46,281 nucleotides of DNA, taken from positions 1 to 46,281 of the forward strand of contig NZ_JAGGQU010000048.1 in NCBI RefSeq assembly GCF_018613155.1, given 5' to 3'. Positions within the stretch are counted from its first letter, which is position 1, and every line of letters starts with the position of its first letter. This document shows positions 1 through 46,281 of this stretch, in pieces. The notes below the pieces were generated by a model. That model saw only the letters and a list, made by a program, of their open reading frames with translations, did not search any database and was not told where the DNA came from. Position numbers and translations under genes: made by a program. The DNA comes from Bacillus sp. ISL-55. Its GTDB lineage: Bacteria > Bacillota > Bacilli > Bacillales > Cytobacillaceae.

Positions 1-150
1 CCGCTTTCTAGTCTACATCCACCAATAAGAGCTATTGGTGTCCAAAAACAGCAGAAAAAAGAAAAACAGGCCACCAATAAGGTCTATTGGTGCCCAAAAA
101 CAGCAGAAAAGAGAAAAACAGGTCACCAATAAGCACCCTTGGGACCCGCA
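1..150. repeat. Tandem 52-bp hairpin repeat array (array 1, left-truncated)
   Basis: Two full units and a decayed third begin at 20, 72 and 124, an exact 52-bp period. Each full unit opens with a perfect 8-bp inverted repeat (CACCAATA, 5-nt loop, TATTGGTG) followed by a purine-rich spacer of about 31 nt containing CAAAAACAGCAGAAAA. The third unit keeps the left stem but loses the right. The array may extend beyond the window's left edge. It lies just upstream of the acyl-CoA synthetase. It is not CRISPR: the whole unit repeats and there are no unique spacers. Confidence 0.85.
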
Positions 151-236
151 GATTCACAAGCGGAAGAAACAAGTATGTCTGCTATACACAACACCTCAGT
201 AAAGCATAAACTCGACATTTAATAGGAGGAATGCAA

Positions 237-1808
237 ATGAGCACGACGATCGGCAAGATTTTTGACCTGACGGTAATGAAATTCCCGAACAAGGAAGCCC
301 TCTATGATGTGCGCAAAAATGTCCGCTTTACTTATAGTGAATGGAATGATGAAGTGAACAGGCTTGCCAACGCGCTCCTTGCTGAAGGAGTGAAGAAGGG
401 AGACAGAGTTTCTACGTTCACTTTCAATACTGAGGAGTTGGGTACTGCGTTTTTCGCCTGTGCGAAAATCGGAGCGGTTTTCAATCCAATCAATTTCCGG
501 CTGATGGGCGAGGAGGTTGCTTTTATCCTGAGCGATGCCGCGCCGAAGGTCGTTCTTTTTGAAAAGGCGGTGGAGTCTGTCATTGCTGGCATTGAAAAGC
601 GATTCCCGCATATCGCTTTCTGGTACATCGATGCTGATACACCGGAATATGCCCAGAGCTACCATGAAAAAGTGGAAGCAGCAGAAATCCGGCCTGTTGA
701 AATCGAGGTAGACGAAAACGACCTTTACGCGATTATGTATACAAGCGGGACAACCGGCAGGCCAAAAGGTGTTATGCATAAGCACCGCAATATGGTCGAG
801 CAAAGCCTGATCGTTGTCGGTTCAACCAAACTGGGTGCGAATGATGTTGGCCTCGTGACTGCGCCAATGTTCCACTGTGCCGAGCTCCATTGTGCGTTCC
901 TGCCTAGAATCCATGTGGGCGGCAGCAATGTCATCCTCCATCAATTCGCGCCAAAGAAGGTACTTGAGCTGATTGATTCGGAAAAAATCACGAAGTTCTT
1001 TGCAGCGCCAACGATGTGGAATATGCTTTTGCAGGAAAATCTATCAGACTATAATATCGAAAGCCTGAAGCTGGGTCTGTACGGAGCTGCCCCAATGGCG
1101 CCTTCACTTGTCCGCGCCTGCCATGACAAGCTGGGAATCAAGCTCGTCCAGGCGTATGGAATGACGGAAATGGGCCCTGCTATCACCTTCCTGTCTGAGG
1201 ATGACCAGCTGACAAAAGCTGGAGCTGCAGGCCAGGCATGTCTTAACCATGAAATCAGGATTGTCCGTCCCAACGAGGATGGCCCATCCGATCCCGACGA
1301 TATCTTGCCACCAGGCGAAAGCGGAGAAATCATCGTCCAGGGCCCATGCATGATGACTGGCTACTTCAACCGTGAAGAGGCTTCTGAAAAAGCGATGTAT
1401 AAAGGCTGGTACCATTCAGGCGATATTGGCTATCTGGATGAAGAGGGTTATCTATGGGTGAAAGACAGGGTGGATGACATGATCATCAGCGGCGGTGAAA
1501 ACATCTATCCTCGTGAGGTTGAAGATGTTCTCCATGCCCATGAAGGGGTCCTTGATGTCGCGATTGTCGGTCAGCCTGATGATCGCTGGGGCGAAAGTGT
1601 AACGGCTTTTGTCGTGAAAAAAGATCCGCAGGTAACAGAAGAGGAATTGGATGAATGGTGCAAAAACAGCGACAGCCTGGCAAATTACAAACGTCCGCGT
1701 AAATACCTCTTTGTGGAGGCACTCCCTAGGAATGCGAGTGGCAAGATCCAAAAATTTATGCTGCGTAAGCAAATGGAAGAATTGTTTTCAAATGGGCAGC
1801 CGACGTAA
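237..1808 (+). CDS. Acyl-CoA synthetase (AMP-forming, class I adenylate-forming)
   Basis: Activates a carboxylic acid, probably a fatty acid, to its CoA thioester with ATP in the cytoplasm. The 523-residue protein has the family motifs in order: P-loop YTSGTTGRPKGV (about residue 168), YGMTEMGP (about 305), the SGGENIYPREVE hinge region, and the C-terminal catalytic lysine in LPRNASGKIQKF. I chose the ATG at 237 because AGGAGG at 224-229 lies 7 nt before it; an in-frame ATG at 231 is only 1 nt from that site. It is the first gene of a cluster with a CoA-transferase/racemase (18-nt gap) and a second synthetase, which suggests catabolism of an unusual or branched acid. The substrate cannot be read from sequence; medium- or long-chain fatty acid is the default guess. 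Confidence 0.9.
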   Translation: MSTTIGKIFDLTVMKFPNKEALYDVRKNVRFTYSEWNDEVNRLANALLAEGVKKGDRVSTFTFNTEELGTAFFACAKIGAVFNPINFRLMGEEVAFILSDAAPKVVLFEKAVESVIAGIEKRFPHIAFWYIDADTPEYAQSYHEKVEAAEIRPVEIEVDENDLYAIMYTSGTTGRPKGVMHKHRNMVEQSLIVVGSTKLGANDVGLVTAPMFHCAELHCAFLPRIHVGGSNVILHQFAPKKVLELIDSEKITKFFAAPTMWNMLLQENLSDYNIESLKLGLYGAAPMAPSLVRACHDKLGIKLVQAYGMTEMGPAITFLSEDDQLTKAGAAGQACLNHEIRIVRPNEDGPSDPDDILPPGESGEIIVQGPCMMTGYFNREEASEKAMYKGWYHSGDIGYLDEEGYLWVKDRVDDMIISGGENIYPREVEDVLHAHEGVLDVAIVGQPDDRWGESVTAFVVKKDPQVTEEELDEWCKNSDSLANYKRPRKYLFVEALPRNASGKIQKFMLRKQMEELFSNGQPT

Positions 1809-1826
1809 TGGAAAGGGTTTTTTATC

Positions 1827-2909
1827 ATGTTAGACGGCATTAAAGTAGCAGACTTCACAAATTATATCCCGGGTCCTTTTGCGACGCTGAGGCTGGCTGA
1901 ACTCGGGGCCGAGGTTGTCAAAGTCGAAGCGCCCGAGGGAGATCCGGCAAGGAACACAGGCGAAGGTTATGTATTCAACGCCCATAACCGAGGCAAGAAG
2001 AGTATTGTGATTAATCTGAAGCAGACAGAAGGAAAGATGCTGGCACTTGACTTGCTGGCCAGGGCAGATGTGGTTGTTGAGAGTTTCAGGCCAGGAGTCA
2101 TGGAAAAACTCGGTCTGAGTTATGAGGCGGTAAAAAAGGTCAATCCTGGAATCGTTTATTGCTCGGTGACGGGATACGGCATGAATGGTGAGATGAGCAA
2201 TCTGGGAAGCCATGACCTGAATTATATGAGCTTGAGTGGCGCTTTGGCTCAGATGAAGGACAGCTCAGGGAAACCGGTTCATCCAACCCATACGTTTTCA
2301 GACTATATCGGGGGCATGGCGGCTAGTGAGCGAATCCTGGCCGCACTTGTAGCCCGGGGGAAAACAGGTGAAGGCAGCTATCACTGCATTTCCCTTGCTG
2401 ACAGTATGGCATCATTGATGGCAAACCATGTTCTGATTGAAAAAGAAACAGGCTATCCTAATGGTGTCTCTGTACTGAACGGTACCGTCATCGGGTATGG
2501 GCTGTATGCAACAAAGGATGCCCGCTATGTCAGCCTCGGGGCGCTGGAACCGAAGTTCTGGAACAATTTTTGTCAGGCTGTCGGCCGGGAGGAGTGGCTG
2601 TCCGCACATTATTCCAGACCTGAAAACACCAATCCTGTTTATCTTGAGCTTGTTGATTTGTTTAAAAGCAAGTCGCTCTCAGACTGGGCGGAGTTTGGCA
2701 GGACCGTAGACTGCTGCCTTACACCAGTACTTGAAGCGGGAGAGCTTGCTCAATATCCATATTGGAGTGAAAAGAAATTTGTCATGCCAGAAGGTCAAAT
2801 TAAAATGCATGCAGATTTGCCGTCACAGCACCAAGCAACTCCTCCAAAAAAAGGGGGACAAACAGAAGAGGTTTTGCAAGAGTGGCTTAGTTTAAAAAGC
2901 AGTAATTAG
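1827..2909 (+). CDS. CaiB/BaiF family III CoA-transferase, alpha-methylacyl-CoA racemase-like
   Basis: The 360-residue protein opens with the family N-terminus (LDGIKVADFTNYIPGPFAT, LGAEVVKVEAP). It carries residues corresponding to the catalytic His, Asp and Glu known for alpha-methylacyl-CoA racemase: H129 in SHDLNYMSLSG, D159 in FSDYIGGMAA, and E241 in LGALEPKFW. That favours a racemase-type role over formyl-CoA-type transfer, but the two activities share a fold and some members do transferase chemistry. The start is the ATG at 1827 with GAAAGG 10 nt upstream. It is flanked by two acyl-CoA synthetases on the same strand and is probably co-transcribed with them. Inferred role: acting on a 2-methyl-branched acyl-CoA, or moving CoA between acids, before beta-oxidation. 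Confidence 0.85.
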   Translation: MLDGIKVADFTNYIPGPFATLRLAELGAEVVKVEAPEGDPARNTGEGYVFNAHNRGKKSIVINLKQTEGKMLALDLLARADVVVESFRPGVMEKLGLSYEAVKKVNPGIVYCSVTGYGMNGEMSNLGSHDLNYMSLSGALAQMKDSSGKPVHPTHTFSDYIGGMAASERILAALVARGKTGEGSYHCISLADSMASLMANHVLIEKETGYPNGVSVLNGTVIGYGLYATKDARYVSLGALEPKFWNNFCQAVGREEWLSAHYSRPENTNPVYLELVDLFKSKSLSDWAEFGRTVDCCLTPVLEAGELAQYPYWSEKKFVMPEGQIKMHADLPSQHQATPPKKGGQTEEVLQEWLSLKSSN

Positions 2910-2957
2910 TAGGTTCACAGTATTTATATTTTAAAGAGTGGAAGGGGAAATGTCGGT

Positions 2958-4577
2958 ATGATGAATGTTCCATTGACAGTTGGATCGCTATTGGAGAGAG
3001 CAGAAAAGTTTTTCCCGAAAAAGCAGGTGGTGTCTCGGACACTTTCAGGTATTCACCGATTCACTTACAAGGAGATTGGCGAACGGACCCGCAGGCTTGC
3101 CAGCGCACTTGAAAAGCTTGGTGTGGAAAAGGGAGACCGGGTTGGTACATTTGCCTGGAATCACCATCGTCATCTTGAAGTCTATTTCGCCGCTCCAGGC
3201 ATGGGGGCAGTTCTCCATACAATCAACATCCGCCTGTCACCTGAACATGTCTCTTACATTATCAATCATGCAGAAGATAAGGTGTTGCTTGTCGATGAAG
3301 ACTTGGTGCCGCTGATTGAGCGCAGCAAGGATCAATTTAAAACGGTAGAGGCATACATCATCATGACCGACAAAGACGAACTGCCGGAAACAACATTGGA
3401 GCCAGTCTATTCTTATGAGGAACTTCTTCGCGAGGCTAGTCCGGAATTTGAATTCGTGAAAGATATCGATGAAAATGATCCAGCGGGGATGTGCTACACT
3501 TCTGCAACTACTGGCAATCCTAAGGGCGTTGTTTATTCACACAGAGGCATCGTCCTCCACAGTTTCGCGTTTGGATTGGCCGACACTGCTGCGTTGTCAG
3601 AAACCGATGTCGTATTGCCTGTGGTCCCGATGTTCCATGCCAATGCCTGGGGTCTGCCATTCGCTGCGACATGGTTTGGCTCGACCCAGGTACTGCCTGG
3701 ACCGCTGTTCACTCCAAAGCTGCTTGCGGATTTTATTGAGCAGGAAAAAGTCACCTTCACTGCAGGAGTGCCGACAATTTGGCTTGGCTTGCTGAATGAA
3801 CTTGAAAATGGCAGTTATGATACATCTTCATTGAGATCAATTGTCTGTGGTGGTTCTGCTGCGCCGCGCGGCATGATTAAAGCATTCGAAACAAAATACA
3901 AAATTCCATTCCTGCATGCATACGGCATGACAGAGACCACTCCGCTGGCAACGGTCTCACGTCTGAAAAGCTACCAGGTCGGATTGGACGAAGATGAAAT
4001 TTTAGACATCCGATCCAAGCAAGGACTCCTCGTACCAGGCCTGGAAATGAAGGTCATCGGCGGGAACGGAGAAGTGAAGTGGGATGGCGAGGAAATGGGA
4101 GAATTATTGCTGCGAGGACCCTGGATTGCCGACGAATATTACAAGGATGAGCGTTCGGCAGATGCATTCCGTGATGGCTGGCTTTACACAGGCGATGTAG
4201 CCACGATTGATGAAGAAGGAGTCATCAAGCTAGTCGACCGTACGAAAGATTTAATCAAGAGCGGCGGCGAATGGATTTCATCGGTCGATCTCGAGAATGC
4301 CCTTATGGCTCACGAGGCTGTTTTCGAGGCGAGTGTCGTTGCCGTTCCGCACCAGCAATGGCAGGAACGTCCGATTGCTTGTGTCGTTCTGAAGGAACAA
4401 TATAGAGGCAAGGTAGATAAGCAGGAAATACTAGAATTTATCGCCCCGCAGTTCGCCAAGTGGTGGCTTCCGGATGATGTTGTATTCATGGAGGAAATCC
4501 CGAAGACATCGGTCGGTAAATTCCTGAAACGCGCACTTAGAGATCAGTTGAAGGATCATCTGGTTCAAAACTCTTAA
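2958..4577 (+). CDS. Long-chain fatty-acid-CoA ligase (AMP-forming)
   Basis: A second acyl-CoA synthetase, 539 residues, clearly distinct from the first. Motifs seen: [12 protein letters not shown] (P-loop), [47 protein letters not shown] and the C-terminal lysine in [15 protein letters not shown]. The tryptophan-containing MFHxNAWG motif is typical of the AlkK-like medium/long-chain ligase group. AAGGGG at 2942-2947 precedes tandem ATG codons at 2958 and 2961; either could be used. A strong terminator follows, so this gene closes the three-gene cluster. Function as an acyl-CoA ligase is near certain; chain-length preference is not visible. Confidence 0.9.
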
Positions 4578-4586
4578 AGAATGTAA

Positions 4587-4624
4587 AGCAGCATCGCCGT
4601 TATATGCGATGCTGCTTTTTTCGT
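4587..4624 (+). terminator. Rho-independent terminator of the acyl-CoA cluster
   Basis: Perfect 11-bp stem (AGCAGCATCGC at 4587-4597 with GCGATGCTGCT at 4606-4616), 8-nt loop, then a T-run. Confidence 0.92.
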
Positions 4625-4777
4625 TGTAAAATAAAGAATGACGTCAAAAATAAAACTTGATGGGCAAAATAAATTATTCTCTTTCAATTCAAAAAATTCA
4701 CCAAAAGAGGTATGATAGTAGATATAAAATTCGTAAGCCGAAATAATCAAGATTGTTTCAACGGGGGTCTCATCTTC

Positions 4778-6502
4778 ATGAGTATATTTTCATTTGTAAA
4801 ACCATATCGCATCCCGATTGCGGCTGCACTGAGCTTGATGCTCGTAGAACTGGCGGTTGAACTGGTGCAGCCGCTGCTGATGGCTAAGATCATTGATGAA
4901 GGAATTGTCGCCAAGGATCTGGATACTGTCATCAAATTAGGCGGAATCATGCTCGGGATTTCATTCCTTGCATTTGCATCTGGAATCACGAATTCATTTA
5001 TCGCTGCCCATGCCGGCCAAAGCTTTGGCTATGATTTGCGCGAGAAGCTGTTCGCCAAGGTCCAGGCATTTTCATTCACGAACTTCAGCAGCTTTCCGTC
5101 ATCTTCTTTGATTACAAGGATCACCAATGATGTGACACAGCTGCAAAATACATTCTTTATGAGCCTGAGAATTGCTTTGCGCGCTCCGCTGCTGGTCATC
5201 GGGGGAATCATTATGGCCATGCTCGTCAATGTGAAATTGTCGCTTGCATTTGTCATCATTATTCCGCCACTTTTGATTTTCCTGATATGGATCATGACCA
5301 AGGCGGCAGGCTTATTTAAAAGTGTACAAAAACGCCTCGACAAAGTGAACGGTGTCATGAGGGAAAATCTTGTCGGCATGAGGCTGATCAAAGCTTTTGC
5401 CAGAGGTGGCTATGAAGGAACAAGATTTGAAAGTGCGAACAATAACCTTAAGGATAAAACGGTGTTCGCTTTAAGGGTTACCGAAGTAACAATACCTGTC
5501 CTGCTGCTATTCATGAACCTGAGTGTAATTGCTGTCCTTTGGTTTGGAAAAATCGAAGTCGAGCTTGGAAGTGTTTCGGTCGGTGAAGTGGTTGCGATTG
5601 TCAATTATGCAGCCAGAATCACCACTGCTTTTTCGATGTTTTCATGGATTATCATGGTCTTTTCCCGTGCCAGAGCATCTGCTGAACGTGTGACAGATGT
5701 ACTGAATGAGGAAATCGATCTGGAAGATACAATAGATAGCAGCAAAAAGTATGGGATCTCCCAAGGGGAAATTGAATTTGACAAAGTTTCCTTCCAGTTT
5801 CCGAATACCAATATCCCAATACTTCAGAATCTATCGTTCTCCATTGCCGCCGGCGAAACAGTGGCTGTATTGGGGGCTACTGGTGCCGGAAAGACATCAA
5901 TGTTCCAGCTTATCCCCCGGTTATATGATGTAACAAGTGGGGAAATCCGGATCGACGGCCGGAGAATCAAAGACTTTAAACTTAAAAGCCTTAGAGAGGG
6001 GATTGGCTACGTTCCCCAGGAGGCTATGCTGTTCACTGGTTCCATCAAGGAAAATCTTGCATGGGGCAAAGAGAATGCCACCGATGAGGAAATGGTTAAG
6101 GCTGCATCTGATGCCCAGATTCATGAAACGATTGAAAAACTTCCTGAACGATATAATACACTCCTGGGGCAAAAAGGCGTCAATCTGTCGGGCGGACAGA
6201 AACAGCGACTATCCATTGCCCGGGCTTTAATCAAAAATCCGCGAATCCTGTTGCTCGATGACAGTACAAGTGCGCTTGATTTGAAAACAGAAGCAAGGCT
6301 GCTTGATTCGATCAGCCAATACAAATGTACAACAGTCATCATCACCCAAAAGATCAGCACAGCTAAGGAAGCCGATAAAATCCTGCTGCTTGAGGATGGA
6401 TGCTTAATTGGATCTGGAGACCATGAGTATCTGCTGAAGCATTCTCCCCTTTATCAGGCTATTTACGAGTCACAATTCGGGGAGGTGAAGGCAGGGTGTT
6501 AA
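4778..6502 (+). CDS. Heterodimeric ABC exporter subunit with degenerate ATP site (YfiB-like)
   Basis: Half-transporter of 574 residues: an N-terminal six-helix exporter membrane domain (about 1-300) then a nucleotide-binding domain. Walker A is GATGAGKTS and the signature is the canonical LSGGQ. The catalytic glutamate after Walker B is replaced by aspartate (LLLDDSTSALD, D495), and the switch histidine is replaced by glutamine (VIITQKIS, Q524). This is the pattern of the non-hydrolysing half of heterodimeric multidrug exporters such as BmrCD. I start at 4778 (GGGGGT 10 nt upstream), not at the longer in-frame ATG at 4712. Its stop overlaps the partner gene, which has the complementary pattern. 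YfiB/YfiC of B. subtilis is the nearest match by memory; BmrC/BmrD is an alternative. The substrate is unknown, probably lipophilic drugs or lipids. Confidence 0.9.
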   Translation: MSIFSFVKPYRIPIAAALSLMLVELAVELVQPLLMAKIIDEGIVAKDLDTVIKLGGIMLGISFLAFASGITNSFIAAHAGQSFGYDLREKLFAKVQAFSFTNFSSFPSSSLITRITNDVTQLQNTFFMSLRIALRAPLLVIGGIIMAMLVNVKLSLAFVIIIPPLLIFLIWIMTKAAGLFKSVQKRLDKVNGVMRENLVGMRLIKAFARGGYEGTRFESANNNLKDKTVFALRVTEVTIPVLLLFMNLSVIAVLWFGKIEVELGSVSVGEVVAIVNYAARITTAFSMFSWIIMVFSRARASAERVTDVLNEEIDLEDTIDSSKKYGISQGEIEFDKVSFQFPNTNIPILQNLSFSIAAGETVAVLGATGAGKTSMFQLIPRLYDVTSGEIRIDGRRIKDFKLKSLREGIGYVPQEAMLFTGSIKENLAWGKENATDEEMVKAASDAQIHETIEKLPERYNTLLGQKGVNLSGGQKQRLSIARALIKNPRILLLDDSTSALDLKTEARLLDSISQYKCTTVIITQKISTAKEADKILLLEDGCLIGSGDHEYLLKHSPLYQAIYESQFGEVKAGC

Positions 6503-8289
6503 AAAAGCAGAGCAAGGCTGAGCAAAAGAGTAATTCCCCACGGGGAATTGTGCCCACGGTTAAAAGAATCTGGTCATACCTAGCAGACCAGCGGAGCCTG
6601 CTGATCCTTGTACTATTAATGGTTGTGGCTAGTTCCGCTCTGGGCCTTTTGGGTCCATTCCTGATTGGCTGGGGAATTGATGAGTATTTTGCGACAGAGT
6701 CCACTGATGGATTCATCTGGCTGTTAGTCGGTCTTGGCGTTGTATATGGGCTGCACTCTTTAACATTATGGTTCCAGAGCTACTGGATGATCGGAATTGC
6801 TCAGAAAACTGTATATACAATGAGGAAACAGCTTTTCTCACACTTCCATAAGCTTTCGATTGATTTCTTCAACAAACGGCAGCATGGCGAATTAATGAGC
6901 AGGGTAACCAATGATATTGAGAATGTCAGTGCAACGCTGAATTCTTCGGTCATTCAGATTTTTTCAAGCGTGCTTACACTGGTGGGAACCCTTGCTGTCA
7001 TGATCTGGCTGAGCCCGCTGCTCACGCTTGTCACGATGATCATTGTGCCGCTGATGTTCATGGGGATGAAGTGGATTACGAGCCGGACAGGGAGGCTGTA
7101 CAAAGAACAGCAGCGCCGGCTTGGCGAAATGAATGGGTATATTGAAGAAACGATTTCTGGCCAGAAGATCATTAAATCCTTCTCGCAGGAATCGAAAGTT
7201 ATTGAAGAATTCCGCATTAAAAATAAGAAGTTGAAAGAGTCCGGTTATTGGGCACAGACCTTTACTGGATTTATTCCAAAATTGATGAATATGCTCAATA
7301 ACCTGAGCTTCACCATTGTGGCGGCAGTTGGCGGTTACTTTGCTATTAAAGGGTATGTATCGATTGGGACAATCGTCATTTTTACTGAGTACTCCAGGCA
7401 ATTCACGAGACCTCTGAACGACCTGTCGAACCAGTTTAATACATTACTTTCTGCAGTTGCAGGAGCTGACAGGGTTTTTGATATCATCGATACAGAAGAA
7501 GAGGCGGTCGATGAGAAAGAAGCTGGCTCCCTTCAGAATATCAATGGAAAGGTTGAGTTCAAGGATGTATCTTTTTCATATGAAAAAGGCGGAGATACCG
7601 TATCTGAATTGAATTTCATTGCTGAACCAGGCCAGAGTGTTGCTTTGGTTGGACCGACAGGAGCCGGCAAGTCCACGATCATCAACTTAATTTCGCGCTT
7701 TTATGAACCGGATAAAGGTAAGATTTTAATCGATGGATATGACAGCAAAAAAATCACCCGTGAAAGCTTGCGGACACAAATGGGATTTGTCCTTCAGGAT
7801 TCATTCCTTTTCCAGGGCAGCATAAGAGAAAACATCCGTTACGGCAGACTGAACGCAACTGACGAGGAAGTAGAGCATGCTGCAAAGGCAGCGAATGCCC
7901 ATTCCTTTATCCAACGCTTGCCGGAAGGATATGATACCGTGTTGAGCCAGGATGATGCCGGCATCAGCCAGGGACAAAAGCAGCTCTTGTCCATCGCAAG
8001 GGCAATCCTCGCTGATCCGTCAATCTTAATTCTTGATGAAGCAACAAGCAGTATTGATACGATAACAGAGCTTAAAATACAGGAAGCCCTGCAGCACCTG
8101 CTGAAGGGAAGAACAAGCTTCATCATCGCCCACCGGTTGAATACGATTAAAAGCGCAGACCAGATTATCGTCATTGAAGATGGTCAGATCATTGAAAAGG
8201 GCAGCCATGATGAATTGCTGGAGCAAAAAGGGTTTTATCATAGTCTTTACACGAGCCAGCTGGAAAAAAAGATGTTAATGAATTATTAG
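6496..8289 (+). CDS. Heterodimeric ABC exporter subunit with catalytic ATP site (YfiC-like)
   Basis: Partner half-transporter, 597 residues. The GTG start at 6496 overlaps the end of the previous gene by 7 nt, with GGAGGTGA at 6481-6488 as ribosome site, indicating translational coupling. Six membrane segments are followed by a nucleotide-binding domain with Walker A GPTGAGKST, Walker B plus catalytic glutamate ([12 protein letters not shown]515) and a normal switch histidine (FIIAHRLN). The signature motif, however, is ISQGQ instead of LSGGQ. Paired with the upstream subunit this gives one consensus site (this Walker A/B with the partner's LSGGQ) and one degenerate site. The transported substrate cannot be told. 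Confidence 0.92.
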   Translation: MLKKQSKAEQKSNSPRGIVPTVKRIWSYLADQRSLLILVLLMVVASSALGLLGPFLIGWGIDEYFATESTDGFIWLLVGLGVVYGLHSLTLWFQSYWMIGIAQKTVYTMRKQLFSHFHKLSIDFFNKRQHGELMSRVTNDIENVSATLNSSVIQIFSSVLTLVGTLAVMIWLSPLLTLVTMIIVPLMFMGMKWITSRTGRLYKEQQRRLGEMNGYIEETISGQKIIKSFSQESKVIEEFRIKNKKLKESGYWAQTFTGFIPKLMNMLNNLSFTIVAAVGGYFAIKGYVSIGTIVIFTEYSRQFTRPLNDLSNQFNTLLSAVAGADRVFDIIDTEEEAVDEKEAGSLQNINGKVEFKDVSFSYEKGGDTVSELNFIAEPGQSVALVGPTGAGKSTIINLISRFYEPDKGKILIDGYDSKKITRESLRTQMGFVLQDSFLFQGSIRENIRYGRLNATDEEVEHAAKAANAHSFIQRLPEGYDTVLSQDDAGISQGQKQLLSIARAILADPSILILDEATSSIDTITELKIQEALQHLLKGRTSFIIAHRLNTIKSADQIIVIEDGQIIEKGSHDELLEQKGFYHSLYTSQLEKKMLMNY

Positions 8290-8312
8290 GGAGCCTCCGG
8301 GTTTCCTTTTTT
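8288..8312 (+). terminator. Probable terminator after the ABC exporter
   Basis: An imperfect GC-rich hairpin (GGGAGCC ... GGTTTCC) starting at the stop codon is followed by a run of six T. The stem is short, so this is moderately supported. Confidence 0.55.
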
Positions 8313-8370
8313 ATTTGCTTTAGCCCTTCGTTGGACACATTGTGGCTTCTTAGGTGGCCAACATTTGTTA

Positions 8371-8393
8371 GGGCTGACCAAGGCGCTTGCGCT
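8371..8393. repeat. Fragment of the dispersed palindromic intergenic repeat (copy D)
   Basis: GGGCTGACCAAGGCGCTTGC followed by GCT matches the right end of the repeats at 18183-18314 and 20713-20949. The left end (AGCTCCAGCGCCT) is absent here. A different hairpin (AGCCCT ... AGGGCT, about 8323-8376) lies beside it. Confidence 0.7.
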
Positions 8394-8403
8394 ATTCTTA
8401 TAA

Positions 8404-8455
8404 AATACGACAAATTTCCCGGGCAATAGAGGATTCAGGAAAAGTTTGTCGTATT
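8404..8455. promoter_or_regulatory. Inverted repeat upstream of the histidine kinase
   Basis: Perfect 11-bp inverted repeat AATACGACAAA (8404-8414) and TTTGTCGTATT (8445-8455) separated by 30 nt, with a third partial copy (AATACGATAAA, about 8459-8469). It lies 78 bp before the kinase start. There is no T-run immediately after the right arm, so an operator or RNA leader structure is more likely than a terminator. No known regulator is assigned. Confidence 0.45.
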
Positions 8456-8532
8456 CCTAATACGATAAAGCTATCTGGTGTGACAGTATCAATCCGGCTT
8501 TATCCAAACCCTCTTCGAATGGAGAAATTGAA

Positions 8533-9828
8533 ATGCTTGCCGAGAAACTTCTTTTAAACGTCCTTATTATCTTGCTGCCAATCTTTATACACAGTGTTCT
8601 TTTTGATAATAAAAGCATCGGGAAATCTCCTTACTTATGCGGGGGGCTCCAAAGCATTGCTGTGTTTCTGTCTCTCATGTTTTCATTTGAGGAAGGCGGT
8701 TTGTACTGGGATCTTCGCTACGTACCAATGGTGCTTGCCTTTTTATATGGAGGCCCGATAGCGGGTGTTATGGTCCTGGTCTCCTACCTGGCAACAAGGA
8801 CATTTATGGGCGGGGATCTTTTGCTCGGATATGCGAGTGGTTTTCTGGCAGCGCTAATTCCATTCTTGTTTATCAAGAAATTTTGGACCTTCGATGCAAA
8901 AAAGAGAATTAGGACAGCAGTCCTTGTAGGGTTATGGCCTTCACTTTCAATGCTGCTGATTCTCGTGGCAAATATTTTCATTAATGACGCAACAGCTGAA
9001 GACACAAATCAAATTATGATGAATGTAGCGATTTTTGGGGCAATCCAGGTTTTTGCCGTATGGGTCGCAGCGATTCTGAATGAGTCCTTGATCGAGAAGG
9101 ATTTAATGAGAAAAGAGATCCTGCGCGCTGAAAAACTGAATACACTGGGTGAACTAGCTGCATCCATTGCTCACGAAATCCGGAACCCTTTAACAGTGGT
9201 AAAAGGATTCTTGCAGATGATGCATAAGCAAGAAAAAGGGGATAATTATTACTATTTGAGTCTCGTCCTGACTGAACTCGGCAGGGCAGAATCCATCATT
9301 AATGATTATCTGAATTTTGCCAAGCCTCAATTTGAAAAATTGGAAGATGCCGAGCTGGCAGAAATCATTACTGAAGTCACATTGCTTTTAGAGGCGTTTG
9401 CTGCAAAAGAAGGCGTCCAGGTGAATGTCCAGTTGGAGTGGGGAATCTATGTAAAAACAGACAGGAACCAGCTGAAACAAGCTCTTGTGAATATTATAAA
9501 GAACGGGGTCGAGGCTACGGATGAGGGCGGGGAAGTCAACATCAGTCAGGTCTCGGCCGGGAATGAATCATATATTGTGATTTCAGATACGGGAAAGGGA
9601 ATGGATAGTGCGCAAATCTCCAGAATTGGTACATTATTTTACACAACCAAAAATAAAGGTACGGGACTTGGAACATCGGTTTCAATCAAAATCATTGAGG
9701 CTATGGGCGGTTCGATTTCGTACAAGAGCGAAATAGAAGTTGGGACAGAAGTGACTCTAATCCTGCCGGCATACAAGCAGGAGCCATCTGATTATACTGA
9801 ACAAACTCAAATGAATAATGCAATCTAA
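8533..9828 (+). CDS. Membrane sensor histidine kinase, KinB/LytS-type input domain
   Basis: The 431-residue protein has about six hydrophobic segments in residues 5-185. The stretch LRYVPMVLAFLYGGPIAGV is typical of the 5TM LytS-YhcK sensor domain. It is followed by a HisKA domain with phospho-acceptor H214 (ASIAHEIRNPL) and an HATPase domain with N box (NIIKNGVEAT), G1 (DTGKGM) and G2 (KGTGLGTSVS). Size and architecture match the sporulation kinase KinB. No response regulator and no kapB-like lipoprotein gene is adjacent, so it is an orphan kinase, as sporulation phosphorelay kinases usually are. Inferred role: feeding phosphate to Spo0F. A different regulator is possible. GGAG at 8521-8524 precedes the ATG. 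Confidence 0.85.
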   Translation: MLAEKLLLNVLIILLPIFIHSVLFDNKSIGKSPYLCGGLQSIAVFLSLMFSFEEGGLYWDLRYVPMVLAFLYGGPIAGVMVLVSYLATRTFMGGDLLLGYASGFLAALIPFLFIKKFWTFDAKKRIRTAVLVGLWPSLSMLLILVANIFINDATAEDTNQIMMNVAIFGAIQVFAVWVAAILNESLIEKDLMRKEILRAEKLNTLGELAASIAHEIRNPLTVVKGFLQMMHKQEKGDNYYYLSLVLTELGRAESIINDYLNFAKPQFEKLEDAELAEIITEVTLLLEAFAAKEGVQVNVQLEWGIYVKTDRNQLKQALVNIIKNGVEATDEGGEVNISQVSAGNESYIVISDTGKGMDSAQISRIGTLFYTTKNKGTGLGTSVSIKIIEAMGGSISYKSEIEVGTEVTLILPAYKQEPSDYTEQTQMNNAI

Positions 9829-9845
9829 AATGTTAGCGCATTAGA

Positions 9846-9874
9846 AAAAGCGAACCGGAATCCGGTTCGCTTTT
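9846..9874 (+). terminator. Terminator of the histidine kinase gene
   Basis: Perfect 14-bp stem AAAAGCGAACCGGA / TCCGGTTCGCTTTT with a minimal loop; the T-run is inside the 3' arm. It is symmetrical and could act on both strands. Confidence 0.88.
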
Positions 9875-10172
9875 AAGTAACTTGCTACTCCACAAGATGT
9901 ATAAAAAATCATCCATTATAAACTTTGCCGCGGTACAATTTCCACTTGACCATTTTTAAACCTAAACGACACAAGCCCTACCTCTCTTGTATCCTTACGG
10001 CTCCGAAGCCGATCCAGTGTGAATAAGTTGATACCTAAAAATAAAAAGCAGAACGCCATTAATTGTTTACATAATTATAGTTGTGATTCAAGTTACTTCT
10101 TTTTGGCGAAGCTTTATCATTATATGATATTTTCCAGCAGCTGTCAATCGTTTTTACAAAAAGTTGAAATCC
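9875..10172. other. Intergenic region without recognised gene
   Basis: About 300 bp between the kinase terminator and the spore-protein stop codon. It contains only an ORF of 62 codons starting in a GTG with no ribosome site and low-complexity, cysteine-rich translation, which I reject. No conserved RNA or clear terminator for the minus-strand spore gene is seen. Confidence 0.5.
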
Positions 10173-10424
10173 TTACTGTTTACGCAGATTTTCCTGAGCC
10201 ATTTTAACGAGCTCGCGAACCATATTTCCGCCGAGTCTGCCTCCAACTTTTCCTGCTTCCCTTGTAGAGAGATTGCCATTATAGCCCTTGTTTAGGGGAA
10301 CGCCAACTTCTCTTGCTGTTTCGAATTTTGCATCCTCTGCTTTTATCGTACCGGCGACCTGTGCTTTTAAATCGTCCAGTGCTTTCCTTGCTTCTGGTAC
10401 AAGTATTTTATTCCTTCTTGTCAT
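10173..10424 (-). CDS. Alpha/beta-type small acid-soluble spore protein (SASP)
   Basis: An 83-residue protein that would coat and protect DNA in the forespore. It has the two alpha/beta SASP blocks: an N-terminal NKILVPEARKALDDLK helix and the C-terminal GKVGGRLGGNMVRELVKMAQ helix. Between them KFETAREVGVPL corresponds to the germination-protease site and turn, with a slightly longer linker (NKGYNGNLSTREAG) than in classical SspA/SspB. GGAGGG lies 7 nt before the ATG. It stands alone on the minus strand between the kinase and yfhD. Expression in the forespore under sigma-G is expected for the family; I could not identify a convincing sigma-G promoter. Confidence 0.88.
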   Translation of the reverse strand: MTRRNKILVPEARKALDDLKAQVAGTIKAEDAKFETAREVGVPLNKGYNGNLSTREAGKVGGRLGGNMVRELVKMAQENLRKQ

Positions 10425-10560
10425 CAGGAATCCCTCCGTTTATAGAAAATCTCTTCGAATTAGAAATAGTATTTGTTTTATTCATCGCAATTATTTAAAC
10501 GTATCATAGTGAATAATGGTTTGCGGACTGCAGATGGAGGGTAAAATTAATAGCGAATAT

Positions 10561-10723
10561 TTATCACCATACTTATCAACAGGAAAAAACACTATTTTTC
10601 GAGTACTCCACAGACTTATACACATTATCCACAGAAAACACTAAAAAAAATTGGGTGATTAAAAACCCAATAATAGTAAGTGATTTGCAGAGTTGTTCAC
10701 ACTATCCACATGGATGTTGATAA
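10561..10723. promoter_or_regulatory. DnaA-box cluster
   Basis: Against the DnaA-box consensus TTATCCACA the region holds one perfect box (10625-10633) and four one-mismatch boxes: TTATCAACA (10573-10581), TTATACACA (10616-10624), CTATCCACA (10702-10710), and TGTTGATAA, which is a minus-strand TTATCAACA (10715-10723). Two-mismatch boxes lie at 10561-10569 and 10604-10612. Two boxes abut at 10616-10633. No dnaA or dnaN gene is nearby, so this is not oriC; it resembles the intergenic DnaA-box clusters known outside oriC in B. subtilis, which tune initiation. Confidence 0.65.
10650..10671 (-). terminator. Small hairpin inside the DnaA-box region, terminator-like on the minus strand
   Basis: ATTGGGT and ACCCAAT pair with a short A-rich loop, and the preceding A-run reads as a T-run on the minus strand. 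It could end a minus-strand transcript coming from yfhD or simply be structure within the cluster. Confidence 0.4.
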
Positions 10724-10872
10724 CTGGTGGAAATAATTATTTTGAACAAATGGTGAAAGTCATTGTCTAACTTGAATAGAGAGAGTATAGTAAAGATATC
10801 AAAAGTTAGTGAAAAAATTCACAATATAATTCCCGAAGCTAACTGTTGATTCCTATTCCCCTTCCCCTTAAA

Positions 10873-10909
10873 AGAGAAAGCAGAATCCTGGATGGATTCT
10901 GCTTTCTCT
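10873..10909 (-). terminator. Terminator of yfhD
   Basis: Perfect 16-bp stem AGAGAAAGCAGAATCC / GGATTCTGCTTTCTCT with a 5-nt loop, 11 nt beyond the yfhD stop on the minus strand. Confidence 0.88.
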
Positions 10910-10919
10910 TATATTATGG

Positions 10920-11105
10920 TTATTTTCGGTGTTTTTTTGCACGTCCATCCGCAGCCCTTGATCGAGCAAGCGCTTCAAGATCAGCCTGATCAGCAAGCTC
11001 CCGGTTGAATTCCACGTCGATTCCATCAGACTTCATATTCTTAGGAACCTGAGGAAGCGAAGCTTTATTTCGGTCACGTGTTTTATGTCCATGAGAACGA
11101 CCCAT
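10920..11105 (-). CDS. yfhD: YfhD family small protein
   Basis: Highly charged 61-residue protein with the YfhD-family features MGRSHGHKTRDRNK at the N-terminus, LPQVPKN, and GIDVEFNRELADQADLEA followed by a basic tail (RAKKHRK). It has no membrane segment or catalytic motif, and the family's function is unknown. Its place next to yfhE and yfhF on the same strand matches the B. subtilis order. AAAGGGG lies before the ATG, and a strong hairpin terminator follows. Confidence 0.88.
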   Translation of the reverse strand: MGRSHGHKTRDRNKASLPQVPKNMKSDGIDVEFNRELADQADLEALARSRAADGRAKKHRK

Positions 11106-11193
11106 TCGAAAAAACCCCTTTCAGGATAAAAGTACGGAATAAGAAGCATTTCCGTACTTTTATATTTCGCAATAAAGGGGTGCTTAATGCTTA

Positions 11194-11313
11194 TTATCTC
11201 TTTCCATTTGTATAGCCTGCTGCTCTGTCTGCCTTCTTGAATTCATGGCTGTATGTAACTTCCTGCATGCTTGATAAATTGCTTTTGGTCTTATCCCGTT
11301 TCTTTTTATCCAT
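11194..11313 (-). CDS. yfhE: YfhE family small protein (39 aa)
   Basis: I translated this directly because it is very short: 39 residues beginning MDKKKRDKTKSNLSSMQEV and ending DRAAGYTNGKR, rich in lysine, with the YSHEFKKADRAAG block I associate with YfhE. GAAAGGATGG upstream supplies the ribosome site. It lies between yfhD and yfhF on the same strand, as in B. subtilis. A longer overlapping frame (11184-11381) has no ribosome site and is a shadow. Function unknown; it is soluble and basic. Confidence 0.82.
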   Translation of the reverse strand: MDKKKRDKTKSNLSSMQEVTYSHEFKKADRAAGYTNGKR

Positions 11314-11380
11314 TGGTTATCCATCCTTTCAAAATGATTTACTTTACCAGTATTTCCTTGTTGAAAGGGATTTAACAGCA

Positions 11381-12280
11381 TTACTTACCGAAAATTTCTT
11401 TGAGTGCATTTTCCAGTTCAGGATACTTAAATGTAAAACCTGCATGAATCAGTTTTTCTGGCATTGCACGCTGCCCTTCCAGTACAAGAATGCTCATTTC
11501 GCCCAGCAGTATTTTTAGCGCAAATGAAGGCACTGGCATCCAATGAGGGCGATTAAGAACTTTTGATAAAGTTTCTCCGAACTGCTCCATCGTAACAGGG
11601 GAGGGAGCTGTGAAATTAACAGGACCATTCACATTAGTATTCTCGATGACGAAAATAATCCCGCGTACAACATCCTCTATATGGATCCATGATAGCCATT
11701 GCTTGCCCGAGCCAATCTTTCCTCCAGCAAAAAAATTATAAGGGAGGACCATTCGAGGCAAAGCACCGGCAGTTTTATCAAGGATGACACCAAAACGAGA
11801 AAGTACAGGTCGAACTCCCTTGTCTTGAACCTCGGAGGCTGAGGCTTCCCAGTGATGTACAGTGTCGGCAAGGAAGTCAGTCCCCTTATTTGATTGTTCG
11901 GTAAACTCCTTGCTTAATGATGTGCCATAAAAGCCAACCGCACTTGCATTGACTAAAACAGAAGGCTTTGTGTGCAGTTCTTCAATTATCCTCTTTACCT
12001 CAGCAGTTGCCTGTAGCCGGCTATCAATTATTTTCTTTTTATACTCATCCGTCCATTTGCTATTGATTGTCGCGCCAGCAAGATTGACGATAGCATCAAT
12101 GCCCTCAAGCTCTTTTTCAGGCTTGTCTCCAGGGTTGAGCCATTGAACATATTTTGGGTTGCTGCTGTGTGATTCACTTGAATTCCGAGTTAATATATAC
12201 ACTTGGTGACCCGCCTGTATCAAATGACTGCTTAACGCTTGACCGACAAGTCCGGTGCCTCCGGTAATCGCAATTTTCAT
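11381..12280 (-). CDS. yfhF: TIGR01777-type NAD(P)-binding epimerase, YfhF
   Basis: The 299-residue protein is an extended short-chain dehydrogenase/reductase: nucleotide-binding motif ITGGTGLVGQAL at residues 5-16, NLAGATI near 70-80, SAVGFYG (the family's active-site region, YGTSL), and the C-terminal DUF1731-like part with HWMPVPSFALKILLGEM and HAGFTFKYPELENALK. It is assigned to the SulA/TIGR01777 epimerase family; the substrate is unknown. The start is the ATG at 12280 because GAGGAGG lies 6-7 nt upstream; five extra in-frame codons upstream lack a site. It is divergent from recX, sharing a 100-bp promoter region. Confidence 0.9.
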   Translation of the reverse strand: MKIAITGGTGLVGQALSSHLIQAGHQVYILTRNSSESHSSNPKYVQWLNPGDKPEKELEGIDAIVNLAGATINSKWTDEYKKKIIDSRLQATAEVKRIIEELHTKPSVLVNASAVGFYGTSLSKEFTEQSNKGTDFLADTVHHWEASASEVQDKGVRPVLSRFGVILDKTAGALPRMVLPYNFFAGGKIGSGKQWLSWIHIEDVVRGIIFVIENTNVNGPVNFTAPSPVTMEQFGETLSKVLNRPHWMPVPSFALKILLGEMSILVLEGQRAMPEKLIHAGFTFKYPELENALKEIFGK

Positions 12281-12381
12281 CAAGATCCTCCTCATAAAAA
12301 TACTCTTGTTACTATAGTACTTCTTTTAATATGATAAACCTCCTTTGAATGTGTTAAAGTTTCATTAGAGGTGAAAATCAC

Positions 12382-13194
12382 ATGCCAGTGATTACAAAGA
12401 TTTCTGCACAAAAACATAATAAGGAACGATACAGCATTTTTACCGACAGCGGCAGAGGGGAAGAGTATGCCTTCAGCGTTGATGAAGATGTGTTGATTAA
12501 GCACAACTTGAAAAAAGGGATGGAGCTCGATGACTTTTCCGTAACAGAGATGCTTTTCCAGGATGACATCCGCAAAGCCTATAATACGGCAATCAATTAT
12601 TTAGCTCACCGCATGAGGTCTGAAGCCGAAGTGCGTGACTATCTGGTGAAAAAAGAAATCGCTGATCCAGTCATAAAAGAAGCAATCCATAAATTATATG
12701 AATACAAATTCCTGAATGACGAGGAGTTTGCCAATGCATTTGTCCGAACCCAGCTCAATACGACGGACAAGGGAGCCGAGGTTATTAAAATGGAATTAAA
12801 GAATAAAGGGATATCTCCCGATTTGGTCTCTAAGGCAGTAGAAGAGGTTTCGTTCGATGAACAGTTGGAAAAAGCGATTAAGCTTAGCGATAAATATGCA
12901 CAAAAGAATAAGAAGGATTCTTCAAGAATCCTTAAACAGAAGATAGAGCAGATGCTTCAGCGCAAAGGGTATTCCTTCGCGATCATCCGGGCTGCCCTGG
13001 ATGAAACACAAGTGGAGAAAGAAGAAGACGATGAGATGGATGCATTAAGGCTCCAGGGGGAGAAGCTACACAACAAATACAATAAACTGGCAGAACGGGA
13101 ATATAGGCAAAAGCTGAAAATGGCGTTGTACCGTAAAGGGTTTCCAATGGAAATGATTGATGAATTCATTTCTGAAAAAGAAAATGAGGAATAA
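12382..13194 (+). CDS. recX: Recombination regulator RecX
   Basis: A 270-residue protein of the RecX family, the usual long Bacillus form. It shows the repeated three-helix pattern: AINYLAHRMRSEAEVRDYL and YEYKFLNDEEFANAFV, then similar blocks around residues 130-180 and 230-262 (LKMALYRKGFPMEMIDEF). RecX binds RecA filaments and modulates strand exchange in the cytoplasm. AGGTGA precedes the ATG at 12382. It is divergent from yfhF. No SOS (LexA) box is seen in the 100-bp intergenic gap, and recA is not in the window. Confidence 0.92.
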   Translation: MPVITKISAQKHNKERYSIFTDSGRGEEYAFSVDEDVLIKHNLKKGMELDDFSVTEMLFQDDIRKAYNTAINYLAHRMRSEAEVRDYLVKKEIADPVIKEAIHKLYEYKFLNDEEFANAFVRTQLNTTDKGAEVIKMELKNKGISPDLVSKAVEEVSFDEQLEKAIKLSDKYAQKNKKDSSRILKQKIEQMLQRKGYSFAIIRAALDETQVEKEEDDEMDALRLQGEKLHNKYNKLAEREYRQKLKMALYRKGFPMEMIDEFISEKENEE

Positions 13195-13224
13195 AAAAAT
13201 CATGACAATGGTCATGATTTTTTG
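13194..13224. terminator. Bidirectional terminator between recX and the SDR gene
   Basis: AAAAAATCATGAC and GTCATGATTTTTT pair around a short loop, with A- and T-runs on both sides. The stop codon of the minus-strand SDR gene (TGA at 13212-13214) lies within the hairpin, so the two convergent genes share one terminator. Confidence 0.88.
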
Positions 13225-13889
13225 GATTCTATAACAATTTCGTCTTTATCAAGATTTTCGATGATGATTTTCGCCACTTCAGCAGGAGAACGAAGTCTTG
13301 ATGGGTCAGCAACATGATCGCTTTCTTCCCAGAAAGGAGTATTCATTCCTCCCATATAAGCAGCAACAAAGCGGATTCCTGATCCTTCATATTCTTTCTG
13401 CAAACTTTCTGTGAATCCTCTTACTGCGAATTTGCTGGAGCAGTAGACCGCTTCATTCTTCTTCCCGCGCAGGCCGGCGGTAGAAACGATGTTAACGACC
13501 AAACCATCATTATTCAACTCTAGGTAAGGGAGGATGGCTTTCGTCATCTGGATGGTACCGAAGACGTTAGTCTGGAACATCTCTTCAATTTCTTTATCAG
13601 AGATTTCTGAGAATGGACCGAAATAACCGAGACCTGCATTGTTGACGAGTCCGTAAATCTCATATTTTTTGCTGATCAATAAAGCTTTTTCCTTGATATC
13701 CTCCAGATTTCGGAGGTCAAGCACAAGGTCTGTTGCACTTCCACCTGTTTGTTGAATCTGGTTTTGTATTTTTTTTAGCGTATCTTCAGTTCTTCCTGTT
13801 AGGATCAAATGGTAACCTTGCTTGGCCAAAAGAAGCGCTAGCTCCTTCCCAAGGCCGGTACCGGCACCAGTCACAATGATTGCTTTCAT
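13212..13889 (-). CDS. Short-chain dehydrogenase/reductase (SDR)
   Basis: Classical SDR of 225 residues: cofactor loop VTGAGTGLGKEL (residues 5-16), NNAGLGYFG near 85-93, catalytic serine in NIVSTAGLRG and the YxxxK pair in AVYCSSKFAVRG. The C-terminal part has the usual GMNTPFW segment. It probably reduces or oxidises a small carbonyl/alcohol with NAD(P)H; the substrate is not evident. An AGGAGG-like site precedes the ATG. It is convergent with recX, sharing its terminator, and not part of an obvious operon. I do not place it in the standard B. subtilis yfh order, so it may be an insertion specific to this lineage. Confidence 0.88.
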   Translation of the reverse strand: MKAIIVTGAGTGLGKELALLLAKQGYHLILTGRTEDTLKKIQNQIQQTGGSATDLVLDLRNLEDIKEKALLISKKYEIYGLVNNAGLGYFGPFSEISDKEIEEMFQTNVFGTIQMTKAILPYLELNNDGLVVNIVSTAGLRGKKNEAVYCSSKFAVRGFTESLQKEYEGSGIRFVAAYMGGMNTPFWEESDHVADPSRLRSPAEVAKIIIENLDKDEIVIESKKS

Positions 13890-14025
13890 GATAGCCTCCT
13901 TAAAATAACATGCTATAATTTAGTTATAACTTAAATGCTTGAGTGATAATAGTAGCTTGCTTCGAGATGGCTAAAACAAGCAATGGAAAAAAACTAAAAC
14001 CAAAATGATCCAGGAGTGAATATAA

Positions 14026-14361
14026 ATGGGCAGAGAAAAAAGATACAGCGAGTTATCTGAATATGAATTAAATCAGGAAATTGCCAGTCTCCGTGACAAG
14101 GCTAGGAAAGCAGAACAAATGGGGATGGTCAGTGAGCTTGCCGTATATGAACGAAAAATCGCCATGGCCAAATCATACATGCTGAACCCGGATGATTTCA
14201 AGCCGGGTGAAACTTATGGGATCGATGGGGACCCAGGAACCTATTTCAAAATTGATTATATGAATGGAGTATTTGCCTGGGGCGCGCGTCTAAATGGTGA
14301 CGGAAGAGAAGAGGCTCTGCCAATTTCCCTTTTATTGAAATTGGAGCAAAACCAGATTTAA
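14026..14361 (+). CDS. yfhH: YfhH family protein (DUF1811)
   Basis: A 111-residue soluble protein. The N-terminal half is helical (YSELSEYELNQEIASLRDKARKAEQ), the C-terminal half a small beta domain (PGETYGIDGDPGTYFKIDYMNGVFAWG). This matches YfhH, whose function is unknown. CAGGAGTG lies 9 nt before the ATG. It is followed by sspK in the opposite direction, with a shared hairpin overlapping the stop codon. Identification rests on length, sequence pattern and neighbours. Confidence 0.85.
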   Translation: MGREKRYSELSEYELNQEIASLRDKARKAEQMGMVSELAVYERKIAMAKSYMLNPDDFKPGETYGIDGDPGTYFKIDYMNGVFAWGARLNGDGREEALPISLLLKLEQNQI

Positions 14362-14375
14362 ATATCTGGTTTTGC
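14346..14375. terminator. Hairpin terminator overlapping the yfhH stop codon
   Basis: Perfect 12-bp stem GCAAAACCAGAT / ATCTGGTTTTGC with a 6-nt loop; the last codons and stop of yfhH form the 5' arm. It is placed between convergent yfhH and sspK and can serve both. Confidence 0.75.
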
Positions 14376-14403
14376 CCCAAGGACTCTTTCAGGTAAAAGC
14401 TTC

Positions 14404-14586
14404 TTAATGGTCTTTTATGACAGCTGAAGTGTCATCTTCACGGTGAGATGATGCGTACATCCGCTCCTGCGGATGGGTATTGATGGTACCATCTGCTCTT
14501 CTTGAAGCATATTCTGCTTTTGCCCGGGGTTCGCCCTCAAGCTTATTGTTGTTCTGGTTTGGGAAGTTGGTTACTTTATTTCGCAT
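14404..14586 (-). CDS. sspK: Small acid-soluble spore protein K
   Basis: A 60-residue protein matching minor spore protein SspK along its length: [20 protein letters not shown], then [20 protein letters not shown] and ERMYASS. The C-terminal tail ([13 protein letters not shown]) is about ten residues longer than the B. subtilis form as I remember it. I start at the ATG at 14586, 5 nt after GGAGGG; the upstream in-frame extension has none. It is expected to be made in the forespore and degraded or released on germination. It lies between yfhH and yfhJ as in B. subtilis. Confidence 0.92.
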
Positions 14587-14703
14587 AGTGCCCTCCGTGA
14601 CGGGTAAAATTACGTGTATGCCAAAAAAGCTGCACGCATTTATAGTATTTGATAAATACAATCATTCATAACTACATTAAAAATTGGCAAAGGGTGATCA
14701 CGA

Positions 14704-14958
14704 TTGCAAGAAACTCATGAGAAGCTGGCAAACCTGCTTCAGGAAAAGAACAATGGCATCACTTATGAACAGGCATTGACATGGGTAGAGCTTTTATGGG
14801 GAGACTTCGAGTCAACCTATGCAAAAGCCGGACATGAATATATGGGCAGCGAAATGACCGAAAAGGTAGTGCGCCAATGGATTGAAAATTACGGCGGACA
14901 GCTTCATGAATTTGTTGCCAGGAATCCGAAGTATAAGCATTTATTGAATGCTGAGTAA
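14704..14958 (+). CDS. yfhJ: YfhJ family protein (WVELL domain)
   Basis: An 84-residue protein with the signature TWVELLWGDFESTYAKAG that gives the WVELL domain its name, followed by VRQWIENYGGQLHEF. Function unknown. The start is TTG at 14704 with GGGTGATC immediately upstream, complementary to the 16S 3' end; no ATG lies in a suitable place. It is divergent from sspK and is followed by its own terminator. Confidence 0.87.
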   Translation: MQETHEKLANLLQEKNNGITYEQALTWVELLWGDFESTYAKAGHEYMGSEMTEKVVRQWIENYGGQLHEFVARNPKYKHLLNAE

Positions 14959-14963
14959 AAGAG

Positions 14964-14992
14964 AATCCCCGTTTTCACGGGGATTTTTTTTG
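14964..14992 (+). terminator. Terminator of yfhJ
   Basis: 9-bp stem AATCCCCGT / ACGGGGATT with a 4-nt loop and a run of eight T. Confidence 0.92.
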
Positions 14993-15010
14993 AGGATATA
15001 GTAGCTTTTA

Positions 15011-15130
15011 CATTTATGTAGGGCCTTGCACTCACATAAGGGTCCGTTCTCTTCGATAGATACCCTTATGTATGGCGGTGCACCATCATAAGGGTCCCGT
15101 TCTCCTCGAAAAAGACCCCTAAATTCGGAT
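15011..15130. repeat. Tandem 52-bp hairpin repeat (array 4, about two units)
   Basis: CATAAGGGTC recurs at 15035 and 15087, exactly 52 bp apart, and the flanking TTATGTA-x-GGC-x-x-TGCAC block also recurs 52 bp apart (about 15014 and 15066). The first unit contains a perfect 10-bp inverted repeat, ACATAAGGGT and ACCCTTATGT, with an 18-nt loop; the second has an imperfect version (TAAGGGTC / GACCCCTA). It lies between the terminators of convergent yfhJ and yfhP. A 78-codon minus-strand frame over it is not credible as a gene. Confidence 0.75.
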
Positions 15131-15155
15131 TCTTCCAAGTAGTAATCAAACACAA

Positions 15156-15182
15156 AAAAAATCGGGTGATAAATCACCCGAT
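15156..15182 (-). terminator. Terminator of yfhP
   Basis: 10-bp stem ATCGGGTGAT / ATCACCCGAT with a 2-nt loop; the A-run before it gives eight T on the minus strand, just beyond the yfhP stop. Confidence 0.9.
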
Positions 15183-15188
15183 GATCAA

Positions 15189-16175
15189 TTATCCTTCTCC
15201 TGGAAGGAACTCCAATTTCTTTCTCAGTTTTTCTTCACTGTAAATCCATCCAGTATACGAGCTGAGGATTTCCAGTTCCTTGCTGAGATTTACGACAGCA
15301 ACGAATGGATAATGACCGTTGCTGCGGTAGCGCAGGTCAATGAACCGGACTTCGTAATAGTCATCATATTCATCGCATTCCCAGCGGTAGACTGGTGAGA
15401 AAGACAGGAACGCTGACAAGTTCTTGTCTTTTTTTGCTGCTTCCAAGACCGCAGTTTCCGGGACAGGTACACGATTGAATTGATCGAGTATCCTAACATG
15501 ATGCTTGTGGCCGCGTCCGACAAAGAACTGGTGCTTATTCATCACAGCCACTCGCCAATGGTTGAATTTCATTGTTGGGGCGATGATGATTTCTGTAGCA
15601 TCCGGAACAATATTTTCAACTGCGCGTTTGATACGATGCTTCATGACAAAGCGATAAATATAGTAGAGCACCAGGATTGCATAGATCGTTATAAAAGTAT
15701 ATCCAGGGTGATATCCAAATGCCCAAAGGAACAAACCGACGACATGAAGCGCAAAAATAATCGGGTCAAATGTATTGATTACCCCCAGGGCGACCCATTT
15801 CGACGAAAAAGGCCGCAATGCCTGTGTCCCATAGGCATTGAAAATGTCGACAAAAACATGAAGGAAAACGGCAATAAATGTCCAAATCCATAAGTGCAGC
15901 AAGTTTGCTTCTGGGTAGAAAAAGTGGATTGTCCCAGAAATAAGCAGCGGCCACAGCAGGACTGCTGGAATCGAATGGGTAATGCCGCGGTGGTTCCGTA
16001 TATAGACAGCATTATTCCTCAACTTTAAAACAGTATCGATATCTGGGATTTGCGAGCCGACAAGTGTAGCAATTAAAACACTTGATGCAGTGGCGGTGCT
16101 TCCGCTTACAGCAGGATCAAGAGTGGCTAACCCGCCAAGAGCGAATCCCATCACAACATGGGTTCCAGTATCCAT
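15189..16175 (-). CDS. yfhP: YfhP, membrane-bound metal-dependent hydrolase family (DUF457/YdjM)
   Basis: A 328-residue membrane protein. The N-terminal half has the DUF457 features MDTGTHVVMGFALGG, QIPDIDTVLK and RNHRGITHSIPAVL, with the conserved histidines and aspartates thought to bind metal, set among about four or five membrane helices (to about residue 175). The C-terminal 150 residues are soluble and contain a basic His-rich stretch (RGHKHHVR). It starts at the ATG at 16175, 7 nt after GGAGGATG; the longer upstream frame lacks a site. YfhP is reported as a negative regulator of the next gene region in some annotations, but biochemical activity is unproven. It is followed by a clear terminator and is divergent from the mutY pair. 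Confidence 0.88.
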   Translation of the reverse strand: MDTGTHVVMGFALGGLATLDPAVSGSTATASSVLIATLVGSQIPDIDTVLKLRNNAVYIRNHRGITHSIPAVLLWPLLISGTIHFFYPEANLLHLWIWTFIAVFLHVFVDIFNAYGTQALRPFSSKWVALGVINTFDPIIFALHVVGLFLWAFGYHPGYTFITIYAILVLYYIYRFVMKHRIKRAVENIVPDATEIIIAPTMKFNHWRVAVMNKHQFFVGRGHKHHVRILDQFNRVPVPETAVLEAAKKDKNLSAFLSFSPVYRWECDEYDDYYEVRFIDLRYRSNGHYPFVAVVNLSKELEILSSYTGWIYSEEKLRKKLEFLPGEG

Positions 16176-16322
16176 GGGAACATCCTCCTTTTTAAAAGAT
16201 TCCTGTTTTTCATAACCAACGGTTGGCAGGTAAAAGTCCTTGTCACAATACAAATAATAGTTTACTTTTAAAGGGCTGTATCAATCAGTCCCTTTACGAA
16301 ACACATAAAGGAGCTGACTAAA

Positions 16323-16619
16323 TTGATTCAGATGATCGTCCAGTATGAAGTAAAGCAAAATCTGCTCAGCCAATACCGTGAAACAATCAATAAAATCTCA
16401 ACTATGCTCCCTGATTTTGAAGCTGACATGTTTTCGTGCAGCCAGTCGGATGAGCAGAATATATTTATTGAATCATTCTATGTCCCGACTGAAGCCCATT
16501 ACCATGCATTGAAAAAAATGCGGCTATCCCGGAACCATTCGGTGTTCGGCATCCTCGAGGACTTTGTCCCGGGCGGATTGGAACGGATGGGCTTCATGGC
16601 GATCAAGCAGAAGCGTTAA
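16323..16619 (+). CDS. Small conserved-looking protein of unknown function upstream of mutY
   Basis: A 98-residue soluble protein I do not recognise by name. It begins with TTG at 16323, 9 nt after AAAGGAG; an ATG at 16332 is too far from that site. The pattern of a beta strand (MIVQYEV), an amphipathic helix, a second strand (EADMFSCSQSDE), then NIFIESFYV and a helix with HYHALKKMR, resembles a dimeric alpha/beta-barrel (antibiotic-monooxygenase-like) fold, but no catalytic residues can be claimed. It lies 48 nt ahead of mutY on the same strand, suggesting co-transcription. Confidence 0.7.
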   Translation: MIQMIVQYEVKQNLLSQYRETINKISTMLPDFEADMFSCSQSDEQNIFIESFYVPTEAHYHALKKMRLSRNHSVFGILEDFVPGGLERMGFMAIKQKR

Positions 16620-16667
16620 TATTATATTCCCAAATTTCCGGAAAGTTTAACACCTGGAGGAACGAAA

Positions 16668-17774
16668 GTGGCAACTGACATCAAGAAATGTATAGATAAA
16701 ATGGATATAAAATCCTTTCAGGATGACTTGATAGGATGGTTTGTAAGTGAGCAGCGAGAACTGCCATGGAGAAAGGACCAGGATCCTTACAAAGTGTGGG
16801 TTTCAGAAATCATGCTCCAACAAACTAGAGTAGATACTGTCATCCCTTATTTTAATCGATTTTTGGAAAATTTTCCAACGATAGAAGCGCTAGCTGACGC
16901 TGATGAAGAAAAAGTCCTCAAAGCATGGGAAGGACTCGGTTATTATTCCCGAGTTCGTAATTTGCAATCCGCTGTTAAAGAAGTTAATGAAAGATATGGT
17001 GGGAGAGTTCCAGATTCACCAGCAGAAATCTCTGCATTAAAAGGCGTTGGTCCGTACACTGCCGGAGCAATCCTCAGTATTGCCTATGGAAAACCTGAGC
17101 CAGCAGTAGATGGAAATGTCATGAGGGTATTATCGCGTATATTGTTGATTCGGGAGGATATTGCCAGGCCGGCAACCCGTAAAATCTTTGAAGCAGGGGT
17201 CAGGGAGTTGATCTCCCACGAAAATCCTTCGTACTTCAATCAGGCATTAATGGAGCTTGGAGCCCTAATTTGCACCCCGACCTCTCCTTCCTGCCTGCTT
17301 TGCCCGGTCAGGGAACACTGCGAGGCATTTCATCAAGGAGTGCAAAATGAATTGCCGGTAAAAACCAAGAAGAAAAAGCAGAAAAATGTACAGCTTGCTG
17401 CCGGGATTTTTAAAGATGAGGGTGGAAGAATCCTAATCCGGAAAAGACCTGGAACCGGCTTGCTTGCGAACTTGTGGGAGTTCCCGACTGTTGAACTGAG
17501 CCTTGATTTCCAGAGACAAAGAGATCAGCTGGCTGAGCATTTTGAAGAGAACTATGACATAACACCAAAGATAGGTGATTCCATAGGCAAAATTGACCAT
17601 GTATTTTCGCATTTAGTATGGAACATACAGGTGTTCAGCGGACAATTTACAGGAGAAATCCCCGAGACGCCGCAGCTGAAATTGGTTACTGAAAAGGAAA
17701 TTTCAGAGTTTGCCTTTCCAGTACCATACCAAAAAATGCTAAAGAAGTATCTCGACTATAAAAAGGCTGACTAA
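16668..17774 (+). CDS. mutY: Adenine DNA glycosylase MutY
   Basis: Removes adenine mispaired with 8-oxoguanine. The 368-residue protein shows catalytic E47 ([11 protein letters not shown]), the helix-hairpin-helix [13 protein letters not shown], catalytic D148 (AVDGNVMRV) and the 4Fe-4S ligands C202, C209, C212 and C218 with the exact C-x6-C-x2-C-x5-C spacing. A C-terminal MutT-like domain (from about residue 235) recognises 8-oxoG and contains the [11 protein letters not shown] region. GTG start at 16668 with GGAGG 7 nt upstream. Its place between yfhP and yfhS matches B. subtilis. A hairpin overlapping the stop codon ends the transcript. Confidence 0.96.
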
Positions 17775-17793
17775 CCACTGGGTTAGCAGCCTT
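17765..17793. terminator. Bidirectional terminator between mutY and yfhS
   Basis: GGCTGACTAACC and GGTTAGCAGCC pair (one bulge) around a 4-nt loop; the mutY stop codon sits in the 5' arm. The T-rich tract follows on the plus strand. Confidence 0.8.
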
Positions 17794-17798
17794 CTTAT

Positions 17799-18023
17799 TT
17801 AATCGTAACTGATCTTTGTTCCATGAGTGTAATCAGCTTCACCGCGGTTCAAACCGCCCCGGCTTTCGATTTCTTCAACGATTTCCCTATGGATTGTCTG
17901 TCCTTCGGCATTCAGGTAAGGGACCATTTGCTGGAGAGAATGATGGAAAAAAGCGAGCTCGCTATCCTTCCAATCAGCTTTGGACATCATCGATAATTCA
18001 GTCATGTCTCGGCCTACATACAT
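17799..18023 (-). CDS. yfhS: YfhS family protein
   Basis: A 74-residue acidic protein (MYVGRDMTELSMM, then ESRGGLNRGEADYTHGTKI at the end). Its length and its position directly after mutY, convergent with it, match YfhS, a protein of unknown function reported mainly in spore-formers. AAAGGATGATT precedes the ATG. No domain or catalytic motif is evident. Confidence 0.82.
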   Translation of the reverse strand: MYVGRDMTELSMMSKADWKDSELAFFHHSLQQMVPYLNAEGQTIHREIVEEIESRGGLNRGEADYTHGTKISYD

Positions 18024-18182
18024 CAGGAATCATCCTTTCGCAAGAGTATCAATCTAAAGAATAGTGTTTTCCGTACGGGAGTTTTTTATCACAGAATCCA
18101 AAAACAGGAACAAGTAGCATATCCTTATTGTCATATATACCTGAACAGGCTAAAATGAAACAAAATTAAGGTTCGGCTTATT

Positions 18183-19095
<913 letters not shown>

Positions 19096-19183
19096 AATTC
19101 ACTTATTGGATGAATTTGGTATAAAAAAATCGGATAGCTCCTCCTGCGGATGGTTAATCTATTATTCGTGGAGGTGATAAACA

Positions 19184-19378
19184 ATGGCAAAACAACCTAA
19201 CCAATCTCAAGCTGGAACAAACATTCAGCAGGTGAGACAACAAAACGCTCAATCAGCTAAAGGCGGACAAGGCCAATACGGCACTGAATTCGCGAGCGAA
19301 ACAAACGCTCAAGAAGTACGTCAGCAAAACCAGCAAGCTGAAGCTCGCAAAGGCCAAAACTCTGGCCAACAGCGCTAA
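19184..19378 (+). CDS. sspE: Gamma-type small acid-soluble spore protein
   Basis: A 64-residue Gln/Asn-rich protein with the gamma-SASP repeat structure: two similar blocks (QQVRQQNAQSAKGGQGQYG and AQEVRQQNQQAEARKGQNSG) joined by the germination-protease site TEFASETNAQ. It stores amino acids for germination and does not bind DNA. GGAGGTGAT lies immediately before the ATG. Forespore (sigma-G) expression is expected from the family. It lies between fabL and ygaB, as in B. subtilis. Confidence 0.96.
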   Translation: MAKQPNQSQAGTNIQQVRQQNAQSAKGGQGQYGTEFASETNAQEVRQQNQQAEARKGQNSGQQR

Positions 19379-19391
19379 TATCACCTTAATG

Positions 19392-19423
19392 AAAGGCACT
19401 CTAATTCGTAGAGTGCCTTTTTC
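19392..19423 (+). terminator. Terminator of sspE
   Basis: 11-bp stem AAAGGCACTCT / AGAGTGCCTTT, 7-nt loop, T-run. Confidence 0.92.
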
Positions 19424-19583
19424 CGTTGCACCGGGGAGAATGCCGGGAAGAAGAAAGCGCCGCGAAAAGGAACGACAACACCTTTCGACAAAGGTTCCGA
19501 TTCCTCTACATAACTAGTCAAAGGATTTTCACCCCCACCCAAGAATACATTTAAAAGATTAATTTTACAGGCGGTGGAAAAGT

Positions 19584-19838
19584 ATGGATAAATTTAACGA
19601 ACTGGTTTCAACACAAATGCAAACGATGGAAAAGCTTCTATATCTGCAGTCTGAATTGGAAAGATGCCAGGAGATTGAAAAGCAGCTGGATGCTCTTAAG
19701 CAAAGTGCTGAATTGGAAGATCTGCGTATGGAGATTGACCGAAAAAAGCTGGATTTGAAGGAAATCCACCAGATGTTCGAAAAGCAGACGGAGGAAGTCA
19801 TCCATACGTATCAACAGCTTGCCGTCAGTTATCGATAA
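19584..19838 (+). CDS. ygaB: YgaB family coiled-coil protein
   Basis: An 84-residue protein, helical almost throughout. It has heptad-like Leu/Ile spacing from about residue 8 to 75 (MEKLLYLQSELERCQEIEKQ, then LEDLRMEIDRKKLDLKEI), so a coiled coil is likely. It has no membrane segment and no enzyme motif. Size and position between sspE and ygaC agree with B. subtilis YgaB, of unknown function. The ribosome site GGCGGTGGA precedes the ATG. Confidence 0.85.
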   Translation: MDKFNELVSTQMQTMEKLLYLQSELERCQEIEKQLDALKQSAELEDLRMEIDRKKLDLKEIHQMFEKQTEEVIHTYQQLAVSYR

Positions 19839-20075
19839 AAGTGGTTCTTGTAAATGAATGAAATATAAAAAAGTGGACTTTTATAAAAATTTAGGCAAAT
19901 TTATTGGGCGATCGAGGAAATCGGTGGCTCTTTTGTTTTAAATTCTCTCGTTAACCGTTATAATAATAAAAAATAGGAATCGTTCTTTGTTGCCTTTTGT
20001 CGTTTTGAAGAATTTAGATAAATATACATTAATAGGTTGCAAAGTTTCCGGGAAAGGAAAGTAGGGGAGAAGAAC

Positions 20076-20606
20076 ATGGGCGTACCCACAGAAGGTGAAC
20101 CGATCCAAATCCATAGTTATAAGCATAATGGGCACATCCATCGAGTCTGGGAAGAAACCACCGTCTTAAAAGGAACGCAAAATCTTGTGATTGGCGGGAA
20201 TGATCGGACAGTCGTGACTGAGTCAGACGGCAGAACTTGGATTACGAGAGAGCCTGCAATCTGTTACTTCCACTCGCAGCTATGGTTCAACGTTATAGGC
20301 ATGATTCGGGAAGATGGCGTGTATTACTACTGCAATATTAGTTCTCCATTTATTTTTGATGGAGAAGCGCTGAAATACATTGACTATGATCTCGATATTA
20401 AAGTGTTTCCTGATATGACGTTTAATCTGCTCGATGAAGATGAATATGAACGCCATCGAAAAGAAATGCAATACCCTGATGTGATCGATAAGATTTTGAA
20501 GTATAATGTTGAAAAGCTCAAACGCTGGATCAGGCAGAGGAAGGGTCCATTTGCGCCGGATTTCATCGACATTTATTATGAACGGTATTTAACATACCGT
20601 CGTTAA
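20076..20606 (+). CDS. ntdP: Nucleoside tri-/diphosphate phosphatase (DUF402), YgaC/NtdP
   Basis: A 176-residue cytoplasmic protein of the DUF402 family, known in staphylococci to hydrolyse NTPs and NDPs. Visible family features are [22 protein letters not shown], the [11 protein letters not shown] acidic motif that would bind Mg2+, and the C-terminal YERYLTYR. It starts at the ATG at 20076, 7 nt after GGGGAG; the 13-codon upstream extension has none. Length equals B. subtilis YgaC. It stands alone between ygaB and the repeat element ahead of ygaD. Confidence 0.92.
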
Positions 20607-20712
20607 CCATACAGGGTAGACAAGCTTCAGCCTGTTGATTGATTCAACAGGTTTTTGTTTCGTGTCTAGGAAGTATGATTCGTTATGGAAAATCATATGT
20701 AAATTTCTTAAT

Positions 20713-20949
20713 CCAGCTCCAGCGCCTAGCCCCTCGAGTCGCTTGTCTAGTGTCGCCTCCTAGAAACTCCGAAACTTCAACTCCGCCGGCAGAAGCAAAA
20801 AGCGCTTCTTTGTCGGAGTCTCCAGTTTCTGCGTTTCTGGACAGTCGGCTATACTTTTCGATTTCGGTCCGCCCAATGAAGTCAAAGAGCGACTTCATTG
20901 GGCGGCCCTCCAGCGCTTTTCGGGGCTGACCAAGGCGCTTGCGCTTTTT
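20713..20949. repeat. Dispersed palindromic intergenic element, copy B (about 237 bp, with extra module)
   Basis: The left part (CCAGCTCCAGCGCCTAGC onward) and right end (CGGGGCTGACCAAGGCGCTT) match copy A. Inserted after TTCTTTGTCGG is a module of about 105 bp that itself holds a perfect 14-bp inverted repeat, CGCCCAATGAAGTC / GACTTCATTGGGCG, with a 7-nt loop (about 20870-20904). The overall ends AGCGCCT and AGGCGCT are perfect inverted repeats. It occupies the ntdP-ygaD gap; no gene is seen in the rest. Confidence 0.9.
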
Positions 20950-20994
20950 GTTATGTCAACATCAAGGTAAGGCTCCATAAGGGGGAACTATAAA

Positions 20995-22743
20995 TTGGGC
21001 AGCATCCGCAGATATTTAAAATTTGTTAAACCATACAGGCTGCAAATCATTGGAACAATCATCATCGGTATCCTTAAATTTGCGATTCCACTGTTGATTC
21101 CACTTTTAATCAAATTTGTCCTTGATGATGTCATCGGCAGTGAAACACTGACCAAGGATGAAAAAATAGATAAATTGCTTTGGGTAATGGGCATCATGAT
21201 CGTTGTTTTTGTCGTGCTCAGGCCGCCAATCGAATACTATCGTCAATATTTTGCACAGTGGACAGCGAGCAAGATTCTTTATGACATAAGAGACAGGCTG
21301 TTTACCCATATGCAGAGGCTCAGCTATAAATATTATTCTAATACAAGAGCTGGAGAGGTCATCTCAAGAATGATCAATGATGTCGAGCAAACGAAGACCT
21401 TCGTTGTGACTGGACTGATGAATCTTTGGCTTGATGTTGCTACAATTATGATAGCGGCTGCTATCATGTTCTCGATGGATGTCCAGCTAACATTTGTTTC
21501 ATTAATCCTGTTCCCTTTTTACGCTTTTTCGGTAAAATTCTTTTTCGGTAATCTCCGGAAGCTTACGCGGGAACGGTCACAGGCACTTGCGGGCGTCCAA
21601 AGCTATTTGCATGAAAGAGTGGCTGGTATCTCGGTCATCAAAAGCTTTGCGATTGAGGATTATGAACAGACACAGTTTGACCGTCAGAATAAAAACTTTT
21701 TAACAAAAGCGCTTGACCACACAAGATGGAACGCAAAAGCATTTGCTGTAGTCAATACGATTACTGATATAGCACCGCTGCTTGTCATTGGCTTTTCCGG
21801 TTATCAAGTGCTTCAAGGCAGTCTGACCATCGGGGAAATGGCCGCTTTCATCGCATATATTGATCGGCTTTATAACCCTCTGCGCAGACTGGTGAATTCA
21901 TCTACTACATTGACTCAGGCGATTGCATCAATGGACCGCGTTTTCGAGTTCATGGATGAAAAATACGATATCAAGGATTCTCCTGATGCCATTGAACTGA
22001 AAAAAGTGAACGGGGATATCTCTTTTAGAAATGTAAGCTTTTCTTATGAGGAAGAGGGAGAGATGGTCCTCAAGAAATTGAATATAGAGGTCCAGAAGGG
22101 ACAAACAGTTGCCCTGGTCGGCATGAGCGGCGGCGGGAAATCCTCGTTTGTCAGCCTGATTCCAAGATTCTTCGATGTTACCGAGGGTGAGATTCTCCTC
22201 GACGGAAAGGACATCCGTTCTTTCAAGGTCCGTTCCCTGCGCGATAAAATCGGCATGGTTGCGCAGGATAATATTTTGTTCAGTGAATCGGTCAAATCGA
22301 ATATCCTGTTAGGCAGGCCGGGAGCCAGTGATGAGGAAGTCATCCAAGCGGCCAAAGCAGCAAATGCTCATGATTTTATTATGAATCTGCCAGAAGGCTA
22401 TGATACAAAAGTCGGGGAAAGGGGAGTCAAGCTTTCCGGGGGCCAAAAACAGCGTGTTGCTATCGCGCGCGTGTTCCTGAAGAATCCCCCTATTCTAATT
22501 CTTGACGAAGCAACATCTGCGCTGGATCTTGAGAGCGAGCATCTTATTCAGGAAGCGATAGAAAAGCTGGCAAAAGACAGGACAACATTCGTTGTAGCCC
22601 ACCGTTTATCCACGATTACACATGCCGACAGGATTGTCCTGATCGAGCACGGCGAAATCGTCGAAGACGGCAGCCATGATGAATTGATGGCAAAGCAGGG
22701 CGGCTATCATAGACTATTCCAGGTCCAACAGCTTGAAAATTAA
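20995..22743 (+). CDS. ygaD: ABC exporter (homodimeric type), YgaD
   Basis: A 582-residue half-transporter of the MsbA/BmrA type: about six membrane helices to residue 310, then an ATPase domain with Walker [11 protein letters not shown]-loop [12 protein letters not shown], signature [10 protein letters not shown], Walker B plus catalytic glutamate [11 protein letters not shown], and switch histidine VVAHRLST. All motifs are canonical and there is no partner gene, so it is likely a homodimer. TTG start at 20995 with GGGGGA about 9 nt upstream. Position after ygaC matches YgaD of B. subtilis. The substrate is unknown; lipid or drug export is the family theme. Confidence 0.93.
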
Positions 22744-22755
22744 ATAATCCACAAG

Positions 22756-22785
22756 AAACCGAGGCATTCTGCTTCGGTTTTTATT
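22756..22785 (+). terminator. Terminator of ygaD (first of two)
   Basis: 10-bp stem AAACCGAGGC / GCTTCGGTTT (one G-T pair), 5-nt loop, T-run. Confidence 0.88.
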
Positions 22786-22803
22786 TTGTCTATTACTGCA
22801 TAC

Positions 22804-22838
22804 AAAATCCCGGAAAATGTCCTGGGATTTTTTTTTCT
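22804..22838 (+). terminator. Second terminator downstream of ygaD
   Basis: AAATCCCGGA pairs with TCCTGGGATTT (one bulge), followed by eight T. The rest of the ygaD-appD gap (22839-23066) is very AT-rich; a TTGACA at 22896-22901 has no good partner -10 box, so I do not call a promoter. Confidence 0.8.
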
Positions 22839-23066
22839 TAAAACTTTAAAACAAGAAAATCTTCATATTTCTAAAGTGTCATAATTTATCAGCTTTTGAC
22901 ATACAAATAGTACCAAATACCCAAAACTATTCTAAATTATTATTATATTTAAATAATTAAGAAAAATCAGTGGACTATCTCAGTGCATTTAATATAAAAT
23001 GTTTTACACAGACATAAGTAATTTTTATTCAACAATAATATTTCGGTAATAGAAAGGAGTAGAAAA

Positions 23067-24080
23067 GTGGTACATGCTCCGGTTTTGGATGTGAAAAATT
23101 TAAAGACATCATTTATCACAAAAGATGGTGAGGTTCCTGCAGTAGATGATGTCAGCTTTTCAGTTAGCAAAGGAGAAATCCTTGGGATCGTAGGAGAATC
23201 GGGAAGCGGAAAAAGCGTTACTTCATTATCAATCATGAAGCTGATTCCCCAGCCTCCGGGAAAAATTGCCGGTGGAGAGATTCTTCTTAATGGCGAAGAC
23301 TTGGTACACGCTTCGGAAAGAAGAATGCGGGAGATCCGCGGAAATGATATCGCGATGATTTTCCAGGAACCGATGACTTCGTTGAACCCATTATTCACAA
23401 TTGGTGAACAGCTCGTGGAAGCTTTGAAAATACATAAGAAGCTGGGCAAGAAGGCTGCTTATCAGCAGGCCGTGGAGATGCTGAAGCTTGTCGGATTGCC
23501 AAGAGCAGAACAAATCATCAAGGAATATCCTCATCAGCTTTCTGGTGGAATGAGGCAGAGGGTCATGATTGCGATGGCTTTGAGCTGTCACCCTCGGGTG
23601 CTGATTGCTGATGAACCGACAACGGCGCTTGATGTGACCATCCAGGCGCAAATTCTGGCGTTGATGAAAGATCTGAACGTAAAGCTTGATACGGCGATTA
23701 TCATGATTACCCATGACCTTGGAGTTGTCGCAGAGGTTTGCCAGCGTGTCGTTGTTATGTATGCCGGGAAAATCGTCGAGGAAGGGCTTGTAGAGGATAT
23801 CTTCAAGAATCCGAAGCACCCTTACACTCTTGGATTACTTAAATCAATTCCTGATATCAGAGATAAACAGGAGCGCTTATACTCTATCCCCGGTAACGTC
23901 CCCAAGCCAGGTTCCATTAAGGTTGGCTGCAGGTTCGCCGCTAGATGCGAATTTGTCATGGACAGATGCCTGAGCGAAGATCCTGAACTCTATGAAACTG
24001 GCAGGCCAGGTCATACCGTACGCTGCCTGCTGCATGAGAAGGAGGGAGCAGCCAATGACAGAAGTACTGTTAAAAGTTGA
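23067..24080 (+). CDS. appD: Oligopeptide ABC transporter ATP-binding protein AppD
   Basis: One of the two ATPases driving peptide import at the inner face of the membrane. The 337-residue protein has Walker [13 protein letters not shown]-loop [13 protein letters not shown], signature [10 protein letters not shown], Walker [14 protein letters not shown] and the C-terminal oligopeptide-transporter extension. That extension has four cysteines in [15 protein letters not shown] plus a later Cys, the C-x5-C-x6-C pattern described as an iron-sulfur site in DppD-type proteins. GTG start at 23067, 7 nt after AAAGGAG. First gene of a D-F-A-B-C cluster, the order of the B. subtilis app operon. Confidence 0.9.
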
Positions 24081-25020
24081 TGGATTAAAAAAATATTTTC
24101 CGATTACCGGCGGAATACTCGGCAAGCAGACTGGAAGTGTCAAAGCGGTTGATGATATCAGCTTTTGGGTGAACAAAGGTGAAACACTTGGACTTGTTGG
24201 CGAGTCAGGGTGCGGCAAATCAACTACAGGAAGAATGCTGATGCGGCTGATCGATCCGACAGAAGGGCAAGTCGTTTTTGAAGGAAGGGATCTTGTTACT
24301 CTCTCGGACAACGATATGCGCAAGGCACGAAAGGATATGCAAATGGTCTTCCAGGATCCGTTTGCATCACTGAATCCCCGGCATACAGTCGAGAAAATTT
24401 TAGAGGAACCCCTGATTGTACATGGAATCGGGACTAAGAAGGAACGCAAGCAGATGGTCAAGGAAATGCTTGAGGTAGTCGGCCTCAGCAGCTACCACGC
24501 CAAAAGGTATCCACATCAGTTCAGCGGCGGACAGCGCCAACGGATAGGGATCGCCCGGGCGTTAATGACAAGGCCAAAGCTGATCATAGCGGATGAACCT
24601 GTATCTGCACTTGATGTTTCCATTCAATCACAAGTATTGAATCTTCTGGAGGACCTGCAAAAGGAATTCCAGTTGACTTATATATTCATAGCCCACGACC
24701 TTGGTGTTGTAAGGCATATCAGTGACAGGGTTGGGGTCATGTATTTAGGAAGACTCGTAGAGATTACCGAAGCCGATAAGCTGTATGAGAAACCGCTCCA
24801 TCCTTATACAAGGGCTTTGCTTTCAGCGGTGCCGATTCCGGATCCTGATGTAAAAAGGGATCAGGAACTTCTGACAGGGGATATCCCGAGCCCGGAGAAT
24901 CCTCCGCAGGGATGTGCATTCCATACAAGATGCAAGGAATGTATGGAAATCTGCAAGACTGATAGACCTGTATTGAAAGAAATTGAGCCTGGTCATTTTG
25001 CTGCCTGCCATCTTTATTAA
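24055..25020 (+). CDS. appF: Oligopeptide ABC transporter ATP-binding protein AppF
   Basis: Second importer ATPase, 321 residues. Walker A GESGCGKSTTG, Q-loop MVFQDPFASLNPR, signature FSGGQRQRIG and Walker B LIIADEPVSALDVS are all present. The C-terminus has the Cys-rich block GCAFHTRCKECMEIC. I start at the ATG at 24055, behind AGGAGGGAG, which overlaps the end of appD by 26 nt and implies coupled translation; an upstream start at 23992 would overlap much further and lacks a site. It pairs with AppD as the asymmetric ATPase dimer. Confidence 0.9.
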   Translation: MTEVLLKVDGLKKYFPITGGILGKQTGSVKAVDDISFWVNKGETLGLVGESGCGKSTTGRMLMRLIDPTEGQVVFEGRDLVTLSDNDMRKARKDMQMVFQDPFASLNPRHTVEKILEEPLIVHGIGTKKERKQMVKEMLEVVGLSSYHAKRYPHQFSGGQRQRIGIARALMTRPKLIIADEPVSALDVSIQSQVLNLLEDLQKEFQLTYIFIAHDLGVVRHISDRVGVMYLGRLVEITEADKLYEKPLHPYTRALLSAVPIPDPDVKRDQELLTGDIPSPENPPQGCAFHTRCKECMEICKTDRPVLKEIEPGHFAACHLY

Positions 25021-25132
25021 TCTGGAACAGAATTATATTCCAGATAGGAATGTGTGCAGGATAAACAGCATAGATGATAGATATTATGGACTGGATACAT
25101 AAAACCAGTCCGAAAAAACAAGGGGGAAGAAT

Positions 25133-26734
25133 ATGAAAAGGCGTTTTGGATTAATGTTTTTTGCTTTTATCCTTATCCTTAGCCTGGGGCTTGCCGGCTG
25201 TAATAATGAATCCGGCGGCAAGAAAACGGGCGGGGAGTCTGGTTCTGACGGCGGTTCATCGTCTGGCGGAACTCTTGTATTTGGGCGCGGCGGTGATTCA
25301 ACATCGCTCGATCCAGCTGTGACAACAGAAGGTGAAGCTTTCAAAGTAACAAAAAACATCTATGAAACTCTCATCGAGTTCGGTGAGCAGGATACAGAGA
25401 TCCACCCAGGTCTTGCAGAAAGCTGGGAAGAATCTCCTGATGGACTGAAACACACTTTAAAGCTTCGTAAAGGTGTTAAATTCCATGACGGCACTGATTT
25501 CAATGCTGAAGCTGTAGTTTTCAACTTCGAGCGCTGGATGGCCGGCAATAAGGAACAATTCTACTACTATAACTCACAATTTGGCGATGTAATCAAGGAA
25601 GTTAAGGCAGTAGATGAGCATACAGTAGAATTCACATTGAACCGTATTCTAGCTCCATTCTACAAAAACCTTGCAATGTCTCCATTTGGAATCGCAAGCC
25701 CTGCTGCGATTGAAAAGTATGGCGATAAATTCATTGAAAATCCAGTAGGTACTGGGCCATTCAAATTCAAAGAATGGAAGCGCAATGACAGGGTAACTCT
25801 TGTTAAAAATGAAGATTACTGGGAAGAAGGGCTTCCTAAGCTTGATGAAGTCATCTTCCGTGTCATTCCTGAAAACTCAGCTCGTTTGAATGCATTGAAC
25901 ACTGGTGAAGTAGACATCATCGATGGAGTGAACTTCAGTGATGTTGAGTCAATCGAAAAAAATGCTGACCTTCAGACATTCTATCGTCCATCATTGAATG
26001 TTGCATACCTCGGGTTGAACAATGAGCGCGGGCCAATGAAAGACAAAAAGGTTCGCCAGGCATTGAACCACGCGGTCAATAAGCAAGCGCTCATCGATGC
26101 TTTCTATGCTGGTGCTGCTGAGCCTGCGAAAAACCCAATGCCGAAATCGGTAGCTGGCTACAACGATGATGTGGAAGCTTATGAATACGACCCTGAGAAG
26201 GCAAAGGAACTTCTTAAGGAAGCTGGATATGAAGATGGTTTTGAAATGGAACTATGGGCAATGCCAGTTGCAAGACCTTATATGCCAGACGGTAAGAAAG
26301 TTGCTGAAGCTCTTCAGAAAGACTTTGCTGAAGTAGGTGTAAAAGCAAAGATTGTTTCTTACGAGTGGGCAACTTATCTTGAAAAAGCTCGTACTGGTGA
26401 AGCAGACACATTCCTTCTAGGCTGGACTGGCGACAATGGTGACGCTGATAACTTCCTGTATGTACTACTAGACCAGGATAATATCGACAGCAATAACTAC
26501 GCACGCTACGCTAACCAGGAAGTGCACGATCTATTCATTAAGGCTCAGTCCACAAATGACCAGGCTGAACGTGAAAAATTGTATAAAGAAGCTCAATTGT
26601 TAATCAAGGAAGATGCTCCTTGGATTCCACTTGTCCACTCTGAGCCTGCACTTGCAGGAAGAGCAGACGTTACTGGCTTCAAGGCACATCCAACTGGATC
26701 CGATATCCTGGCAACTGTTGAATTCAAAAAATAA
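25133..26734 (+). CDS. appA: Oligopeptide-binding lipoprotein AppA
   Basis: Extracellular substrate-binding protein (SBP family 5), 533 residues. The lipoprotein signal peptide is clear: MKRRF, a hydrophobic core and the lipobox LAGC with C23 as the lipidated residue, followed by a Gly/Ser linker. Family signatures include LAESWEESPDGLKHTLKLRK, GTGPFKFKEW and RLNALNTGEVDI. It captures peptides outside and hands them to AppB/AppC; the ligand (di- versus oligopeptide, or nickel) is not visible. AAGGGGGAAG precedes the ATG. A hairpin follows the gene before appB, which would favour excess binding protein. Confidence 0.9.
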   Translation: MKRRFGLMFFAFILILSLGLAGCNNESGGKKTGGESGSDGGSSSGGTLVFGRGGDSTSLDPAVTTEGEAFKVTKNIYETLIEFGEQDTEIHPGLAESWEESPDGLKHTLKLRKGVKFHDGTDFNAEAVVFNFERWMAGNKEQFYYYNSQFGDVIKEVKAVDEHTVEFTLNRILAPFYKNLAMSPFGIASPAAIEKYGDKFIENPVGTGPFKFKEWKRNDRVTLVKNEDYWEEGLPKLDEVIFRVIPENSARLNALNTGEVDIIDGVNFSDVESIEKNADLQTFYRPSLNVAYLGLNNERGPMKDKKVRQALNHAVNKQALIDAFYAGAAEPAKNPMPKSVAGYNDDVEAYEYDPEKAKELLKEAGYEDGFEMELWAMPVARPYMPDGKKVAEALQKDFAEVGVKAKIVSYEWATYLEKARTGEADTFLLGWTGDNGDADNFLYVLLDQDNIDSNNYARYANQEVHDLFIKAQSTNDQAEREKLYKEAQLLIKEDAPWIPLVHSEPALAGRADVTGFKAHPTGSDILATVEFKK

Positions 26735-26743
26735 TGCATCAGG

Positions 26744-26778
26744 AAAAGGGAGAACATATGCATTCTCCCTTTTCTTTT
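26744..26778 (+). terminator. Hairpin (partial terminator) between appA and appB
   Basis: 11-bp stem AAAAGGGAGAA / TTCTCCCTTTT (26744-26754 and 26763-26773), 8-nt loop, then T-rich. Within an operon this would lower expression of the permease genes relative to appA. Confidence 0.82.
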
Positions 26779-26808
26779 GAACAAATGGAATTATTCATAA
26801 TAAGTAAT

Positions 26809-26845
26809 GTCTAGCTCCAGCGCCTGAAAAAGGCGCTTACGCTTT
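26809..26845. repeat. Dispersed palindromic element, minimal copy C (37 bp)
   Basis: GTCTAGCTCC-AGCGCCT, a 5-nt loop, then AGGCGCT-TACGCTTTA. This is the two ends of the longer elements at 18183 and 20713 joined with essentially no internal module, forming a compact hairpin inside the app operon between appA and appB. Confidence 0.85.
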
Positions 26846-26868
26846 ACATCAAGAAAAGAGGTGGGAAG

Positions 26869-27873
26869 GTGTTTGCCTATTCTGTCAGAAGGATTTTTTC
26901 ACTAATTCCTGTACTATTGGGTCTTTCACTTATTGTATTTTTTATGATCAGAGCAATCCCTGGCGATCCCGCCCAAGTCATTCTCGGGCAGCTGGCGACT
27001 AAAGAAGCAATAGCAGATTTAACAAGGGAACTGGGACTTGACCAGCCTTGGTATGTACAATATTTTACATATCTTGGAGGGCTGCTGACGGGTGATCTAG
27101 GGGAATCTCTAAGAACGAAGTCAGCTATCAGCAGTGAAATATGGCCATATCTTGCAGCAACGATGGAACTGTCTTTTGTTGCGATGTTAATTGCAATTGT
27201 CATAGGAGTAAATGCCGGAATCGTCAGTGCATGGTTCCAAAATTCATGGTTTGATTACGGCGCGATGGTCCTGGCGCTTGTCGGTGTATCGATGCCGATT
27301 TTCTGGCTCGGTTTGATGGAACAGTGGCTGTTTGCCATCAATCTGGATATCCTGCCGACTTCCGGGCGTGAGGAAGTGCGGAATCCAGTCGATGCAATCA
27401 CGAACTTTTATATCATAGATACCCTGATCCAGGGACGTACTGACCAGTTTGTCGAGGTCTTGAAGCATTTAGTGCTGCCAGCTATGGCGCTGGCGACAAT
27501 CCCGATGGCCATCATAGCGAGGATTACTCGTTCCACGATGCTTGAGGTGATGAGGTCAGATTTTATCAGGACTGCAAGGGCAAAGGGTTTGAGCATGTTC
27601 TGGGTTGTTTATAAACACTCCCTTAAAAATGCGATCATCCCTGTATTGACTATCATAGGCTTGCAGACGGGACTTCTGCTTGGCGGAGCGATCCTGACTG
27701 AGACAATTTTCAGTTGGCCGGGAATTGGCCGATATATCTACGAAGCGATCAATTATCGTGATTATCCTGTTATCCAATCCGGAATCCTGATTATTGCCTT
27801 GATCTTTGTACTTATCAATCTAGTAGTTGACTTATTGTACGCAGCAATTGATCCTCGGATCAAATACCGTTGA
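26869..27873 (+). CDS. appB: Oligopeptide ABC transporter permease AppB
   Basis: A 334-residue integral membrane protein with about six hydrophobic segments. The N-terminus (YSVRRIFSLIPVLLGLSLI, then IPGDPAQVILGQLAT) is typical of OppB/DppB permeases, and the cytoplasmic EAA loop that docks on the ATPases is RTARAKGLSMFWVVYKHSLK. GTG start at 26869 after AGAGGTGGGAAG. The stop overlaps the region preceding appC by coupling (TGATG). Sits between the appA attenuator and appC. Confidence 0.9.
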   Translation: MFAYSVRRIFSLIPVLLGLSLIVFFMIRAIPGDPAQVILGQLATKEAIADLTRELGLDQPWYVQYFTYLGGLLTGDLGESLRTKSAISSEIWPYLAATMELSFVAMLIAIVIGVNAGIVSAWFQNSWFDYGAMVLALVGVSMPIFWLGLMEQWLFAINLDILPTSGREEVRNPVDAITNFYIIDTLIQGRTDQFVEVLKHLVLPAMALATIPMAIIARITRSTMLEVMRSDFIRTARAKGLSMFWVVYKHSLKNAIIPVLTIIGLQTGLLLGGAILTETIFSWPGIGRYIYEAINYRDYPVIQSGILIIALIFVLINLVVDLLYAAIDPRIKYR

Positions 27874-27890
27874 TGGAAGGGGAGAGACAG

Positions 27891-28787
27891 ATGGAGATAT
27901 CAACTCAAAAACAAATGCCGCCAACCGTGCAGGTAGAGGAAAAAGTGGCGTCTCCCTGGGCAGAAGCATGGTATAGCTTTAAGAAAAATAAATTGGCTCT
28001 CGTTGGAACAGCTATCGTCCTGTTTTTTATCTTGCTGGCTATTTTCGCACCATTGATTGCGCCAGAAGGTATCAATGATCAGAAAATGGAGGTTCGTCTT
28101 CAGGCTCCTTCAGCTGACCACTGGCTTGGCACAGATGATTTTGGACGAGATATCTTATCCAGAGTGATATATGGTGCCAGGATTTCCTTATGGGTAGGGA
28201 CCTTTGCGGTAATGGGTTCAATTGTTGTCGGCTGTCTGCTGGGAATCCTTGCAGGATACTACGGCAGATGGGTCGACACAATCATTTCAAGAGCATTTGA
28301 TATTATGCTGGCATTCCCGAGTATCTTATTGGCGATTGCGATTGTAGCCGTTCTTGGACCTTCACTTCGGAATGCGCTGATAGCCATTGCCATAATCAAT
28401 ATTCCGAATTTCGGAAGGCTGATCCGTTCAAGGGTACTGAGTGTTAAAGAAGAGGAATATATTATGGCCGCCAAGGCGATCGGGATGAAGGACAGAAGGA
28501 TTTTGTTCCAGCACATCCTTCCGAACAGTATGGCGCCAATCATTGTCCAGGGCACGCTTGCGATTGCCACGGCAATCATTGAAGCTGCTGCACTAGGATT
28601 CCTTGGGCTAGGTGCGGATGCGCCAAATCCTGAATGGGGAAAGATGCTCGCAGACGCGAAAGACTATATGATCCAGGCACCATGGACCATGATATTCCCT
28701 GGTCTGGCAATAATGCTGACCGTACTGGGATTCAACCTCATGGGCGACGGACTCAGAGATGCATTGGATCCTAGAATGAAAAGTTAA
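27891..28787 (+). CDS. appC: Oligopeptide ABC transporter permease AppC
   Basis: Second permease subunit, 298 residues. It has an N-terminal cytoplasmic segment then about six membrane helices, the OppC-type periplasmic motif HWLGTDDFGRDILSRVIYGA and the EAA loop AAKAIGMKDRRILFQHILPN. I choose the ATG at 27891 with GGGGAGA 5 nt upstream; TTG 27870 and ATG 27873 overlap the appB stop without a site of their own. It ends the app operon, followed by a bidirectional terminator. Confidence 0.9.
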   Translation: MEISTQKQMPPTVQVEEKVASPWAEAWYSFKKNKLALVGTAIVLFFILLAIFAPLIAPEGINDQKMEVRLQAPSADHWLGTDDFGRDILSRVIYGARISLWVGTFAVMGSIVVGCLLGILAGYYGRWVDTIISRAFDIMLAFPSILLAIAIVAVLGPSLRNALIAIAIINIPNFGRLIRSRVLSVKEEEYIMAAKAIGMKDRRILFQHILPNSMAPIIVQGTLAIATAIIEAAALGFLGLGADAPNPEWGKMLADAKDYMIQAPWTMIFPGLAIMLTVLGFNLMGDGLRDALDPRMKS

Positions 28788-28805
28788 CTTGATATGGGTA
28801 AGAAA

Positions 28806-28833
28806 AAAAGCAGCTGATAACCCAGCTGCTTTT
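28806..28833. terminator. Bidirectional terminator between appC and ygaE
   Basis: AAAAGCAGCTG / CAGCTGCTTTT, 11-bp stem with 6-nt loop and A/T-runs on both sides, between convergent genes; the ygaE stop is directly at its edge. Confidence 0.9.
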
Positions 28834-29914
28834 AAATTTCCGTATTTTGTTCAATCGTTACATTGCTATCATCTTTATGGTAGGACTGGAAGCTGGTTAC
28901 GAGAGTGTCCAGGTGCTCGACCTGCTCGCCATATTCCATGATGATCGAAACCAGCTGCATGACATGATAGAGCATTTGGCTGTTACTTTGAGCCAGCTCA
29001 GTTCTTTGTGCTAAAAATAATTCAAACAGCTGCTTCTTATTCAGGCAGACCTCACCCTCTATATAGGATGCTTCAGGCCTTACTTTGCCTACGTACTTAA
29101 GCATCACCTGCTCATGATGGTTGATCAGGCAATCCAGCTGGTGCTGGATGACTTCCTGGAATTCGACTGGAAGCTGGTTGAATTCATTTTCGTAGCGGTG
29201 AAGCCTTTTTAATGTTTCAAGTGATTTTTTTACGGTGTTGATCATCTGCCTGTAAATGACAAGCTTCCTTGATTTTGCAAGTGTGTTATTTTTAAAATAA
29301 TCTCGTTCTTCCTTATACATCATATATAGCTGATCCAGCTTGATGATGGCCTCGCGCAGTTTCTCGATATCTGCCTTCAGGAGCTGATGCTCGGAAGCGT
29401 GACGTGTGCTCAGCCTGATCCACTTCGTAATTTCCTCTGATAAAATAGAACTCTTGTAATACAATTTATTTTCATACTTTGGCGGCAGGAACACGAGGTT
29501 CACAATGAATGCCGATACAACCCCAAGCATGATTGTCGAGAAACGAATCAGCGCGAACTGGATGAAATCATCACCAGGTGTCTCCATGATCGCAATCAAT
29601 GTGACAAGGGAAAGTGATATTGTGTTTCCCAGTTTCAGCTTAAGGTTTAAAGTAATAACAAGTACTGCGGCAAGTCCGATAATGAAAATGCTGTTGCCGA
29701 ACGCCATAACGAATAAAACAGCGGTCGCGGCTCCAATCAGATTGCCCTGGATATGTTCAATAATTGATTGATAAGAGCGGTATACAGTTGGCTGCAGGGC
29801 AAAAATCGCAGCAATCCCGGCAAATACCGGAGATGGAAGATCAAAAATATGCGATAAAAATAAGGCAAGTGTAATGGCAATTCCCGTTTTCAGTATGCGG
29901 GCACCAAGTTTCAT
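28832..29914 (-). CDS. ygaE: YgaE family membrane protein (UPF0421/aromatic-acid exporter-like)
   Basis: A 360-residue protein. The N-terminal half has four or more hydrophobic helices (ITLALFLSHIF, VFAGIAAIFALQPTVYRS, ALQPT being typical of the FUSC/ArAE superfamily). The C-terminal half (from about residue 150) is a long helical, charged cytoplasmic domain. This is the layout of the UPF0421 proteins such as YgaE. The superfamily contains exporters of aromatic acids, but transport by YgaE is not established. A GGAATTC-type weak ribosome site lies before the ATG. In B. subtilis ygaE directly follows ygaD; here the app operon lies between. Confidence 0.88.
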   Translation of the reverse strand: MKLGARILKTGIAITLALFLSHIFDLPSPVFAGIAAIFALQPTVYRSYQSIIEHIQGNLIGAATAVLFVMAFGNSIFIIGLAAVLVITLNLKLKLGNTISLSLVTLIAIMETPGDDFIQFALIRFSTIMLGVVSAFIVNLVFLPPKYENKLYYKSSILSEEITKWIRLSTRHASEHQLLKADIEKLREAIIKLDQLYMMYKEERDYFKNNTLAKSRKLVIYRQMINTVKKSLETLKRLHRYENEFNQLPVEFQEVIQHQLDCLINHHEQVMLKYVGKVRPEASYIEGEVCLNKKQLFELFLAQRTELAQSNSQMLYHVMQLVSIIMEYGEQVEHLDTLVTSFQSYHKDDSNVTIEQNTEI

Positions 29915-29979
29915 GGGAAGTGAATTCCTTTCATTCAGAGACAGAAAATCTCATTCATTAATTAATACTTTAAACCATT

Positions 29980-29997
29980 TTGTTTAAAACTAAACAA
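29980..29997. promoter_or_regulatory. Palindrome upstream of ygaE
   Basis: TTGTTTA, 4-nt AAAC centre, TAAACAA: a perfect 7-bp inverted repeat of operator size, 66 bp upstream of the ygaE start in AT-rich DNA. The regulator is unknown. Confidence 0.4.
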
Positions 29998-30065
29998 TTA
30001 TGTACTATACAACGGAAATCCAATAAGTTCAAGCGACAATTTAACGAAAAACAAGCCTGTTTTAA

Positions 30066-30081
30066 ATGTAAGTGGTTACAT
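30066..30081. promoter_or_regulatory. cre-like site upstream of ygaE
   Basis: ATGTAAGTGGTTACAT fits the CcpA-site consensus WTGNAARCGNWWWCAW at 15 of 16 positions (central C replaced by T) and is itself nearly palindromic. It lies about 150 bp upstream of ygaE. Confidence 0.4.
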
Positions 30082-30149
30082 GTCTATTAGAATGGAATTC
30101 CACTTATTCAGGAATTATTGAAGGATTCTTGAACTGGAGGAATATATTC

Positions 30150-30570
30150 AATTCGAGCTTGTAGAATCTGTCTATGAGCCCATTTTCATGATTTGATTTC
30201 AATTTGGGCTTATAGAATCTTTCTATGAGCCCATTTTCATGAACAAACCTCAATTTGGGCTTATAGAATCTGTCTATGAGCCCTTTTTTATGATTTGACC
30301 TCAATTTGGGCTTGTAGAATCTGTCTATGAGCCCATTTTCATGATTAGACCTCAATTCGGGCTTATAGAATCCTGTCTATGAGCCCTTTTTTATGATTAG
30401 ACCTCAATTTGGGCTTATAGAATCTGTCTATGAGCCCATTTTCATGATTAGACCTCAATTCGGGCTTATAGAATCCTGTCTATGAGCCCTTTTTCTCGAT
30501 TAGACCTCAATTCGGGCTTATGTCTATGAGCCCTTTTTCTTGATCAGACCGGAATTCAGGCTTATAAAAT
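30150..30570. repeat. Tandem 51-52-bp hairpin repeat array (array 2, eight units)
   Basis: TCTATGAGCCC recurs at 30171, 30222, 30273, 30324, 30376, 30427, 30479 and 30523: periods 51, 51, 51, 52, 51, 52, then 44 where 8 bases are deleted from the last unit. Each unit holds a hairpin, GGGCTTATAGA, 5-nt loop, TCTATGAGCCC (11 bp with one G-T pair), and a spacer containing TCATGATT and CCTCAATT. A degenerate ninth unit trails to 30570. The array fills the gap between the gltB terminator and the ygaE promoter. A minus-strand frame of 17-residue repeats over part of it is a by-product of 51 being divisible by 3. Confidence 0.9.
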
Positions 30571-30663
30571 CTTCATGAATTACTTTTTCCAGAGCGCATC
30601 GAACGATAATCTAATAATGATTCACTGGAGGCTCCTTACTAAGAATCCTACTAAGAAAAATTA

Positions 30664-30690
30664 AATGGCCCCGTTTCAGCGGGGCCACTA
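30664..30690 (-). terminator. Terminator of gltB
   Basis: TGGCCCCG / CGGGGCCA, 8-bp GC stem with 6-nt loop, followed on the minus strand by an AT-rich T-tract, 9 nt beyond the gltB stop. Confidence 0.88.
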
Positions 30691-30698
30691 ACTTCAAA

Positions 30699-33600
30699 TC
30701 ATTCAGTTGATACTGCTGGGTCTGCCTGCTCTTTAACAGGAACAACTTGGATGAAGTGATCTTCAGGATGTTCCAGTAGAAGGGCGAGGTCAGCAGCTTC
30801 GCTTTCCTGGCCATTGTTTTTAACCAATTTGATGTAGTTGGCGAGTAATTCTTTTACATCGTTGATGCCTTTTGCTGATAGCGTTTCGATGGAAACCTTG
30901 GCGCCTTTGGCGACTCGGCGGGCGATGGCTTCTTTTGTCAGTCCCATCTCCGGCTGGTGTCTCAGGTAAACGACACCGCCTGTCATGCCTGCGCAAATCC
31001 AAGGTCCTGGATCGCCGAGGACAAGCCCGCGTCCGTTGGTCATGTATTCAAAAGCGAAGCCTTTGATATTAGCGTTTGTTCCGATATTGCCGAATTCTTT
31101 TTCAGGAATTGGCTTCTTCACAAGGCCGCCGATGATCATGTCGGCGCCTGATAAACGGATTCCAGCACGTGCATCTGCATTGCCCTGTGCTACGAGCAAG
31201 CCTTTCTGGGCACCATAGCCAAATCCTTTACCGACAGAACCGTTGTAGAAACCGCCGTCCTTGCCAGATGATTTTGCGATCAAAATTGCACCGCCGAATG
31301 AAGTCTTGCCGACTCCGTCCTGGCCGCCGCCATCAATTTCTATGTTGATGCCGTCCGTGTTGTAAGCGCCAAGTCCATTACCGAGGATGGAGCCTTTGTA
31401 ACGGAGCGTGACTGGCTGCAGCTTTCTGTAGGAACCATCCAGACGTCCGCGAACCCTGTGGCATGAAACCCTGCTTGCAAGCACACGCTGCTCAGCAGTA
31501 ACAGCCTGGAATTCACGTGACTGATGAAGCTCCTCGTCGACAGCATCAAGATATTCAGCGCCTGCAGCAACCTGAAGCTGTGCAGAAGCAAGGGAAGCGG
31601 CGGCTTCTTTTTGATGCGTGATTTGGCCAATCTCAAGCGGCTTCAGTAAATATGTTAAATCAAGCAAGTCATTTCCTTTGATTTGTTCCAGCAAATCTGA
31701 GCGTCCGACTGCTTCCTGCAGGTTTTTGATGCCTGCAGATGCAGCGAGGGATTTAAGCTCGTTGCCAAAAGCAGTGAACAGATTCATGATTCCCTGGACG
31801 GCAAGATCGAACTGGCGCGGTACGAATCGGCGCAGTCCATGTTCCTTTGCCTGTGCTTCTGAATCGATTTGTGTCGCAATACCGACATGGCAAGTGTCAA
31901 GATGGCAGCCGCGGCAAGTTGTACAGCCAATGGCAAGCATTGACAGCGTACCGAAGCCGACGCGATTCGCTCCTAGAAGCATGTATTTAATGACGTCCTG
32001 AGCACTCTTGACGCCGCCGTCGGCCCATAGCTCGACATTGTCGCGCAATCCTGCTTCAAGCAGGGCGTTATGTGCCGCTTTGATGCCGATTTCTGCTGGA
32101 AGGCCGACATATTGAAGAGCATGGATACGGGCAGCACCAGTACCGCCGTCGAAGCCGCTCAATGTGATGATGTCCGCGCCTGCTTTCGCTATACCGACAG
32201 CAATCGTACCGATATTCGGAACAACAGGGACCTTAACGGCAACACGTGCCTGGTCATTGGCTGTTTTTAGCTCATGAATCATTTGCGCAAGGTCCTCGAT
32301 TGAATAGATATCATGGTTGTTTGATGGTGAAATCAAATCCGATCCAATCGTCGCATTCCTTGCTTCCGCGATTTTAGCGGTAACCTTTGATCCAGGAAGG
32401 TGTCCGCCTTCACCAGGCTTCGCGCCCTGGCCAATTTTGATTTCCAGAAGGTTGGACGAGTTCAGCAATTCCGCATTGACTCCGAAACGTCCGGATGCAA
32501 CCTGCTGGCCGCGTGTACGAGGGTACTTGCCAAGCATATCCTTGATTTCGCCGCCCTCACCGTTCATGCTGACCATGTTCAGGCGATCAGCACCTTCAGC
32601 ATAAGCACGGAAAGCAATTTCATTTTGAGAACCGAATGACATCGATGCGATGACGAACGGCAGGCTGTGGTCGCCAACACCAATTTCAACTTCCTCAGGT
32701 GAAACTCCGGAGTCAGCCTTCTTCAATCCAGTCAAATGACGGATGGTTGTCGGGTTGCTGTCTTCCTGTTCGGAAATTTTTTCGCGATAGACGCTGTAAT
32801 CTCCAGTAGAAGCAACTTCGCCAATCGCCTTCCAGATACGAGGGAAGAGGTGGAACGTTTTGCCGATCCGTTCTTTTTCATTCTGGAAATCTTCTGCTCT
32901 TTTAAGTGCATCTTCTTTCATCGCTTCGAAATTGTATGCAAGTTCATTGGAACCGAAGAAGTTCACGATCACTAAATAATCTGCTACTTCATCGTTTAGG
33001 CCTATGCTTGAGAATAAACGTCCGTATCCTCGCAATTCATGAATACCAATAGTAGAAATGACTTTTTCAAGGCCTTTAGTCAACGCGCTGTATAGATTAA
33101 CGAGCGGCTTGACGGACTCATCTAACACTGTCATGAACATATAGTAAGGGCTGACTGCATCTGCGCCAAGTCCAAGTGCGACGATGATATCATGCAGCGA
33201 CCTTAATGATGCCGAACGCAGCAAGAGAGAGCAGTCACGGCGCAAGCCTTCTTTTACAAGGGCCTGGTCGATCGCCGAAACAACAAGATGCGGGTCGAGC
33301 CAAAGTGCATTTTCCTGGTGGGCCATTGCGTCATCAAGAACAAGCAATGTTTTGCCGTCCTTAACAGCTGCAATTGCTTCAGCAGCAAGCCTTTCAAGTG
33401 CTTCCTTGACAGTTTCATCATTGTGGAAAACAGTTTCCAGGTATGCTGCAAGTTTATCACCCTGGTAGCACTGGATAACCTGGTCCATGCTTGGCTGCCC
33501 AGTTTCCTGTGAAACCTCGTAGCCCGCTTTTCCCTCTACAAGAAGAGGAGTGATCAATTCTACGACTTTACCTGTCTCGGATTTGCCGAAAAGAGCAGGG

Positions 33601-35168
33601 CGCTTGCCGAGTACTGTCCGTGTTGAGAAATGTTCAGCTTCACGATCGCGGTCTATGGCGGGATTCGTTACGACAGCAACACTTTCTTTTATAAAATCAG
33701 CGATATTCTTGCGTTCTGGATTCATCGCGGCTAGGGGAGCGTCGTGTCCAAGCGAGCGGATTGGTTCCGCGCCTTTTTCAGCCATCTGTTCGACGAGCTG
33801 GACGTGGTCACGCTCCCAGCCAAATGCTTTATATTGTCCGTTATGGATTTTTTCCGGATAGGTCATTGTAACCGTCTTAGCAAGCTGAGGTCCTGCTAGG
33901 CGATGTCGGGCTTCCTGGAAGGCAAGGCGCTCTGAAAAACGCTTGAAAACTTCACCCTGGAATTGTGCCATTTCAAATACTTCAATTGTATCTCCATTCC
34001 ACTTCAGACCAACCTTTTCGCCGGGTGCGAGAGGTTTCGGCTCACCTGTGTACTCAGTTGAAGGGATAATTCCCGGCTCTGATGAAAACAGGTATGAACT
34101 CTCAGTTTCTATCATCCATAGCGGGCGCAAGCCTAGTGCATCTACACTAAATACTGCTTCATCACCAAAGCGTGAAATGATGCCTGCAGGTCCCTGGGCA
34201 AAATGGCCCCATGCTTCGCGTATATAAGTATATAAATCTTGCATATGTTCTGGATAAGCTTTGATTTCATTGATGATCGGCGGGAACATCATGTCCATCG
34301 CCTCAAACAATGAATATCCGTCACGACAAATAAAGGTTTCAAGTGTACGGCTAAGATCCTGTGAGTCACTGCCGTCTTTTACGAGCGGAACATTGACCAT
34401 GCGGGCTTCATCGCGAAGTCTTGCAATCGTATTGATTTCACCGTTATGGCCTAGGACGCTGAACGGCTGGACACGGAAAAAGCTTGATAGAGTATTAGTT
34501 GAATAGCGGTTGTGTCCAAGTGTCATTGTCGATGCCACAAGCGGGCTGGCCAGGTCATGATAGTATTTCGGAAGGATGTCTCCTGCACCCATTACCTTAT
34601 AAACTGCATGGTATTGGCTAAGGGAGGCGACATGAACCTGATCGTTCTTCTCGAAATCTACAATCATATCAAACAATTTGCTGGAAAGATCCTGACCTGC
34701 TTCGTTTGCAAGGCATGCGAACTGCCAGAATACAGGATTCTCCTGAATCGCAATCGGTCCGAGCGCTCCGGAGTCAGTGACATCGGTTGATGAAAAAATC
34801 AGTTCCATATTCTGTTCTGCAAGCTTTGCTTCAAGCTCATCCTGAATCGCTTTCGCCTGCTCGGTCCTTGTGATAAAAACATGTCCGACCACAAAGTTCT
34901 CTTGATCAACGGCATTGACCTCTGCACCCGCTACGGAAAGCTTTTCCTTCCATAGAGCGCGTGGAATGTCGATGTGCACCCCAACACCGTCACCCTCGCC
35001 ATTAATAAAACCAGCGCGGTGGTTCATTGTGACCAGGCCGTTGATGCAGTGGAAAATATTCTCGCGTGTAGGGATTTTCTTCTTTTCAATGCTGGCAACG
35101 ATCCCGCAGGCATCGTGCTCAAATCTTGAAAAGTCTTTGAATTGGGAAGGGTTCCATTGTGTTGTCAT
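30699..35168 (-). CDS. gltB: Glutamate synthase large subunit
   Basis: Makes glutamate from glutamine and 2-oxoglutarate. The 1489-residue protein carries, in order: a class II glutaminase domain whose nucleophile is C21 (FEHDACGIVAS), exposed after removal of a 20-residue propeptide; a central domain; the FMN/2-oxoglutarate synthase barrel (LSGFDGGTGAARIHALQ); 3Fe-4S ligands in CTTCRGCHLDTCHVG with C-x5-C-x4-C spacing; and the C-terminal GXGXG helix domain. The start is the ATG at 35168; an upstream in-frame GTG (35207) lies inside the ribosome site itself. There is no gltD small subunit nearby, so the electron donor is either a GltD encoded elsewhere or ferredoxin. The start is preceded by an unusual hairpin (separate entry) and a cre site lies upstream. 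Confidence 0.93.
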   Translation of the reverse strand: MTTQWNPSQFKDFSRFEHDACGIVASIEKKKIPTRENIFHCINGLVTMNHRAGFINGEGDGVGVHIDIPRALWKEKLSVAGAEVNAVDQENFVVGHVFITRTEQAKAIQDELEAKLAEQNMELIFSSTDVTDSGALGPIAIQENPVFWQFACLANEAGQDLSSKLFDMIVDFEKNDQVHVASLSQYHAVYKVMGAGDILPKYYHDLASPLVASTMTLGHNRYSTNTLSSFFRVQPFSVLGHNGEINTIARLRDEARMVNVPLVKDGSDSQDLSRTLETFICRDGYSLFEAMDMMFPPIINEIKAYPEHMQDLYTYIREAWGHFAQGPAGIISRFGDEAVFSVDALGLRPLWMIETESSYLFSSEPGIIPSTEYTGEPKPLAPGEKVGLKWNGDTIEVFEMAQFQGEVFKRFSERLAFQEARHRLAGPQLAKTVTMTYPEKIHNGQYKAFGWERDHVQLVEQMAEKGAEPIRSLGHDAPLAAMNPERKNIADFIKESVAVVTNPAIDRDREAEHFSTRTVLGKRPALFGKSETGKVVELITPLLVEGKAGYEVSQETGQPSMDQVIQCYQGDKLAAYLETVFHNDETVKEALERLAAEAIAAVKDGKTLLVLDDAMAHQENALWLDPHLVVSAIDQALVKEGLRRDCSLLLRSASLRSLHDIIVALGLGADAVSPYYMFMTVLDESVKPLVNLYSALTKGLEKVISTIGIHELRGYGRLFSSIGLNDEVADYLVIVNFFGSNELAYNFEAMKEDALKRAEDFQNEKERIGKTFHLFPRIWKAIGEVASTGDYSVYREKISEQEDSNPTTIRHLTGLKKADSGVSPEEVEIGVGDHSLPFVIASMSFGSQNEIAFRAYAEGADRLNMVSMNGEGGEIKDMLGKYPRTRGQQVASGRFGVNAELLNSSNLLEIKIGQGAKPGEGGHLPGSKVTAKIAEARNATIGSDLISPSNNHDIYSIEDLAQMIHELKTANDQARVAVKVPVVPNIGTIAVGIAKAGADIITLSGFDGGTGAARIHALQYVGLPAEIGIKAAHNALLEAGLRDNVELWADGGVKSAQDVIKYMLLGANRVGFGTLSMLAIGCTTCRGCHLDTCHVGIATQIDSEAQAKEHGLRRFVPRQFDLAVQGIMNLFTAFGNELKSLAASAGIKNLQEAVGRSDLLEQIKGNDLLDLTYLLKPLEIGQITHQKEAAASLASAQLQVAAGAEYLDAVDEELHQSREFQAVTAEQRVLASRVSCHRVRGRLDGSYRKLQPVTLRYKGSILGNGLGAYNTDGINIEIDGGGQDGVGKTSFGGAILIAKSSGKDGGFYNGSVGKGFGYGAQKGLLVAQGNADARAGIRLSGADMIIGGLVKKPIPEKEFGNIGTNANIKGFAFEYMTNGRGLVLGDPGPWICAGMTGGVVYLRHQPEMGLTKEAIARRVAKGAKVSIETLSAKGINDVKELLANYIKLVKNNGQESEAADLALLLEHPEDHFIQVVPVKEQADPAVSTE

Positions 35169-35212
35169 AAAAATCGGCTTATAAAGGATTCTTTTAAGCC
35201 GTTTCACCTCCT
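35169..35212 (-). promoter_or_regulatory. gltB translation-initiation leader: SD, hairpin, ATG
   Basis: On the minus strand AGGAGGTGA (35204-35212) is a near-perfect Shine-Dalgarno, but the ATG is 35 nt away. Between them lies a 27-nt hairpin (35175-35201), CGGCTTA pairing with TAAGCCG plus an inner AAAG/CTTT stem around a single mismatch and a 3-nt loop. If folded, the linear distance from the SD to ATG falls to about 8 nt (AA before, ATTTTT after). No ATG, GTG or TTG exists at normal spacing in the open sequence. Confidence 0.65.
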
Positions 35213-35367
35213 GAAAAAATAATCTATAATCTGTAGTTTGATAGCTTGGTACATGAGGGTGTAACTCTAAGACGGGATTTTAAAGCAGGGATTTTAAGCG
35301 GCCACTTGAATGGCGATTTTAAAATATTAATAGCAATCATATCATAAGAATTTTCAGAAATCAATTA

Positions 35368-35373
35368 ATTATA
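35368..35373 (-). promoter_or_regulatory. Candidate -10 box of the gltB promoter
   Basis: Minus-strand TATAAT, perfect to the sigma-A -10 consensus, within TAATGTATAATTAA. No convincing TTGACA at 17 nt is present, which would suit an activator-dependent promoter. It lies about 60 bp downstream of the cre site in the direction of transcription. Confidence 0.4.
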
Positions 35374-35432
35374 CATTAATTTGGATGGTGGAATATTACA
35401 GAAGTGAAGATAGAAATAAAATACACCTTGAA

Positions 35433-35448
35433 ATGTAAACGGTTTCAT
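35433..35448. promoter_or_regulatory. Catabolite-responsive element (cre) upstream of gltB
   Basis: ATGTAAACGGTTTCAT matches the CcpA-site consensus WTGNAARCGNWWWCAW at every position. It lies between the gsaB terminator and gltB, about 265 bp upstream of the gltB ATG and about 60 bp upstream of its candidate -10, a position where CcpA activates rather than represses in other Bacillus genes. Confidence 0.65.
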
Positions 35449-35452
35449 TTAG

Positions 35453-35492
35453 AGTGATAAAAATAACAGGCACCTGGCTGGTACCTGTTATG
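35453..35492 (-). terminator. Terminator of gsaB
   Basis: ATAACAGG-x-ACC / GGT-x-CCTGTTAT hairpin with one internal mismatch and a 5-nt loop; the A-run at 35459-35463 gives a T-run on the minus strand. Confidence 0.8.
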
Positions 35493-35509
35493 TATAAAAA
35501 GTTGTATAT

Positions 35510-36805
35510 TTATTCATTTGCCATTGAATAAAATGCCTGATCAACTGCATGCAGGGTTGCTTCGATATCCTCCTGAGAGTGGGCGATGGTCACGAACCAA
35601 GCTTCATATTTGGAAGGTGCTAGGTTGATTCCTTGCTCAAGCATCAGATTGAAGAAGCGCGCGAACATTTCGCCATCCGTGTTCTCAGCCTGCTCATAAT
35701 TCTCAATTCTTTCAGTTGTAAAATAGATGGTCAGGGCACCCTTCAGGCGATTAATCGTGATAGGAATGCCATGCTTGCTTGCTGAAGACGTGATCCCTTC
35801 CTCGAGCATCGCGCCGAGCTGGTCAAGATAATCGTAGACACCATCCTGTTTAAGCACCTCGAGACAAGCGATGCCTGAAAGAATGGAAGCCGGGTTTCCG
35901 GCCATCGTTCCGGCCTGATAAGCAGGCCCAAGTGGTGCAACCTTTTCCATGACTTCGGCTCGTCCGCCGTAAGCACCGATCGGCAGGCCGCCGCCAATGA
36001 TTTTACCCATAGCCGTCAAATCTGGAGTAATACCCAGCATGTCCTGGGCTCCGCCATACATAAATCGGAAAGCAGTGATGACCTCATCGAAAATAAGCAG
36101 CGATCCTGCCTGATGGGTAAGCTCCTTCACTTCTTCCATGAAACCGGGTTTAGGCTCAACGATACCGAAGTTGCCGACAATCGGCTCCACTAAAACAGCC
36201 GCAATCTGATCGCCCCATTTTTCAAGAGCTTCCTTGAAAGGTTCAATATCATTGAATGGCACCGTGATGACTTCCTGGGCAATGCTTTTTGGGACGCCAG
36301 CTGAGTCTGGAGTTCCCAGAGTAGATGGACCAGAGCCAGCCGCAACTAGCACGAGATCGGAATGGCCATGATAACAGCCTGCGAATTTGATGATTTTGTC
36401 CCGCCCTGTGTAGGCACGCGCCACACGAATCGTCGTCATCACTGCCTCTGTCCCGGAATTGACCAAGCGCACCTTATCAAGTGCCGGCATTGCTTCCTTC
36501 AGCATTTTAGCGAATTTGACTTCATGTGGAGTCGGTGTTCCGTAAAGGACTCCTGTCTCAGCGGCCCTTTTGATTGCTTCTGTTATATGTGGGTGAGCAT
36601 GACCAGTAATGATCGGGCCGTATGCTGCTAAATAATCGATATACTGATTGCCGTCCACATCCCAGAAGTATGCGCCATGGGCACGCTCCATCACGATAGG
36701 GGCTCCGCCGCCGACCGCCTTGTACGAACGGGATGGACTATTGACACCGCCTACGATATGTTCAAGAGCTTCGCTATGTATTCGCTCGGAATTCGTTCTT
36801 TGCAT
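35510..36805 (-). CDS. gsaB: Glutamate-1-semialdehyde 2,1-aminomutase
   Basis: PLP enzyme that converts glutamate-1-semialdehyde to 5-aminolevulinate for tetrapyrrole synthesis. The 431-residue protein has the family N-terminus ([16 protein letters not shown]), [17 protein letters not shown], the PLP aspartate D240 ([12 protein letters not shown]) and the Schiff-base lysine K268 ([13 protein letters not shown]). The start is the ATG at 36805, just after AGGAGG; a 49-codon upstream extension is a chance open frame. In B. subtilis gsaB is the second copy beside hemL, and this neighbourhood (ygaE before, bcp/perR after) identifies it as the gsaB position. Confidence 0.94.
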
Positions 36806-37143
36806 CGTAAAACCTCCTATATGTAACTGCTTTTCTATTTTATCATTATTTCTGCTTTTTACAGATTGTTTCACTTTTCGTTCATTTTGATTGAAAAAAA
36901 GCCCCAAAAGCAGTGAACTACTTTTCGAACCTGGACGGCAAGAAATAGGCATTTATGAATTTTATTCATGGAGTGATGTTGCTCCTGGTCATCATCCTGT
37001 TCATATCTGAGGGACGGGTGGCTTAATATTCCTCCTTTAGGGGGTTAAACTACCATCTGACAGACAGGGGAAATGAGGCATAGCAATTGTTTTTGCAAGA
37101 AGGATTGGCTAAACTGTTTGAGTGACCAAAGGAGGAAATCAAA
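36806..37143. other. Divergent intergenic region between gsaB and the ABC-2 operon
   Basis: This 338-bp gap contains a 15-bp palindrome ATGAAT-TTT-ATTCAT (36955-36969) and a 24-codon frame (37073-37147) whose TGA overlaps the next gene's ATG. No riboswitch was recognised; a GGGTGG at 37017 is not in a T-box context. Promoters for both divergent units must lie here, but none is clear enough to call. Confidence 0.5.
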
Positions 37144-38157
37144 ATGAATGCCATTGAAGTGAACGGGCTGCGGAAGGAATTCAAGGCTTATTCAAGCCGT
37201 TCCGGATTATCGGGAGCCTTTCGTGATCTTTTTACACGCAATTATAAAATCGTTCCTGCAGTGAACGATATCAATTTTACTGTCAAACAGGGAGAGATGG
37301 TCGGTTACATTGGAGAGAATGGAGCCGGGAAATCGACGACCATTAAGATGCTGACCGGGATCCTGACCCCAACATCAGGAAGTGTCATCGTCAATGGCAT
37401 GAATCCCCATAAGGAACGGGAAAGATTCGTCCAGACGATCGGCGTCGTATTCGGGCAGCGCTCCCAGCTCTGGTGGGACATCGCCGTCCAGGAATCTTTC
37501 CGGCTATTGAAAAAGGTCTATAAAGTTTCGGACGCCCATTATAACGAGCATATGGATCATGTCATCAAGACACTTGATCTTGAGCCTTTGCTTGATAAAC
37601 CGGTAAGGAAGCTCTCCCTTGGACAGAGGATGCGCTGTGAACTTGCCGCCGCGCTGATCCATAATCCGCCGCTGCTGTTCCTTGATGAGCCGACGATTGG
37701 CTTGGATGTGCTAGTCAAGTTGAAAATCAGGGAGTTTTTGAAGGAAATCAATGAAAAATACAATACGACAATTCTGCTTACGACCCATGACCTGACTGAT
37801 ATCGAAGCGTTATGCGAGCGGGTCGTTATGCTTGATGAAGGAAATATCATTTATGATGGCGCGCTGAAAAGCTTGAAGGAAAGATGGGGAGAAGGAAAGG
37901 AAATCAGCTTCGAATTTCTTGAAAAAGCTGAACTCAATCGGCTTGAAGCTTTGACTGGTGACCTTGATATTAAATGGGAGCTGGATGAAAGAAAACAGAT
38001 TTTTACTGCTGTAACAGGGGATGATGAGGAAACAGTATCCCAGGTGATTGCCCGGACGGTTGCTGCCTATAAGGTCAGGGACGTGAAAATCAACGAGCCA
38101 TCCACAGAAGAAATCATCCGTAATATCTATGATAAAGGTATGACGCAGCATGGATAA
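37144..38157 (+). CDS. ABC-2 type transporter ATP-binding protein
   Basis: A 337-residue ATPase subunit. It begins with the variant seen in this subfamily, an inserted loop before the first strand (YSSRSGLSGAFRDLFTRNYK), then Walker A GENGAGKSTTIKML, Q-loop GVVFGQRSQLWWD, signature LSLGQRMRCEL, Walker B LLFLDEPTIGLD and switch LLTTHD. The signature's second position is L instead of G. After residue 230 there is a small regulatory C-terminal domain. AAAGGAGG precedes the ATG. It forms an operon with two permease genes (8-nt overlap with the first). This is the DUF990-permease group of ABC-2 transporters; the substrate is unknown. Confidence 0.9.
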   Translation: MNAIEVNGLRKEFKAYSSRSGLSGAFRDLFTRNYKIVPAVNDINFTVKQGEMVGYIGENGAGKSTTIKMLTGILTPTSGSVIVNGMNPHKERERFVQTIGVVFGQRSQLWWDIAVQESFRLLKKVYKVSDAHYNEHMDHVIKTLDLEPLLDKPVRKLSLGQRMRCELAAALIHNPPLLFLDEPTIGLDVLVKLKIREFLKEINEKYNTTILLTTHDLTDIEALCERVVMLDEGNIIYDGALKSLKERWGEGKEISFEFLEKAELNRLEALTGDLDIKWELDERKQIFTAVTGDDEETVSQVIARTVAAYKVRDVKINEPSTEEIIRNIYDKGMTQHG

Positions 38158-38941
38158 ATATATCGAAATGATCCGCATCCGATTTTTGATGATGCTGGCA
38201 TACAGGACCAATTACTACACAGGAATCTTGATCTACAGTATCAATATCGGGGCTTATTATTTTCTCTGGAATGCGATTTACGGCGGGAAAAGTGAAATCG
38301 AAGGCCTAAGTGCTGTCCAAATGACGACTTATGTAGCGGTTGCCTGGATGGCAAGGGCGTTTTATTTTAACAATATCGACCGGGAGATGGCGACGGAAAT
38401 CAAGGAAGGCAAGGTAGCTGTTGAATTGATAAGGCCGTATAACTATCTCGGAATGAAAACGATGCAGGGACTGGGTGAAGGGATTTTCAGGCTGTTCTTC
38501 TTCTCGGCGCCAGGTATGGTCATTGTTTCCTTGATATTCCCTATGGAGTTTTCAGCAGATGCCATGACATGGGGATTGTTCGCGATTTCGATCGTGCTGA
38601 GCTTTTTAATCAACACACAATTGAACCTGCTGACAGGAATCACCACTTTCTTTCTATATAATAATACAGGCCTGATCCGAGCCAAGCGTGTACTGATTGA
38701 CCTGTTTTCAGGCTTGCTGCTGCCGATCAGCTTCTTTCCTGGCTGGGCCCAGGAAGTCATGGGATTTCTTCCGTTCCAGGGGATCAGCTATATTCCAAGC
38801 ATGATTTTTACAAATGGCTTCACTGGGAGTGAGGCAGTCGAAGGGCTTATGCTTCAGGCTGCGTGGGTGTTGATATTAGTGATCCCTATTCAGGTTCTTT
38901 GGGTCATTGCTAAAAAACAGTTGATTATACAGGGAGGGTGA
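38150..38941 (+). CDS. ABC-2 transporter permease (first subunit)
   Basis: A 263-residue membrane protein with about six hydrophobic helices (for example YYTGILIYSINIGAYYFLWN and LLPISFFPGWAQEVMGF). The motif near FNNIDREMATEIKEGKVAVE followed by LIRPYNY is characteristic of DUF990/ABC-2 permeases. Its ATG overlaps the ATPase stop by 8 nt, implying translational coupling. It presumably forms a heterodimeric channel with the next gene product. Confidence 0.87.
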   Translation: MDKYIEMIRIRFLMMLAYRTNYYTGILIYSINIGAYYFLWNAIYGGKSEIEGLSAVQMTTYVAVAWMARAFYFNNIDREMATEIKEGKVAVELIRPYNYLGMKTMQGLGEGIFRLFFFSAPGMVIVSLIFPMEFSADAMTWGLFAISIVLSFLINTQLNLLTGITTFFLYNNTGLIRAKRVLIDLFSGLLLPISFFPGWAQEVMGFLPFQGISYIPSMIFTNGFTGSEAVEGLMLQAAWVLILVIPIQVLWVIAKKQLIIQGG

Positions 38942-38944
38942 CGA

Positions 38945-39730
38945 ATGTTTTACTTCAGTATGTTTTTTCAATATGTCGCCCAGTATATGAAGACAAGGCT
39001 CGAATACCGGGCAGATTTGGTTGTTGAGATCTTTTCAGATTTATTGTTTCAGGCCGTCAACCTGATTTTTATTCTGGTAGTCTTTGACCATACCGAATTC
39101 CTTAACGGCTGGAGCCGTGATGAAATCATCTTCATTTATGGATTTTTCCTTGTGCCATATGCGCTCTTTTCGTCTTTCTTCAACATCTGGGATTTCAATG
39201 AGCGGTATATTGTAAAAGGGGAGCTGGATAGAATCCTGACAAGACCGATTCATAGCCTGTTCCAGATTATCCTTGAGCGGATGGAGCTGGAATCATTGTT
39301 TGGGGCCGTGACTGGGCTGGCCGTCATGTTTTATGCCGGAAGCCGCCTCGGCCTTGATGTGAGCTGGTCTGATCCTTTCTTGTTTGTTTTATTTGTTCTC
39401 GGCGGTGTTCTTGTTTATGCCGGCATTTTCGTCATGATCGCCTGCATCAGCTTCTGGGCAGATGCCCGGACGTCGATCATGCCGATGATGTACAATATCG
39501 GCAACTATGGACGTTATCCTGTGGATATTTATAACAAAGCAATCCGGTTTGTCTTGACCTGGATCTTGCCATTCGCTTTTGTCGGAGTCTATCCGGCCGC
39601 TTATTTCCTGGGACGCGACGAGTGGTACGGTTACTCGTTTCTGACACCAGTGATCGGGCTCGTGTTTTTCAGCCTGTCTGTTTTCATCTGGAATGAAGGC
39701 GTGAAAAGATACCGGGGAGCCGGGAATTGA
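38945..39730 (+). CDS. ABC-2 transporter permease (second subunit, DUF990-like)
   Basis: A 261-residue membrane protein with about six hydrophobic segments. VKGELDRILTRPIHSLFQII mirrors the cytoplasmic motif of the first permease, showing common ancestry. The ribosome site GGAGGGTGA overlaps the previous stop, with only 3 nt between genes. A strong terminator follows, closing the three-gene operon. The same three genes between gsaB and a potassium-channel gene are, from memory, found in the B. cereus group. Confidence 0.87.
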   Translation: MFYFSMFFQYVAQYMKTRLEYRADLVVEIFSDLLFQAVNLIFILVVFDHTEFLNGWSRDEIIFIYGFFLVPYALFSSFFNIWDFNERYIVKGELDRILTRPIHSLFQIILERMELESLFGAVTGLAVMFYAGSRLGLDVSWSDPFLFVLFVLGGVLVYAGIFVMIACISFWADARTSIMPMMYNIGNYGRYPVDIYNKAIRFVLTWILPFAFVGVYPAAYFLGRDEWYGYSFLTPVIGLVFFSLSVFIWNEGVKRYRGAGN

Positions 39731-39740
39731 ATATATATTC

Positions 39741-39777
39741 AGAAAGACCGCAGCCATAAACGTGCTGCGGTCTTTCT
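39741..39777 (+). terminator. Terminator of the ABC-2 operon
   Basis: Perfect 14-bp stem AGAAAGACCGCAGC / GCTGCGGTCTTTCT with a 9-nt loop. Confidence 0.9.
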
Positions 39778-39796
39778 ATGTAGGTTAAGCTTCAGG

Positions 39797-40220
39797 TTCA
39801 GACAGGTTTTGGCTTGGAAGAGGAAAAGCTGTCAAAAGAAGGGGGAACTTCAGACAGGTATGATGCCAAACAGAGAAAAGCTGTCAGAAGAAAGGGTAAC
39901 TTCAGACAGGTTTGATGCCACACGGAGAAAAGCTGTCAAAAGTAGGGGGAACTTCGGACAAGTTTAATGCCAAACGGAGAAAATCTGTCAAAAGAAGGTT
40001 CAACTTCAGACAGGTTTGTTGCCAAAAGGAGAAAAGCTGTCAAAAGAACGTTCAACTTCAGACAGGTTTGACGCCAAACGGAGAAAAGTTGTCAAAAGAA
40101 CGTTCAACTTCAGACAGGTTTGATGCCAAACGGAGAAAAGCTGTCAAAAGAGAGGTCAACTTCAGCCAGGTTTGGGCTTAAAAGAGGAAAAGCTGTCACA
40201 AGTAAGGTTGACTTCGGGCG
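39797..40220. repeat. Tandem 52-bp hairpin repeat array (array 3, eight to nine units)
   Basis: TTCAGACAGG or a variant starts at 39797, 39849, 39901, 39953, 40005, 40057, 40109, 40161 and (decayed) 40213: the period is exactly 52 bp eight times running. Each unit contains GACAG ... CTGTC enclosing an inner GTTTG-ATGC-CAAAC hairpin and GGAGAAAAG, followed by CAAAAGAA and, in central units, the palindrome GAACGTTC. Central units are the most alike and outer ones more diverged. It lies after the ABC-2 terminator and before the channel gene. Because 52 is not a multiple of 3 the open frame across it is not a repeat protein. Confidence 0.92.
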
Positions 40221-40326
40221 GGGTATTAACTTTAAAGCTCCTATTCCGCTACATGGACTTGCTTGCATACTCCTGATTTCACCAGCGTATAGTTGAAGGG
40301 AGAGAAGCAGGAAATGAGGCATGAGC

Positions 40327-40734
40327 ATGCAATTTTACTTTTCGGTTATTTTAATCATTTTAGCGATATTTTTGAGTCTGAGAACACTATTTATTCCTCA
40401 CAAGATAAAAGGGAAACAGGTATCGTTCGAGAATTTCGTCACACTTGCGCTGATTTACGCTACGGTTATGGCGGCATTTGGACTATTGTATTATTTGCTG
40501 GATCTAAAAGGGATATGGGTACTTTCTGATATCAGCATGCGTCCGAGTACATCTTCATATGAAAGGATGTCCACCAGCATGTACTTCAGCGCCATTACGC
40601 TTTTTTCTGTAGGGTATGGCGATATTGCGCCGGTCGGGATAGGAAGGGCGATCGCTGTTTTGGAAGCGCTCATTGGCTACACGATTCCAGCTGCCTTTGT
40701 AACGAGGGCGATGTTTGACCAAAAACGATCATAA
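40327..40734 (+). CDS. Two-TM potassium channel protein
   Basis: A 135-residue membrane protein: a first helix (FSVILIILAIFLSL), a second (LALIYATVMAAFGLLYYLL), a pore loop with the K+ selectivity filter SVGYGDIAP, and a last helix (AIAVLEALIGYTIPAAFV). It has no RCK/TrkA cytoplasmic domain, so gating is unknown. I prefer the ATG at 40327 because GAGG lies 7 nt upstream; the ATG at 40321 is only 1 nt from that site. It probably acts as a tetramer in the cytoplasmic membrane. It stands between the repeat array and bcp. Confidence 0.87.
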   Translation: MQFYFSVILIILAIFLSLRTLFIPHKIKGKQVSFENFVTLALIYATVMAAFGLLYYLLDLKGIWVLSDISMRPSTSSYERMSTSMYFSAITLFSVGYGDIAPVGIGRAIAVLEALIGYTIPAAFVTRAMFDQKRS

Positions 40735-40812
40735 CGCATTCCTTTGATTTGTATTCCGGTTCAAAATTAGATAGGCTAAAGCTAAATAGATCTGATTTTG
40801 GAGGGATACATA

Positions 40813-41280
40813 ATGGCATTAGTAATTGGAGAAAAAGCTCCGGAATTTGAACTGCCGGCCAGCAATGGTGAAACAGTCAAACTTTCTGATTTTGCAGGGA
40901 AGAATGTAGTGCTTTATTTTTACCCGAAGGATATGACTCCTGGATGCACAACGGAAGCGTGTGATTTCAGGGATCATCACGAGAGTTTCGAAGGAGTGAA
41001 TGCGGTCGTTCTTGGCGTCAGTCCGGACCCGATCAATCGCCATGAAAAATTCATCGAAAAGCACGGATTGCCATTCCTGCTTTTGGCTGATGAAGATCAT
41101 AAAACAGCCGAGGATTACGAAGTTTGGAAGCTAAAAAAGAACTTTGGCAAGGAATACATGGGAATTGAACGTTCAACCTTCATCATTGACAAGGATGGCA
41201 ATCTAGTTAAGGAATGGAGAAAAGTAAAAGTGAAAGGTCATGTTGAAGAGGCCCTCGAATATATAAAAGAAAGTCTATAA
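40813..41280 (+). CDS. bcp: Thiol peroxidase/peroxiredoxin Bcp
   Basis: A thioredoxin-dependent peroxiredoxin, 155 residues. Peroxidatic C45 and resolving C50 are in DMTPGCTTEACDF, the atypical two-Cys Bcp arrangement; KNVVLYFYPKD precedes and IERSTFIIDKDG follows. The start at 40813 has GGAGG 8 nt upstream; an upstream ATG at 40798 overlaps that site. It reduces H2O2 and organic peroxides in the cytoplasm. It lies near perR, as ygaF does in B. subtilis, but I find no Per box in its own upstream region. Confidence 0.94.
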   Translation: MALVIGEKAPEFELPASNGETVKLSDFAGKNVVLYFYPKDMTPGCTTEACDFRDHHESFEGVNAVVLGVSPDPINRHEKFIEKHGLPFLLLADEDHKTAEDYEVWKLKKNFGKEYMGIERSTFIIDKDGNLVKEWRKVKVKGHVEEALEYIKESL

Positions 41281-41286
41281 TGTGAG

Positions 41287-41312
41287 GACAGCCGGGTTAG
41301 GCTGTCTTTTTG
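41287..41312 (+). terminator. Terminator of bcp
   Basis: GACAGCC / GGCTGTC stem (7 bp), 6-nt loop, five T. Confidence 0.88.
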
Positions 41313-41360
41313 CTGAATTGGGGATAGTTTTAAGATATAATAGGGTACGATAATAAAACT

Positions 41361-41376
41361 ATGACCAGTCAGTCAT
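41361..41376. promoter_or_regulatory. Operator-like palindrome before the TetR gene
   Basis: ATGAC-CAGTCA-GTCAT is a 16-bp imperfect palindrome 32 bp before the TetR start, with a TATAAT at 41336-41341 upstream of it. A TetR-family repressor commonly binds such a site at its own promoter, so autoregulation is likely but inferred. Confidence 0.5.
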
Positions 41377-41407
41377 TCGTATTTTTAAAAGTTGGGGAGG
41401 CTTAACG

Positions 41408-42274
41408 GTGAAGGAAAAGGAAAAAGCAATTATTGAAGCAGCGATTAAGCTCTATGCGACAAAAGGATTTGCTTCAACCTCAATCCAGGAAATTGTTTCA
41501 GAAAGCGGAATCTCCAAAGGAGCATTCTATTTATACTTTAAATCCAAGGATGCTTTGTTGATCGCAATCCTTGAATATTACTTTGATTATATTGAAAAGA
41601 AGCTCGAAGTGTATGAACAGGAACAACTGTCTCCTAGAGAAAAGTTTTCATTGCAGCTTACAGCGTTATTCAATACGATGATTGAACATAAGGAATTCAT
41701 CATCATGCAATCAAGGGAGCAGGCAATTCCCTTGAATGAAGAGGTAAAAGACTTGATGCTCCGCAAGTATTATGAAGCGCAAGTTTATTATCAAAACAGT
41801 CTGCGTGCGATTTACGGAGAAAAAGCTGAACCGCATCTTTGGGACTTAGCTCTCATGCTTGAAGGATTTTTCAACTCATATATGAAACTGCTGTTATTCA
41901 GTCCGGATGGCTTCAAGATTGAGCAATTAGTGGAATATATTCTGAGAAGAGTCGACTCAATAGTGGTCGGGCTGGAGGGAGAGAATCCTGTAGCCTCCGA
42001 AGAAAAAGTCAAAGAACTTATTAGTAAAACAAAAGCGTACTTCCTTGCGGATGGGCAGGATATTAAAACGATCCTGAAAAAAATGAAACGGGCGATTTCC
42101 ACTCTTGAAAATAACGAAGACTTGAATGTTTCGCTTGAGGTGCTTGAAAGTGAGGTAGAAAGAGAATCGCCGCGGATTCCGGTGATCCAGGGGATGCTAT
42201 CAAACTTCAAGATTGAACAATCGCTGGACACCTACCGAGAGGCCATTTCAGATTTCTATGGATTGAAACAATAA
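41408..42274 (+). CDS. TetR/AcrR family transcriptional regulator (YerO-like)
   Basis: A 288-residue repressor. The N-terminal TetR DNA-binding domain is clear: AAIKLYATKGFASTSIQEIV, SESGISKGAFYLYFKSKDAL. It is longer than the usual 190-220 residues: residues 200-288 form an extra helical region. Size and pattern resemble YerO, the repressor of the swrC efflux pump in B. subtilis, but no pump gene is adjacent here. GTG start at 41408, 7 nt after GGGGAGG. The ligand is unknown. The neighbouring operon (dehydrogenase and adenosyltransferase) is separated by a terminator. Confidence 0.9.
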   Translation: MKEKEKAIIEAAIKLYATKGFASTSIQEIVSESGISKGAFYLYFKSKDALLIAILEYYFDYIEKKLEVYEQEQLSPREKFSLQLTALFNTMIEHKEFIIMQSREQAIPLNEEVKDLMLRKYYEAQVYYQNSLRAIYGEKAEPHLWDLALMLEGFFNSYMKLLLFSPDGFKIEQLVEYILRRVDSIVVGLEGENPVASEEKVKELISKTKAYFLADGQDIKTILKKMKRAISTLENNEDLNVSLEVLESEVERESPRIPVIQGMLSNFKIEQSLDTYREAISDFYGLKQ

Positions 42275-42371
42275 AATAAGCCGCCTATTTTTATCAATAC
42301 AGGCTTCTGTCCATTCATTTTAGCTTTAACTGAATATCATTGTATTAGGGCATACCTCCTCAAACGATTTA

Positions 42372-42398
42372 GCGGGCTACAACAGCCCGCCTTTTTTT
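42372..42398 (+). terminator. Terminator of the TetR gene
   Basis: GCGGGCT / AGCCCGC stem with 5-nt loop, then seven T. Confidence 0.9.
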
Positions 42399-42484
42399 AT
42401 GTATTTATAGTCTTGTAAGTTGTTTAATAAAGTGAAAATTAATACAATTATTAATATGACAATAGAACGAAAGGTTTGGTCTGA

Positions 42485-43429
42485 ATGAAAATATACTCCT
42501 CCATTCTGCCTGCAGAGGCTTTGCAGGAAGATGTGAAGAAAGAATTTCCCCAAGTCAGCTTTGAATTCCATAAAGGAATCAATGAAGAATTATTTTTGGA
42601 TGCAGAGATTTTCCTTACATACGGTGAGGATTTAACTGAAGAACTGATTTACAAGGCTGATAAATTAAGATGGATCATGGTCATGTCTGCCGGACTGGAC
42701 AGAATGCCTTTCGAGGCCTGCAAGAAGCGGGGGATTCTTGTAACCAATGTCAGGGGTATACATAAAATTCCGATGGCTGAATTTACAATTGGCATGATGC
42801 TCCAGCATGTTAAACAAATGAGATCCCTGTGGACTAATGAACAAGACGAGTCATGGGAGCGTAAATTGCCGATGGGAGAATTATACGGCAAGACATTGCT
42901 CATTCTAGGTATAGGGGCAATTGGCGGAGAAGTGGCGCGGCTGGCAAAAGCCTTCAATATGAAGACAATTGGTGTGAACCGAAGTGGCCGTGAAGCAGAA
43001 TGGGCTGACGAAATATATACGATGGACAACTATCGAGAGGCCATGCCGGAAGCGGATTTCATTGTCTCCGTAATGCCAAGCACGAGCGAAACAAAACATT
43101 TTCTCGATGGCAGCGATTTTGAAATAATGAAGGATACTGCGGTTTTTATTAACATTGGACGTGGGGATTTAGTTAAGGATGAGGTTTTAATAGCAGCACT
43201 TCAGGAAAAAAAGATAGCACATGCTTATTTGGATGTATTTTACGAGGAACCACTTAAAGAAAACCACCCATTCTGGATGATGGAGAATGTAACAGTAACG
43301 CCCCATATTTCAAGCCTTACGAAGAACTATCTGCCAAGATCTTTTGAAATTTTTAAACATAATCTGCATACATATATTAAAAAAGGTTCGGATTATCTAA
43401 ATGTAATAGACATGGACAGGGGGTACTAG
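42485..43429 (+). CDS. D-isomer-specific 2-hydroxyacid dehydrogenase
   Basis: A 314-residue NAD(P)-dependent oxidoreductase of the SerA/GhrB superfamily. The cofactor-binding motif is LGIGAIGGEVARLAKAF (about residues 140-156). The catalytic Arg, Glu and His lie in FINIGRGDLV, YEEPLKENHPFW and VTPHISSLT. There are no C-terminal ACT or regulatory domains, so it is not a full-length phosphoglycerate dehydrogenase. Likely substrates are small 2-keto acids such as glyoxylate or hydroxypyruvate. GAAAGG about 11 nt upstream is a modest ribosome site. The next gene starts 3 nt after its stop, so the pair is an operon. Confidence 0.9.
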   Translation: MKIYSSILPAEALQEDVKKEFPQVSFEFHKGINEELFLDAEIFLTYGEDLTEELIYKADKLRWIMVMSAGLDRMPFEACKKRGILVTNVRGIHKIPMAEFTIGMMLQHVKQMRSLWTNEQDESWERKLPMGELYGKTLLILGIGAIGGEVARLAKAFNMKTIGVNRSGREAEWADEIYTMDNYREAMPEADFIVSVMPSTSETKHFLDGSDFEIMKDTAVFINIGRGDLVKDEVLIAALQEKKIAHAYLDVFYEEPLKENHPFWMMENVTVTPHISSLTKNYLPRSFEIFKHNLHTYIKKGSDYLNVIDMDRGY

Positions 43430-43432
43430 GAG

Positions 43433-43984
43433 ATGAAGATTTACACAAAGACAGGTGATAAAGGAACAACTTCGCTTATTTATGGAACAAGGGTGGCCAA
43501 GAATGATATACGTGTAGAAGCCTACGGTACATGTGATGAAACGAATTCAATGATTGGGCTTGCTTTAAGCTATTTGAACGGAGAGTATTTCAGCGGCAAA
43601 GAAGAAATGCAGGGAATGTTCCATAAAATCCAGACGGCATTGTTCCATGTCGGTGCAGAACTTGCTACACCATCTGGGAAAAATGTGAAGTGGACTCTCC
43701 AGGAAAAAGACATCGAAGAACTAGAGGACAAGATTGATGCCTGGGATGCAGCACTTCCGCAATTGACCAACTTTATTCTCCCTGGAGGTCATCAGGCAGG
43801 CGCAGCGCTTCATGTAGCAAGGACTGTTGCAAGACGTGCAGAACGTCTGGCTGTTGAACTGGGAGAAGAAGTTAATCCGCTTGTCCTTTCCTATTTGAAT
43901 CGACTCTCCGATTTCCTGTTTGTCGCAGCGAGATATGTGAACATGCATATGGGATCAAAGGAACAGACCTTGCATCAAAATTAA
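43433..43984 (+). CDS. Cob(I)alamin adenosyltransferase, PduO type
   Basis: Transfers adenosyl from ATP to cob(I)alamin to make coenzyme B12. The 183-residue protein has the PduO-family motifs YTKTGDKGTTSLIYG (ATP loop), GTCDETNSMIG, ARTVARRAERLAV and YLNRLSDFLFVAARY. It is close in size to B. subtilis YvqK. AGGGGG 9 nt upstream of the ATG overlaps the previous gene's end, consistent with coupling to the dehydrogenase. No cobalamin riboswitch is seen ahead of the operon. Confidence 0.92.
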   Translation: MKIYTKTGDKGTTSLIYGTRVAKNDIRVEAYGTCDETNSMIGLALSYLNGEYFSGKEEMQGMFHKIQTALFHVGAELATPSGKNVKWTLQEKDIEELEDKIDAWDAALPQLTNFILPGGHQAGAALHVARTVARRAERLAVELGEEVNPLVLSYLNRLSDFLFVAARYVNMHMGSKEQTLHQN

Positions 43985-44024
43985 TATGAATACTGTAATT
44001 GTAAATGTTTGTGATGTGGCAATA

Positions 44025-44054
44025 TTGACAAAAGTGGAATGAAATTAGTACACT
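44025..44054 (+). promoter_or_regulatory. perR promoter (sigma-A)
   Basis: Consensus -35 TTGACA at 44025-44030, 18-nt spacer, -10 TACACT at 44049-44054. The Per box starts 2 nt after the -10. Confidence 0.65.
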
Positions 44055-44056
44055 AT

Positions 44057-44071
44057 TTATAAATATTATAA
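44057..44071. promoter_or_regulatory. Per box (PerR operator) at the perR promoter
   Basis: TTATAAATATTATAA fits the Per-box consensus TTATAATnATTATAA with a single mismatch. It lies on the expected transcription start, where bound PerR would block initiation, giving negative autoregulation as known in B. subtilis. Confidence 0.75.
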
Positions 44072-44111
44072 AATAAGAATGATAATTTTAAGTAAAGTGA
44101 GGTGCATGGCG

Positions 44112-44549
44112 GTGGTACAGAGTCAGTTAAAAGAAGCCCTGGATACCTTGAAGGATACAGGAGTCCGTATTACTCCGCAACGTCATGCGATACTCGAATT
44201 TTTAATAAACTCAATGTCGCACCCAACAGCTGATGAAATATATAAAGCGCTTGAAGGGAAATTCCCTAATATGAGCGTCGCGACAGTTTATAATAATTTG
44301 AGAGTATTCCGTGAAGTTGGATTGGTAAAGGAATTGACATATGGAGATGCATCAAGCCGTTTTGACTTTGTGACTTCCCATCATTATCACGTTATTTGTG
44401 ACAAATGCGGGAAGATCGTTGATTTCCATTACCCAGGCCTAGACGAAGTAGAACACTTGGCTTCCCATGTAACGGGTTTTAAGGTCGGTAACCACAGGAT
44501 GGAGATTTACGGCACCTGTCCGGATTGCTCTGCGAAGGAAGTTCATTAA
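44112..44549 (+). CDS. perR: Peroxide-responsive repressor PerR
   Basis: Fur-family metal-dependent repressor that senses H2O2 by oxidation of an Fe-binding histidine. I choose the GTG at 44112, 7 nt after GAGGTG, because it gives 145 residues and places every known ligand at its B. subtilis number. Regulatory metal: H37, D85, H91, H93 and D104. Structural zinc: C96, C99, C136 and C139. The recognition helix is [16 protein letters not shown] starts at 44106 and 44079 are worse placed. It is followed by ygzB and ygxA in convergent and same-direction arrangement as in B. subtilis. Confidence 0.97.
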
Positions 44550-44557
44550 TCTAACTG

Positions 44558-44588
44558 CTGATGGCAATAGCTATCAGTTTCTTTTTTT
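44558..44588 (+). terminator. Terminator of perR
   Basis: CTGATGGC / GCTATCAG (8 bp with one G-T), 4-nt loop, then TTTCTTTTTTT. Confidence 0.85.
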
Positions 44589-44596
44589 GAAATTAA

Positions 44597-44625
44597 AATA
44601 GAACTCGGCTGCAGCCGAGTTCTAT
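44597..44625. terminator. Terminator of ygzB (bidirectional)
   Basis: ATAGAACTCGGCT / AGCCGAGTTCTAT, an almost loopless palindrome with AT-rich flanks on both sides; the stop codon of ygzB is at its edge. Confidence 0.85.
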
Positions 44626-44972
44626 TTTTGTTGTTTACGATTGTATTGTTCGTCAAACTCCTTGCCTTCAAGAGATGGGTCAAGAGTTAATGGTTCATTG
44701 CAATACATGCAAATATCCACTCGGCCAAGCATTTTAGTATGCTTGCCGCAATTAGGGCAGACTACCTGAACTGTTTTTGTCGATAACATTCCAATCCAAA
44801 AATAAACAACGGTGCTTGCTATAATGAAAAGCAATCCCAAAATCATGAAAATTGTCATGACTAATGGGGAGTTCCGAAAGAAAATACCTGCGTACATTAC
44901 GATGAAGCCGATAAATATAAGGCTTAACGCAAAGGTGCGGATTTTATTAATTTTATTAGAATACTTAGCCAT
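44622..44972 (-). CDS. ygzB: YgzB family membrane protein (UPF0295)
   Basis: A 116-residue protein: a basic N-terminus ([14 protein letters not shown]), two membrane helices ([15 protein letters not shown] and [20 protein letters not shown]), then a cytoplasmic zinc-ribbon-like segment with two CxxC pairs (CPNCGKHTK and CMYCNEPL). This is the UPF0295/YgzB layout; function unknown. GGAGGGAAA precedes the ATG. Position between perR and ygxA, on the opposite strand, agrees with B. subtilis. Confidence 0.9.
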
Positions 44973-45130
44973 TGGAATTTCCCTCCCTAAAATCTAACTA
45001 TATCATACCATTTGCGGCAAGATAATCATAAAAAAGTCTAAGTTAATGTCGAAAAATGTCTAGAGGAAATGCAGGAGATTTTATATAATTGTCGAACATA
45101 TATGCTAACAAACAAATGGAGGAGTTTATT

Positions 45131-46006
45131 ATGGAGGATATCCTTCGTTCGATTTATCAAGAACGCGCAAGCCATCCTAATACAGTAGGAGTAGTGGTGG
45201 TTGAGAAGAGGCAAAAAGCCATCGCTGCCACTGATACATTTGATGTCATCCTGCTTATTATAGTAAAAGAAAATAATGATCCAGTCTTTGTAAAACATTA
45301 TTCTTATGAAGATAAAAAAGCAGCGATGCATATCGTGACTGAAAAACAAATCAATGATTGGCTGTTAATAGGCAATAACAAAAAAATATTTGATTGGCTG
45401 TACAATGGGAAGATTGTTTTTGACAGGAATGAACGGATCGCCAACCTGAAGCATGAACTCAGGGAGTTTCCTTTCTTTGGCCGGAAAATCAAAATGGGGA
45501 TCGAGTTTGCCAAATTGATCAGAAGGTATTCTGATGGAAAAGTTCTCTTTGACAGCTTTAATTATTTGGATGCCTATAATCACGTTGTACATTCGCTTCA
45601 TCACCTGGCAAGGTTAGCGGTAATCGAAAATGGTTTTCATCCAGAGGTTACAGTGTGGCATCAAGTCAAACAGATTGAACCGGAAATATATAAGTTATAT
45701 GAAGAATTGATTTGCAGTGAAGAGTCGATTGAAAAGCGGTTGGAGTTATTATTCCTCGCCAGTGAATTCTTGATCCATAAAAGGACGAGGGTTGGCAGCC
45801 AGCATTTGCTAGAGGTGATGGAGAGTAAAGAATTCTGGTCATTCAATGAATTGATGACACATCCTGAATTGGCTCCTTACTCAGTAGATCTCGGTATTCT
45901 TGTGGAATATTTGATAGAAAAGAAAATCCTTGATGTAGTAAATGTTGAAACAAAAGGACAGGGTATTTTCCACAGATATTATCAATCTGCTGAAAAATTA
46001 TCCTAA
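45131..46006 (+). CDS. ygxA: Nucleotidyltransferase-like protein YgxA
   Basis: A 291-residue soluble protein. The N-terminal part (LRSIYQERASHPNTVGVVVV, DTFDVILLIIV) matches the nucleotidyltransferase-like family to which YgxA belongs. The helical C-terminal half contains SLHHLARLAVIENGFHPE. A typical catalytic GS-x-DxD motif is not obvious, so activity is doubtful. The start at 45131 follows GGAGGAG by 6 nt; a longer frame from 45089 includes that ribosome site. In B. subtilis ygxA lies directly before rrnD, and here rRNA promoters follow immediately. Confidence 0.88.
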   Translation: MEDILRSIYQERASHPNTVGVVVVEKRQKAIAATDTFDVILLIIVKENNDPVFVKHYSYEDKKAAMHIVTEKQINDWLLIGNNKKIFDWLYNGKIVFDRNERIANLKHELREFPFFGRKIKMGIEFAKLIRRYSDGKVLFDSFNYLDAYNHVVHSLHHLARLAVIENGFHPEVTVWHQVKQIEPEIYKLYEELICSEESIEKRLELLFLASEFLIHKRTRVGSQHLLEVMESKEFWSFNELMTHPELAPYSVDLGILVEYLIEKKILDVVNVETKGQGIFHRYYQSAEKLS

Positions 46007-46022
46007 AAAAACAAAAAAGCTA

Positions 46023-46051
46023 TTGACCATTTAAAATTTACTTGGTATATT
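46023..46051 (+). promoter_or_regulatory. rRNA operon promoter P1
   Basis: -35 TTGACC (46023-46028), 17-nt spacer, -10 TATATT (46046-46051), 17 nt after the ygxA stop. Confidence 0.8.
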
Positions 46052-46150
46052 AATAACCGTCGCTGCGGAACACAGCAAAAACATTTTCGCGGCAGACGGT
46101 TGAAAACTTAAAAGTGCTTTTCGGTCGATAACATTTTTTGAAAAAAGTTG

Positions 46151-46179
46151 TTGACAGAAAAAACACGGGATGTTATATT
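46151..46179 (+). promoter_or_regulatory. rRNA operon promoter P2
   Basis: Perfect -35 TTGACA (46151-46156), 17-nt spacer, -10 TATATT (46174-46179). It is 128 bp downstream of P1, a tandem arrangement like that of Bacillus rrn operons. Confidence 0.88.
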
Positions 46180-46281
46180 AGTAAAGTCGCTTCTGGGCGA
46201 CGCGCTAACTAACTTGCTCTTTGAAAACTAAACAAACAAGCGTCAACAAGCAATAAATTTATCATGGCTTCTATTATAGAA
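46180..46281 (+). promoter_or_regulatory. 16S rRNA leader with boxA-like antitermination signal (runs off the window)
   Basis: TTGCTCTTTGAAAACTAAAC at 46214-46233 is the boxA-type antitermination element and flanking sequence typical of Bacillus 16S leaders, followed by AAACAAGCGTCAACAAGC. The 16S gene should begin shortly after the window's end. Confidence 0.85.

Follow-up and report, generated by a model that had tools for sequence, protein, structure and literature searches.

MIRU-type and other minisatellites are intergenic tandem repeats of around 50 bp, and plasmid iterons are directly repeated protein-binding sites at helical pitch. Most similar to the arrays analyzed here are the REP/BIME elements. 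In one paper (PMC3733652), REPs are described as clusters of small palindromic units that are found where genes converge or run in the same direction, mostly downstream of coding regions, and the jobs proposed for them in print are supercoiling, termination and mRNA stability; by analogy, these jobs would be natural candidates for the arrays of ~52-bp units described below.

Four such arrays, A to D (Table 1), are located in the window, that is, the whole stretch of 46,281 nucleotides analyzed here, and they belong to a single class of chromosomal repeats that extends across the order. Like REP/BIME elements, the units of which measure 20-40 bp, the arrays consist of extragenic palindromic units (27 bp) in high copy, which rarely occur in divergent gaps (1/149 in the 1.65-Mb sample described below). 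Unlike REP/BIME elements, the units are arranged in direct tandem at a fixed pitch of 51-53 bp and in up to 37 copies, several families share one geometry in one genome, the arrays are polar with respect to replication, and there are hardly any solitary units. Furthermore, the TGTC/GACA core lies inside the stem, whereas REPs carry an unpaired tag (GTAG or CGTC), and no common end tag was apparent by eye in the register alignment. The arrays differ from MIRU-type minisatellites in that there are hundreds of them, in several families, with one pitch and geometry; from iterons, in that they are spread evenly from origin to terminus rather than located at one origin, with a unit of five helical turns rather than two; and from CRISPR arrays, in that whole units, spacers included, are repeated, with no Cas domain detected in the ten window proteins scanned. 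The pattern is real and strong and, apparently, undescribed: no published description of such arrays was found in the open-licence PMC literature, which is no proof of novelty. The arrays can be regarded as a variant of extragenic palindromic repeats.

Table 1. Repeat arrays and associated features in the window
Feature	Position	Strand	Structure	Remarks
Array C	19..133	+	~2.2 units of 52 bp	Family CACCAAT/GGTGCCC
Array D	15011..15130	+	Two diverged units 52 bp apart	Family CCCTTATG..CATAAGGG; 53 bp elsewhere
Array B	30148..30572	-	8.4 units of 51 bp	Family GGGCTCATAG..CTATAAGCCC on - strand
Terminator-like hairpin and T tail of the upstream ABC-2 transporter gene	39745..39776	+		Precedes array A; by reading
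Array A	39797..40220	+	~8 units of 52 bp	Family GACAGG..GCTGTC
Half-site pair, one array A unit	39801..39833	+	GACA 39801-39804 and TGTC 39830-39833; outer span 33 bp	
Segment of array A detected by Tandem Repeats Finder	39823..40215	+	7.6 copies, period 52	Six inner units like other loci's arrays

The spacing of ~52 bp, noticed earlier from the sequence alone, was recovered by Tandem Repeats Finder for arrays A, B and C (periods 52, 51/103 and 52, respectively); array D was not reported even at score 30 and was recognized by reading, from CCCTTATG motifs in its two units. The gap orthologous to array D in the relative G009 holds 9 copies with a period of 53. The genes flanking the arrays have ordinary products (AMP-binding enzyme, YdjM-like membrane protein, aromatic acid exporter-like protein, glutamate synthase, ABC-2 transporter and ion channel), so that the arrays cannot be linked to any single gene function. 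In the genome that carries the window (4.52 Mb in 69 contigs, the window being contig C43), 69, 15, 27 and 3 matches to arrays A, B, C and D were found, each array itself included, where one array can account for several matches and positions 1-150 served as the query for array C. By array content, the nearest named relatives are Mesobacillus boroniphilus, M. selenatarsenatis and strains labelled Bacillus or Cytobacillus, from which we infer that the genome is of Mesobacillus type.

To place the four arrays in a genomic context, tandem repeats were analyzed in 1,646,281 bases, comprising the window, 400 kb of its own genome (contigs C11 and C32, picked for size) and evenly spaced samples of G009 (800 kb) and G019 (400 kb). 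A period of 51-53 bp was found in 70 of the 141 merged tandem arrays with a period of at least 9, and the coincidence of periods on which the earlier note had remarked is not a matter of chance. The lack of a peak at 51-52 bp, which the note had named as refuting its idea, was thus not observed in this sample of three genomes. The period of 52 alone accounted for 56 arrays, 51 and 53 for seven each, and 50 and 54 for one each; no array had a period of 55-87, and the next commonest group, with periods of 20-21 bp, comprised 30 arrays. The arrays make up 1.8% of the sample and roughly one tenth of what lies outside called genes (30,278 bp, versus 291,743 bp of other intergenic DNA), and they are distributed evenly between origin and terminus (8, 7, 14, 9 and 10 arrays in five bins of 12 windows each). 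A second intergenic class is formed by AT-rich arrays with periods of 20-21 and 41 (TCGCCAATAAAA, TTCAGGAATATA; for example, C11:209706-209817 and L308 89-383), which occupy gaps holding 50-54-bp arrays in other species.

The pitch is held tightly. Exactly 52 bp separate the units in 277 of 334 spacings, and higher-order periods of 104 and 156 are present. Family B is a 51-bp family, and family D is a 53-bp family elsewhere. Family A is found in 19 of the 21 genomes of the genus, own included, and in none of 20 genomes outside it. Three genus members with no or one match to family A (G002, G008 and G014; 380 kb) yielded three 52-bp arrays of other families, found in G002 and G014, with none in G008. 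Outside the genus, samples of 281 kb and 400 kb contained one and three arrays of period 52 (G034 and G024, respectively) and one of 54. In the arrays of G034, the pitch of 52 is kept even though the inner spacings are 17 and 27, rather than 19 and 25. In G024, a genome of another genus in the same family, a 52-bp array at L277 13876-15786 reaches 37 copies.

Each unit is built of two inverted half-sites, most commonly in the form TGTC-N19-GACA-N25. The inverted repeats described earlier in each unit are borne out by the finding that the dyad beats the best of 15 shuffles in 58 of the 72 sample arrays with a period of 50-54; in 53 of the 72, the dyad score also lies above all of 30 shuffles. 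When the array consensuses were turned to the leading sense and set on the dyad, the families fell into one register, with half-sites such as TTCAGACAGGTTT, TCTATCGGACA, ATGACGGACA, AATGGACATTTT, ATTGGTGACC and ATAAGCCCG sharing a core (GACA, GCCC or GACC) at one place and with D (ACCC) as the outlier. The axis was chosen to maximize complementarity, so that the complementarity profile near the core arises partly by construction, which does not apply to the shared letters. Thus, the earlier statement that the arrays have no sequence in common is correct as far as ordinary similarity goes, but families set in register have a half-site core in common, and seemingly unrelated repeat families can prove to be one class once aligned in this manner. 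The earlier proposal that length and phasing are under selection, or that one copying mechanism generates all four arrays, is supported in part: the length is indeed held far tighter than the sequence, but the arrays are not unrelated, and common descent, as indicated by the shared core and register, explains part of the shared length.

Counts of the core at different spacings in the 1.65 Mb gave the same geometry. TGTC-N19-GACA occurs 365 times (median for other spacings, 23), GACA-N25-TGTC 389 times (median, 25) and TGTC-N48-TGTC 380 times, versus 21. Units outside arrays are nearly absent, with 349 of the 365 TGTC-N19-GACA occurrences located in arrays, 8 in genes and 8 elsewhere. In arrays with a dyad score of 7 or more, the change per base is 0.035 in the arms and 0.139 in the spacers. 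Stem covariation within arrays proved unusable as evidence for a hairpin, with only 1 of 9 double changes being of the Watson-Crick type (4127 cells). Avoidance of the dyad in genes was also considered and dropped: the 8 occurrences in genes compare with ~19-29 for neighbouring spacings, but the codon-phase expectation is 11.9 (P 0.16). Likewise set aside was intrinsic curvature, with z >1.64 in 27 of 72 arrays; it was given little weight because the null, in which bases were permuted within the unit, did not keep dinucleotides.

The half-sites bear some likeness to those of Tn3/gamma-delta res. The res of the F plasmid has half-sites with outer TGTC, TGTCTGTTA..TTAATAGACA and ..ATATCGGACA, to which the family F half-sites TGTCCGATAGA and TGTCCGTTAGA are close by eye (TGTCYGWTA-like), whereas families A, B, C and D deviate. 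Moreover, the complete TGTC..GACA subsite of the F-plasmid res spans 34 bp, compared with 27 bp for the array dyad, and res consists of three unequal subsites next to a resolvase gene, in contrast to the long arrays of uniform 27-bp dyads on a 52-bp pitch. The likeness of family F to res may be taken as a lead only.

The pattern TGTC-N19-GACA-N25-TGTC-N19-GACA, which covers one and a half units, is present in 69 of 397 genomes and in 30 of the 135 genera of the order, and the reversed control pattern was matched once, in one genome (G013). The load is very uneven between genera, with 615 places in the own genome, 454 in G088, 436 in G330, 208 in G235 and 184 in G032. Because other cores or inner spacings are missed, 69 genomes is a lower bound for the occurrence of 52-bp arrays; G034 scores 1 despite the arrays of pitch 52 sampled from it. 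In 34 stretches from 17 other genomes, selected among the matches listed, the arms beyond TGTC/GACA differ widely, yet remain complementary. Arm pair 8/20 is complementary in 61 of 68 dyads (22.6 with shuffled partners), with all four pair types represented, arm pair 9/19 in 64 of 68 (38.4 with shuffled partners), and position 5 is C or T in all 68. Over pairs 5-11, G.T and A.C occur 32 and 31 times, respectively, and such a lack of preference is as expected of a symmetric duplex site.

With respect to genes, 66 of the 72 arrays of period 50-54 could be classed (6 lie at sample edges), considering gaps of at least 100 bp and using a simple gene caller of our own. Convergent gaps carry arrays in 28 of 82 cases, and divergent gaps in 1 of 149 (Fisher p 1.6e-13); among co-directional gaps, those on the lagging strand are not avoided (3/59, versus 34/456 on the leading strand; p 0.79). 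No array of the 72 in the 1.65-Mb sample lies inside a called gene. In the set fetched by the exact pattern of family A, 15 of 63 classed arrays are in divergent gaps, although some of these apparently represent one locus sampled in related strains. The earlier note had placed all four arrays outside the terminators of the flanking genes. For the sample, this was mostly borne out: a terminator-like hairpin lies between gene and array for 55 of the 80 facing gene 3' ends at least 30 bp away, but in 13 of 93 cases the gap between stop codon and array is <30 bp.

Family A shows a fixed polarity to replication, and the pooled families do so more weakly. Among the matches listed for the complete genomes G009 and G019, the termini of which were set by GC skew, 31 of 32 and 35 of 35 family A loci, respectively, run with replication; array A itself is oriented with replication, as inferred from GC skew. 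In named relatives, the orientation of family A agrees with GC skew, the array excluded, at 71 of 75 loci and with the gene majority at 63 of 75, and three of the four arrays running against co-directional neighbours follow GC skew; transcription was rejected as the main cause of orientation. Of 352 pairs of homologous arrays from the pooled families, 278 show the greater similarity when compared in the same sense and 69 when compared in opposite senses, with 5 ties. Purines account for 0.602 of the leading strand in arrays and for 0.512 in other intergenic DNA. Family D is without polarity (8 to 9), and array B, flanked by two minus-strand genes, runs against replication polarity and opposite to most arrays in the sample.

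The content of orthologous gaps turns over. The gap behind the ABC-2 transporter gene, which holds family A in the own genome, G009, G005, G006 and G001, contains 18 copies of family D in G011, a 21-bp array in G002 and a degenerate 52-bp array of another family in G003 (autocorrelation 0.44 at 52); one A-like remnant was recognized by reading in G007, and none in G008. In the gap of array D, family D is present in the own genome and G009, three other 52-bp types occupy it in G003, G006 and G001, and no array is found in G007 or G008. The gap of array B holds family B in the own genome, G005 and G006, a single B-like unit in G007 (by reading), a 20/21-bp array in G003 and a 41-bp array in G001; in G009, there are TTCAGGAATATA-like stretches by reading and no array by Tandem Repeats Finder. 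Within array A of the own genome, the first and last units best match units of the orthologous gaps (0.79 versus 0.70 and 0.76 versus 0.70), whereas the six inner units best match arrays at other loci (0.79-0.85 versus 0.70-0.73). The set from other loci is larger and hence favoured, but the end units still go the other way; judging from these similarities, the interior of array A looks as if it had been replaced by ectopic recombination. That length and orientation are kept while the sequence turns over offers a handle on the purpose of bacterial intergenic repeats.

As the best explanation, which we put forward tentatively and at somewhat less than even confidence, the repeats would be helically phased arrays of dimer sites for a putative DNA-binding protein, placed as REP/BIME elements are and kept in register by recombination. 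A symmetric DNA-binding protein, or paralogues with drifting specificity, would bind the 27-bp dyads, and, with a unit of five helical turns, dimers bound to neighbouring units would share one face of the DNA, yielding a cooperative lattice of some 3-16 dimers at perhaps ~200 places per chromosome, a figure extrapolated from 72 arrays in 1.65 Mb. The arrays occupy transcription-poor space behind genes, evenly from origin to terminus; as the higher-order periods and the mosaic in the gap of array A suggest, they may grow and shrink by unequal exchange between units, and overwriting by arrays elsewhere could keep all families on one pitch. The likely job would be at the level of the chromosome, in topology or folding behind transcription units, as proposed for REP/BIME. 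The slow change of the arms, the kept pitch and the symmetric changes without G.T preference fit a symmetric protein on duplex DNA better than RNA. Against a lattice speak the possibility that descent and register-keeping recombination could hold the length without selection for phase, the G.T excess in Mesobacillus, which hints at a single-strand hairpin, the near absence of compensatory double changes inside arrays, a polar T-rich stretch behind the dyad not needed by a plain dimer site, and the lack of site avoidance in genes after control for codon phase, as well as family D without polarity, the reversed array B and the 15 of 63 divergent arrays in the pattern-selected set. No candidate for the binding protein emerged, and no resolvase-like ORF was found among 4000 ORFs (2 Mb, a minor part of the genomes). 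Hairpin-driven expansion, terminator arrays and RAYT-moved REPs are less well supported than phased dimer-site arrays.

The strongest competitor, although a doubtful one, is that the arrays are non-functional or selfish: hairpins on the lagging-strand template would cause slippage or template switching, such that a unit is multiplied in one orientation only, with all families derived from one ancestral 52-bp unit and exchange keeping the register. Such expansion is consistent with the near-absolute replication polarity, the periods of 104 and 156, the presence, absence and replacement of families at orthologous gaps, and the very uneven load between genera. It could also account for the changes in Mesobacillus arms, where G.T outnumbers A.C by 60 unique events to 36 in the leading sense, whose letters are those of the lagging-strand template (p 6e-4 if 0.447 is expected, as in spacers; the per-site unique-event rates would put the expectation at ~0.48 and weaken the result). 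However, expansion provides no reason for a pitch of 52 when the inner spacing changes, as in G034, or for arms changing fourfold slower than spacers, single units outside arrays are almost missing, and the G.T preference is not seen in other genera. A bolder form of the protein-bound lattice appears slightly more doubtful than selfish expansion. It would consist of roughly a hundred or more phased arrays of dimer sites per chromosome, polar to replication, in many Bacillales, bound by a domesticated recombinase-like protein of co-evolving specificity; despite turnover of the sites between loci, pitch and polarity would remain constant, in a chromosome-organizing system so far undescribed.

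Less probable again is that the arrays are tandem weak intrinsic terminators halting transcription head-on to replication. Family B units do resemble intrinsic terminators, with a stem of 11-13 pairs, a loop and a T tail, and the plus strand of array B has eight terminator-like hairpins (9 in the region, one being the neighbour gene's own; 0.8 in shuffles). In addition, convergent gaps are richest in arrays, and the 9 bases behind the 27-bp dyad contain more T in the lagging sense (4.17) than in the leading sense (2.83), a polarity seen in 38 arrays against 9, of 53. By the same rule, however, array A has no terminator-like site; the scan also reported none at the hairpin preceding it, the 9-base loop of which falls outside the rule. 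Folding energies of the 27-mers are weak and alike on both strands (-9.1 and -7.9), most of the facing gene ends already have a terminator-like hairpin, the G.T excess is on the wrong sense and absent in other genera, and terminators have no need for a tandem 52-bp pitch.

Movement of REP-like elements by a RAYT-type (Y1) transposase is improbable. REPs of the GTAG type have a cognate RAYT gene flanked by their units. The placement is the same as that of REPs, and the own genome encodes three Y1_Tnp proteins, one of RAYT-like length; yet no 52-bp unit lies near the three Y1 genes (flanks of 2.8-3 kb or less each, in this one genome), units are almost never solitary, and no match of A was found in phage or plasmid collections, nor of B in plasmids. 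Carriage by mobile elements was rejected, and the RAYT and resolvase checks revealed no link in the stretches searched. The RAYT-like Y1 transposase (268 aa; L311 1554-2360) has no palindromic units in its short flanks.

Transcribed RNA with serial hairpins, one of the options in the earlier note and here placed in 3' untranslated regions, is the least credible reading: the placement at gene 3' ends and the few short gaps behind stop codons are compatible with it, but most arrays lie beyond terminators, family A arrays lack terminator-like sites, orientation tracks GC skew better than gene direction, G.T and A.C are balanced in the 17 other genomes, and no Rfam family reached the gathering threshold in the arrays of the window or in a further 140 kb of loci with arrays.

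Elsewhere in the window, positions 9956-10044 match the BsrC small RNA family of Rfam (64.4 bits; gathering score, 38). Many family A arrays of the Mesobacillus type are found in records (L100, L112 and other loci) with the title Chryseobacterium sp. ISL-80, which probably names the wrong organism.
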